Below, piece by piece: positions 1-64,000 of a stretch of 64,000 nucleotides of DNA (the stretch's first letter is position 1; each line of letters starts with the position of its first letter). The notes beneath the pieces were generated by a model, which worked only from the letters and a program-made list of their open reading frames with translations, made no database searches and was not told the origin of the DNA. The DNA is from Ulva prolifera (Eukaryota; Chlorophyta; Ulvophyceae; Ulvales; Ulvaceae). The position numbers and the translations under genes were made by a program. The stretch covers positions 7,509,172 to 7,573,171 of the forward strand of contig CM041201.1 in assembly GCA_023078555.1 (NCBI GenBank), written 5' to 3'.

Positions 1-417
1 CCTATTTTTGTTGAGGGGCCTGTTCCTTGCTGCATTCAACTCGATGCCAAGCAGAATCTCGGGCCAGGGCTTGGGACGCTTTGCTCGCCGATAGGGCTGG
101 AGCTGACGCAGATCTTTGGGACTAGCATTCTGAAATTTATGCTGCAAGGGGCCGGCACTGCTGACAGCTGTTGTCGCCACATGGCTCTGCGCAAGCGTAC
201 ACGGGCCAGCGGAAGTGCTGATCACATAATCAAATCTGCCCAAACCAACATCATTAAGCCTGAGCCGCCCGAAAACACCGGCCAAACACCTACACGAACT
301 CATGCCGGGTCGCCAGAAGGGGCGTTGCAATGCTCGTGGGGTGAGTGTGACGCGCCCACATCAGCACAAGACTGTTACGAAATACCGCTGCGGCATTCAA
401 GCAGCGTCTCAGTCTAA
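1..417 (+). CDS. Open frame at left edge, possible partial exon
   Basis: The frame starting at base 1 has no stop until 417, giving about 138 codons cut by the window edge. I do not recognise the product; it holds a Cys-Cys-rich and Lys/Arg-rich stretch but no named motif. A strong 5' splice site (GGTGAGTG) lies near 339–346, so the real exon may end at about 340 and join an exon further right. It could be an upstream exon of the TBC gene that follows on the same strand, or the end of a different gene. It is the only long open frame here, but a frame of this length can arise by chance in GC-rich DNA. Confidence 0.3.
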   Translation, partial: PIFVEGPVPCCIQLDAKQNLGPGLGTLCSPIGLELTQIFGTSILKFMLQGAGTADSCCRHMALRKRTRASGSADHIIKSAQTNIIKPEPPENTGQTPTRTHAGSPEGALQCSWGECDAPTSAQDCYEIPLRHSSSVSV

Positions 418-1079
418 AGCGTCCTTAGATCTGCACTCACTGCTCGGGCTGGACTGAGCGACGATCTCGGTACATGCATGCAGGGGTCACACGAAGTCGC
501 ATGTTCCAACTTCACCGCTTGCAAGCAGTAAACGTATCGCCGCATCATGAAAGGAGATCGTTCTGCACAAGTGGCTCAGCTTGTGACATCTGAAGCCGCA
601 CGCTGCTGCGGAATCATCTCATCTGTATCTTGTAAGCATGTGTCTGAACACTGGCTGACCGACAGTCCATTCGCAGCGCACAAACGGTGAAGCCAGCCAA
701 GCAGCTCGATCTGCGACAATATCTCTAGCCTCCAATAGCTGGCATGAAAGTCAGTAAGTGCCCGTTCCGGGCTCCAGTGGACCACAGAGACAGAGGCTCT
801 CAGCACCGGTGTTGATACACAATGTTTCAGTTCTTCAACGACATTGTGTCTAGAACAACCGACAGTGACAACCTGCTTCCTCTCCCCTCTCACTGCGCCC
901 TGCAGCTGGGCAACGGTCTGTGGTCCAAAGCACCGGTTTGCGCCCGCAGAAGGCTGTGGCAGGTGGCGATACGAGCGTACCTTCCACCCCCCCGACTGTC
1001 AAGCCTCCTCGGCCACGTATGTCCGCTTCTCTGAGGGGTACACCTTGATGGCAGCGTGGCTGTGTTGGACACCGACAGT
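418..1079. other. Intergenic or intronic stretch before the TBC exon
   Basis: There is no confident gene here. A short stretch at 909–960 reads on the + strand with an Arg-rich segment ending in Leu-Trp-Gln just before a GTGGCG donor. TBC domains often begin with a similar Arg-rich/Trp segment, so a small upstream TBC exon may lie here, but the match is weak. Confidence 0.3.
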
Positions 1080-1082
1080 ACA

Positions 1083-3985
<2,903 letters not shown>

Positions 3986-4563
3986 GTAGGGAGGGCTGCG
4001 ACATCACCTTTGACAGTGAAGCTCTGCACATTCTCGGCGTGCACACCGGCATGTTCGAGAGGCGCAAATGCCGGAGTGATGGCGAGTGGGTGATAATGAG
4101 TTGCGCAATCATCACTAGCAAACAATGGGTTTGGAGGCAACACCATCGGATGATGCGTAAGGCTGGCATCAACCTGTGTGTTGCGGCAACTGATCAACGA
4201 CGACGACTGGTAAAATTAGCGTGCTTCGCTCATGATCCCCCGTTCGAGATTCAGTGGGAGAAGCGGACAGCGCATACATCATCGAGCTGTCAACACATCA
4301 ACATGTCCCAGCACACACCCATTCTATGCAATGCTTGAAAAGCACGTGGCCAGGGTTATTGAACACGGATCAATTGAATGGCTACAGCACAAAACTCTAC
4401 TGCTGCGTACTAAGGCTATGGTCCAGACTGCAGTGAAGAGTTGCTACGAAATGAAGTGATCTCCTCACACTATTGGTGCTCAGTGACTTCCCGCGGTGCC
4501 CCTGCACGACTGCCGCCGCCGCGTCAGCCGCTTCCGCTCCCCCTCCTGCATGCACGCTCCAAC
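3986..4563. other. Intergenic stretch between convergent genes
   Basis: This stretch separates the 3' ends of the TBC gene (+) and the WNK-like gene (–). Short open frames occur on both strands, but none has a recognisable domain or a convincing splice pattern. Confidence 0.5.
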
Positions 4564-6230
4564 TCAAACCTGCTCAGTCGCCGGTGTAGATGCGCCAGAC
4601 ACGCTGGCGCTGGTACCAAACCCATCACATGGCTCCCAATGGACGGCTACGTACTCATGCATACAAATGCCATCATGGCAATTGAGCAAAGAGTGGCAAT
4701 TTGCCATGCATGAGTACGTAGCCGTCCATTGGGAGCCATGTGAAACATACAGAGGGGATGAATACCCGGTGACAGTCGACAGGCACTCTGTGATGATGGC
4801 AGTCACAATGGTGCGGTCCGTGTCGCTCAGCTTGTACTCGTCCTGCAGCTCCTGTCCAACATCCTCGGGGGTGTCATGGTCAAGGTGGTGCTCAAACTCG
4901 ACTGTCTGTGACAACGGGGTGCCGTGGGCCTCGTCCAGAGCGGTCATGCAGAGCTCAATGCACACGGACCGCGGTGACTGCGGCCGGGCATTGCTGCTCT
5001 GCCGGACAGCAAACCGGTAGTCCTCCCCCGTCAGCTCGCACGCCTTCAACGCAGGCAACGGGGCCGATTCCAGCCCGTTCTGGGCGCCCCCGGCAGCTGC
5101 CCCGTCAGCCAGCTCTTGGGACTGTGAACCCTCCCGTAGAGACGACTGCCGAGTCGTGCTGCTGCCGTGTTGCCCTGCGTGGGGGTTGTGGGGGTCAGGG
5201 AGGTGGTGGCTGTGTGCGTGGTTGTGAGCGGGGACCGGCCCGTCTGCCGCGACAGGCGGGGTGTGTGTCCGAGACGGGCTCGGCTTTGGCCGCGCAGGGG
5301 AGAAGAACTGCTCGATCAGGGCTGCTGCGGTCGGCCTGTGCTCTGAGAAGCAAAGGGTGAGTAGCGACCGAGCCCAGTCATCACGGATGCTCGCGACCAG
5401 CTGCGATGTGTCATGCTTTGTCTGGGGATCCGTGACCACCTGTAAACAAGAGCACAGGCGGTTGGTGCGGGGCTGAGGTGTGGCCCGGGACCATGGCAGG
5501 GCGACGGAGGACCGGAGGGGCAGACCTGGGAGTACATCTCGAGCATACACAAGCCGAAGGAGTAGACGTCGTAATCGGGGCTGTGCCGAACCGCATCTGC
5601 ATGATCAGCAAGGGCCTGGTATGCAGACCCGGGCTCGCTTGCCGCATACCGCCGGGCCAACAGCGTCACCAGGCCCAGGTCCCCGATTTTCACGGTCCCC
5701 TCGTTCCCATTGACATAGATTTTGTCGCACCGCAAGTCCCCGTGGATGACCGGGGGATCTTGAGAGTGCAAGTAGTCTATGCCTTCTAGGATCTGTTTGG
5801 AGAACTTGCGAAGAGCATCTGCGCCAAGCTGCTTATGCTCTTGGATAAACTCCCGCAGGTTGCCGGACGTGAACAGCTCTGTGATGAGATTTATCTGATT
5901 GCCGGAGTGCCAGCACTTGAAACATCGAATGATGTTCTTGTGCTTCAGCTTTGTGTTGCGCTGGGTTTCCTGAAGCAGCTGCTGCATTGTGCTGCCATCT
6001 AGCCCCAACACATCCCCTGATATAATGCCCCAGGCTATGTCTAAGCCATTCCGCTCATCGAAGCCTTTGTAAACCACCTTGAATCTTCCCTCCCCGATGG
6101 TATCGCGGTATCGACTGAAGCGCATTTCTTCATCTCGCTGCACAACTCCGTCGTCGTCCAACGAAGCCTCGTCGTGCTCCACCAACGCACCGTCTGTGCC
6201 CCTGTACGTCTCGTGGGAGACTTCATCCAT
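4564..6230 (-). CDS. WNK-family kinase with degenerate catalytic loop
   Basis: Two exons (5526–6230 and about 4564–5439) give roughly 526 residues. WNK kinases lack the usual strand-3 lysine and place it in the glycine loop; here the loop at residues 46–51 is G-E-G-R-F-K with Lys51, followed by V-Y-K-G-F-D-E and the A-W pair at 66–67, all typical of WNKs. The helix-C glutamate (Glu88) and the metal-binding D-L-G (184–186) are present. The catalytic loop reads H-G-D-L-R-C-D-K (163–170), where plant WNKs have HRDLKCDN, so the Arg, Lys and Asn are all changed, and the G-T-P-E-F-M-A-P-E segment is missing. Exon 2 has an acidic segment near 4790–4930 resembling the OSR1_C-like module found after WNK kinase domains. 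It may therefore be a scaffold or pseudokinase. The last ~60 residues come from a foldback repeat, so the true end is uncertain. The start is the first ATG of the open frame. Confidence 0.82.
4625..4743. repeat. Foldback (inverted repeat) element, about 119 bp
   Basis: Arms of about 37 bp (4625–4661 and 4707–4743) are perfect reverse complements around a central stretch of about 45 bases that itself pairs partly. The size and structure resemble a small MITE-like foldback element, or a recent inverted duplication. It lies in the 3' part of the WNK-like open frame. Confidence 0.92.
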
Positions 6231-6948
6231 GGCAAATGCCTAGTAATACAATCTATAACAATCGATTATGCTTTGTACGAGAGGAAAAGCTGAATCCGCC
6301 ACGGCTACAGTGCTGGAGGAGGCCCGAGACCGCGCCTCGGCAGCCGTTGCCTGCGCTGCGGCGCATGAAGCTAGCACACTACTATCTCACACATTTTAGC
6401 CGCGAAAAATCACAGCATTCGGCGTCGCATCACACACGAAGGCAGCGCGCAGAGAACTTGCCGATCAGTCAAACAGCTGGCGCCTCGATGACATGCCAGG
6501 AAGCTGTCGAACGTTTGACAGGAGCCTGTCAGTCGTAGCCATCAAAACCTGGTGCATGTGAGGTGCCATTCAGTCTGCTAGCAGTCAACACCTAGCCACT
6601 CAAGCCGAATTCTGCATGCAATGCATGACCGCCGCGATCCTAGCGCGCTGGCCAGCCGAATTCGCGGCTCCGGCACGCGCAGACCGGTATCCCGCGGGAG
6701 AGGTGTGCAAATCAACACCAAAGGATCTCATCAGTCGCTCGCCTGCGGCCGCACGGCATGCGGTCTGCCCCCGACTGGACTCCGCTGGTGGGTCGCAGCG
6801 ACCCGTCCTTCGCTTCACGCACAGGCGACGAACTGGGTTCCAGTCCTGTCGTCTGAAAGACATCGTTCGGCTCCGTGCGTAAAGGCCGGAGAAGGCACGT
6901 GGACCACCGACTTTACGACACACCTAGCCACCACACCGAGGCATATGC
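6231..6948. other. Upstream region between the WNK-like gene (–) and genes to the right (+)
   Basis: No gene is recognisable. The stretch should contain the promoter of the WNK-like gene, whose ATG is at 6230. I see no clear TATA box or other named element. Confidence 0.4.
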
Positions 6949-7695
6949 ATGCACCCACTTTCTGATTCAATCCTTGTTTTACCGCCCTACAGACCGCCTT
7001 CAAGCATCACGTTCTTAACCTCGGCGTCGGTATGCGGCATGTCAAGTCAATGTGGAAGTGTGCCGACGTGCCATTACGTGCTGCTAGTATATTTTGACCG
7101 CCTCTACTGCAGCCGTCTATCTGCTCGACCCGAGGACACAGCCAAAAGTGCTTCTGCGGAAAGCTTTCACGCGACAGCTGGACACTGTCTAGAGCAGATA
7201 TTGTTCAAGAAGTCTCATGTGATTTTGTCATGCCCCGTCGATGTGCGTTCCGTCCCTGCTCTGTCGAAGCCAGCTTTACAGCTGTGCCTAGTGAAAATGT
7301 GCAGCCTTTGCTTCCTGGGTATGCCGAGTCCACGCAAACCTCATCTATATCATTATGATAGTGTTCTGACGAAGGTTCAACGCCACCTTGATAGCGGTCG
7401 CTGTCTTCTGAATTGGGTACATGTCGGGACCTCTTTCATCCGACGAGCCTGCAAGTCTTTGTCACTGAATTCAAACCCATTGACACACTCGACATGCTTG
7501 AATTGTTCTTCATTGCTGTTCTTGCGCTTTGCTGAGCCGACATTTGGTTGCCGTGCGTCCCGTCATACAGCTGCTGCTATTCTTGCTCTTTTACGCCTGT
7601 CGAGGTTTCTGCGCCCACTTTTGAGACAGGAGGCTGCTCAGAAGTGCTTTATTCATATGTCGAAGGTGTTAATTTGGCTGTCTTCAGTGAGCTAG
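6949..7695 (+). CDS. Orphan open frame, about 248 codons
   Basis: A long uninterrupted + frame begins with ATG at 6949. The predicted protein is rich in Leu, Ser, Cys and Arg and shows no domain, signal or repeat that I recognise. The flanks lack clear splice sites that would join it to the next gene. It may be a species-specific protein, a 5' exon of the gene at 7.84 kb, or a chance frame. Confidence 0.22.
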   Translation: MHPLSDSILVLPPYRPPSSITFLTSASVCGMSSQCGSVPTCHYVLLVYFDRLYCSRLSARPEDTAKSASAESFHATAGHCLEQILFKKSHVILSCPVDVRSVPALSKPALQLCLVKMCSLCFLGMPSPRKPHLYHYDSVLTKVQRHLDSGRCLLNWVHVGTSFIRRACKSLSLNSNPLTHSTCLNCSSLLFLRFAEPTFGCRASRHTAAAILALLRLSRFLRPLLRQEAAQKCFIHMSKVLIWLSSVS

Positions 7696-7842
7696 CGATG
7701 TTTGTACACGGAAAGGCCTCATCTGTCACCCAGCCTTGTTTTAAATGTAGCTGCTTCTACGACGCGCGATTCACCACACCATCCATGAAGTGAGCGTGAG
7801 ACTAATAGTCTCCATCTCGCATGCTGTATTGGCTTCTGAAAA

Positions 7843-10450
7843 TTGTCGAGTTTTTTGGGATCTGTCGCCTCACAAGGCCTTGATCACGCGTTCACCGTGG
7901 CTACAGGCTCGGAGCAGGCGTTCTCCAAGGATGCTCAGACGCGAGTGGCATTCCAAGCAAAGGCAAGAAAACTTCTGTCCGAGGTCGAGAAGCTGAACAA
8001 GCAAGAAAGTGCGTCTCCCAAAGATATGGCCATGTCGCCCTCGCTGAGTAAGCGACGTGAACGCAGTGGCATCAATCCCGGAAAGTCGTGGGCAGTGTCC
8101 GCAACCGCAACAGAGACTGTACCGGAACGCCGCGCACTGCATCTGACCATGCTGCCCTCGTCAGGGCACATCCTGGGTCGCAGCCGCGAATCTGGCTTGC
8201 CTTCGTGCGATTATATAGAGAATCCTCCCTACTGCAGTCACCAACAGGGTGCTGTGAAAGTTCGTCTCGACACGACACGACACGTGTATCGCTGAACTGC
8301 AAAAATCTGCAGCGTCTTGTGCCTGAGGAACGTGCCAAAATATCGATGCACGCTATCGTGACAGAAGCGTTTCACTGGATCAAAAGCGTGCAGTGCAATT
8401 CTCACCAATGTACTGCACATTCATGTCCGTTCACAGCGTTCAGCGAGATAATAAAATATAACCAATTTGACTCACGGCGCCCCCCAAAGGCACAAAACTC
8501 GTCATGCACTTGATCTGAGGCTGCTTTGATCCAGTAGCCCAGTCGAGATTGAGCAACGATACACGAAGCTTTCGGCGCGACACTGGCATGACGCTATGGC
8601 AGTGGTAGATTGCGCGGACGGTCACACGAACGTGACGCCTCGAATAGCATGCAGCTTCCATCCATGCAAGCTGTACAACAAGTTGCAGTGGCCGTGTGCA
8701 GCTGCATCCGGCGAATCAGCCATCTGGGACGTCGGCATGTCCGATGTGAAATGGGGAAACTCATAACAGAGCGGCCTATGCAGGGCAGTTAAGACAGACA
8801 GGTGTGGACTTGAGGATTGTGACGGTGTTTCCCCTCGTCACAGATGTAAGCAGCAAGGCACAGCAGCAGCCACAGCGAACATCGAGCAATCAAACGCCAC
8901 GATTGCCTGCACAAACAGCTGCAGCCCTGCTTGAAGCCAAGGCCGCTGCAGCTTCGCTGCTCTCCAAAGCTCCACCACCCGCCACATGGTACAGTGACTT
9001 AATCACTTCCACTCCTGCGCCAAAGCGCAGGGCCCCCATGAGGCCACCATCTCCCAGGCCTCTGCGCTCCCTGCGTAATGCACGGAGGCAGAGCGAAAAT
9101 GCCCACTCGGATTCTGGTGACATTCCTGCGGTCGCCAAGCATGGACATGTGTCAACAGACGAGGCACCAGGGCCAGGTCTGAGGACACGCGCTCAGCGCC
9201 GAGCAGCGCTGAGGCTTTCACCCAGTGACCCGGCAACCAGTCATGACACAGCCTCTGCAGGCCTCGGCCCTCCAACGTCACCGCCATGTCCCTTAGGGAC
9301 AGAATTGTGCTCTCTGAAGCAGCCCACAGACCTGGCAATCGCTGAGCCTGAAGCAGAGCTATGGGCAGATGCAGAAAATGGACAATCCCAGGCCAATGGC
9401 AGTGTCCATGTTGAGCTGCCCCCCGCAGTGCTTGAGCCGCCTCTGGAATTGGACTGCTCTCCTCATCTCTCATGCTTCGCTGCGCCAGAGTCACGGCCTA
9501 CTCCGTGGTCGTCTCCGACTGTGACACCCGTTCAATGTCAAGTCGACGCGACAGCAGGAAACTTGCCCAAGCGGTCGCCGCTGCAGGGTGCTAACTGGAG
9601 TGCACTCCCAGATCCCATGATATCTCCTGCAATGCGGGCTGTGTGCAGCGGTCTCGACCTGAGTCGCCTGGATGACAGTGCAGTCGCAATGAGTCCCATT
9701 GCCTCTGGCCTCAGTCCTCTGACCCTTGGGCTTGCTGACTTCTCATCTCCATTGACAGCGCTGCCAGCTCTGATGTCCCCCCTGCCGGACACTCTTCAGG
9801 TATGAGATTCATGCGTATCACTTGCTTCTGTCGCTGGACGCGTTTAATTGTGATGCATAATCCCATGGTGTGCTGCAGAGTCCAACAGTGCTTCCATGCA
9901 TGCCTTTAACACCCAGCAATGGTAAGCATCAAGGGATCGCCCCAGACACACTGGAGGCAAGTTTCCTCGGTGTCCTGTCATCCTGTAAGTCTACTGAAAC
10001 ACTATCGAACAGCCTCCGTCATGCTGCACGCGTCCCAGCACTGACGCCAAGGCTGCTGCCAGCATACAGAGATTGGCGCATGATCAATATGCGCGACCTG
10101 GGTACGACTTGATGCTGATAATATATCACTGTATGATCTGTGCTTGTGATCAGATCGGCGTTGCAACTCAATGGCCTGGAGAATTGGCGATTACTCCAGA
10201 TTTCTCGTTGCAGGGACTTTCGCGTCGCCCAGAGGCGCCCGTGCACAAGACACAACTCATCAAGGTATTTGAAATGTGGATAATCTGCATTGTTGGAGCA
10301 TGCTGTGGCGACAAGCTGCCTTCTCCAAAATCCCACGAACTGCCAAGAAGTTTCTTTATACCATACATATCAACGTTTTTATCTCGTCGCATACAGCATT
10401 CCGCCGTTCTGTGGATGCAACCCTTGCCGTTGGCTGCAAGTGGCTGAGCC
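7843..10450 (+). CDS. Ser/Thr-Pro-rich disordered protein, function unknown
   Basis: At least three exons look coding. The first, about 7843–8160, encodes a Lys/Glu-rich helical stretch followed by S-P-rich sequence. A large one at about 8838–9800 is rich in Pro, Ala and Ser and carries many Ser-Pro and Thr-Pro pairs. A third starts at 9879 after a TGCAG acceptor, in phase with the CAG/GTATGA donor at 9800. Further small exons may lie at about 10214–10265 and beyond. The many minimal proline-directed kinase sites and basic clusters suggest a regulatory protein phosphorylated by CDK- or MAPK-type kinases, perhaps nuclear, but no conserved domain identifies it. The exon structure after 9920 is uncertain because an alternative GTAAGC donor occurs there. 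Confidence 0.5.
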
Positions 10451-10860
10451 AATCCTGTTGAGTATCTAGGATCGCAGGTTGGTCATGACTACAGTTGCAC
10501 TGGCAGGACTGTCGTACTTTATCGTGCTAATAGTACAAGCTCTGCACCAGATGTGTGAGATGTAAGTCCAGTGAATCCGGGATCAGCCTCATTTCATGTA
10601 TCTGTCTCAATGACCGCTTACGCATTAGTTTACATGTGCTTTGATTTCAGCTGTGGCCATGAGGAGTTCTCTGGGTGTGACGTGCCCTGTGTCAACTGTC
10701 CTAGAGGATTAAATAGAGTACAGCAGTGTGCTTGCATGTCCATCCTGTCTGCATATGGTTGCTTGGGCCTGGGCAGACCTACACACACTGCTCCTGTGTT
10801 CTTTTTGTCATCACTTTGCTGACAATGCGAAGTTATTGTGGGCCTATACGTGAAGTGTCT
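10451..10860. other. Intergenic stretch
   Basis: No convincing gene is seen. This lies between the end of the disordered-protein gene (+) and the stop codon of the unknown gene on the – strand. Confidence 0.4.
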
Positions 10861-11855
10861 TCATCTGTCGAGTGATGACAGGCCAGGTTCACCCCAAAAA
10901 GGACGACTGAGATGTGTACCTGCTCGCCTGATGCTTGGCATTGATATCATCGGGAGATCCATCTGTTCAAACAGTGCCTTCGCAAGGTGCTCCACAGGCG
11001 ATTGTTTGGCCAGAGTAGCACCCAATCGGGTGGTCACCTGTCCGCCTGAACCTGCTGCACCAGTCAATTCCTTGGATGTCGCCAGTATTCTGGCGCGGAC
11101 AGCACTTTCGATGTTGCTGTCCACCAGGGTGTCGAATGGTCCTGGTAATACTGCCGAGCGCTTAGCCTTGATGCACAGAACTCTGTACTTCTGTTGGCTC
11201 AAACGTGGGCTCAGAAGGGAAGATGATACCCCCACTGCCTGAACAGGTGATGTACGCGAGACAGCCTTGTCAATACCTGTGAAACAACTCCAAGTGTGCA
11301 TGAGCATCCCGTCACAGCAACGTGTTAGATGGCCTCTTGTGGCCAACAGATCCTCGGAAACCTTTCCAGGGTTGTTAATCCACAGCCTATGTCAACCTAT
11401 CAGCCGATTTAGTGTGATGTGTTCCGACCAGAGTTTCAGAGTTCCGTCTTCCGTATGCACTGGAAACCAGGAGCACTGAAAGGACCTCGACTCGTCCATG
11501 GTAGAATCCCATGTAACGCAAACAACAACAATAACACACAGGATATAAAAATCTCACGTAGATGCCAGATTTCTGACAATTTCATGCATATGGTTGCCCA
11601 CGCTGACATACCTTGTGCATGAGCTTGGTTGCATTGCCGGCTCCCTTGCAATGATTCAACCTGTAAGGGCCGAATCATCATCGCCGTTGCAACGGGACTA
11701 TTGGCCTGCCGTAGCCTAGACAAATGATGACTGCTTTGGGCGAAATTCAAATGCCGCCCTGGGAGCATCGGAAGCATAGGCAAGGCGATTGAATTGCAAA
11801 ATTCGGTTTTACTGACGGGATCTGGTTCAGGCAAAGCACCACCACTTTCGCTGAC
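10861..11855 (-). CDS. 3' exons of an unrecognised gene
   Basis: Two exons fit together in phase: 11612–11855, with a GTAG acceptor and an AAG/GTATG donor, and 10861–11276, with a CACAG acceptor, ending in a TGA stop. Together they give about 220 residues. The C-terminal half includes an amphipathic helical stretch followed by a basic tail. I see no family signature. Upstream exons must lie to the right, perhaps within 12.2–13.0 kb, where a – frame of 173 codons (12367–12888) is open, but I cannot link them. The good splice sites and matching phase are the main reason to believe it is a gene. Confidence 0.42.
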
Positions 11856-14233
11856 CTACAACACACAAACAGAGACTCGTTTAAGATGGATGTTGGTTTG
11901 CATGGAAGCTTGCTTTCGATGCCACGGTTGACTATTCCTGGCAGCCGTGCTAAGTGCTCTTGATGTGGGGCCCAGCCGATTCACAAGACCTATTCGATGA
12001 GCATTCTGATAGTGTTGACAACATCATAACATTACAAGTTTTCCTGTGTCACCGGGGCACGCATCCATCGGTCCAGCTATAGCTGTACGACCTGCCGTTT
12101 GCGCGGGATGGACCTGACCTTGGCGCGCTTTTCACACCTGCCCTAGAGATCTGTCCTCTGCCATCAGCCAGAGCGCTCGCAAGAGCTTATTTCAGAATGC
12201 ACATGAATATGTGGTTTAAGACGTGTACATACGCGTTGCTGCCCCGTTGTGCGCGCCCGAACGTTGTCGCGGGTGCGTCCACGAGACGGCGTTCATGGCA
12301 CAGACATTGTCTTTCTGGTGGACACTAGACACTCGGCCTGCTGCATAACCGTGCGTGGCGCTCTGATCATCTCGGCGTTGCACTGACAACGTTCGGGCGT
12401 GGCCACTTGTGGGAACCGGCGCCAAATTGCAACAAGCGCAATGCAAAGCACAGTGTTGGGTCATCGGGCCCGATCACATAGAACAATTCCGAATATCCAG
12501 GTCTATTTTTTGGGTGGCAGCCCTGGAAATGTTGTAAAGCGACCCAACACTGGTCTCCCTCATGCCTGACTGAGGGAGACGACCGCAGCAGCGTTGTATG
12601 CACCGCACCAGGCTGATGTTGGCAATTTTCTTTTCTCGGGGCATGTACAGCTGCGCGCTGACGAGGCGTCCGTACGTCTGCATGCATGCTCGAGCCTGGG
12701 AGCCCACGCTCCGCTGAGCCCGATGCACTGCTGTGGCGCTGCAGGCCAGGGCGGGTGCTGACGGGTGCGGTGGCATGGGGGTGTTGGTCTGTGTTGCGTG
12801 TCGATGGCTGCGTGGGTGTGCGGTGCCCCTGTTTGTGGCTTTGTCCTCGCAACACACTCTGCAGGCCCGCACTGCATGGTGACAGCACTAGTCAGCTGCA
12901 GTGCATCAGTCACGTATGTACAGTATGTTAGAGATACATGCTCTGCGGAGCATGTGGTGCTACATGCGCATATGCCTTTGCATATGATATGCCCCGGAGC
13001 AGCTTCAGCTCTGAATTTGTCCTTGTGAGACACAGTGGGGCAGTGGTTTGTGTATGGGTGTGGCCTGGCATGTCCACAGGAGCATCGGAATCTCTGATGA
13101 CAGGATGGATATCTAGCTGTGGATCTGCCAGTGCAATCATTGCAAGCTTGACGCAGTGTTTCGAGCTCAACATGACAGTGGGGATCTGTGGTGCCTGCTG
13201 CTGCGTATCAGGATTGCGATCATGTGGCCATGATGCCATCCGGAACAGTACTAATATGAATGAATGGACGGTGTGGCATGCAGACAGACACGTAGGAGGC
13301 ACTGCAATTCTGGGTTGCTCCAACATCCTCCAAGGGCGATTGCATATCTGATGTAATATCTCAGGTGATATCTCAGATGCCAACATACAATCTGAAGTAA
13401 TATCTCAGGTGATATCTCAGATGCCATCACACAAATCTTTTTTTTTAATCGAAGATACGCCTTGGGGGTCCATCCGGATCCAATCGGGCATGACGACGCT
13501 GGGACCCCACGTACGTGTACTCTCAGTACTCGACTGTGCGAGAGACAGGGTCTGCACCACAGAAATCGTGAGCATGTGGTCAGGGCCACCCGAATCTCCG
13601 GCGCTGCTCCGGGTTTGGACATGTTGCAGCAGGCGGACGTCACCTGCACTGCGTACTACGGTGCTAGTATACTAGTAGGCTTGTTGCCTCACCGCAACGA
13701 ACGTACACTCACATCTGTGGTTGCGAGTCTACAACCTCGACGTGCCTGTAGCGTGCATCTGAGCTCAGCTGAGGTAAGCGAAGGGCGTATCCGCATCCTG
13801 TGCACAAATAGGTTGAGTACACCAGTGCCCGAGATGCATCACAGCTCGCATGTACCGGCGTCGACGTCGATGCAGGAGAGTTAATCATCCCTGTAGCTCC
13901 ATAGCCCAACCCGATCTGGACAACCGGGAGCACGTTCATCTAGGTGAGTCGCTCCATCTGCCCAGGTTACACAGGAATTCCGAGGCCGCACTGCTGCACC
14001 ATTGTGCGCACGACCATCCTTTGCGACGGAGCGTGAGCATCCGGATCCGGATATCCTGTGGCTGCAGACAGACACGTGGACGCGTCAATGAGTCACACAG
14101 ACGCATGCAGTACAACACACTCCGTAGACGGCTTGAGTCATGCCGGCACGGCTAGCGTGGCAAGCTCAAGCCAACTGTATCGCTCAAAGATCGCGATCTT
14201 AAATGCACTTTCCGGGGATGCATGTATGTGTGA
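11856..14233. other. Mostly unexplained stretch with possible exons
   Basis: Several open frames of 130–170 codons occur on both strands (for example – 12367–12888 and + 12938–13351), but they overlap each other and carry no recognisable domain. The segment contains a 44-bp tandem duplication at about 13346 and a segment near 12811 that recurs near 62515. Confidence 0.4.
13346..13435. repeat. 44-bp tandem duplication
   Basis: Two near-identical 44-bp units begin at 13346 and 13390. Each contains two copies of a GATATCTCAG-like motif in nearby positions, so the unit itself has an older internal duplication. Confidence 0.9.
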
Positions 14234-17200
14234 TCAGGTTCCGGAGATGGCCGTGACCACAGTGCCCTCACACATGCGCTGCACGTCCTGCAACGCACGC
14301 AGCTTGAACTCGAACTTGGACGCCAGCCGGTCGAGGTTCGTGGCGGGCACGACTCGCTCGATGTGCTGGTGGCACTCGTGGCACGCCTGCTTCGCTCCGC
14401 CCGGGTCCTTCCAGCAGCCCCTGCAGTAGCAGTGGCCACAGGGGACGCAGGCGACGGGGTCGTCGAAGACGCACAAGCAGCGCATGCATGTGTAGTTGCA
14501 CTCCAGGGACTCCTCAGCCTTCACCTGCAGGTTTTGAGGCTGTCGGAACCTCGGCCCTGGAGTGCGACTCAACTCTGGAGTGGCTTCTGCGGATGTATGG
14601 CACATCGCTGTGATTCACTGCTCGTGCTGTCCACGTACACGTGTGGTACACATGCGTTGTGTTGATACTGGGCGGCTGCTTGTTCTGCGTGCGATGATGG
14701 CCGCGCCTCGGGTGTGCTGTGCTGTCGTCCCTGATCTCTCGCTGCACGTTGATCCCGCCTTCTCGCTTCTGTCCTCACAACACATGCGGCACATGCGTGA
14801 TCACTCGGGCGGCGAGGAGCCGCACCAGCGTGTCCAGCGTCGCCCGCAGCGTCCGCTCCTGGTCACTCAACTCTGGCAGGACGAGCCTGCTGCTCGCCTG
14901 AGGCCGTGGGGCCGGCTGCACTCCACGGCAAGCCGCTGCGACTCGCAACACGGCCTGCTGCAGCTGCAGCAGCACGCCTTCACCACTGCCGCACGCGCCT
15001 TCACCACTGCCGCACGCGCCTTCACCACTGCCGCACGCGCCTTCACCACTGCCGCACGCGCCAGGCTCTCCTACACCGGTTTCGTGGCAGCCCGGGGCGG
15101 CCGCCTGCGGGGCTGCTGCGCCCGCCTGCATGCATGAGGCTCCGTGTGTCCATTTGCAAAACAAAGTTGGAAACAGTGACCACATGTGTGAGTATGTACA
15201 GCACAGCGTGTATACTCCATCAGTCCCGGGCGCCGACGGCTATCGCTGGTGCTGCGAGACGCTGGCGGATGGCCGTGTGTCCGCGTCGGCGGTTCGCAGC
15301 CGTGCACGGACGGGGCCAGGCAGATATTGTCTATAATTGGTACCTCTCTACATGCAGCTGCAGTGCACGCTCAGTTGCTACTTGATCACATGGTATAGAA
15401 TACAAAACATACACATGCTCAATCCACCTGCTCAGCAGCAGGTGCACGTGCGACTCCGCCGCCACACCACCGCCGTACCATGCAGGCTTCCACGCAAACC
15501 ACAACGCATCCCGACACACGTCCACACATGCATGCACCCCCGCACCTGCGCCAATGCGGCTTCTGCACCCCGCACACCCGCGAGGATGTCCCCCAGCGCC
15601 GCAAGCAGCTCCACGCGCTCCCGCTCCGCGAGCGCGGCGGCCGCGTCCAGCTCGCCGCGGTGCGCCGCGTCCCGCTCCCGCAGCGCCGCCTGGTGCTGCT
15701 TCGACAGCACTGTCAGCTGGCCGTGGGCGACGTCGCGCTCGCGCCGCAGCTGCCGCGCGTCCTCGAGCGCCGCGGCCGCGCGGGTCTCGCCCTGCTGGCG
15801 CAGGCTCGCGACCTCGGACTGCAGCCGCTGAGTCCAGGCGCGGCCGTCCGCGGCGGACGTGCCGCGGAGATCGTCGAGGGCGCTCTGAAGGCACTGCACC
15901 TTGGCTGCGAAGCGCTCATGCTGATCCGCTAGAGCTGCAGCGTACCTGCAGGGAGCGGCGTGTGGGGGCATCGCGGGGCGTGCGTGTTCGTCTGTTGCTG
16001 GCCGCAGGGTGCCCTCACCGAAGCCCACGCGGGCATGCCTTATACTGTCGAGTTATATACAACTACAGCAGTGTGGCATACATAGATGCAGCTGTAGCAT
16101 CATACGTGGTGCGTGCATTTTCGTGGCCATGTGTGTGACGGATAAGGGAGGAACTGCAGGATGAGCGGGCGGGCGTGCAGTGCCACTCCCCGCTCCTCCG
16201 CAAGCGGCTTACGTACATGCGCGCACATAGCTGGGTCGTGGTGTGCGGTGCGTGACACCGCCACCATCATGTTCGGCTCCCTGCTCGCCTGCGCTGCACG
16301 CCCGCACCCCAAGTCACGCCCGCTGAGCACAGGTGCATCAGAGTCAAAATCATGTACAGGCACCTGTGTGACCTGGGCGCACAGATGCTGTTGAACAGGA
16401 GGAGCTGCTATGCTGCACAGAAGAGGGAGGTCTGTGGAGGAGTGAAGGTCTGTGGAGGAGTGGGTGTGCGGGTGCGCGTCCTGCGAGGCAGCACCTCTTT
16501 GTCTGCTGGGAGTTCACGCGTTCGTGCTCCTTGCCCTGCGCTGCCAGCCGCTCCTCCGCCAGGCCCGCCCGCTTCTTCCATGCCGCCAGCTCCTCCGCAC
16601 TGGCCTGCTTCATGTAGGAGAGCCCAACGCCGAGCTGCCTCTGGAGCGTCTGGCTGCAGGTGTCAGCATCCGCCTGCAACTGTGCCAGCCATCAACCACG
16701 TTTAACTAAATCAAACTTCTTGGTGTTTCACTTATATACATGTTGACCGAAATCCACCTGAAGCAGTACCAGTGTCCCAAAGCTGAATTCGCCGACAGCC
16801 CAAGCCCAAGCTGAACTGGCGCAAAGCTAGATCAAACAACGCCTCGTGGAGCAGCAGCTGCAGGCTGAGTCTCCGCACCAGTGCCTTTGACTGCGAGGCT
16901 TGGATCTGAGAGAGGCTCGCCACCCAGCAGGAGACCTGCTGCTGCAAGTCGAGGCTGGCAGAGTCCATTGAGGCCTCGTGACGCTGCAGCACACTGAGCA
17001 GCTGCTCGGCCACAACTGCGCATTGCTGCTCGGATCTGTCCACCAGGACCTGCTGCTCACGCGCCACATGTGTCCATGCTTGCCTGCAGCTCACAGCTTC
17101 GTAACAGCTAGGCAACAGCGCATTGCTGCGACCAGAAGCTCGTCCCTGCGCCACTGCTTCCCTCATGTGGCGGGTAGTCCAACAGGAGTCCACGAATCCG

Positions 17201-19320
17201 CATGGAGTTGTTGATCAGGATATATCCGTCAACTGCATGAGATGCCCCAAGAGAAACACGCAGATGTCAGGTGCAGTGCTAAAACAAGCACAACTGCGAC
17301 TAGCCCCTCATCACCATCACGCTTTGATATGCTCAAGTCCTCCTCAAAGGGCATCAAGGGGTGTGTTTGTTCCGTCCGATTCCAGGAACGCTCCCAAGCC
17401 AAGTAGCAATCCACGTCCAGGTTCAAGTTGTCTTTGCAACAGGTGCACTGCCAAGAAGATCACCTTTCCTGCATGAAACGTTCCTTCGCTTCCAGCGATG
17501 CTCGTGCAGCTGCAGCCAGGCTGCTGCGGAGCCCCTGCTCAGCCTCTCGAGCCGCCTGCTGTTGCAGCTGCGCCTCCCGCTGCGCCTGTGCCAGCATCGC
17601 CCGGGTGGTGGTGAGCTCAGCCAGTGCAGTCTGCAGGTCCTCGTCTGTGCAGGCCGTGGCTGCCCGTGCCTTGTCCAGGCCCTCCCCGAGGTCCGCCACC
17701 TGGGCTGTCAAGAGGACTGCCTTCTTCTGCGCCCTGCACAGCTGCTGTGCCTCTCCCATCCAGAAGTCACATCCGAACGTTGCACACCACGCAGTGTCGC
17801 TATAAATTCCACCTCATTCGGTAACACACGACAGAAATACACTTTCGAAACCATCCTGCTGCGCCAGGCAGCTCTAGGGAAAGTGAAGCAGCTGGTACGA
17901 GTCAGGTGTGGCTTCAGCAATCGCAAAGCTGGAAGCTAGACAGCGTGATGCACCATGAGGTAGCCTGCTGGCGCCTGTGCGCCTGTGCGACAGTGCCGGG
18001 GAACAGCACAGCAGCCCTGCTTGCCTCTGCGTGTGCTGACATGCACAGCGAAAGAATCACATGTGCTGCCATGCACAGCGAAAGAGTCACATGTGGTGAC
18101 ATGCACGGCGAAAGATCACCTCGTCAGCTGTTGCACCAGCTCTTGCTCAGCCGCTCGGAGGTCAGAGGCTTCTTTCCGGGAATGGTCGAGCTGTGCATGA
18201 GCGGCTGCCCAGTCCGCAGTCTTCATGCCTAGCTGCCTCTCCAGAAGCAGCCCGCGCTCCTGAGCAGCCTCAATCTGCGCTTCCAGCGCCTTAGCAGCGG
18301 CATCGTTTGAAGCGATTGCCGCCCTGAGCCCCTCCAGCTCAATCGTCGCCTGTGAAAACGCGAACCGGTGCTTCCCAGAGGCTGCCTGCAGTTCCCCCTT
18401 CTCCTCTTCCAGCAGATGAATGCTGTCAGAGGCACCTGCCATGAGCTTCTGCATGTTACGTAGCTCCGCTTCAACGCTAGCCTCCCGCTCTTTCAAAGCA
18501 GCTTCGGCCTTTGTTGCCTTGTCCAATTTCTCCTGCAGCGCCTGCATGGCCAGAGTGGCTACGTCACGCACTTCAGAGAGCAGCCCTGGCCCTAAATACA
18601 TTGGCTGGGCAAGCATTTAAGAGTATACTGAAGATAAACTCACTCCAGTGGATACAGCGGCGAGTTACCAGGCACATGGAGTTCTGCCGGCTGTCAGACT
18701 GTCTGAGTTTGCGCGACCGCTTCTGCTCCTCCTCCAGTTTCTGTGCAGCATCGATCACATCCTGTGACAGGCGAGCGGAGCTGCTTCGCAGTTCCTGATT
18801 TTGAAGTTGGCATCGCCTGAGCTCTTCCTCGACGCTCTCTTTCTGCTGCAATGCTGCTGAGACCGCTGCCAGCTCAGCAGCCAGAGCGGAGTGGCTGGCA
18901 GCTTGCTGAGCCAGGTCACTCTCCAGGGTCTTTCGAGCAGCACGCTCAGCATCGACATCCTGCTGTGCCTGTTAGTCCACTGCCATGTTGGGTGTGAATG
19001 CTTGAGGCGCTTCCATGCGATGCATGTACCCGTGCGCTGTTTCACTGGCAACGACAAATTTGTTTTTTTGGTTCTACGTTTCACACCTGTGACAACTCCA
19101 TCTGGCACAGCTGTACAACCGATGACATGCTTTCATAATTCCGCTGCAGAGCTGCCATATCTTTCTGTGATGCTCCTTCAGTGGAAGGTGCATGTTTGGA
19201 ACGAGCCTCCAGGCTACCATGAGAAGCAACTGAACTGGGATGCCGAGCCTGTAGAGAGCTTTTCGGAATTGTGGGCAAGAAGGTCGCTCGCCCGCCTTCG
19301 TCTCTCTCTATCCTCTCCAT
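14234..19320 (-). CDS. Long coiled-coil protein with C-terminal RING finger
   Basis: At least nine exons make one long protein. Likely exons, 5' to 3': 19087–19320 (start ATG at 19320), 18669–18968, 18120–18591, about 17464–17803, about 16840–17190, about 16500–16683, 15546–15945, about 14803–15090 and about 14234–14560. The middle exons are almost entirely Glu/Gln/Ala/Leu-rich heptad sequence typical of a coiled coil. The last exon carries a C3HC4 RING: C-M-R-C, then C-x-C-G-H-C-Y-C-x-x-C, then C-x-x-C (14340–14500), followed by a short helical tail. RING fingers bind E2 enzymes and act as ubiquitin ligases, so this is probably an E3 that oligomerises or docks through its coiled coil. Substrate and location are unknown. 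Exon borders in 16.7–17.4 kb are the least certain. Confidence 0.75.
14987..15064 (-). repeat. 21-bp minisatellite inside a coding exon
   Basis: Four near-perfect 21-bp units follow one another. Read in the frame of the RING-protein exon they add a seven-residue Gly/Ala/Cys/Ser/Glu unit per copy. Because the unit is a multiple of three, copy number can change without breaking the frame. Confidence 0.9.
18038..18118. repeat. 30-bp tandem repeat next to a 5' splice site
   Basis: Three 30-bp units start at 18038, 18068 and 18098. In the orientation of the RING-protein gene (–), each unit begins with a GTGAYY sequence. The unit touching the exon end at 18120 supplies the splice donor (GTGATC), so the array holds two further donor-like sites downstream. 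Confidence 0.88.
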
Positions 19321-19920
19321 AGTCTCTCAAGAGGCATGAGTGTAACAGGGCCAGGTTGCACCTGGGCCCAGCAGGCCACAGGGACAGCCGTGCTGTCAGC
19401 AGGCCAGGATGTCAAGTAGTTGAGCACATCTTCGCCAGTATCAAAACAAACTGGACACGCCCGCCCTTGCGAATACTAGTCATACGAACCAGGAGGAAAG
19501 CTCACTTTCTGCAAAGGGACACCCCAAGACCGATCAACATTGGGCACCGGCTGTAGTGGCAGATGCATTGAATCTCCGCTTGCACATCGCAATGACAGAG
19601 GCTGCAGCAGATGCTATTCTGACCTTGTGTGGCGCATTAGACTGCGCACGATCTGTGCACCCCGGGTGCTTGTGGGGTGTATGAGCGAGTGTGCCACGGA
19701 CAATGTAGCCCGCATGCATGAGGCCCTACCGCACAAAGAAAGGTTCACGGCCATTGGCACAAGCCATCAACCGTATACTTACGCGGCACAAAGGCTTCGT
19801 GGTCGTTATCAAGCATTCGTTTGGTGTCATTGCAACAAAGGACTCAGTACGCTGCGGGTACAGTACCTCGCCATCCCACGACAGGAAAATTCAAAGCGCA
19901 AACGGCGTAAAGCAGCAAGA
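19321..19920. other. Upstream region of the RING-protein gene
   Basis: No coding region is clear. The stretch should include the promoter of the – strand RING-protein gene. A + strand frame runs through 19540–20151, but only its last part looks protein-like. Confidence 0.35.
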
Positions 19921-20151
19921 ATGATGATGAGGAACACAATGTTTGCGTTTGTACTGCTTGTTCTGTCAATCGGGCAGGTTTTCGGAGTACACGAGAGTAT
20001 TCATCGGCACCAGAAACAGCATCACAGCAGACAGGAGTATTCTAAGTTTAGGCAGCAGCTCCGCCAACATACCGAGACGAAAGGTGGCGCATACGTGGGA
20101 CATATTCCTGAACATTTCCTGGATCACTTGGGTATGGAGTCAGAATTATAG
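19921..20151 (+). CDS. Small putative secreted protein
   Basis: An ATG at 19921 (one of several clustered ATGs) opens a 76-residue product. Its first ~24 residues are a classic signal peptide: a basic start (M-M-M-R-N), a hydrophobic core (F-A-F-V-L-L-V-L), then G-Q-V-F-G as a likely cleavage site. The rest is polar and rich in His, Gln, Glu and Arg. The frame is also open upstream to 19540, so the start is a choice based on the signal peptide. No family is recognised. It is convergent with IMP dehydrogenase, whose stop codon lies about 150 bases to the right. It may be extended by splicing. Confidence 0.4.
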   Translation: MMMRNTMFAFVLLVLSIGQVFGVHESIHRHQKQHHSRQEYSKFRQQLRQHTETKGGAYVGHIPEHFLDHLGMESEL

Positions 20152-20297
20152 CACAAGCTACCAAGGATGTGGACACCTCAAGGAACAGAATGGCGGCAAT
20201 GCTCCTCGTTGGAGAAGAAGGCTGAATACTGGCGTCGTGGCTATTATCTGGGCCATGGGCAAGCTTCATGCGTGGGCCAACCGAGTGCAAATGGTAT

Positions 20298-23156
20298 CTA
20301 CCACTTTTGTTTCTCGTAGGAGTGCATGTCATGCACATTGCCTTCTCTCAATGCTGCATTTGTCCGAGCCTCAAGCCGCTGCTTGCCTCTGTATAGCCTG
20401 CGGCGACCTTCAGTGATGCTGCTGGCACCCAGGTCTTGGAATCCCTGCTTTGCAGCCTGGATCATGAATGGGACTATCCCCGTGATAGATCCTTTGCTAA
20501 CTACTGTGCCAGAGACTCCTTGAGCAATTTTAATGGCTTGTGTGTCACTATGATACCTGGTTTCAGATCCTTTCTTCATCGCCTCTAAGGACCCCATTCC
20601 CCTGTATAGACATCAAATGTAAGCTCTGTCAAACATCTCATGAACAGGGCTTGCTAAAAACGCAGAGCTGCACCTGTACTTCTTTACTTTCACTCCGTTC
20701 TGCTCAAAGTATTGGCCTGGGGCTTCATCAGTGCCAGCAAAAACAGATCCGCACATCACCACACCAGCGCCAAGTGCCAATGCCTTCACGATGTGTCCAG
20801 AGTTTTGTATGCCTCCATCAGCTATGACTGGAACTCCCACAGAGTTACAGTATCTTGCGGTGTGATAGACTGCTGTTGCCTGCCCCCGTCCCACAGCACA
20901 AACCTCCTGCATCACAGCCAAGCTGGATACCCACGTCAACAAGGATACATTTTCGAGAGCCGCAGAAAGGCAGCTGCATCGCATTAAACCAATGGTGTGA
21001 TGCACATGTAGCTGAGGGACCATACCTGCGTAGTGCATATCGATCCAGATCCCATACCCACACGAATGCCATCCGCGCCCGCATCAATTAAGACCTTGCA
21101 CTGCTCCACAGTCACTACATTGCCACAGATGACATCCAGCTTGGGATGGCGTTGCTTGAGGTACTGTAGCATCCCGACCTGGTACGACGAGGCACCCTGA
21201 GATGAGTCCAGGATGACAGCATCAACACCCAGGCGCACGAGCTCCTCCACTCGTTTCTTGTCATCTTCTCGGGTACCAACTGCAGCGCCGCATCTCAGGA
21301 GGCTATTCGCATCGAGGGTGTGCACGTCAGCATTGCTCCTGCATGTACGTCCATGCGCATTCAGCAGGCCGAGCCGCATAATTATAGGGCACCCACCACC
21401 GAAGCAGCCTCCCGAAGCCAGGATGTTGCTCTGATTGGAGCAGAACAGACACACAGCACAGTAGAAGCCCATATCCGGCAATGAAATTCCTGAAAGATAC
21501 CAGCCAGAGGATAGGGCGCACAGGAAGCGGGAGTGGCTGCGCAGAACTGCACCCACGAACTGATCCTCCTTGGTAACTACTGCAATGGCTTCGAAGTCTT
21601 CATGCTGCTTGAGTGCTGCCTCCAGCGCCGCCTTGGTGTCATCCCCTTGCACCACCTTTGGGACCTCAGAAGCCCTGCAGATGCTTCGCCACTTGCAAAC
21701 GTGGTGCCAGTGGCGCAGTGGACCACAGCCCCATGTTGGCATCGATCCAGGATCTGCAGCACTGAATGACAGAAAGCAGGAGCATGAGTCATGACGTATG
21801 AAAATGAACGGAAGCGAGCGCTGGCTCAACTGCGAGGAGGGGACATTGATGCGAGCAAGCAAAGGCAATGGCACGCCATTCTTCAGCCATGTGTGACCTG
21901 AAGCTATCTTGCAGCGGCAGCGCTGACAGACCGCATGGAGTTACCGCGGGCTGGATGGCGCAAAGAGGGCTGCGGACAGAAGCGCACGGAGTCATGACGC
22001 TTTTGACGGTGTCGCTTTCTTTGCTGGTTTTCGTCTTCGAGCATTGGACCAGGCCCAGCAGTGTGCCTTTGGCCTCGCCATCTTTCGTGACATACGCCAG
22101 ACCACCTGCCTTCACGCAGATAGGTGTGGATGGAGAACTCGATAGGCACATAGAGGCATACAAGAGGTGGTGACACAAGCACCAGGTCAATGTCCAAATG
22201 GATACGGCTATGTCATCATGCATACATACGTACCGGCCCGGCCTAGTGCCATGACTGCGTGAGTGGATATGCGTGTGAATTCCTAGCGATGGCTCGATGC
22301 CCGGCCTCTGTCCTTTGTAACTACATACCCACCAGGCATACATACACTACATACATACCAGGCAGGCTGACAATAGTAGATCACGTACCGAAGAAACATC
22401 GGCAACCGTTGCATCAGGTGCCACCACTGTGACTGATGGTGCACATCCAGGCTGATGGCTCTTCACTGCCTCGACTGCTGCAGCCTGCTCTGCCAAGGTG
22501 CAGTTGTAGTGAATGAATCCCATGCCACCCAACTGCATGCGTGCGAAGTGTAAGACGCGGGCTACTTCAGGACGTGCGACTGGCATATTGCGTAGGTCCA
22601 TCCCGATGCGACTGGAGTGCTCGAGAGAGTTGCTCACCTGCGCCATAGCAATAGCCATTCCTGCCTCAGTTACTGTGTCCATTGGGGAACTCAGAATGGG
22701 AACAGCCAGCTTGATGTTGCGAGTGACATGTGAGTGCAAGTCTACCTGCACATGTGGCAAGACGTGACAGGTTCATCGCCCTCAAACCAAATTTGACAAT
22801 TGCTAGCTGCTGTATCGAGGTCATGATCGGTAAGGAGTAAGTGGGCAGCCAACTCTGGATTGCTGACCAACTGTACAAACTAAAACTCATCGCATAAACC
22901 GGCTGACTCGTCTATACCTGATCAGCAGCAAAGTCGATATATCCTGGGTGGAATATCACGTCGTCGTATGTATAGCTGGTGCCGGCAGCGAAGAGCTGCT
23001 TGGCCTCCATACCTGCACATGGAGGAGACTGAGGTGCTGGCTTCGTGCCGAAAACACGAACAGGTCGAAAGCGGTCAAACCAAATGAAATCAACATCCTT
23101 CAGGCTCACAAGACATTACCGTCTGGCACAACATCATCAAGAGGGAATGTTTCCAT
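20298..23156 (-). CDS. IMPDH: Inosine-5'-monophosphate dehydrogenase
   Basis: IMPDH oxidises IMP to XMP with NAD+, the committed step of guanine nucleotide synthesis in the cytosol. Nine exons join in phase: 23120–23156, 22918–23012, 22638–22745, 22389–22532, 21945–22109, 21501–21691, 21026–21302, 20674–20906 and 20298–20601, giving about 517 residues, close to plant enzymes. Visible signatures include the N-terminal segment ending [35 protein letters not shown], the IMP-binding loop G-S-G-S-I-C-T-T-Q with the catalytic cysteine, [10 protein letters not shown], and the flap/C-terminal segment K-K-Y-R-G-M-G-S-L. Between residues ~115 and 225 lies the CBS-pair (Bateman) region, more divergent than usual. 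All key catalytic residues seem intact. The borders of exons 5 and 6, within the CBS region, are the least certain. Confidence 0.95.
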
Positions 23157-23888
23157 GGTCTTTGTCCCGTCACGGAAGCGGTCGAGGGCGTGTTCCCTGA
23201 ACACGCGAGTCGAAACAGACGAGCCGTAAGCAGTACGTCACTGTATATCCAGGAAACGCAGGGCAACAAGGGGGCTACCCCTTGCACGTGTACCCGCTGG
23301 TCGCGTTGTGCAAACTAGGGCACAGTGCGTGCACCCGATGGGCTCCTGCGCCGTCACCACGTGTACCCCACGCCACCTGCTGGACACATTGCATGCGAAC
23401 TGCACACGTGCACGCCAGGAAGCAGCATATCACACACGGTACTACACGCACAACAGAACAATCCCCCCCTGCAACCGGGTATGAACGTCATCCTGCCGAT
23501 GACGGATGCAGCAGCGGCAGCAAAGGGACTCATATGATGAGCATGCGGTCCCGGTCAAATTGCTGATCACTGATATTGATATATGTTATGCATAAGCCAT
23601 ATAGGATGTATCCTCTGATCCTCTGTAGCATATGCCCAGGTCCAGGTGGTGCACCATGGAACCCCCACTCCTGTTGGACCTCCCCCCCCCCCCCCGCGCA
23701 GTGCCAGTCCTGGCTAATGACAGCCGTACGGCAATTGCTTAAGCAACCCAAAGGGTAGCCGGTACCCAGCGCTAGGACCGGAATGATCAATGAATAGCAC
23801 ATGCCACAGTATATGTGCGCCTGTGCTTGCGTAGTTACATTGCATGGAAGGGTTTCAGAACTTCGATCGGGTGCTGCAGTGTGGCCTT

Positions 23889-23923
23889 TAAATGGGGTCA
23901 CCGCTAGGGTGACCCCATTTAAT
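23889..23923. repeat. 15-bp stem hairpin
   Basis: The arms 23889–23903 and 23909–23923 are perfect reverse complements around a five-base GCTAG centre. A second, longer palindrome begins at the very next base. Confidence 0.95.
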
Positions 23924-23959
23924 TGGGGTTCACGCACGTCGACGTGCGTGAACCCCAAG
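23924..23959. repeat. Perfect 36-bp palindrome
   Basis: All 36 bases read the same on both strands, with the centre at TCGA (23940–23943) and no spacer. It directly abuts the hairpin at 23889–23923. Confidence 0.97.
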
Positions 23960-24039
23960 GGCCAACCCCTAGTCCTCCCAGAGAAGGGGCAGGGATTGAA
24001 GCATGGACGTACAGCATGTGAGCGCGCATATGAGTCAAT

Positions 24040-24115
24040 GTGAAAGTAAAGTACATCTGGCTTCAGTTCATGAAGAGCACATTGGCGGCTGCAAACGAAT
24101 GCGACCACATGCCGT
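24040..24115 (-). mobile_element. SINE-like copy, 3' part only
   Basis: Read on the – strand, this stretch starts with a GGCATGTGGTC-like block and ends with a CTTTACTTT-type tail. It matches the 3' part of the copies near 43.9 and 59.8 kb with several differences. The 5' half is too diverged to align by eye. Confidence 0.6.
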
Positions 24116-25533
24116 CACTGTAACATTGTTCGCATGATCCGCAGACCGTTGCAGACCAGTGCAGCTGCCACGCTGGGAAAGTCTACCTGATCGCCTACAA
24201 GTATCCACGTACTGTTCTCCTTTTGACCACACTTGGCATATTGTAGCATCCGCCTGGCATGAGCATTGACAATGCCATGGCGCCAGTCAGAACATCAGCA
24301 TGCCTTGACCATTGGATGTTGCGCTCCAGAGGTATTAACAGCGCCTTAGACGTTCAGTACTGTGCACCGAAGAGGGTGCATTACGAGATGTATATAGCAC
24401 TGTGTATGTGCCAACATGCGCTTGACAGCAGCAATGGGCCCATCTTTGCGTAGCTGTTCCAGTGGCCATGATCCTGAATCTGCTGTGTGGTGTGTTCCTG
24501 AAGCCAATACAAGAATCGCTACGAGCCAAAGAGCTGCAGGAGCACCGCATATCAATGCCTGCACTCGTTCAGCTATGCTGCGGGCAGTCCATCAGAAGCA
24601 TCTCTACATTGTATCAGCCCAGTATAGATCATCACAGAGCTGCTCAGCCTATATCAGCTATGCTATTTGCTGGGAGAGAGAGTGAGACCGGTGGCCGCAC
24701 AATGCCATTACACCCGTGTGATCACTTGCAGGATGTGCAGCACGGGCAAGTCCAGTGGCTGACATGGCACATCGTTCTAGCCGTGAGATGTGCTCAATTG
24801 AGATGGACTTCTGCTGCTCCACAGTTGAAATGTGTCAAGCTATTTGGGATGCAATGTTGCTACAGCTGTTGCCATGGTCCTGCCACACAGTGAGACAAGC
24901 CAGTACCGCTACGGGCGCCTGGAAATGCAAGCATGCAGGATCGGTGCGCTAGCGCCTCAGAATTGGATAGCTGCGCTGTTTGGTGCGCTTCGTCACAGCC
25001 TCAGCTCCGTGACGCCACGATGGCTTGAACGCCGATGCTATCGCAGTCGAACATGCTGGTTGCTTCGATGACTATGTGGCGTCGCGCTTAACTCACTGAT
25101 GTCGGTGCGCTTCAACATTCGAATGTTTTACACAGCGCTGCGCAGTCGTGAAATGTGTTTCATCGGAAATGGTGGTGACCCACGGGAAGACCATATCTGG
25201 AATGCACACAGTCGAAGCCGCGAAGATGCACGCCGTGGCCGCACCAAAGTAAGCTGTACTGTATGAGGCAACACAAGAAGCCAGCCTGACATTTGCTTGT
25301 ACTGCCGTGGTGCGCCCGCAAGTGCACGTGAAGGCGGACGGACTACTTGTGGACCTCACCTGGCGGAGGGGACTCCTGATGCATGTGCACCGACGAGTCA
25401 GTCCGATTCGATTCCACGTGCTTGCATTCGCACAACGTGATCGCACGTGAGCCAGAGAAGAGATTCCTGTGGCAGACGATAGATTGTCTCTCAGTCACGC
25501 GAAATAGTTGTCGGTACGCGTTTGCCACTTACG

Positions 25534-27460
25534 ATGCAGCAATATCCCAACATACAGGACCTGCCTACATCGTCGGCAAATGTCCCTATACAACAGTTTC
25601 AGCTACTGCAACAGCCAAGGTCACCTGGCTTTGGTGGTTATGGAACGACGTTCATTACCCCGCATCATAGCTTGATGTATGCAACTCGCGACGTCGCTTT
25701 TTATCCCTCCGCCCTGACAGCTTCCGACTACAACTTGCCATACACAGTCCAACAACCTGAAAAACAAGTTTCAGTGTCAGCTGCGGAGCCTGCAGTATCC
25801 AAGGCAGAACCTGCGCCTCCCCCACCGAAGGCGCCGCGGACATCCAAGAAAAACGGTGATAAGTCAGGATCGACGTATGCGAGTCGACATCAAGCTGCTG
25901 AAAGCCGCAGAAGACAGCGAATAAATGACAGGTGTGTTGGAATGTGCCGTGGACGTGTGCACTTCAACATCACTGCTGTTGCTCAGATGGGGCCACGTGA
26001 GAGTCGACATGCTTCTCACATGTTGACACCACACGTGGTTCCCCGATGAGTGTTTCACATTATTCGTTATTTGCGTTTTTGAACGATTTGCTGATGGACT
26101 GGCTATGCGCTTGGATACCTTTCTGTACGCAATCATTTTCCGGGCCGCGCTCCGGGAGCATTGCCTTCCTGGCTGATTCCACGCTGATCACAGAAGACGT
26201 ATGCCTGAATAATTTCTAGTGTTTGTATCTGGGCGTGAACGCGAGCATTCTGCGCATCCCTCATTCGACATGACTAGTTCCACGGGCATCCTTGTCTTCG
26301 AGGTCCGAAGCCGACATCATCCTCCCGCATCTCCATATGATTGCAACAAAAATTTTCGGTTCGGTACCTTAGCTGGATCTAAGTGGTGCTGCAGATTGGA
26401 CACATTGCGCAAGGTGGTTCCTCACAGGGATCGGGCGAACACAGCAGCATTCTTGGAGGAGGTCATCAGCTATGTCGTTGGCTTAAAAAAACGTGTCGCA
26501 GACCTTGAGGGCGTCTCAGAAGACAAAATCAGCGTTCCACAGGTAGATGTGGGAGGCATGTTGAATGTGGCCCCACCAAATGGAGGGGCAGCAACTGTTC
26601 TAGGCAACCCGACCTTGCCAACAGGCACAGCCAACCCCGCAGAAACAATGCAGCTTGCAATGTTGGACGGCATGGGAGGCCAGCCCATGCCTGTTTCAGG
26701 TCCCATCATGGCAGGCATGCCGTTTCAAGATGCTGGAGCAGGTCCTGACCTGTCGAAGGGACTACCAGCCCGGGGGATGCCCACTCCTGCATTGAATGCG
26801 AATCAGGTAATGCCCCAGACCACCATGCACGGTCAAGGACTTGTCCAACCTGACAGTCGGTTCTTGTGGCTGCTGGCAAGTGCGCTGTCATGCCATATAG
26901 CAGAACTGTAAGCATCAATTTTGAAGTGCAGGTGCTCGTGCCTGTTGCTTTGATGCCTGACCAGCCAAATGGCGGGCAAGCATATATGCTCGTGAATCGT
27001 GACGAGTTTCCAATGATGGCTGGCCAGCCTTTTTTGGGGATGCAACCAGCACCGGAGGTAGCACAGCCTAAGCAAACTGACGAAGATGGCCTCATGGTGC
27101 GCTTTGTGTCCCTCTTCACATAGATGTCTTCTCATGAAAAATGTGAACCTTCTGAAACCCATACTTCTGGCTGCACCCCACTGCCGAGCATGTGGCTCCA
27201 AACTACTCAATCTCTGATTGCCGAGGCTTGAATTGTGACCGTGGTTTTGCATTTGTTGGCAGCTATGCGACCAAATGATGACCAATTCTCACAGGTTGAA
27301 AGCATTGCAGGATGTCTTGGTCGGAGCAGCGGTGCAAGTAGAGGAAGGTGACAATGAGGCTGACACAGAAGGAACCGACAATGGGGATGAAGAGGGCGGG
27401 GGCAAAAGCATGACTACACGATCAGGCAGGAAACGCAATCCCACCCAACGAATGTTCTGA
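25534..27460 (+). CDS. bHLH transcription factor, BIM-like
   Basis: Four exons (25534–25931, 26395–26806, 26932–27096 and 27263–27460) join in phase to give about 390 residues. The basic helix-loop-helix spans residues ~117–171 and is split by the first intron. The basic part has the His119-Glu123-Arg127 pattern that reads E-box DNA (CANNTG, usually CACGTG); helix 1 is I-N-D-R-L-D-T-L-R-K-V-V-P and helix 2 is A-A-F-L-E-E-V-I-S-Y-V-V-G-L. The H-x3-E-x3-R pattern with I-N-D-R and a D-[RK]-A-x-x-x-x-F-L-x-E-V-I-x-Y core is closest to plant BIM-type factors. The remainder is Gln/Pro-rich at the N-terminus and Gly/Met/Pro-rich in the middle, with an acidic then basic C-terminus; such segments often act in activation. 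A nuclear role is inferred. The start is the first ATG in the frame. Confidence 0.88.
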
Positions 27461-28907
27461 AGTGGCACATGCTGTGCCCGCCGATTTTTGTGTGTCGTGT
27501 CCTGCCCAAAAGTGGGCTGTGTTGCGAGTTTCGTACAGTCGGAGGACGAGGATCCCCGCAGTCGTAGCTATTGAACAATTAGGCCGTTACAGTGAAGCGA
27601 TGTATGGTGTGTACCTAAATCAACAAGCAAATGCTGCCTAGCCGACGGTAGCCTACCACTTCGTCAGTAGATTGTGATCCCGGAAGCCAGCCTGTCTCTG
27701 GAGCACATACCAGTGTAAAGTCAGCAACAATATGAAAATAGGCGATTGGATGCATGTAAGCCAGGCGTGCGTGTGACGGACTGACTTTGCCCCACCTTCC
27801 CATGGACGTGTGTGGCCTGCCAATGCATCGTTGGGTTGTCTTGGCTGGCAGGCTAATTGCCTTGTGCGCCTATCCGACAATGGCTCACACAGGTATCTCA
27901 CAGTGTGATTGTTGTATAGGCTGCCAGAGCATGAACATACATGCATCGTGCAAGATCATGCATGCAGTTGTTTGCCAGCTTTTATCACCGCTACAGATTG
28001 TCTGCAATCCACTGTGTTAAGCTCTAGATGGAGCGCTTTTCAGCATGGCCGCTGTGCTGGCCCAAGTGAGCAGCGGCATGTTAAACGATCGACTGGCTCA
28101 CCTCAGACAAGCGATGGCCTTGTGGATGTGGCAATCATTGCCTTGGGATGTCTCCACCTAGGCGCCGGTGTGCAAGAGTGACCATGTATATCTGAGTGCT
28201 GCTGGTACAAGCATGAACATGTACCACTGTGATGGAGGAACAGATATCACAGTGGCTCGCCTGCTTTGATGTCTGAATGTAGAGCCACGGCCGCGGGGAT
28301 GCAGCTGGCCATTTGTCATCCACCGCAGAAAGCGTAAATGGCATGACAGCTCGTGTCTCTATACAGCTCGTGTCTCTTATACGGCTGCTCATGTGCACCG
28401 TCGCAGCGATACGTCAATCGGCTTTGATAGTGCAGTGTCCAATTGCAATTGGACAAATCTGTATGTGTGTCTAAAAATGGAGGTTGGACAAGTGCAGCGA
28501 GAACCAGTAATTTGGACAGAATGTCAATTCCATGCAGGCACTAGTGTGCAGCTGGCAAGCATGTCTGGCTCCAGATTTGCGCAACCTGGATGCATTGCGG
28601 AAGGAGCCTCAAGGAGGCCATGATGTGCTATGCAGTTTGTGTTAAATCCTGAAACAGTGATGTGCAAACTGTATTAGTGGTATCTCATGCAGCTGCATAT
28701 GATAACGCTTTCGCTGTCTTGTGGCTGCTGGTGTCCTGTGATGTTAACAAGCAGCGAATGCGCGGATGCGCGCAAGCGACCAGATCACGTCGGGCCATCT
28801 ATGGCTAGCTTGTCAGCCACTTCATGTGCGTCAATCGCCATACTTTTATGTACTTCGCATCTTGGCTCCGCGGGTGCTCTACCCGCTGCATGGGCCAGCG
28901 TTGAAAG
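27461..28907. other. Intergenic region
   Basis: No gene is recognised between the end of the bHLH gene and the next + gene. Short frames occur but lack domains. The right end should hold the promoter of the 28.9-kb gene. Confidence 0.5.
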
Positions 28908-30621
28908 ATGTCGTTCCGAGTTACAGTCCATGCTTATCCCAGCAGTGAAGGACATTCCAAACGAAGCGAAGCAGTACAGCTAGATATTCCATGTGGGACT
29001 GGGGAACAACTGGTTCGATGGCTCGGCCATGCCACCTGCCTCAAGCTTGCTTACGCCAAACGGGACTCGTTACATCGGTACCTTCCACATGCTGTTATGG
29101 GGAAAGATGGAAGCATTCTTGACGCTGATCACGTGATGAAAGAGGTGCTGAAAATTCATCGCCGTACTAAGCATGCATTCGCTCAAGAGCAGGGTAGTGA
29201 GGGTGCAGGAAGCCCACACAGGCAGCAGTTGAATAGGTAACACTGCGAAACCCGTATTAAACATGACGCCGAGCCCTCCAGGTTATTAAAGACGGCGACG
29301 ATATTTATGTGGAGTATGGCAACGGACCTCAAGCTCTGACAGCACGCTGGGAGGGTCGACCTGACACTCCTGACTTCCAGTGGGGACAAGATGGGATTGT
29401 TCTTCCATCACATGATTTATGGCTGCAACAGCTGGACCTGCAAGAAGCAAATCTGCACACTCTAGTAGATCAAGCGCTGCTAGAGCAGGATCCAGATGCC
29501 GTTGCACACAACCTGGATGCTGTGAAGGCTCTGCTGATTCAGTATGCGGGCAGCCTGCAAGCCTGCTTCTTCGCATATGAGTGCCAGGTCTAGCCTCACT
29601 GCGTCTTGGCGTTGCGCTGGCCGGTGGCGTCACCCCATAACATGTTTTCCAGCATGGCTTGGGATGCAGGGCGACAAGGACCCACATCTAATCAATCGAA
29701 TGAGCCTAACTCAATTCAAGTCCATGTGCTCTGCAGCAAACATTCCGTCTCCAAAGTTCACTGTGGACCGCATAGAAGAGCCAGTCAAAGCAGCACTGGC
29801 AACAGCCCCTGCAGAATCAGCTGGTACAATGACCTTCCGGGATTTCCTGATGGCCCTGGTGCACGTTGCGCACTGCAGATTTGCAGCGCACGTACGTCAC
29901 ACCTTCCATGCATCAGCTAGATCGTAATGCTGCCATGCTCAGCACCATGATCTTGCAGCGGATAGTGATGTTGATGTAAGGCCATGCAGAAACCTGACCT
30001 TTCGGAGCACTCGCATTTGGCAGACAAGCTGGATGAGTTGCTGTCAGACTGCGTGGTGCGGCACATATTTCCAGAGCTAACAGCCCGTTTGGAACGGCTG
30101 CAAACGGCTCAGTCAAAGGGCGCTAGCCTGATGCTGAGGAAAGGGCGACGCCTCGTGGAGCAAACCCTGGATTCCTGTCAAATGAAGCGAATCAAGGCGG
30201 CAACAGTGCAAGTCGAAGTCAAGCATCTTGCCTGCCACATGGCAAACTGGAACATGCTTGGGCAGGACTTCCTTCTCAAAGATTTGGTCGCGGCCACCTT
30301 GATGGCAAAGCACCGGTGAGGTTTCGTGGTGGCCGCCTTCAGACGCAGGCAGACATGGTACAAAGTGATAGCATGGTAAAAAGCAGAGCAATTCATGAAT
30401 ATGGCAGCTGGTGCAGGGCAATTGAAGTTGAGGTGTTCCAGCTGAAGCAGCAGCCCATCACTCTTAACTATGATGAGTTCGAGGCAGTCATCCTGTACCT
30501 CGCATACCACATGTACACGGCCAAAAAGCGAAACGAACCTTTCGAGGAGTACTTGGGAGAGTTCATGGATAGAGTGTTCAGGACATCAGGGGTACTTGTG
30601 GATTTCCCACAGCAGGACTGA
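28908..30621 (+). CDS. Uncharacterised 444-residue protein, five exons
   Basis: Five exons fit in phase: 28908–29193, 29292–29587, 29670–29891, 29990–30315 and 30417–30621. The N-terminus is a compact segment with V-T-V-H and a D-G-S-I-L-D turn. The middle has a Leu/Gln/Asp-rich helical region. The third exon reads like an EF-hand-type helix pair without a canonical calcium loop (M-S-L-T-Q-F-K... T-F-R-D-F-L-M-A-L). The C-terminal part is helical and ends in a Tyr-rich segment. I do not recognise the family. The EF-like helices and charged helices are common in axonemal proteins, but this is only a guess. A TGTAA motif 42 bases past the stop supports the 3' end. The first intron border is uncertain: an alternative donor at 29237 is out of phase. 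Confidence 0.7.
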
Positions 30622-30662
30622 CAGATGTGCATGGTTTTACACTAATTCTGATGTTTCATTGG

Positions 30663-30667
30663 TGTAA
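30663..30667 (+). terminator. Probable poly(A) signal (TGTAA)
   Basis: TGTAA, the chlorophyte-type polyadenylation signal, occurs 42 bases after the stop codon of the preceding gene and overlaps an AATAAA-like run. Confidence 0.5.
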
Positions 30668-31049
30668 TAAAACTGCTGGCTGAGACGTTTCACACTGGAG
30701 TGGCCGCAGTTCATATAGGAGACGGCCAAATGCCGTCCGCTATTGGGCTATCGTGAAACTCCTCCTCCTCGTCTGTGCTTGGCGTCCTGTGCACAGAGTG
30801 TCCCCCAGTTATAGAGTGTCTCATGCATTCAGCTTTCGAGACGCGCTTTGAACTCAGAGAGCACGACGAGGTTGACCGTCCAATTAAAAGCTCTGCTTCG
30901 AAATCTTTCTGCCTCGGCACGACCATGCAAGACCGTGGCAGGCACACGATAGTACGTGGTTATCTCATCGTTGTTTGGCTGCAGCGACAGCGTGCATGCT
31001 GCGAGCTTCCAGCCCAGTGCCACAGCTGATCGCTGCATGACAGTGGAGC
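30668..31049. other. Intergenic region
   Basis: No gene is seen. The stretch should contain the promoter of the NDC1-like gene starting at 31050. Confidence 0.5.
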
Positions 31050-33082
31050 ATGGAATCCTTACTGGGAATTTCCTTGCGATTTCTTAGCTTAGCGATCTGG
31101 ACATTTCTGATCGTGGCCGTTGTTTCTGCGCCAGTTTTTGCTGCCGCATGGACTGTAGACGCGGGCAGGATTGGATCCATTCCCGTAGTATCGCTATGCA
31201 GCGTCATATCGGCGTTCTTATGTGTTTACATTCCGACCGCCGTGACATGGTTCTTGTGTCAGAATATGCACGAATGGGGGTCCTTGAACAGCCTGATTTC
31301 TAAGAGTTGGACGAGGACACCGATCTGGCGAGCAGCTTTGTCTATCAAGTCAGGATCGAGGCTCTTGTTCAGTCTCCTGCTGTTCTTCTGTGCATCTATT
31401 CTTGGGGCACTGCACGTGCGCTTTGTGTCTGCCATGATGCGGGGAGACTCATTGCAAGTCGGTATTCCTGTGTGGGCTTTGATGCCTTTCGGAGCAGTTC
31501 ATGCCCTGGCGCTCGTGATTCAAGGAAAATATCGGGTTCAATATCCAGCAGTACACATGCCGAGGCTGCAGCAGCTACTAGACGTCGCATCCCCCGCGAT
31601 CAAGGATGGCGTGCACATCTGGGGTAGAGCAGCTGTACTCTCTTCGCTGCTGACAATACTTGTGTTCAAACCAAGTATCACGTTTTCTCAAGTGCTCGTG
31701 GCTGCCATCACCAGCTTGTGCTTCACAATAGCAATGAGCTGGTCTGCTCAGTTGGTGACCATTCTGTCAGCTGAACGGCTGCACCGAAGAGGTCTGCAAC
31801 ACGTGGAGCATGGTGTGGTATGGCGCTGCTACATGGCTACCTCGCTTGCAATGTACAGCTGCTCGAGAACGGGTGATTGAATTTTGAGGCTAACGTGGCC
31901 CTCGCGTTCACAGGTTCTCGAGATGCTGGTGCATCGCCTTCACACGCTTAGGGACCCACTAAATTCAGCACTTACACTCCAGGTATGCCAGCTCTGCCAC
32001 CTGTGCAGCTGCCCGCACAAGCTGCGACCCTTTTCTACCTGCCTTGTCCGTGCCTGCGCACATATGCCTGAATGCAGGAACTGAGCATTCGAGGTGGCTA
32101 CTTTGGGATATCCTTCTGGGCCGAGATCTTCCAAGACCATTCTGGGGCAGACCTGTGGCTGCCGTTAGCACAGAGGTGCCTCGAAGAGCTCAAAGGGCTG
32201 GCGTCTGCTGCTGATCAGTACCTTGAAGCGCATGGCAAGAACAGGTACTGATGCTCATGCCTACTGCCCAACGAAGAGTCGCTATCTAGCTGGCAGCCTG
32301 ATGTACATATCTCGCAGGTTTTTTCGGGCTATGGCAGCAGAAACATCATGCCTGCGGTCTGACTGCAAGTGTTGCAATCGTTTTGCAGAAAGGAAGCCAC
32401 GACCCAATGGAATACCGCATCATTCCCAAGCCTGCTGAGTTCCAGACGCAGGGACAAAGTGTTCCCAGAGCGGGCTCTGTTTGAAGAGGAGCTGGACGCT
32501 CACCACATGCGTTGCATATGGGCGGCTCAGATCTTGACAGACATTGCGGTGGTCAGCTACATGCATGACACCTGTGCACTACTGCAGATGCCTCCGGAAG
32601 GCATTCCTGGACTTGCAGACGTTGTACAGCAGCTCCTGTGTGCCTTTGCTGTAATGGATCAGTATCTGGAGGTGCGCTGCCAGAAACACATGAGGACGAG
32701 CACGCCATTATGTATGAGAAATCATATGTATGCCATGTGAAGATCATGCTTTTCCGCTCTGCAATGACCTTGTTGTCCGTGTGCATGGTTGCAGTCCCAG
32801 AGCATTGATCTCTCTGATGGTGTGCAGAACACTTTACGGACCGTGCCGCACAAGAGGCACGGTTCTTTCCTGGCATGGTTGCTGGCTGTTTCTCCACAAT
32901 CGGGCACTGCTCGTATAGAAGCGCGAGCTGTCACGGTTCATGCATGTTTGGATCAATGTCTCCATCGGCTACATGCTAGGTTTGGTGCTGGGCTTGCTAA
33001 GTTGAGAGAAAGAGCGTCGTTAGTGTCTGATGTCAAGCATGTGAAGTTGGCTGCTTTCGCTGGGGCTATCCTGGGCGGATGA
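31050..33082 (+). CDS. NDC1-like transmembrane nucleoporin
   Basis: NDC1 anchors nuclear pore complexes in the pore membrane. The proposed exons are 31050–31817, 31914–31982, 32078–32244, 32389–32671 and 32795–33082 (about 524 residues, similar to plant NDC1). The first exon encodes about six hydrophobic segments within the first 240 residues, as expected for the membrane half. The rest is soluble and helical. It ends with a segment reading L-S-D-G-V-Q-N-T-L followed by a Leu-rich helix, which resembles the 'D-x-x-G-V-V-Q-x-x-L' region near the NDC1 C-terminus. Membrane topology plus this C-terminal match are the basis of the call; sequence conservation of NDC1 is weak, so another multi-pass protein is possible. 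The end of exon 1 is uncertain, since two donors are available. Confidence 0.55.
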
Positions 33083-33472
33083 CGGAGCTGGGATCCGTAC
33101 TTGTCAACACGAGACGCAGGCGATCTGCGTAGTACATAGCATTGAACCTGTTATCTGTGGCGCTCTCAGTTCAGTGTCAGCAGCATTGCTGCAATGTGCC
33201 TGTGAATGGCACCTGTGCAGCCACTTGAGAATCATGGAGTTGAGGGTATTAGTGCAGTATGAGGACTTGTCACATGGTGGACGGAGCCTGTGGTCATGAT
33301 TGATCTCTGAAATGTACCGCGTGTTTTTCTGCCTGTTTTTATTCTCCAGGGGGCGTCGGGGCAGTGCATCATGGTACGGCAGACATGTGCAGCGAACACA
33401 GACCTGTTACAGATCATCAAAACCAAAATTTGCGTGGGCAACTACGTGTGGCCGCACCATCAACTCCTTCAG
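33083..33472. other. Short region between convergent genes
   Basis: Nothing recognisable lies between the 3' ends of the NDC1-like gene (+) and the small membrane protein gene (–). Confidence 0.5.
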
Positions 33473-33985
33473 CTAGTGCTTTGACAGCAATACAGACAGC
33501 TTTCGGAGGTAGAATGACAGTGCATGGGACATACCCACGGACACGAGAACTACAATAACAAGTACAACCAAGCCGTACAGAATCCGTTCTCCGGGGGTCA
33601 AAAGAGTGGCCCCTGCTCGAAGTAACAGGAACGAGTACCAATCAGCAAGCGCCCTGCAGTAGACGTTTCGTGTCACGCGCCAGTTTATACGCTAAACAGG
33701 ACAAGTTCAAGATTGTACCTGGGGATGTGGGTACACTGTGGCACGCGTTTTACACCGCGAGTCCTGCGATTTGAAGTTAGGCAGTACGCACTTGCCAGGC
33801 GAACTTGTCTCAGCGCGTTCCTGTGCCTTCTGCGCCCCGAGCTCGTCGATCAGCTGCTGAATCTGCTTCTCCGAGGCCTGGGCACCCATTGTGCCCGTTC
33901 CATTTCGTGTGTCTTGATCCCCCTCTGCTGACGTACCAATCTGTGCTGCGACCGCCCTCCTTTGCGATGAGCGTGTCTGAACCAT
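33473..33985 (-). CDS. Small C-terminally membrane-anchored protein; possible serine palmitoyltransferase small subunit
   Basis: Two exons (33792–33985 and 33473–33653) join in phase through a GTGCGT donor and a CTGCAG acceptor to give 124 residues. The first ~65 residues are polar (Gln, Glu, Thr and Ala-rich). The second exon holds W-Y-S-F-L-L-L-R, then L-T-P-G-E-R, then one long hydrophobic segment and a short basic tail. The order 'W-[FY]-x-x-x-L-L ... L-x-P-x-E-R ... hydrophobic helix' resembles the small subunits of serine palmitoyltransferase, which bind the catalytic dimer in the ER membrane and start sphingolipid synthesis. The match is short, so other tail-anchored proteins remain possible. 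The start could be the ATG at 33985 or a few codons upstream. Confidence 0.42.
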
Positions 33986-35007
33986 GATCCAACACTCTAC
34001 CACGATAAAAGCATTTTGAAGGGAAAATGTGTCAAAGTAGAAGCCGATGCTTCTCTGTCGACATCACAACTGGCACATCTTGTACTGCATTTTCCTGTAG
34101 CAATGACACACGCAACGGCTACTCTGTATATGTGTTACAAACACATGCACTGCGCACCACATCTGGATGCATCACGATGCAGGGCTGATTGCATGTAAGT
34201 GATGCGCCTTGACAGTGCTTGTGAATAAACCCCCTTCGCCACTTACTGTGACAAAGCGCTCCATCTCGACAAGGCTCATCCGCTTTGGACCAAGCCAGAA
34301 ATGCCTGAAGTCCGCCGAGAGTCCCACAGCTTGCCAGAGAGCTTGATCTGGACGTCCCTGCATGTGCCCCGCTTGGTGACCTGTACCGGCGTGTGCAAAC
34401 GCACAATCGTGGGTTTCCCGCTTCCGAGCAGGCAATTGTGCATCTGCGGGTGCTTCGATCATCGCGTCCACACTGCCATATTTGCACATGTCGAGGGACA
34501 CGGGGGATGCTCGATTTCAGGCTGGATCTCGAAAGGTAACGGTGCTTCGATTTATGTTCACACCACTCCCATCCTTTGGTATTCGTCACCACGGCAAGCA
34601 TGCAGATTCATGTCCGGATTCATCTTGCTCGGGAGGATAATGCTAGCACTACCAGAGATCTCCCGCCTGTGTTGGTGCGCCTTTCCACTATCGCAGATGC
34701 GAATTGTGACTACCTGCGTGCGACCGCACAGACTGCTCAACCCTCGCTCTGATCCGCAGATTCATGCGAATTATTACGCCACTACCGATATGCTGGCGAA
34801 GGTCGCATACTATAGCTACCAGGTGCGTAGTCCCAGTCACGTCCCAGTCTCCCCTTCTCCCCACCTTCACATCGCTGCTCTGTCACGCGCACTGCCCCTG
34901 TATCAATCCTGATTGCACCAGATACAGCAGAAACTCCACCGACCTTCTGTAGCAGGATTAATCATCCTCCTGCAATTCAGGCATACCTGCCTCCAAGGAT
35001 GGGCTCA
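33986..35007. other. Region upstream of ATG5 with unassigned frames
   Basis: ATG5 lacks its N-terminal ubiquitin-like segment in the exons found, so one or more + exons should lie here. A + frame ending at about 34821 with a CAG/GTGCGT donor in matching phase is a candidate, but its sequence is not clearly ATG5. On the – strand a frame of 109 codons (34172–34501) looks protein-like but is unidentified. Confidence 0.4.
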
Positions 35008-37686
35008 GGTGACATGCCTGATCCATGGGGTGCTGCATGGTTCAACCTCAGCAGCGGAGCCGTCGTTTCTGGGCGGCAGATACCAGTCGGAGCTCTGTTT
35101 CAGCACATGTGCCCAGCGGACGTGCGGCCACTGCAGCTGACGGTGCACTTCTCTCAGCGCTACCCCGATGAGGCCTGCCCCTACGTGGCAGCTTGCCGGC
35201 ACAAGCAGCACCTCATCTTCAACCCACGCCACATGTACTTCAACAATCTCAAGGAGGCGCTCTTGATCCGGACCGGTGTGCAGCCCCTCAACTCGCAGCT
35301 CGCTGCACCCTTCGTCTGTTGCAAGGAATGGTGCATGCCTATAAAACAAGACCCCACGCAGACGTTCAGCCTCCGGTGCCCTCAGCGTCCCTGACTGTCG
35401 TGCTAGTGCCCTCTGAAAGCGTTTGCGTGGAGCCACCTGAACTCATGTGTGCCGTGTGCTGTGGCCAGTTGAGCTAGGTCATGCTGTTGGCTAGTCGCTG
35501 GCAAGCCTCGCCCCAGTGGAGCTCCATGGAGTGGGGCCCCACTACCAAAGGGGCCGCCTCCGACATTCACCAGCACACATGAAACGCCACAGGCCTGTTC
35601 CAAAGGCTGCCACCGGGTCGGACACCACGCAGCATGGCACACCCCTGGTCCACCTCGCACAGCCTGCCTCACATCCGTCCCGTCATCCTGTCCACAGAAC
35701 CACTGCTCCCATTTCATTGCCGCAACAGAGACCACCCGGCTCCAACAAAGTCACAGTGCTCCACACTCACCGCGCCAGCTCTGCTGAACTGCCACGGCGT
35801 CCCCCCGCTCCACACTCACTGCTCCAGCTCCGCTGAACTGCCACGGCGCCCCCCCGCCCCACACTCACTGCTCCAGCTCCGCTGAACTGCCACGGCGCCC
35901 CCCCGCCCCACACTCACTGCGCCAGCTCCGCTGAACTGCCACGGCGTCCCCCCGCCCCACACTCACTGCGCCAGCTCCGCTGAACTGCCACGGCGCCCCC
36001 CCGTCCCACACCCTAGCCACCCCGCAGAGCTGCGGCGATAGCCGTGCGCACCGCGTGTGTCCTCATCGGCGCCGCCGACGGCCACTGCTGCCGTGCAGGC
36101 CGCGCAACCCAGGTGCTGGAGCTGGTCGAGGGCGAGCGCGAGCAGCTGTGGCAGGCGGCGCGAGACGGCGACCTCGAGGCACACACCGGCCGCCTCTCGC
36201 GCCTGAAGCACACGGCGGTGGCGCGGCCGGGGCAGCCCGGCGCACAGGTGCCCGTCCGGGTGCTCGTGGCCACAGAAACCACCGGGGTGCGCACCCCTCG
36301 CGCGTACTCTACGCTGACAGCAACCCTGTGTGCGGTCGCCGGGACACTGTCGGGGCGGCCCGCGCCTGCCGTGGTGAAACAGCGGGCATGGGATGATGCG
36401 GCGTACCGTGCGTTGCAGTCATGCCGTGTCAGCGGTGCGGGCGGCGCAGCGTTTCTGCGTTGCTGCGCTGGACGCGCGGGACGTCTCTCTGGGGTTCGGC
36501 TGGTGGTGGCGCTCATGCATACATGGTTGTATCTGCACTGCAGGCGTGTGCAATCGTCACCCATCCGTGCGCTACTGCTGGGCGCAGATGTGCCGGCGTT
36601 CAGGAGAGTACCGGGTGTGTGATGGCACTCCGAGGCTCGTGTGTACGGCATGATCACGCGCGATCAGCCAGATCTCAACACACAGCAATCGACATCAGCT
36701 GATGCATGGTGGCGGTGCAGGGCATGGAGGGTCAGGCCTTCTTCTCGCGGCCAGTGCTCGCGGAGTTCCCAGACGGCACCCCGCAGACACTGCTGGACGC
36801 TGTGTACGCGATCTGCCCCGCCGCGGTCGCGCCGCCCGTCGCGTGTCGCCTCCGCACGGACACGTCCGGCGCGGGTCCGGCCGTCCGCCTCAACTGCGAC
36901 GTGCAGCTTGTGATAGAGGACATGGGTGGCGATGGGGGTGCGGCCGGGGAGCGGCCGGCGGCGGCAGCGGAGCAGCCGGCGCCGCGGCCCGACGTGTCGG
37001 AGAGCACTGATGCGGCTAGCGCTGAGCTTCCGGGGGCTGGCATCAGGGCGGAGGATGCGGTGGAGAGCGCGGCGGCGGAGGGTGCGGGCGGCGGGGCTGG
37101 TGGAGGGGAGGGGGGTTCAGAGTGTGAGCGGGACGCAGCGGCCGCAGTGGAGGACGATGGGGTTGCGGCTGTGGATGGAACAGCGGACGGGCAGGTTGCA
37201 CCGTGTGGTGGGGAGTCGCAGGGAGAGGGGGGTGGTGGGGGGCCGGGGACTGCGGCCGTGCCGCTGGGGCCGGAGCAGGGGTGTGGGAGCGGGGTGAGCA
37301 AGCCGAGGGGGGGCGTTGCGGACAGGGGCGCTGCCGCGGCCAGAGCCCCGCTGAGGCGGGTAGTGAGGGGCCGGTTGAGGGAGGGCGTGTCGGTGTACGT
37401 CGGGGGGGTTCGTGCCCATGTGCAGGACGCGGTCCTCCGGACCAGTATGAGCCTGCTGCACGATGTGCTGTTTGCGCCAGACTTGTTCTTGTATGTAGTT
37501 ATCCAGTTTCCGAGGGACGTGGCCGGCAGCCGGTGAGTGTCTGTCATGACCTCGTGCCGTGTTTGTTCGCGCAGGCGTGATGGCCTGGCGCATGATACGT
37601 ACGCGACTGCACACCGCAATCTCTCGGGGGATCTGGCAAAGTCAGCCTCGCATGTGTTGAGCAGAGCGCGTGACCGCAAAGTATGA
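35008..37686 (+). CDS. ATG5: Autophagy protein 5
   Basis: ATG5 is joined covalently to ATG12 and, with ATG16, forms the E3-like complex that lipidates ATG8 on growing autophagosomes. Exons 35008–35275, 36099–36286, 36721–37532 and 37575–37686 join in phase (459 residues without the N-terminus). The first reads ...G-R-Q-I-P-V-G-A-L-F-Q-H-M...P-L-Q-L-T-V-H-F and ends N-L-K-E-A-L, matching the ATG5 'P-x-G-V-L-F-D...W-N-[IL]-T-V-H-F...S-L-K-E-A' region. The second has E-Q-L-W-Q-A-A-R-D-G-D-L-E-A and V-P-V-R-V-L-V. The third starts with S-R-P-V and T-L-L-D-A-V and ends with V-Y-V-G-G-V...L-F-L-Y-V-V-I, the final ubiquitin-like strand region. Between these lies a ~180-residue Gly/Ala/Glu-rich insert, far longer than in plants. 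The acceptor lysine normally lies in the helical region between the two ubiquitin-like folds; I cannot place it with certainty. N-terminal exons are missing. Confidence 0.85.
35762..36010. repeat. 49-bp minisatellite in an ATG5 intron
   Basis: Five units start at 35762, 35811, 35860, 35909 and 35958, each 49 bp, with a partial sixth. They differ by a few bases and include C-runs of 6–7. The array fills part of the intron between the first two ATG5 exons. Confidence 0.93.
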
Positions 37687-37765
37687 ATGTAACATGAAGT
37701 ATTTCTGCGTGGATGTGTTCGATTGAAGGTTGATCTTGTGTCGATACTCGCGGCCTGTTGTCACA

Positions 37766-40071
37766 ATGTTCGTCTCGGTGGCACCGAGGCGCCTGTCCAT
37801 AGCCAGGCGCACGCACGTAGCCAGGTGTCAGAAACCGGAAAAGAAGGATGGTAAAGGGGAACACACTCCAACCGAGAAAGAGCTGGTGGCACAGGCTGTA
37901 GAGGAGCTGCGCAAGGTCTGCGTAGTACCGCATTGCCTTGCCTGCCATGCCCGGAAAAGCTGCAAACGGACATGCCGAGCGACATCATGAGCACTGCCTT
38001 GACGTGTAGGTGAACGTAGATCGCGAAGTGGCGCAAGAGATTATCAAGCTCTGGAAAGAGAGTGGTGTCACGGAGGATCCGGAGGAGCTGCAGAAGCTCT
38101 ACAGGCAGAGATCCAACGCCTCATTGGCCCGATTTGGAGTGCAAATCTTCCTAGACGCCTGTGCATGCTACGCGGTGAGCCTTTCGCGCATGGCGACGTT
38201 TTCCGCTTCTCAAATGCACCGCACCTGTTCCATGCTTAAACTCGTCCTTGCACGCCCGCCATGCAGTGGCCAGATGCCTCTGGAGCACCGATATCGTTCC
38301 TCTAAATGCAGGCGTATGCAGCAGCGTCAGCAATCAATGATGGCGGGGAATTCTTTGGGAAACCGGTGTGAACCCAAGCCACACATGCCTGAGCCCTCGG
38401 CACACAGGACACCGCCACAGGTGTGGATGCAGATCCCCATCGTAACACCAATCCGTTGTTCAGGTGCTTGTCTTCATCTTCTCTGCCGTCACCTTCAACT
38501 ACGCTCTAGCATTGATATCCAATGCACTGTCTCTCGGGGTCTCACTCAGGAGCATGAACCGGTTTGGCACGAACGCGACAGCCTACCTGGAAGCGGTCAA
38601 GGAGATCGCAGGCCCCACGTCCCTGGACTCTATCACACGCGTCCAAAGCGCCATCGACTGCATGAAGATTGCGTCCTCGCTGGAGAAGGTGGACACATAC
38701 CTCAAGGTGCTCACACTCCCTCATGTACTGCTACACAGCCCCCCCCCCACCCAAACTGATCAGCCACCAGTGGCTGATTGCCCAGCTTTAGAAGCCAAAC
38801 TTGCTGTGCGCCTGATTCACCAACAGCCGCTGCCCAGCTATGCTCTCGTCCGCGACAAGCCATCCAACTCGCATGCCCGCCCATCTCACATGTGGCCTGC
38901 ACCCCAGGCACACGCCCCCCCAATCCACCGCTGAACACATCACCACTCCCTCACCCCCGTCTGCAGGAACGAGCGGAGAACACCGAGAGCACGATGCAGA
39001 CCATGGAGCGGCTCGGGGTGTATTTCGTCCTGAACCGCGCACGGGAGCAACAGGGCTTTGAACCCGAGACGTACGGCCTCTCGGAGACCGAGGCAGTCAC
39101 CATCGCCCGCATGTTCACCAAGTGCGACGCCCCCAGGCCGTGTCAGCGCGAATTAAGGGTGCATGAGAGCGCATTGGCACAGGGCGGAGCCGCCCTCGAG
39201 GCTGCCGATCCAGGCAAATCCAGCCGGCGCATGCATGTGCATCAGTAGATACCCTGTACGCGCGTGCATGTGCTGCCGGCCCGCCCGGGGGTGGGCCGTA
39301 AGAACAAGACCAGCAACACAGCAACCCAGCATGTGGCCCTGCTCAGCCGTAGTTGACAATGTCCTGTACAGCATACGGCTCAGTGAATCCAGTTGTACTC
39401 TTCTTCACTTTCCACAGCACACCCACGCCACGCAGAACGCGCACCCGCCCACCGCCATACGCATATGCAGGTACGACACGAACGACGACGGCCGCATCGA
39501 CCGGGGGGAGCTGCAGCAGCTGTGCCAGGACGCCGGCCGGGACATGACGCCGGAGGAGGTGAAGGCCGCGCTGCAGGTCATCGACGAGGACGGCAACGGG
39601 TGCGCACCCCCGCGGCCTCCCCCGCCTCGCAGCCTGCCCCAGACGCGCACCGCCGCAACTGCCTGTGCCATCTGTGGAGTAGCTACCGCAGTGGGGGGCA
39701 ATGGGTGCAGCGTAGCCATCTATTGGACAAGTGTGCCGCCGGGGCGGAACGGCGCCGCACGGCACGGGTTTCGGCAGCTGTCAGTCGCCGCTGAGGCGTG
39801 CCATTCAACCGTGTGAATCGTGAATTGTGTGTGTGTTGGCCGTGAGGGCTGCACACATGCATGATGTACATGCATGCGGAGCGCCGTTCGAAGCGGCTGG
39901 CGGGCGCCCGCGGCGCCACCTGGAGGGGCGGTCAGAAGGTGGGGCGCATGCAGGTACATCGAGTTCAACGAGTTTGTCGCATTCTGGGCCGACCCGCAGG
40001 CCAAGGTGGCCGCGGCGCAAACGTCCGGCGCTGACGCCGAGGCCGTGCAGCCGGACCCCAAGGCAAGCTAG
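37766..40071 (+). CDS. Membrane-anchored EF-hand protein, probably organellar
   Basis: Six exons (37766–37915, 38010–38174, 38464–38706, 38967–39121, 39471–39599 and 39954–40071) join in phase to give 319 residues. The first ~25 residues are Arg/Ser/Ala-rich without acids (M-F-V-S-V-A-P-R-R-L-S), like a plastid or mitochondrial targeting peptide. Residues ~106–133 form a hydrophobic membrane segment. Two canonical EF-hand loops follow: residues 240–251 (D-T-N-D-D-G-R-I-D-R-G-E) and 276–287 (D-E-D-G-N-G-Y-I-E-F-N-E), the usual 36 residues apart, so they should form a working calcium-binding pair. The last intron cuts the second loop. The C-terminus is Ala/Asp-rich. Calcium-dependent regulation of an organelle membrane process is inferred; the partner is unknown. 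The penultimate donor (AA/GTGCGA) was chosen by phase. Confidence 0.8.
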
Positions 40072-40924
40072 AGCGCACCTGTACTGAGGCTGCGCCGGGG
40101 CTGAGCCATTCTGGCCCCGGCACCACCGGACCCTCCAGGCTGGAAACCCCTCCGGCCGACCAGTATCGGGGCAGCAGTGCCATAGCAATGCCGGGCGTGT
40201 GTAGCGTGTGTACATCACGCAATTGCCTGCCAGTATCGACGGCACCTGCAGCCTCATGCGTGTGCAGCGCGGTGGTGTGATGCCATCTGGCCCTACGCAG
40301 TCCTGCCCTTGGGTCAGGTCGCCCAGCACCACTCGCAGCCTGGACGGGTGAAAACCCTGGTAGCAAGCACCGTGTGTGCGGCATGACACCGCCAGATCTG
40401 GTGGCGTCCATGCTCAGATTTCGATGGCGGGGGTTGGCGGGTGCATGCCTCATTGAGAGGCAGCTCAACCGCCGCTGTGCTTGTGCCAGGGTGACACCGG
40501 GTGTTTGCTGTGGCAGAGGACATCATTATGTCCCCTTCAGTGCAGAAGGTTTCATGCGGGTGTGTCGCAGCCGCCGCTGCTCTAGGTGCTATCTTACATA
40601 TTTTATGTAATTTTATCTCTTATCACACAGGTGGCGCGCAGGGGAGGTGGCCGGACATGCACAGGTCTTTTCTGCTTGTTTGCTTCTCACTGGTGCTCCA
40701 CAGTAACAAACGGCCACGCGTCAACCTCCCAGCCGCAGCACGTATCTACATGCGTCTCAATCGCGGGGTGTGGGACCACGCCGATATCCCCAAAACAGAT
40801 CTCCCCAACCAGATATCCCCAAAATAGCATCTCCAGGGCGTGGGGTGTGGGACCAAGCCGATTCCCCAAACAACAAGCCGGGCCAAGCCTGTACCCCTGA
40901 AAAAAAAAACAGAACAGCACCCGG
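40072..40924. other. Region between convergent genes
   Basis: No gene is recognised. At 40765–40890 a GGGGTGTGGGACCA motif occurs twice, with several CCCCAAA-type blocks between, suggesting a degenerate small repeat. Open frames here overlap and lack domains. Confidence 0.45.
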
Positions 40925-42059
40925 TCACTCTGGCATGCTCGCTGCCCCAAATGGCTTCACCGACCCCTGCTTTGTGGCTGTCTCGAGTGCGAGTGCAGCA
41001 AACGCGACCATGAGCATGCTCTGGCCAGCCAGCAGCGCAGCTCCTGCAAGGACCTCCACGGACCAGGGCCTCCCGTCAGACAGCGCCGCTTCGACCATCG
41101 GAAACGCCCGGGACAGCCCAAAGCCCGCCACTGCGCCGCCTTTGAGGTGCGGATTCGTGGGGTTGGCTGCGACTACGTACCGGTATACCACCCCAAAGAG
41201 GGCACAGGTTGCGAGGCCCCCCGCTCCGGTGAGAAAGAGAGCAGTCGGGCTGGGCGATGCGGCCACAGCTGTTGGCAGGAGGCCCACCGCGCCGCCTGCT
41301 GCGGCGATGACGGCGGCCTTGCCTGACTCCAGCCGCTCCTGATTCTGTAGGCGTGCTTTGTCTGAGGCTTGGTGCCATGGGAGCTGCTTCGGGGAGCAGG
41401 TTGTGGCGGTCAACACATTTGGCAGAGAACGAGCACAGGTTTGGTGAGCTGAATTGGGTGATGCTGTGATGGGAGGCTGCAGATGGTCAAGAACAAGAGC
41501 AGCACCTGCTGGAGCTCGGATGTCATGGATTCTCTCTCGCACTCCAGGAGCTCTGCCTCGAGCTTGGCAGCCTCGATGGCATTCTCTGCTGCTTTCGCTT
41601 CCAGCTGCGATGCCTGCACAGAGCCACCCTCCGCTGAGATCCGTAGAACTGACGACGGAGTGTGTGAATCAGTGATGCGGTGATGCCTGGTGCTGCTCGA
41701 GTGGTAAGTTCGGCAGTGGTGGGTCACACATGCTCGAGGGCAAGCTGAACTGCAGTGTGCTTGTCTGCCTCCTGTTGCTTGGCGAGCTGCTGCTGCTTGA
41801 GGGTCTCGATCTCCAGGTCAGCTTGCTTATCCTGTATTGCTTTTACCTGCAAGCGGATCCGGGCTGGCTGGTTGGCCCAAGCTGTGATTCGACTGAGCGC
41901 TATTGGCATCACGCGTCGTGTGGTGCTCACCTTCTCTGCTGCGGCGTTGACGCGTGCAACAGCTTTCATTGCTCGGGGATCATCTTTCAAGAGTTCCTCC
42001 GCGCGCGCGAGGAATTTCTGCACGCTACGGCGAGCAACTGAGACGTTGGTGCGGGCCAC
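40925..42059 (-). CDS. Plastid-type membrane protein with coiled-coil N-terminus
   Basis: Four exons (41931–42059, 41730–41846, 41506–41613 and 40925–41386), all multiples of three, give 271 residues. The N-terminal half is a charged Gln/Glu/Ala-rich coiled coil. The C-terminal half has three or four hydrophobic segments and the motif C-A-L-F-G-V-V-Y-R-Y-V-V, followed by a H-L-K-G-G-A-V-A-G-F-G segment. I recall closely similar motifs from conserved, poorly characterised chloroplast membrane proteins of plants and algae. Function is unknown; plastid location is inferred from that likeness and from the Arg/Ser/Val-rich start, which could be part of a transit peptide. The last acceptor (GAAG) is not ideal. 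The gene's phase-0 introns make the model internally consistent. Confidence 0.7.
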
Positions 42060-43304
42060 TCAGGCCTTCGAGTGCTGAGGAGGTGGCGCACCGAATTATC
42101 TTCGCTTGCAACTTGACAGGAGACGCTATGTCGTGCACATCTGGTGCGCAGGCCTGCACATGCGAGACAGCCCTGCCGCTGTGCGAAACACCGACGGGAA
42201 CTCCACCCCAGGTGCACACATGACCGCAAATCAGCGCAAGGAGTATGCACGCACGTAGTTGTGGCACTTCATGTTGTACTCTTATCCTTGTGACATCTGT
42301 CTTTGATCCATTGATCCCGGGCACCGTGGCGGTGGAAGCCATGCTGTCGCGTAGCCAAGGGGGATGCGGCGGACAAGATCCTATCTGACCCGCTCTTCCC
42401 GCAATTGAAGTCTTGCGAGGACATGCAGACGCACCCTCGAACACTTCTATCGTTGTCATGTACCATGCCCGCCCGCCATGTCCTGCAGCGGGCACGTACA
42501 CAGCGTGCGCACAGACAGTGGCGCAGGTGTACATCTTTGCGCCAACTAGCTTGGGAGCAGCAATGGCGACAAACTCGGTTCCAAGCCGAGCGTGAACACA
42601 CACATGTTGACTGACAAGCTGTCCACGTCTGGCATGGTTGGCCTGCGAATGGAGAGTGCAGTGACACCTAAACTACGGAGCGCTTTTGTATCGATCTCCT
42701 CTGCTACGGGGCAACACAGGTGCTACCGCAGCTGTACGCACAGCTGGCCTATCTTCTCCTGATTCTGGTCGTGACAAGTGGTTGCTCCACGCTGGCGAAT
42801 CATGGAGGTTCATAGCAGTCCGCCGTTTGCCACTCCCTCGTCGAACTCCAACCAGACGCGACGGTCCTGGCAGCATGAAGGCCCACGCAAGCACACGCGC
42901 CGAGTATGTGGTGCTTCTCTGCTATTGTAGCTACATTCATTTCGATTACCTGTGGGCTGGGAGCAGGGCTGCGGATCGTTGTCGCTGCTTCAGCAGGTTA
43001 TATCACCATGGTCTGGGCAGATCCAGGCGCAGCCGCATCACAGTGTTCAGCCACACACACTTCAACATCCTGGACGCAGCCAGCACACTTGCCCTCAGTT
43101 CTCAGCCGTTCTACTGTGTGATTGCTGCGGTCAGTGGCCTACAGCATGTGTCTGCAGCTCTATGGCGAGTGTGCCTACACAGACCCACGGTGCCCCAGCG
43201 ACCAAAACGGCCGCTTCAAACATCCAGTCAATCACACACGCAGATGGATCGCTGTGGTGCCAGTGTTGAGCAGTGACTTGTCCGAGATGCTGGCTGTGGC
43301 TTAA
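42060..43304 (+). other. Region with possible but unassigned exons
   Basis: Several + frames look locally protein-like: a Cys-rich stretch ending in a CAG/GTGCAC donor near 42217, a stretch rich in Ala/Tyr/Pro at about 42420–42590, and a Cys/Pro/Asp-containing frame ending with a stop at about 43304. They may be exons of one + gene for a Cys-rich, perhaps secreted or membrane protein, but I could not join them in phase or name a family. Confidence 0.25.
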
Positions 43305-44923
43305 GCCCCTATTGGGGGTGTCGTGCTGGGCCGTAGGCCCTGTTCTGGAGGCGCTCGCCGTCTCTGCCGTGCTTCCTGCCTCACTGACTTGGTCTTTGTG
43401 ACACTCGGGCTGCGGTGTGCAGCTCGGGCTGCAGATTGGAGAAACAAGTGTGCACTCCTGCATGGAGACATTTCCATGGCCAAGGAGACCAGTAATCGCT
43501 CACTGACTTCGCACGCTTCCGGCTCACGAGCTGAGCGCCAAAGGCCGGCACTGGCACTGGATGGAGCGAGTGCCACAACAAGCAGCACGGCGCTGATGTA
43601 CGTATGCATGTTGGGGCACCGGCCACCCACAGCCTCGCAGCCATGGGTTGATTCACACACGCAGGGCAGCGGTGAGGACACGGCAGCAGCAGCCACAGAA
43701 GCTCACACTCTGAGAATGCAAGATGGGCGCTGGCCATACCCGACGACAATTCATCCGTGCAGCGGATATCAAACAGACACGCTGCCGCCTGGCCTGACCG
43801 CGTGGCCCCATGCATTGCTCTCGAGAGGCCAGCCACGTGGCCCGGCCCTATATCTTCGTGCACGTCCCTCGGAAGGCCATGGCCGTGGAACCGGACACCG
43901 GATGACACTGTAAAGTAATTCCAGATCTACGGAGCCGTAACCTGAAGAGGACATTGGCAACTCTGAATGAATGGGACCACATGCCAAAGGGGTCATCCGC
44001 TTGGACTCCCCCCTCAATTAGACAACTGTGCGCAACTCACAGGGCCTCCTGTGTTATGCATTGCCAGGGGACGTGTTTGTTTGCCAGGGGCATGTTCAAC
44101 ATGTCATGTACCATGGCGCCCAGTGAGACCCTAACATTCTGGGGCGATCCCAGCATTCCGCGTTACGAGTCTGCAGCTCTACGCCAACCCACACATAGAA
44201 TTATCGAGTTTCGGCGCAGGTCCACAGCCCAAGCCCACACACAGCCTGTGCTGATTCCAGTTGGCAACGGCAGATGGCTGAGCAAGGTGGCATGCAGTGT
44301 CAGCGGGCACCCTGAGGACACCCTGAGGGCGAGGGGTGCTCAAGAGTTGTGGCTGCCAGCTGCAGGCTGTGCATCTGTGGAAGTGACAGCTCCTGCATGA
44401 ATTTGTACGGCTGCACGAGTCAGGGGAGCACCCCCACCAGGCTGCATGCACATCGACGGATTCAGAAGTTACAGACCTCCGTCACCTCGGCGATGAGACC
44501 TGTCGATGTCCTGACAAAGCTGTTGCTCCATTAGAATTGAGTCAGCCATGCATCGACGCTGAATTCAACGTTCGTCCCCGCACATGCCCGCTCGCTCATG
44601 CTTCATGCATGGGTGATGATTCACCGTTTTCACAGCCTGGAACACGCCACATCACAGGTTGCAACCGACAGGACCCCCTGAGCTCGATGGAGATGAGCCA
44701 GCATGCGGAAGGGCCTACGGGTGCCAGGCCAAGCGCATTCGACTCAGTGATTCCTCCGCACCGGTAACCAGTCCACAGCAACGGCGCTGGCGTCTGCCTA
44801 GAGCACACGCCCACTCTCTGCTTGTGAAAGGCACGGCAGCACGCCCCTGGTCAGCGCGCATGAGCAGGTTGAGGACCTCGGTAGTTCTGTTGACTTGCGT
44901 TGGCTTGCCGCGATCTGCTGTCC
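43305..44923. other. Repeat-bearing intergenic region upstream of RRP15
   Basis: No gene is supported. It includes a dispersed-repeat copy near 43315–43400 (compare 46700–46775) and a SINE-like copy on the – strand at about 43900–44085. The promoter of RRP15 should be near the right end. Confidence 0.45.
43900..44085 (-). mobile_element. SINE-like copy
   Basis: Read on the – strand, the order of blocks is the same as in the 59.7-kb copy: an ACAGGAGGCCCTGTGAGTTG block, a GAGGGGGG block, a CCCCTTTGGCATGTGGTCCC block, GTTGCCAATGTCC, and a terminal TTACTTTAC. The tRNA-like head is not visible. Similarity is high over about 150 bases with short gaps. Confidence 0.8.
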
Positions 44924-47757
44924 ATGGCGCGTCTGGAACTTAGCGGTGGCGCAAGGCAATTCTACGAGCAAGCTCTACATGAAAGTAAGTACCGCACCGC
45001 CTGTGCAATATAATAATACTATCTCTGTGTCTGGACTCCATCGTTTATGCTCTTCCGTGGCAGGGCGCTGCGTACTTCCGGTTCAAAACAGTGCTGCTTG
45101 CAGGCGATGATGAAGGCAGCCCGCCTGCGCCCGAAAACACAGCAAAAGGCGCCAAAGGCTCCCGTCGGAAAGATCGCTCGCCTCTCAAGGCTGTATCGCC
45201 GAGCAATGCCAGCGGCGCGAAACCGAGCAGAGTGGTAGCGCCCGACGTTGCAGCAGATGCCAGCCAGGCGCCCGATGAAGATGAAGAAGCCGCGAAAGCA
45301 GGCAAAGATGACTCAGGCTCGGTGTCTTCGGGGAGTGAGGAAGACTCAGATGCGAGCGGCACGTCTACGTCAGACGACGGGTCCGACATAGCGTCAGACT
45401 TGGAAGGTTTGCCGGTAACGTCCGTTGTGGGGCTCACGGGGCCGTCCAAGAAGCAACGAAGAAAGCAGGCGAAGCCGTCTGCCTCTCAAGTGATCACGGA
45501 GGCAGGGATGGCGAGCAAGCTGGGGGTTGCTTTCAGCAGAGTCCTGCAGCGCAGCTCCAATCAGGGCATCATGCAGGTGCGCTACCTCCACACAAACGCG
45601 GTGCCAGGACGGCCTGTGCGCCACAACAAAAACCGATGTGCCTGTCTGCCCACGGCGTGTTAACGTTCGCGGCGCTGCAGGGGAGCAAGTCCGTGCAAAA
45701 ACGGAAACGAGAGGAGGAGGCAGAGGCTGCCCAAAACAAAGTGGCCAGGCAGGAGCGGCGGGAGCGCAAGAAGCGTGGGCACGTCCAGGTGCCGTTCAAA
45801 GGACGGGATCCAGAGCACGATGCACGCGAGAAGACGCTGGTCAGCGTTGCCACCAAGTGCGGCTCGCCGGCCCCAGCCGCGCCTGCTCACATCCACGCCA
45901 CGGCCACGCTGCCTGCCCTTACATTCCCAGTTTCCATGCCTCGGAGCGTGCCCTCCACGCATGCATGCCCACCACCTCGGCCTCGGCTCTCAAGCCCGAG
46001 TTCACACACACCCCCCGGTGTCGCGCGTGCATAAGTGGCCTACATAAGTGGCCTGCATAAGTGGCCTACATAAGTGGCCTGCATAAGTGGCCTGCATAAG
46101 TGGCCTACATAAGTGGCCTGCATAAGTGGCCTACATAAGTGACATAAGTGGCCTACATCAGTGGCCTACATAAGTGGCCTACATAAGTGGCCTACATAAG
46201 TGGCCTACATAAGTGGCCTACATAAGTGTGCGGGGGTGTGTGCTCCGTGTAGTGTCAGACCACTGCCCCTTTGTAGTGTTAAAACACTGCAGAACACTGC
46301 GGTGGTGGTGGTGGTGGGCAGCGATGTCATTTGTTTGGTCTGGGGTGCACCCTGCCATATGTGCAAATGCATGCAGTGGATGCATGTGGCCATTATAATC
46401 CTCTGAGCATGGAACGTTCATGCTCCATCTGACGAGTGCAGACATGTGCGCAACTCAACAGCCACAGTATCATTACAGTGCACCACCGGTGGGTTGTTGC
46501 TGAACAGGGGGGGTATGCTGGCATGTATGCACTGACAAGAGGACAGGATGCACTCCACCACAGATAGAAGTCTCAGAACTGTCGTGTGTGCAACTGTACA
46601 TGTGTCAATTGGGTGTGTCCTTCGCCAGGGCTTGGACACCTGCTTCGAGTGGACCGCGTGCCGAAGGGGAGTCTGAACATACGCAGACGCCAGAGGAGGT
46701 GCTGAGTTGATGACCCTGTTCTTGAGCAGTTTGCTGGCTCTGCGGTGCTACCTGCCTCCTCAGCGTTGTCCTGGTCAATTATGTGCCAGAACAGGTGCCT
46801 ACAATCATGCACATCCCCATATCAGGAGACTCACCATATTTCCTTGCACCGCAGCACAATCAGGCGCACCACTCTGAGACTGAAGGGCCACAACACTGAG
46901 ACACAGCAGCGAGCATGCCGCAGTCCCTATTCAGGAGCTTGCGGCGAGCTTGGGGCCAGTTGCTGGGGCATGTCCTGGGGCAGTTCGCCTTGATGAGGTC
47001 CGGGCAATCATACACAACTGATTGCAGACGCCCTGTCAAGCGCCAGTCACTGCATCAACGGAGCCAAGGAATTCATGACCGACTTCTGCGTGAGGTGTGG
47101 AGCGTTGATGGCGGTGCTGTGGTGCAGGGGCGTGGTGCAGCTGTTCAATGCCATCAGCAAGGCCCAGACTGCAAAGCGGCAGGCTGATGCGTCAGGTGCA
47201 AAGAAGCGGGACGCTGTCAAGTCGACCAAAGCAGCCCTGCTGGGGGCACTGAAGCCCGAGGCCAAGCCTGCTGGTGCGAGACTGCCCTTCCACAGTGCCG
47301 CCACCGCTCCCCATGCGGACACTAGAGATCATCGTTGACCGACATGACCATCTCGGGCAGAATTCAGAATTGACAAATGCATTTGTGCAGCACCCACATC
47401 CCGGTGGTCGATCCAGCTGACCGTTATGCGACGCATTGTAGGCTTTGTGTCGCTTCTGTGTCGCTTCTGTGTCGCTTGTTGTTATCTCGGAGGCACACGT
47501 TCGGTGCGTGCGGACATCATCGCAGCCTCACTGATGAGGGTGAGATGATCGCCGTGTGATCGCCGTTGTCGCCTTGTGACACTCGTGGGCATGCAGATAC
47601 GGAAACGCCGGGATGGAAGGTCTTGCAGCAAGGCTTCACAGGAATGCACGAGGCGGGTAAGCTCAAAGATTTAGATAGAGATGGTAGTAGTGACGATGAC
47701 GTAGGTGTAGACGAGGTTGATGATCAGGTGGACAGCGATGACATTGACCAGTGGTGA
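44924..47757 (+). CDS. RRP15: Ribosome biogenesis protein RRP15
   Basis: RRP15 is a nucleolar factor needed for 60S ribosomal subunit assembly and pre-rRNA processing. Likely exons are 44924–44984, 45104–45576, 45681–45856, 47128–47273 and 47597–47757 (about 338 residues). After an acidic Ser/Asp-rich N-terminal region come the family features: a helix with L-G-V-A-F-S-R-V-L, a long Lys/Arg/Glu-rich helix, then L-V-S-V-A-T-K joined to G-V-V-Q-L-F-N-A-I-S-K, the strongest RRP15 signature (R-G-V-V-x-L-F-N-A-[IV]), and a final P-G-W-K-V-L-Q-Q-G-F segment with an acidic tail. The signature is rebuilt exactly across the 1.27-kb intron, which supports that splice. The first exon and the acceptor of exon 2 (45092 or 45104) are less certain. 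A TGTAA motif lies 57 bases after the stop. Confidence 0.88.
46029..46228. repeat. 13-bp tandem repeat in an RRP15 intron
   Basis: About fifteen copies of ATAAGTGGCCTAC, or the TGC-ending variant, are arranged head to tail, with one broken unit near 46137. The two variants are interspersed, as expected from unequal exchange or slippage. Confidence 0.95.
46700..46775. repeat. Dispersed repeat copy in an RRP15 intron
   Basis: This segment (GACCCTGTTCTTGAGCAG ... GGTGCTACCTGCCTCCTCAG) resembles 43330–43405 and, more weakly, 60645–60690. Read on the – strand, the two best copies even share a run of identical amino acids, which shows the similarity extends over about 70 bases. Confidence 0.6.
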
Positions 47758-47814
47758 CAGATGATAATACCCAGCGTCACTGAGTCTCCAGTGTCAGCTG
47801 TACGCCTGCATATC

Positions 47815-47819
47815 TGTAA
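47815..47819 (+). terminator. Probable poly(A) signal (TGTAA)
   Basis: TGTAA occurs 57 bases downstream of the RRP15 stop codon, consistent with the algal polyadenylation signal. Confidence 0.45.
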
Positions 47820-48477
47820 CTTGGTGCATAATCGTTGCAACCTTTCCCTAATAATACACCGAAACGTCTCTACTCGTTATAACACTCGAGCAATCCATAA
47901 GGCTGCCGCAACTCTGCAAGGCTCAGGTGTCCACGCCCGCCACCACCAATGCATAAAGAAATACAAAAGCAGTGCCGTCGAGACATCCTACTCTGTCCAG
48001 GCCTACTTCTCCACAGGGCCTTGGATCAGATGCCTATGTCGTGAGGGCTGCTTGACCTCTACCAAAACAGTCCTGAACTCGCACCGAACGCCAGGCACAT
48101 CATACCTAGTCACATACTTCCTAAAATCTTGGTAAAGAAGAAAATGTCCGCGCCGAACATCTGACATTATTGGCACGCTGTTTGCAGCGTGCACCATCCC
48201 TCATCGTCCCTCGTGCCCTTATTGCCCACGGGCTCAAAATTCTGTGACCCAATCATCAAAAAAATTGCGCTGCCAGCCCGGTGTGGCCCTGGGGTGAGCG
48301 CCTCCGCACAGCGGCCTACAGTCTTCGCACTCGGCAGCCCACAGCCGGCACCAATCAGTCAGCCTTGCAGGAGCAGAGCAGGTAGGACATCCACTTTCCC
48401 CTCTTGCCCTGCACCAGCACCCCCACCGTCAGACAGTGCGAATCACACTTGACCACCAACAATCACTGCACCCAGGA
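47820..48477. other. Intergenic stretch
   Basis: No gene is recognised between RRP15 and the minisatellite at 48480. A + frame through 47761–48135 has no known domain. Confidence 0.45.
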
Positions 48478-48479
48478 GG

Positions 48480-48713
48480 CTCACACACAAGCCCTGCACA
48501 CACAATCTCACACACAAGCCCTGCACACACAATCTCACACACAAGCCCTGCACACACAATCTCACACACAAGCCCTGCACACACAATCTCACACACAAGC
48601 CCTGCACACACAATCTCACACACAAGCCCTGCACACACAATCTCACACACAAGCCCTGCACACACAATCTCACACACAAGCACTGCACACACAATCTCAC
48701 ACACAAGCCCTGA
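48480..48713. repeat. 27-bp minisatellite
   Basis: Almost nine head-to-tail units of 27 bp, each with a CACACACAAGCCCTG core, show very few differences. The unit is a multiple of three, so open frames run through it on both strands, but I do not regard these as genes. Confidence 0.97.
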
Positions 48714-48759
48714 ACGCCGCTGGTCATACAATGGCCTGTATCACGCAGACTGACATCAC

Positions 48760-50901
48760 TCAGCGCCTGTGGCAGCCCCCTTCCACAGACCACTCGAAGC
48801 ACACACGCACGCACACGCCCCGCATCCGAGGCCAGCAGTCACACAACCGCCGCAGCTGCAGCCGGCGAGGGCACACCTTGGTCGAGCACTTGCTCCCATG
48901 CGAAGTCGTGGTGTCGTCCGAGCAAGACAGCAGCGCCGGCGAGGCGCCGCCGGTCGTGCCGTCGATGTACGACACGATCGTGCTGTCGGACACCTGCTTC
49001 TCAGAGGAGCAGTCCAGCCGCGGCGCCGCATCCGCCGAGTCCCACAGCAGCGCGTGGCCGTGGCTCCCGGCCGTGTCAAAGCATGAATCATGCTGCCCGC
49101 TCAGCAGCTGAGACGCCTGGTGCAGCACCGCCGCAGTGCACGAACGCGCGGCTGAGCCGCGCACGTTCGGCGACGGCGGCGCCGGCGTCGACCGTGGCGT
49201 GTGCGTCTCCCCGGACGCGTCCGTCAGCGCGCCTGACGTCGGCGTCGCCGCCCCGATCAGCCCCTCGGCGGCAGCGCGCGGCGTGCCGCCGAGCGCGCGC
49301 GCCGCGGGCGTCCCCGACGCGGCGGACCCGTGCACATGCATGCTCGTCCACGTGCTCTCGCGCTGCGCAGCGCCGACGACGCTGCAGCTCGGCAGCACGG
49401 ACGGCAGCATCGCAGTGTCGAGCGCGAGCGTGCTCTCTGACGCGTCCGAGAGGGCCCCGGACAGCGCGTCGAGGTCCTCCGAGGTGGCCCCCCCGCCGGC
49501 GCCGCCGCACTCGCTGCCCGCGCCGAGCGTCGACTCGACCGTCACCTCCTGGGTGATGGTGTCGAGGTGCGCGTCGAGGCGCGGGCACCCGCGGCACTCC
49601 TGCGGCGTCATCGACCGCGTCTGCATGCCCGAGTCGTCCCCGGCGGCCGCGCTCGACATCATGCTTGAGTTGAGTGAGCTCAGCGTCGGCGCGGCGCGGC
49701 GCGGCGGCAGGCTGCGCAGGGGCGACACCGCGAGGCTCGACGCACAGCGCGTACTGCAGCAGCTCGGGGGTGTGTGCGATAGGTGCATCACGCCATGGAG
49801 GGCGCCAGTGAGGGCGCCGGTGAGTCCGGCCGTGCTGCTGAGCGGGCCCGTCGCGCCGCCGCGGCGGAAGTCCATGGACATCGCGTCTGGCTGCGCGAGC
49901 CAGTTGCGCAGCGCGCCGCACTGGCTGTCCGGGGTGACGTCCTCGAGCTCAAAGAACGGCGCGGTCGGGACGGCGACGGCGGAGGATGCCGGGGACAGGC
50001 GCGACGAGTTGAACGCGTCGACGCGGCTCATTGGCTTGCGTGGCGCAGCGTTCGCGGACTCGCACGAGGAAGAGGAGGCCCGGCGGTGGTGGCGGCTCGA
50101 GGGCGAGCACGTGTGGCGGGAGCGCAAGAGGGTGAGGCGGGGGAGGAGGTGGTGGGCTTCCGTGATGGAGAGGACGTCGTGGGTGGTGGCAGCGGTGATG
50201 ATGGCGCGCGGCGAGAGAGTGGGTGTGGAGGGGGGGGCTGCGGCGGGGGGCGTGTGCCGGGGGGGGAGGGGGGGCGTGCCGCTGGGAGGCGTGCAGGCAG
50301 CCGAGAGGTGGAACACGCGGCGGGGTGAGGGCTGTAACAAGGCTGAGTGTCCGTATGAGCGGCTGCCGAGCAGCGGCACCTGGGAGGAGGAGGCCGCGGG
50401 AGCCAGGGCACTGTCGGATTTGGGCCTGGCGATGCGGGTGAGGAGCGGCATTTGGGAGGAGCCGTTGGGCTCAAGGCGGCCCCCATGGACGTCAGAGGTA
50501 GGGAGGAAGGAGCTAGGCGATGTTGAGAGGCTAGAGGACACGGTGGTGCTGGACGGTGTGGACGCCTTGGGGGAGGGGGAGGGTGATGGGGCGCGATTGC
50601 GAGACCGGAAGTGCCACCGCTTGCGAGTGATGCCTTGAAGCAGCGGTGGCGGAGCAGCGCGGGACGACGCGATGGCCCTGGCTGGCACATTCTTTGAACC
50701 CAGCAGCTGCTCCATCTGCTGCCTTCTTCGTGGACGGAAGAATTTAGAGCGGCGTTGCGCTAAAGCATGCTGCTTGCCTGTAGCGGCCTTGCCCTTGACG
50801 TAGAGCGTCACGAACGCGTCACTCGCAAGGTCCTTGGACATGGCTTTATCTGCGTTGCTTTCCATGACGTTACGCGGAGCACCTGCACGCTGTTCTGTCA
50901 T
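48760..50901 (-). CDS. Large Ser/Pro/Ala-rich disordered protein
   Basis: A single – frame of 713 codons starts at an ATG at 50901. It is likely that only the part to about 48880 is coding in this exon, since an AAG/GTGTGC donor occurs there and the remaining tail (48760–48880) is of low quality. The product has a basic N-terminal region, long Ser/Pro/Thr-rich segments with many S-P sites, and an acidic Asp/Ser/Glu region near the C-terminus. No domain is recognised. It is unusual here for such a long exon to be free of introns. An overlapping + frame of 500 codons (49136–50638) exists; I prefer the – frame because it is longer, starts with ATG at a sensible place and ends at a plausible donor. 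Confidence 0.5.
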   Translation of the reverse strand: MTEQRAGAPRNVMESNADKAMSKDLASDAFVTLYVKGKAATGKQHALAQRRSKFFRPRRRQQMEQLLGSKNVPARAIASSRAAPPPLLQGITRKRWHFRSRNRAPSPSPSPKASTPSSTTVSSSLSTSPSSFLPTSDVHGGRLEPNGSSQMPLLTRIARPKSDSALAPAASSSQVPLLGSRSYGHSALLQPSPRRVFHLSAACTPPSGTPPLPPRHTPPAAAPPSTPTLSPRAIITAATTHDVLSITEAHHLLPRLTLLRSRHTCSPSSRHHRRASSSSCESANAAPRKPMSRVDAFNSSRLSPASSAVAVPTAPFFELEDVTPDSQCGALRNWLAQPDAMSMDFRRGGATGPLSSTAGLTGALTGALHGVMHLSHTPPSCCSTRCASSLAVSPLRSLPPRRAAPTLSSLNSSMMSSAAAGDDSGMQTRSMTPQECRGCPRLDAHLDTITQEVTVESTLGAGSECGGAGGGATSEDLDALSGALSDASESTLALDTAMLPSVLPSCSVVGAAQRESTWTSMHVHGSAASGTPAARALGGTPRAAAEGLIGAATPTSGALTDASGETHTPRSTPAPPSPNVRGSAARSCTAAVLHQASQLLSGQHDSCFDTAGSHGHALLWDSADAAPRLDCSSEKQVSDSTIVSYIDGTTGGASPALLSCSDDTTTSHGSKCSTKVCPRRLQLRRLCDCWPRMRGVCVRVCFEWSVEGGCHRR

Positions 50902-52651
50902 CTTGAATGATCAGGCGCGACCGGATCCATGGTTTGAGGCGAGTCGTTCGAGGACACGCCAAATTCAAACTGCACCTGCCGCTCACTTCTTGAGACCGTA
51001 CGCACCAAGCCCTGCCGAGATAACGACTACCATGTTCCGATCGAGGCTACTCCTCGACTTGCAGAGGCACCACCACGAGCGACAGCATACCGCTGGGCGT
51101 GAGACAGAAAACGAACAAATCAGCGGTTGCGCAACCGCATGGTGCACCGTTCGCTACACACATGTAACGTACATGGCTGTAAGGCACAGGTTAGCAGGAT
51201 AAAGCGTACGAATACGGGCGGTCCGCATTCCTCGCATATGGTTACCGTCACGAAGTATGCTCGTGATGACGGTGAGTTCGCCGGCCGAGGCCATCGCGGT
51301 GCACCGCACGGGAACGAACTCCGAAGTCGCAGGAGAACGTCACTAGTGGTACAGGGTAGCGCTTGTTTGTTCAGCAGCGGCGGATGACTTGGGATGAGAA
51401 TGGGGATGCATATGTGCTAGTTTGATGTTTTTGTAATCGTTCGTCATGCAAAACCTTCAAACAAACCTAGGCCGACAAAGACCGCATATGCTCACTCTAA
51501 CGCATCAGGGCATTCAAGCAAGGGCATACTGCTCAAAGCGCAAAGTGGGTCGCAGTTTAGCCGGACGAACAGGCGAATTGGCATTGGCCAGCCTCGGCTT
51601 GAAGCGGCTCAGACATCATGCCTGGACTATCCATTACATGCGGCAAATGGTACAGCCCAATTGAGATACTAAGGCTGAAATGATGTGAGTGGGACATGCA
51701 ATCACTGTGGTGACCAGTTATGCCTGCTCTTGTCGTGTGAACTCGAAACAGCGTTCTCGACACCGTGTGAGTAGGCTTCCACCTGGAGCGCACATTCTCA
51801 CTGCAGATACAGTATATGCCTTACAACTGCTCGTACTGACTTGCTGCCGCGGCGCGATGATATCCACCATGCGCATTTCTTTGATGCACCAGGATGCGTT
51901 GGTCGAAGGCCGCGCACCTAAGCTGTGCCATAGAGCCGCAGGCGAAGACCACCTTTGATCACTGGCATTGTCTGCGGAGTAGCTGATCCCAACCCTTTGC
52001 GAAGATGCCTCGAAGTGGCTGGATGCAAGCTGCTTCAGCACTGGTGAAGCCGACAACCGAAGGTAACAGAGGTCAATAAAAGCTCAAGAGTAACCCCTCG
52101 AAGCAGGTACGATAAGACTCAGACATCCTGATGCTGACAGAAGGCGAGATCGCGCGGCCTACACAGTTCTTACACGTTCTAGCACGAGCAATGCAGACCT
52201 GCTGACAGTGAAGCAGTCGATCCCCGTCGAGACAAGGCCGAGCACTGGCAAGGCCAACTACCTTCCATGACTGCCGCTGCAAGTGTTATGAATTGTCAAG
52301 GCGCGCTTCTGTGACTCGAAACAGCGCTGGCATCATCATCATGCATGCGCTCGCGCCTGTACGCCGGATATTGTAATGCATGCACGTGAGCGGGCGCATC
52401 CCGGAATTTGCAAGTGCACAGGTATGCACATCGCAAGCCCTGGCAGTGCTGATTCCGAAAACTCACGTGCTAGTTCTGATCACTCAGCCTGCTGCTACGG
52501 AGACCGTCGGCGCCTACTGAAACATCGGTGCATCGTGCACTTGAAGCAGTTCAGCCCACTGAGACGCTGTCGACTCAATAGTATCGAATGCAGCTTATGA
52601 ACGCAGCTCGGCGCAAGTTGGATTGCTCAGCCGACCCGCGCTTGCGGCTGC
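50902..52651. other. Intergenic region
   Basis: No gene is recognised. Short frames occur on both strands. The left end should contain the promoter of the disordered-protein gene (–). Confidence 0.5.
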
Positions 52652-54075
52652 ATGGAGGATGCGGCAAAACCCATTGTCGCTGGGGATATCTTGGACTCAC
52701 GTAACCACTTTCGCCTATCGGCCCAGTTGCAGGCTATCCGCAAGGTGCTTTTGTTACGTGCTTATGCTGCGGGGTGCCATGCAGCTGGCTTGACTCAGGT
52801 GTGCGCAATCTTCGGTGCAAACTCAAATTTCTTGATGAGTCACGGCTGACCTCCCGAGAGTACTTGGGGAGCACTACTACCTTTGAGGTAAAGCGGAATG
52901 CGGCACGCTTTGACTCACGCTGTGATGGTGTCTCTTGAGGTGTAATGATCGACCACAAGTCGTCGTAGTGACATTTCGAGCATGCGTTGCACGCGCATGC
53001 AGCTTTCCGCTGATTACCGGCGTGCTCGATGCCCCTGGCCTGAGACGCACACCAACGCAACGTTGTTCAGGGACTGATGCAGTATTGAGCATGACCACGC
53101 ACGTTAGTACCACGGCCACCGTCTGGTGCCGGGCAGCGCATATATCTTTGAGGCAGCCAATCACATGCGCACTCGAAATTTGAACTGCCGACAGGAATAG
53201 TATGTATTTGTGCGCATTAGGCTGCGATGCACGGCTTGCACAGTGGGTGTGGTGTCTGTGCGTGTCTGCGCACTTGCGGTCAACGCTCGGGGGGGACTTG
53301 CACAGTGCGAACTGCATGGGATGCGGCCGAGGCAGGTGTGCTGGGCAGCACAGCTACATGCAGCTACAGACTCCACAAAAGGTGACCGTTTGTCGTCTCG
53401 CGCCTTGAATGGCTGCATGCATCAAGTTTGTCGCACGCAAGCCTGTGTTCATTGCTGGTGAGGCAGCGTTCCTGCTGCGCATGTTGCACACAGCTAGAAC
53501 AATAAATTTGGCGAGAAGTCCGAGCCAGTGCATCAATATTTGACCGGTCATCGGCATGTATCGATTTCTGGCGGTGGTCACCGCACCGTTGGCAGCGACG
53601 GGCCAATTTGATGGAGGCATGGCGTGATCCCTGACGATCCCCGCAGATGTTGCGGCAGATGGCAAATGATGTGATTAGCTATGAACATAATCTACGGTCA
53701 TTTCCGAGACCTCCTACGGTGGTGGACCGGTCCAGTAGTGAGGCATGTGGGATCCGCTGTGGTTTGTTCAGGCCAGGACCCGGTGCAGTCACTGAAAAGC
53801 GACACTACGCAAGTAAAGCAAAGCTTTCAGCATTGTCTGAATCGTACCTCGCTTTGAAGGCAAACCTGACAAAGGATGCCCGGGATCGTGGGGTGGCCTT
53901 CCCCGAGCCTGGCTTCCCAAGGACAACTCACTGTCCATCCAGCAATCATCACTGCGCCTGCATAAACGATGCTTTGATTATTGAGCCATGTCGTTTCCCT
54001 CCCTGTAGAGGCTCTCCAGACATCAACACAGCATGCGTCCAGCTCAAGCGCAGTGCAATGCAGCTGAACTGCTGA
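52652..54075 (+). CDS. Possible two-exon gene, unrecognised
   Basis: An ATG at 52652 opens a 49-codon stretch of helical, protein-like sequence (Ala/Leu/Arg-rich with D-S-R-N-H-F-R) ending in a CAG/GTGTGC donor near 52798. A second + frame begins after a CCGCAG acceptor at 53646 and stays open to 54075, with a Lys/Leu/Ala helix near 53810–53880. They could be two exons of one gene, but phase and product are unproven and no family is known. Confidence 0.25.
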
Positions 54076-55753
54076 GCTCCTGCAACGGGTGAGAAACCCC
54101 AAGCAACTTGGCAGGCCGTAAACATGCAGATAGTAGCCTCTAAGGATAGCAGGATTCAGCTCAGGTTGCAACGCAAAGCCATACATAAGTGCACACCTGA
54201 TGCGGCGCAGCGGTTTGGCCCACATTGCACTCTAATCGTGCCACTCTGGCACTCTAGTCGTGGCGGCGGCTCAACCGATGGCCTTGGCCAATGTACAGAT
54301 CCTCCATCCTCCTGTCTTGCAGGAAGGCAGGAAGGCGGGGCAGGCAGTGGGGCCTGCTGTGTGCTGCGATCTGTGTGTGTCCGGGAGGAGTGCAGGCTGT
54401 GGCACAGTCTCACTGCAGTTATAGGCTCTGTTGCGCAGAGCACTGGCCAGGCCTTCCATGCACCAAAGCAGAATTTTGGTAAACTTTCTCCTTTTCGAGG
54501 ATTTTCATATGCATCGATTCTGCGGCTGGCGGGGTGTCCCCAGGTTGTGCTGCAGCTTCTCGCCAGCTATGCATGTGACCTTTCGGTCCCAACGAGGCGA
54601 GCTCAGCTTGCACACACTACCCGGCCGGCCGCGGCCCTCCGACACGGTCCGTGTCACATATTACCTGCGCTGTGCACACCGATGGCTGCCGACCCAGTGT
54701 GCGTCTCACTTTCAGCGTCGCGCATGCTGGCTGTGGTTGTGGTGTCGATTGTTAGCTGCCAGACACTCCGAGTCGAGGAGTAGATGTGTATGGATTTGCT
54801 GTAATGTCACGCATTCGCCCGTTGCAGCCACGGCAACGCAATTTGACACGCAGCATGTATATTTTGAGCATGGACTCGTTTGGCACAATCGCAGCCCGGC
54901 TCGATGGAGTCGTGCAACAGACCTAGGTCCGCAGCTGAGCCTGTGTTGAGCAGAAAGACCTGGTACACGGCGAGCTGCCGCTAGCTCATTGCCATGTACA
55001 ATTGCATTAATCAGTTTATTACTGCTGTGGAGACATGCGTACGTGTTCTGACTGCAAGCTCTTGCATCAAGTCAACACGTCGGACCAGACCTGTCGGTTG
55101 CAACATGTGTGTGCAGCTTTTCGCACTGTCCCAAGCTGTGCAAGCGACCACACATGTCCATGGCCATACGTGCATCGACATTCGACCACGGCCGTGCGTG
55201 TCTGATGCTTCGCACACACGAAACTCTGAGCTATAGCTCGAGCGCACGGGCGCAGGCGCAGCTGTGGCTTACACTGCTCCCGCGTGTGCCTTCTGTAGGT
55301 CGTGCGACGACAGACATGCATTGTACCTGCATTCATACACGGGCCCGGGGCAGGCATACGAACGTGCGCCGGCACTGCGTGCCAGTGACACGGCCTGAGT
55401 TCGCAAGCGCTAGCTCGTCTTCAGATGCCTGAGACTCTCCATCCCACGCAGTTCGCGCCGGTGCTTGAGGCATTACGTGTGCACCAGATTTACTCCAGAT
55501 GTACTTTTGCTTTACTTTACCATGCACTTGAAAGCGTGCACGTGGTAACCTTGATAACGTAAATTTGCGGGTCGAAACAGAGCCCTACAGTTACGTATAC
55601 GGGCCGTAACTGACGGCGTACGTGTGCACGTGGCAGCAGGACTGCAGCACTGCCCAACAGCACTAGTGCATCCTTAGCTCCGACAAGCTAAGGATCCATC
55701 AAAATGCACACAATGTCCTCCAAAATGTACACGTCGCCGCTCGTTGGGCGCTG
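54076..55753. other. Gene-poor stretch
   Basis: No gene is recognised. A + frame of 219 codons (54124–54783) overlaps other frames and has no domain. A small hairpin at about 55667–55692 has a 10-bp stem (ATCCTTAGCT/AGCTAAGGAT) and a 6-base loop. Confidence 0.5.
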
Positions 55754-55880
55754 CTTGATCATCCAGCCTGATCATGAGCAGCGAGCCGGTCCCTCCTCTC
55801 CACAGGAGACACTTGATCATCCAGCCTGATCATGAGCGGCGAGCCGGTCCCTCCTCTCCACAGGAGACACTTGCCCAGCC
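55754..55880. repeat. 58-bp tandem duplication
   Basis: Two 58-bp copies (55754–55811 and 55812–55869) differ at one base and are followed by the first bases of a third. Each unit carries a TGATCATCCAGCCTGATCA near-palindrome. Confidence 0.95.
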
Positions 55881-56126
55881 CGCCATTCGCAAGTACAACG
55901 CTATACGCTGCAATGCATGCACATGCCTGTCACGACAGGCCCGCGGCGCCGATGGTGGCTGCACTGCCCGGGGTCGGGATACGGACCACTTGGAACCATA
56001 CTCGCGCTGGGGGGCCGTCGCGCCTTGGCCGGGGATTCTGTGTACGCGACTGTGGGCCTGGGGTGGAACACGGCGGTCCTTCTTATAGGATCTGGGTGGG
56101 GCTTTGCGTGAGCGTACGTGTGGCCC

Positions 56127-56148
56127 GGGGGGGGGGGGGGGGGGGGGG
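56127..56148 (+). repeat. G22 homopolymer run
   Basis: Twenty-two consecutive G, followed by GC-rich sequence with further G-runs. It could form a G-quadruplex and could pair with the C-run 172 bases downstream. Run length is probably not exact in the assembly. Confidence 0.9.
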
Positions 56149-56271
56149 TCGAGGGCCCCCGGGGGGAGGCAGTTTCTGGGGCTGGCTCATCTGCAGGTAC
56201 TGGTAGCTACTGGTTGATGTTCAGGAGGCCAGCGTGTGATGTCCTGGGTCTATTTGTGCTTCTTGACCAGC

Positions 56272-56294
56272 TGTGGCAATCCAGTGGTATAGCC
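56272..56294 (+). repeat. Half copy of the palindrome family
   Basis: The left arm and A-box-like core (TGTGGCAATCCAGTG then GTATAGCC) of the 45-nt palindrome are present, but the right arm is missing. The C43 run begins 27 bases later. Confidence 0.75.
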
Positions 56295-56318
56295 AGAACC
56301 CTGCGACAAACCACATCC

Positions 56319-56320
<2 letters not shown>

Positions 56321-56363
<43 letters not shown>
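56321..56363 (+). repeat. C43 homopolymer run
   Basis: Forty-three consecutive C. Runs this long are often mis-sized by sequencing and assembly, so the true length is uncertain. Confidence 0.9.
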
Positions 56364-59300
56364 TTCCCCGGGGCGGTTTTTGTTCGCACACCACTGCGAG
56401 ATACGAGATATGCAGAACAAGATATGCGGAACAATGGCATGCCAAGATGACATTCCCGAGTTGCAGTTCGTTCGAATGATCCCTGCAGCTGTTGACCAGT
56501 CTCTGCCTGTTCCGAATTCTGACTTCCCGAATCGGAAGTCAGATCATCATTGTGCACAGTTGTCCTGCAGTTGTTGTTGTTCTAGAGCATATTACGCCTC
56601 AGGCACAGTTGTAAAAGGTTACAGAGATGCCATCAAGCTAGCCATGTACACTGGCTTGGGTATGCATTCCCAACAACAATTGTATGCAAGGGCGCTACTG
56701 GAAGCAGTAAGCTGTGAGTGCAGCCAATGTCTTCTGAGATGCTACAATTACCCAATGTATGACGCCTGTAGATGAGGTGTGCATTCAACCCAGAGGCAGA
56801 TAGCTGCAGGTACGTCATGAGAGTCGTGAGCTGCGATTGTCTTTTATCGAAAGGGATCTCTTTCTGGAGCTGCGAACTCTGGCGGACCCATTGCAGTGCT
56901 GCCCTGCATCATGGCCTGGCTGGGCCTGGATGAGACAGCCTGTCGGTAAAACCATAGCGTGTCATGCAGACAAATCGAACAGTGGTAGCATGCCCGGCCT
57001 CTGTCCTTTGTAAGAACAAGTCGAAGAGTGTATCAAGATCCGAGATACGTCACCTCATCTACGGTTGTGCGACAGGATCCGAAACGAGAGCACTCGAAGA
57101 ACATAATCACAAGATCATAATGTGATGAGTGTGATCTATGACAGTTCAGAATCTGGATCTCCCGCGGGATCCCGGATGCACTGAGGCCGCATGACCTGCA
57201 GTAGAGATAGCAATGCGGCTGACACGCGTATCTCGCAGCTGGTGACACATTTGCTTGCAGCGTTGGCCCGCCGCTTCGTAAGTGCTACTATACTTGTGCG
57301 GTATCCGTTCACTCTTCTGCATGGCATGTAATTGTTGCATTGTATTGAAGCATCATGGTCCGGTTTGTATGTTTCCTGTGGTATCCTGCTGCTTCATAAC
57401 ACTCATATGCACCAAGCTGGCCACATCCCCCAAAAATTGATTTTCTTATCCGGATTTGTCCAAACAAATCCCGATTTATCGGGCCCCATTTGCAAAATCC
57501 CGACATCGGGAGATCGGGGGCGACCCAACCCAGCTGCATGCAGCGCTGGCACACCGCGCAGGGCACCCGTCGCTACACACACACAGAGCTCTAGCGATAG
57601 TGGCCCGCGTCACGTGCCTCAATCGATCGGGCTGTGGTCAGCAGCTAGCGTGTGCGCTCCAGGCGTCGACCATGTAGTGCACGTACATGATGCAAGTTGC
57701 CAACGCCCATGTTGCAGCTGAAGCCCGCGCATGGTGCCGGTCGACGCGTCTGCACCGTGTCCGGAAGGGTCTCTGGTCAACACAACAAGAGTGAACGGAC
57801 TCACGCATGTACATGTGCAGGACCATGGTGGTTTCTGGAGTCCGCGGATCTGGACACTGCGTTCCTCATGCAACGTACGACTTCGTCAGCTCGAGTCCAT
57901 GGGGCAAAGGCGACTACATATCACGGCGCTAGCTGCATGCAGCACGTGGGCTGACGTGCGCACGACTACTCCACAGCAGTGCATCAAAATCTCCAGCCCG
58001 ATCACAGTGCTACCTGTAGCATTGCATGCATATGCATGGCGTGGTTGCAATGCTCGCACAGGTTTTCGCACCTCTGCGGCCCACTTCAGGAGACCTCCTT
58101 GGGAAGACCCCCGGGAGCTGTAATTTAGGATCCGGAGAGTAATGCATACGTCGTTGTACATGCCCAAATGTGATTGAACAATTCTTGTACAAGTGAACAG
58201 CCCGGTGCAACGACGACTGCGCGGATGTCGGTGCTTGGGAATCTTAAGCGCTCAATCTCCCTCAACTACTTATACTTACATGCAAAGCTTGTCAGTGGAC
58301 GCTTGTCAATGGAATTCCGTCCGATTTCCTCCCGGCAAAATCAAGTGTGACACGCTCAGCAAGACTATTCGTCCGAACTCGTACTCAACGGTCCCAACCT
58401 TCACGTCACTGTCACGCCTTTTCTTTGCAATAATCAAGATCGCGTACGTTCAGCACAGAAGAAAGATGCACTTGCGTAACTCTTGCCAAGCGCATGCACA
58501 TGAGAGCGAGACACTGCAGCTGCTGCAGCCGCAGCCGCAGGTGCCGCTTCCGCAGCGTGCTCGTTGTGCATAGATCGACCGTCCATATGAATTCACGCAA
58601 AATCATGCATGAGTTGAAATTGAAATTCATGGCGCGGCCACGTAGCTACGTGTAGGGCTTAACAGTCAGACTGTGTAATCCACATCGATTCGGCGTACTG
58701 CACTACTCGCCTCGGTTGCCTCGGTTGCGTCTGACAGGGCATACACGCAACACATCAAACACAGCTTGTACACAGGTGTGAGCGGTGGTTTGTGTTTGTT
58801 CGCAAGTCGAGAAAGTGACCTTCGCTTGGCACATGCCCGGCTGGTGCATGCATGTCAGCCTCCTTGTCTGACCACGGCCGACAATGGCCATGGCAACACC
58901 ACTGAACATGGCAGTGACAACACTGATAGAGTAGGTCTGTGACTAGCTCCATGGCCACCCTTCCAGTGAAAGGGCTGCTGCCCTGCTGCCGTGAAGCGCC
59001 AAGGCCTTGCAAGGTCATACTGCAGCCACATCACCTGGAGGAACTTCTGCAGTACCAAATGCAACAGAGCAGAGCGTCACGTGTTGTGTCCATGTGCAGC
59101 TATGCCACAGCTGCAGCTGAACAGAGGCTGTGAGACAGACACATAGCACTGCACATGCATGGCTGTATCTGGGCAGCAGCAAAGTTTGTTCACAGTCGGA
59201 TTTGTCTGCACACTGGCCAGTTTCAAATCCCTTCCGCCACGCTTATGATGGCCTGGCCTTTGCCTCCAAACACACTTGGGCCTACCTTTCCCTTGGGACT

Positions 59301-59490
59301 TTGTCCTTGTAGCACAGGGAGGTGCTAGCTATGCAACAACGACACGCCTCTGGACTGAGTAAGAGGAGTAACAGGAGTGAACACATGCAGTTTGTGTGCA
59401 TGCAAGGCATAGGTATGGCTGTCTGCCTGCCTGTGCAGGGCTGTCTGCTTGGGAATGATGTTACAGTGACGGGTGGTTCTGTGCTGTCAA

Positions 59491-59535
59491 TGTGGCAATC
59501 CAGTGGTATAGCGGCCATATCACTGGATTGCCACA
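59491..59535. repeat. 45-nt palindrome, copy 1
   Basis: Arms TGTGGCAATCCAGTG and CACTGGATTGCCACA pair perfectly around a 15-base centre (GTATAGCGGCCATAT) that itself pairs in part with G·T wobble. Confidence 0.95.
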
Positions 59536-59699
59536 GTCAACACAGCCATAACATATGTGCTGCTGACACAAAGTTCACTTTCTCATCTGCTATTGCATCG
59601 CATTGCATCCGCTGTGCTGCTGTGCTGTGTTGTGCGCTATTGTTGGTGTGTTGCTGTGTGTGTGATGTGCTACCAGCCTCTCTGACTTGTCCAATGGGT

Positions 59700-59955
59700 T
59701 GAGGACGGATTAAAAGCTACCCCCTCCGTTTCAGGAGGTCGTGGGTTCGATTCTGCGTGCGCTTTGGGGAATCGAAACGGCCGTACGTGACCACCTCGCT
59801 TAGCACAGGAGGAGGCCCTGTGAGTTGCGTACGGTCGTCTGAGGGGGGTTTCCAGGTGGTTTACCCCTTCGGCATATGTGGTCCCGTTAATTCGGAGTTG
59901 TCAATGTCCAATAGGATGCGGCTCAGTAAATTCAGATTTACTTTACTTTACTTTG
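59700..59955 (+). mobile_element. tRNA-headed SINE-like element, best copy
   Basis: The head (about 59702–59760) resembles a degenerate tRNA: an A-box-like GGATTAAAAGC, a CCTCC/GGAGG anticodon-like stem and a B-box-like GGTTCGATTCT, spaced about 33 bases apart as in pol III promoters. The body holds the blocks shared with the copies at 43.9, 63.7 and 24.1 kb. The 3' end is TTTAC repeated. The structure fits a SINE, transcribed by RNA polymerase III and moved by a partner LINE. Confidence 0.8.
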
Positions 59956-62577
59956 TCCTTGGCCAGCACTTACGCCACCCAAGGCCCGACAGCTGCAAGC
60001 CTTGATGAGGAGGTAAACCCTGAGCCACTACAAATCATGCCTTCATGCCTGCCAAGCCCAGCCGCGCAGCTGCGCAGGCACATGCTGAAACATCCCAGGA
60101 GGCACTTCCTTTTTTTCTGTTTCTCTTCCCGGCATCTGCACTTGTGGTAATCCAGTGGTATAGCGGCCATATCACTGGATTACCACAAAAGTTGGGTTCG
60201 TGAGTTGCCACAGCACTCGTGGCTGCACTGAGTCGCATGCGCAACATGATGTGAACTCTGCCTGTTTTTGTGAGGTGTCACTGTATCAGTGATTCCCAAG
60301 GTGTGTTGCTTTCTCTGGGTGTGGTGCTTACCACAGCTGAGCCAGACCAGACCTGAGAAAGTCTGAAACCTCACATGCCTCACTCTGAATGTGTGCTGCA
60401 AGCAAAAAGCAGGAAATGCAGGTACCAGGTACCTGGTTGATGTGTGCATTGTATCATATTTCAATCTGTATGGAAACCCTGTGAGGGGTGGCAGCATGAC
60501 TCATAGCTCATAAATTGCATGTGTGACATGCAGAACGTCCATGATTAACTCAGGCAGCTGCCAAGCAGAACAGTCACACAGGCTGGGCAAAAGACTGCTA
60601 CACTGCCATTGAATCTGATAACACTTTCAGCATGATTGACACACAGGCTGTGGTGCTACCTGCTCCTCTGACTTTCGTCCTTGTCTTGTTTTGTTGTTTT
60701 TTTCTGGTGGGTGCATGTCATCATGCTGCAGTGTTGTAAGGACAGCGTCGGAGGAGCAGTTACCACTGCACAGCATGCCAGATTGTCATGTGAAGGGAGT
60801 GGTTCTGGATTGAAAGCAGCAACAGCAGCCTTGGGCACTGGCAATTAGTAATTTCTGCATTTACAGGAGCAGCACAATCCACCCCAGCACAGGCCTGTAG
60901 AATCATTCCCCTACTTGCAGAGTGGCACCAGGCACCAGTCTCTGGTGAAATGGTGTTATTGTGAGTGGGTGTTGTTGCATTAGCATATATGGCATATAGG
61001 CCTGCGGTCCTCTGCAGCATGCATTTGCAGACTGATCAGTGCTGTACTGCTTGACACCAGCCAGAAATGCACCTGAGCAGTGTGCAATTTGACTCCAGTG
61101 TGTCTTTATCCCGCCTGTTCCTGTATTGTTTGCTGTGCTGTAAGGCTGTACTATTTGCTGGTGGCAGCACATGCACTGCATGGGGCTGATGAACACACAA
61201 CAACCTCCTCCGATCATGGCCACTGAGGGCACCTGATGCCAGACTGTCTCTTGAAGCTGAACTTGTTCATGCTGTTCCCAGCAGCAGAAAGCGGCCTGAG
61301 AAACAGCTGTTCTCTTCATTTGCAACTCAGCCAGGGGCACTCGCAAAACTATATGGGCTCCAACTCGAGGGTCTGATGTAGTGGGGCTGTCTCTGTTGCG
61401 GCATCAGCTTGACAGGCAACCTGGTCAGGTTGCATGTGTAGCCTGACTGTCAGCAGAGGGCCACACAAGGTTCATTGCCACAGCAAGCCAGCTGGACGCC
61501 CCAGTATATCACCACGCATGGTGGTCATGCATAATCTTGGGTTGACAGTGACACTTATGCCAGGCATAGAGTGCGAATGCCCCTAGTATCGTGTGAGTAT
61601 CATGTCTGCTTTGTTTGAAAACTGTCTCAGGCAATCATTCCTATCAAAACTGCCTCGGCAAACCTGGATCCGGTTGTCGCCACACCCCAGAAAAAAGGCG
61701 CATTGTTCAGGCACTTTGTGTAAGGCAATTAGCAAATGCCAGAGGCGGCCTGCATGTGCTGTGAGGTGGACTGCATGCTGCCAGCAGGCCTCAACATGGG
61801 CAGCAGCGTTCACATCCAGTGGCGGCTGCTCAGTGTCTGTCATTTCCTGACACCAGGCACCAGGCATCCCATTGTCTCAGACAGCTGACAGAACAGCTGA
61901 CCGAACAGAAACACGATGTAGATGATTCAGGCGTGTTAGGAATCAGATGGCTATGAATCAGCTGTAGAGATGATTGCTGGCGGCCTAAGCTGCAGGCCAG
62001 AACAAGCTTGAAACTGGCTTGCGCAGTTCAGTACAGTTCAGTTCAGCCGGACAGAGATGCAGTGTATTCCCCAACGCCGAAGCCGCAGTGAGAGGAAGAC
62101 ATCAGGCACACAGCCCAAATGGAGCTTGCAAACACAGTTGTCCGCAACTGCATTGCATGTGCTGCATGGGTCAGACTCACAGGCTGAAACAGCTGCCCCT
62201 GAAGCCTCAACCTGGCACTGCATACAGTCTAGCACTGCACTCACGACTGAGGCAACTTGTTATGAATTGCAAGGGCTTTGCCATTATGCAAAACGGGGAC
62301 TTTTTGCCATCATATATCATATGTATGCAGAATAACAAATATATGACAGGATGATCATTGGCACGGGCCCACCGGTGTGCACACGGTGGCCACTGGTGTC
62401 GTGATCTACACAGTGAGTGCTCACTCGGGCAAGTCATCAGTAGTTCGCAGCCCAGGCCTAAGCTCCTGGATGATCATCGATAACCAGTGCCCACTGCAAG
62501 AAATGTTGATGTTTGCGTGGGTGTGAGGTGCCCCTGTGTGTGGCCCGCAGTGCTACCTGACGCTGGCTTTGTCCTCT
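59956..62577. other. Gene-poor stretch
   Basis: No gene is recognised. It contains copy 2 of the 45-nt palindrome (60142) and many short frames without domains. Confidence 0.5.
60142..60188. repeat. 45-nt palindrome, copy 2
   Basis: The same design as copy 1, with arms TGTGGTAATCCAGTG and CACTGGATTACCACA. A C-to-T change in one arm is matched by a G-to-A change in the other, so pairing is kept. The 15-base centre is identical to copy 1. Confidence 0.95.
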
Positions 62578-62702
62578 GTTGCTTTGACACACTTCAAGAA
62601 AGCAGTGCAGCACAATCTGCTGCTTTGACACGCTTCAAGAAAGCAGTGCAGCACAATCTGTTGCTTTGACACACTTCAAGAAAGCAGTGCAGCACAAGCT
62701 GC
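62578..62702. repeat. 41-bp tandem repeat, three copies
   Basis: Three units of 41 bp with the core CACTTCAAGAAAGCAGTGC differ at a few positions. Confidence 0.95.
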
Positions 62703-62816
62703 CCGCATGAGCGCACAGCCAGCCCGGGCATGGTTGCTGGGATGATGTCTAATGTCTACAGTATACATGCGCCCTGTGGCCGGAAGCCTGTCCTGTGGGG
62801 ATCCGCATCTGTGGAT

Positions 62817-62880
62817 TGGCGTGGCTCTGATTGATGTGGGAAAACAACTGGCGTGGCTCTGATTGATGTGGGACAACAAC
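62817..62880. repeat. 32-bp tandem duplication
   Basis: Two adjacent 32-bp copies (GGCGTGGCTCTGATTGATGT core) differ at one base. Confidence 0.93.
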
Positions 62881-62892
62881 AGTTGTGTGCAT

Positions 62893-62937
62893 TGCGGCAG
62901 TCCAGTGACATGCCTGCTATACCACTCGATTGCTACA
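62893..62937 (-). repeat. 45-nt palindrome, diverged copy 3
   Basis: Read on the – strand, this is TGTAGCAATCGAGTG, then GTATAGCAGGCATGT, then CACTGGACTGCCGCA. It aligns to copies 1 and 2 along the whole length with about nine changes; pairing is partly lost. Confidence 0.75.
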
Positions 62938-63019
62938 TTTGTGATGCCGTGGCATGGCATGCAGCGTGAGGGCCCAGGTCTGGGCTGGTCGCCAAGGCTG
63001 TACCAGGAGCATGTGCTGC

Positions 63020-63445
63020 CATGCCACATTGCGCTGCCAGAGTAACTCACCAAGTGTATCAACTAGACACAGACAGCCAGCTTATACGAGGAGTATATGC
63101 TGCTGCGCCACATTGCGCTGCCATAGTCACTTGTTGATTCCGTATGCCACAGACAGTTAGCTTGTAGCAGCATACACTACGCCACATTGCGCTGCCATAG
63201 TCACTTGTTGATTCCGTATGCCACAGACAGTTAGCTTGTAGCAGCATACACTACGCCACATTGCGCTGCCATAGTCACTTATTGATTCCGTATGCTGCCA
63301 GAGTAGCTGATTGACTGTACCGCCTTGACAAAAACAGTCAGCTTGTATGGCGAGTATATAATGCCATGCCGCACTGTGCTGCAATAGTCACTCACGTTTC
63401 TGTACTGCAATAGTCACTCACGTTTCTGTATGCCGCGTTGGGCTG
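63020..63445. repeat. Nested satellite-like array, 74-bp unit
   Basis: The block CCACATTGCGCTGCCA recurs at 63024, 63108, 63182 and 63256; the last three are exactly 74 bases apart and nearly identical. A diverged unit follows at about 63367. Inside the last part, a 25-bp unit (TGCAATAGTCACTCACG core) is itself duplicated at 63380 and 63405. Confidence 0.92.
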
Positions 63446-63584
63446 CAATAGTAACTCCTTATTCTGGACGAGATTCGACACAGACAGTCAGCTTACCGTG
63501 TCCTGTGTCATTGCAGCCATGCTGTGTCGCGGTGTTTCTGGGGATTGCTGCCGCTTGGACAGACAACCTTTTCTGTTTCTATTT

Positions 63585-63875
63585 CCAGACAGGTCAAGGT
63601 TGGTACAGATGCGATTTCCTCCTTCGGGAGGACATTGGGTCAAAGCCCCATGCGCTTTGGGAGATAGAAACAAGCGTAGCCATCTCAAATAGTACAGGAG
63701 GAGGCCATGTGAGTTCCATATGGTGTCTGAAGGGGATTTCCAGGTGGCCCTGTGAGTTCCACACGGTGTCTGAAAGAGTGTTTTGCAGGCTCTTCGGCAT
63801 GCAGTTCTAGTCATCCAGAGATGTCAATGTCTGGACGAAGAAGATACGGCTAGTAAATCGGGGTTTACCTGAATT
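63585..63875 (+). mobile_element. SINE-like copy with internal duplication
   Basis: This copy shares with the 59.7-kb element the CCTCC/GGAGG head, the ATGCGCTTTGGG block, AGGAGGAGGCC, TGTGAGTTCC, GATTTCCAGGTGG, CTCTTCGGCAT, GATGTCAATGTC and the terminal TTTAC. The TGTGAGTTCCAYAYGGTGTC segment occurs twice (about 63709 and 63750), an internal duplication not seen in the other copies. The B-box is decayed, so transcription is doubtful. Confidence 0.78.
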
Positions 63876-64000
63876 TACTGTGGCATGACCCTACTCACCT
63901 CCATATCGATCGGGAGGAATGGCACATAGCCGCCAACTGAACAGAATGTTGTGTTTACAAAACTCACACTGTCGCATGTATGCACGTTCCACAGCCAGTC
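63876..64000. other. Right edge, nothing recognised
   Basis: No gene or repeat is evident in the last 125 bases. Confidence 0.5.

Follow-up and report, generated by a model that had tools for sequence, protein, structure and literature searches.

The window (the whole stretch of 64,000 nucleotides analysed here) carries on its minus strand a gene for a WNK-like protein in which the catalytic loop, HRDLKCDN in the family, reads HGDLRCDK, and the question that this raises is whether the gene is a broken copy, an atypical but working kinase, or a member of the family that has exchanged ordinary phosphotransfer for another role. The gene starts with an ATG at 6230 (minus strand), an in-frame stop lying immediately upstream, and was modelled as two exons with 235 and 291 open codons, giving a protein of 526 residues:

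5526..6230, minus strand: exon 1, the N-terminus and the kinase-like domain up to helix F (aa 1-235), an open-frame reading
5440..5525, minus strand: predicted intron of 86 nt, GTCTGC...TTTACAG, phase 0, GT-AG, from sequence only
4564..5439, minus strand: exon 2, the rest of the kinase-like C-lobe, a linker and the CCT-like domain, with the stop at 4564
4625-4743: perfect inverted repeat (arms 38 nt, loop 43 nt) within the 3' end of the WNK-like coding region

If the intron were kept unspliced the frame would end at a stop at 5316, ahead of the CCT-like domain. Its GTCTGC donor may be compared with the GTCTGA donor in the model of a canonical WNK from the same genome (see below). A shared intron position was considered and rejected; both genes have phase-0 introns here but the alignment does not bring the two together, and for this reason homology of the introns is not claimed. 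A helix-G stretch hidden in the intron was also rejected, nothing similar being seen by eye in its three frames. Two open exons in coherent frames with no sign of decay, a G+C content by codon position of 0.61, 0.45 and 0.70, the lack of motif remnants in other frames (three minus-strand frames) and a genome search with the window protein that gave a 99-100% match at the gene's own place only all speak against a decaying pseudogene or an error of assembly or splicing, which could otherwise draw on the perfect repeat within the predicted coding region and on the purely predicted status of the intron; this explanation we hold to be very improbable. The inverted repeat was found by genome search at a single place in the assembly, which, as far as that search reaches, rules out a multi-copy element. 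Whether a genuine foldback or an artefact of assembly, it makes the end of the model past about aa 468 (the last ~60 residues) provisional, since it falls there.

The features by which the kinase-like domain can be placed are as follows:

6078..6080, minus strand: WNK-type lysine K51 of the glycine loop, kept (alignment)
6027..6038, minus strand: IAWG, the beta-3 position without lysine (Gly here; WNK1 has Cys and the canonical algal WNK has Asn)
5721..5744, minus strand: HGDLRCDK catalytic loop (translation and alignment with WNK1 and the canonical WNK)
5670..5681, minus strand: DLGL motif, kept (translation and alignment)
5574..5669, minus strand: eroded activation segment VTLLARRYAASEPGSAYQALADHADAVRHSPD, without GTPEFMAPE (alignments and frame scan)

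The window protein scored 106.6 bits against Pfam Pkinase and, on account of this score and of the frame open across both exons, the domain is taken to be a real kinase-like domain. It is closest to the WNKs; among the best 60 of 1708 PDB matches the top 15 were all WNK1 or WNK3 (140-146 bits), with the next at 74.5, and identity to the canonical algal WNK was 44% over 208 columns. The distribution of lysines is also that of the family, with K51 in the glycine loop/beta-2 and none in beta-3. The original prediction had been of a WNK-family protein at 5690..5780 with a broken catalytic loop, and the details agree. The loop is found on the minus strand, at 5744-5721 (one plus-strand frame across 5690-5780 contains two stops), and alignments against WNK1 and the canonical algal WNK show that the HRD arginine, the loop lysine and the metal-binding asparagine are all changed. 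The catalytic Asp (D165) and the DLG remain (DLGL at 5681-5670), as does the WNK lysine (6080-6078), and with them D184, the alpha-C Glu and the helix-F Asp. Neither of the family motifs HRDLKCDN and GTPEFMAPE occurs in the window protein, and GTPEFMAPE, the absence of which had also been predicted, was not found in any of the three minus-strand frames between 4401 and 6500. The only match in a scan of the same frames and interval for HRD, DLK..N, [AS]PE and GT[PL][EAQ] was an unrelated GTPA, read in another frame; as the scan showed no motif remnant, a correct activation segment hidden in a different frame was rejected. The activation segment reads ...AASEPGSAYQALADHADAVRHSPDYDVYSFG. Within it Ser198 (5639-5637) lies opposite Ser382 of the WNK1 T-loop in two alignments out of three and is one residue off in the third; judged by this position the canonical WNK might phosphorylate it. 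Between CMLEM and the C-lobe CFS, the part that follows helix F, the protein is 11 residues shorter than its canonical paralogue by a hand count on the alignment, although how this shortening is divided varies with the aligner.

The second, canonical WNK that the original prediction had proposed to look for is present in the same genome. That genome has introns and gave 38 exon-by-exon matches to the chlorophyll a/b-binding family, and so belongs to a photosynthetic eukaryote. A search of the assembly (88.9 Mb in 44 contigs) with the window protein returned, at E up to 1e-8, the gene itself, a locus on contig C8 and a more distant kinase at C5:518614. The six-exon model of the C8 gene contains HRDLKCDN, DLGL, GTPEFMAPE and PYSEC, and its end aligns with the CCT-like domain of the window protein, with an OSR1_C score of only 13.0 bits. 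Identity to WNK1 over the kinase domain is 53% for the C8 protein and 39% for the window protein. From these motifs and identities it follows that a canonical WNK is present and that the window gene, its relative, has evolved faster. Searches made exon by exon give lower bounds and further WNKs may therefore have been missed. Besides K51, the window protein keeps the DLGL and a leucine of the beta-5 strand, which we take to be residues of the WNK halide pocket, and these might suggest a WNK-like nucleotide or chloride sensor that acts alone and does not pair with the canonical WNK. The pocket Phe, presumably F283 in WNK1 numbering, is Cys in the window protein, which argues against such a sensor, and we regard this as quite improbable.

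How far catalysis has been eroded was judged against 107 positions at which the canonical algal WNK has the same residue as WNK1, and of which the window protein retains 65. Retention was 6/19 in the activation/P+1 segment vs 59/88 elsewhere (Fisher p = 0.008, with the boundaries of the segment drawn afterwards), and erosion is therefore strongest in that segment; between the catalytic loop and the DLG, 18 of the 23 conserved positions are kept. As a control nine other kinase loci of the assembly were scanned, eight of them the best-scoring of 149 Pkinase matches, and thus a favourable sample, and one from the search with the window protein. The catalytic loop could be read within one exon in seven of the nine, and the loop lysine and asparagine were kept in all seven. 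One of these, control locus L003, has HGD with the rest of the loop normal, and for this reason a change of the HRD arginine alone is no sign of inactivity. According to one source, a pseudokinase is recognised by the loss of two of the three residues beta-3 Lys, HRD Asp and DFG Asp (PMC12254500). In the window protein only the beta-3 Lys is absent, as in WNKs generally. The triad rule thus fails because both catalytic aspartates remain, and weak activity is therefore possible. Of the proposal that the protein is a pseudokinase, what stands is its WNK ancestry and the loss of the loop and activation-segment motifs; the triad rule gives it no support and HGD by itself is uninformative. We infer from the altered motifs that the window protein would no longer phosphorylate substrates, with residual kinase activity possible.

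A comparison with the Tribbles proteins bears on this point. The loop of TRIB1 is given as LGDLKLRK, with Lys at the Asn site in both TRIB1 and TRIB2 (PMC7586955), and in TRIB1 this loop lysine is described as stabilised by the catalytic aspartate (Lys210, Asp205) in a protein whose pocket does not bind nucleotide (PMC4718504). For TRIB2, weak ATP binding and a low, metal-independent autophosphorylation are described in the same source (PMC4718504). The window protein resembles both in having Lys at the metal-binding Asn site with the catalytic Asp kept, and TRIB1 in having Gly for the HRD Arg. It differs from them in family, and in that the Tribbles proteins have reportedly lost the DFG and carry a degraded glycine loop and a COP1-binding tail (PMC4718504). 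The autophosphorylation of TRIB2 in spite of its Lys at the Asn site (PMC7586955; PMC4718504) is one of the points in favour of an atypical but active WNK, that is, a non-RD (HGD) kinase tolerating Arg for Lys and Lys for Asn and having a different substrate site; D165, the DLG, K51, the alpha-C Glu and the helix-F Asp are all kept, and HGD is found in an otherwise normal kinase of the same genome. Such a kinase would, however, have to work with both the loop Lys and the Asn changed, when these are kept in every readable control locus (seven of seven, from nine scanned), and with the APE/P+1 segment lost (six of 19 conserved positions retained), and we consider it unlikely.

Towards the C-terminus two further features were found:

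5005..5016, minus strand: RFAV, an RFxV-type motif at aa 377-380, ahead of the CCT-like domain (translation)
4771..4971, minus strand: probable CCT/OSR1_C-like domain, aa 392-458 (Pfam and PDB searches)

Residues 392-458 scored 18.5 bits against Pfam OSR1_C, under the cut-off of 22.4, and 14.1 bits against CCTL2_WNK, under the cut-off of 27. The PDB matches of this stretch at E up to 10 were WNK1 (2lru, which we take to be its autoinhibitory CCT-type domain) at 0.041, WNK2 (6elm/6fbk) at 0.49 and one unrelated structure at 0.96, none of these E-values being significant singly. The 6fbk structure combines, to go by its entry in the reference list of PMC12266122, the CCT-like 1 domain of WNK2 and an RFxV peptide. 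It is probable from these matches that the window protein carries a C-terminal CCT domain, the expected domain at the expected place for a WNK. Residues D424 and E432 within it are acidic, lie eight apart and fall in the same column in all three algal genes (the third is described below). This spacing is that of E484 and E492 of NRBP1, with the reservation that NRBP1 was compared by description and that the CCT match is sub-threshold; the NRBP1 residues are reported as the predicted contacts, supported by mutation, of the arginine in the R-Phi motif (PMC12266122). A second RFxV, the RFKV at aa 49 in the glycine loop, is probably a chance occurrence, RFxV being a short motif that arises by chance; the model of the canonical algal WNK has none. 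A genome search with PF12202 (OSR1/SPAK) failed to recover even the CCT stretch of the canonical WNK, and PF03522 (cation-chloride cotransporters) gave no match in the genome but none in the controls either.

That search with PF12202 did give a hit at C5:1507690, at 20.2 bits and thus below the cut-off. Upstream of it, in the right order and on the right strand, are exons that can be aligned to the WNK kinase domain, followed by the CCT-like stretch:

G000:C5:1506048-1507900: probable fully degenerate WNK-like gene, exon model and CCT-like stretch

The exon stretches, which were picked by eye, are GFDNDEGRECDW, HPLLLRIQQVWASDACINVV...NNLRQYLAIHQHVGEPAIRKLSRQLLK, PLHKVSICDVHVRAGDARVCVMPTFL, EMYIRDASVSSWPLARVRDRVQSG and LLDHPWLN. 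The model has HKVSICDV in place of HRDLKCDN, has lost the DLG and is missing both Asp; a glycine-loop exon was not found at the locus. When the window protein was compared with this region by tblastn the E-value was 2.7e-7 in 9 kb, part of the match (upstream of locus position 6312) falling within a modelled intron, where the exon boundary is provisional. The profile score of the model was 23.7 bits, against a best of 6.9 among 2000 shuffles. In a genome-wide search with the model (four candidates scored) the window gene was the sole non-self match up to E 10, at 2.4e-4, and the canonical WNK was absent from the matches over the same range. Against Pfam Pkinase the model scored 14.2 bits (cut-off 31.7) and in the PDB its best match was RAD53 at 0.071, with WNK3 at 0.96. 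The locus is therefore probably, although not certainly, a fully degenerate WNK. The probable CCT domain, the RFAV motif and this third locus, none of which formed part of the original prediction, are the best clues to function.

The closest known systems are WNK1-WNK4 of animals and the plant WNKs, together with the canonical algal WNK on C8. With these the window protein has in common the ancestry of the kinase domain, the glycine-loop/beta-2 lysine, the DLGL and the probable CCT; it differs in having HGDLRCDK where they have HRDLKCDN, and in being without their GTPEFMAPE. NRBP1 and NRBP2 show the same layout as the window protein, being WNK-related, with a kinase-like domain and a CCT (in the window protein a probable one), and occurring beside a canonical WNK. 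The TSC22D, WNK and NRBP families reportedly evolved with Metazoa, to judge from a paper title in a reference list. One source reports NRBPs in Metazoa and not in plants, fungi, choanoflagellates or other eukaryotes (PMC12254500). NRBP1 is described as an animal CCT pseudokinase close to the WNKs, with the VAIK, HRD and DFG motifs all lost, which joins WNK1 under osmotic stress (PMC12266122). The same text reports that recombinant NRBP1 activates WNK4 in vitro, and that heterodimers of the NRBP pseudokinase and WNK1 kinase domains were modelled, with co-immunoprecipitation in support (PMC12266122). Whereas NRBP1 is without VAIK, HRD and DFG, the window protein retains both aspartates (the NRBPs were compared by description), and as D165 and D184 are kept its assignment to the NRBPs was rejected; in degree of loss the model of the third locus is nearer to them. 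By analogy, a live WNK accompanied by one or two eroded CCT-bearing WNKs would be the same layout in the alga as the WNK-NRBP arrangement of animals.

With moderate confidence we therefore favour a reading in which the window gene encodes a member of the WNK family, probably no longer capable of ordinary phosphotransfer, that serves the canonical WNK as scaffold or regulatory partner. WNK ancestry, an altered catalytic loop, an eroded activation segment, the kept Lys and both Asp, an open frame and a canonical WNK in the same genome are what can be read from the DNA; the partnership is something that we infer by analogy. On this proposal the Lys at the metal-binding Asn site would pair with nearby aspartates and hinder the binding of magnesium (compare Lys210/Asp205 of TRIB1). 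The kinase-like domain would pair with the kinase domain of the canonical WNK, the CCT domain would dock RFxV-type peptides and the protein's own RFAV might dock on another CCT. When the cell meets osmotic or chloride stress, pairing and docking could in this way hold the canonical WNK or switch it on, as is reported of NRBP1 in animals. It may further be that, outside animals, the alga independently converted duplicated WNKs into two CCT-bearing partners of the canonical one, the first partly and the second fully dead, as a counterpart to the WNK-NRBP osmotic switch of animals, or that such pseudokinases predate animals and have been overlooked, a suggestion that is tentative and on present evidence rather doubtful. 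If true, live WNKs paired with dead relatives would not be confined to animals but would have been reached elsewhere too, in an organism in which one canonical WNK was found and in which the arrangement could be tested simply, and the question would arise whether kinase-dead WNKs generally serve osmotic or chloride sensing. The live, partly eroded and fully eroded genes would then represent stages of pseudokinase evolution within one genome.

None of the titles and abstract openings searched, in a body of literature with few subscription papers, described a WNK pseudokinase from an alga or plant. Relatives of the window protein were sought in a collection of viral contigs, where none of one candidate stretch was confirmed, and by an alignment-based search, where 0/44 stretches were confirmed in viral contigs and 0/72 in prokaryotic genome contigs; these searches say little on algae because the collections are viral and prokaryotic.

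Several other features were observed in the same DNA. At 1401-3151 a (CA)n tract with about 878 copies and 99% matches is flanked by two stretches that match consecutive parts of a RabGAP-TBC domain on the plus strand. Open frames elsewhere in the window include one at 20984-21874 (minus strand) whose IMP dehydrogenase/GMP reductase domain scored 120 bits and one at 39163-39816 (plus strand) with a pair of EF-hands (36.4 bits). Tandem repeats were found at 35761-36011 (49 nt, 5.1 copies) and at 46030-46228 (13 nt, 15.6 copies).
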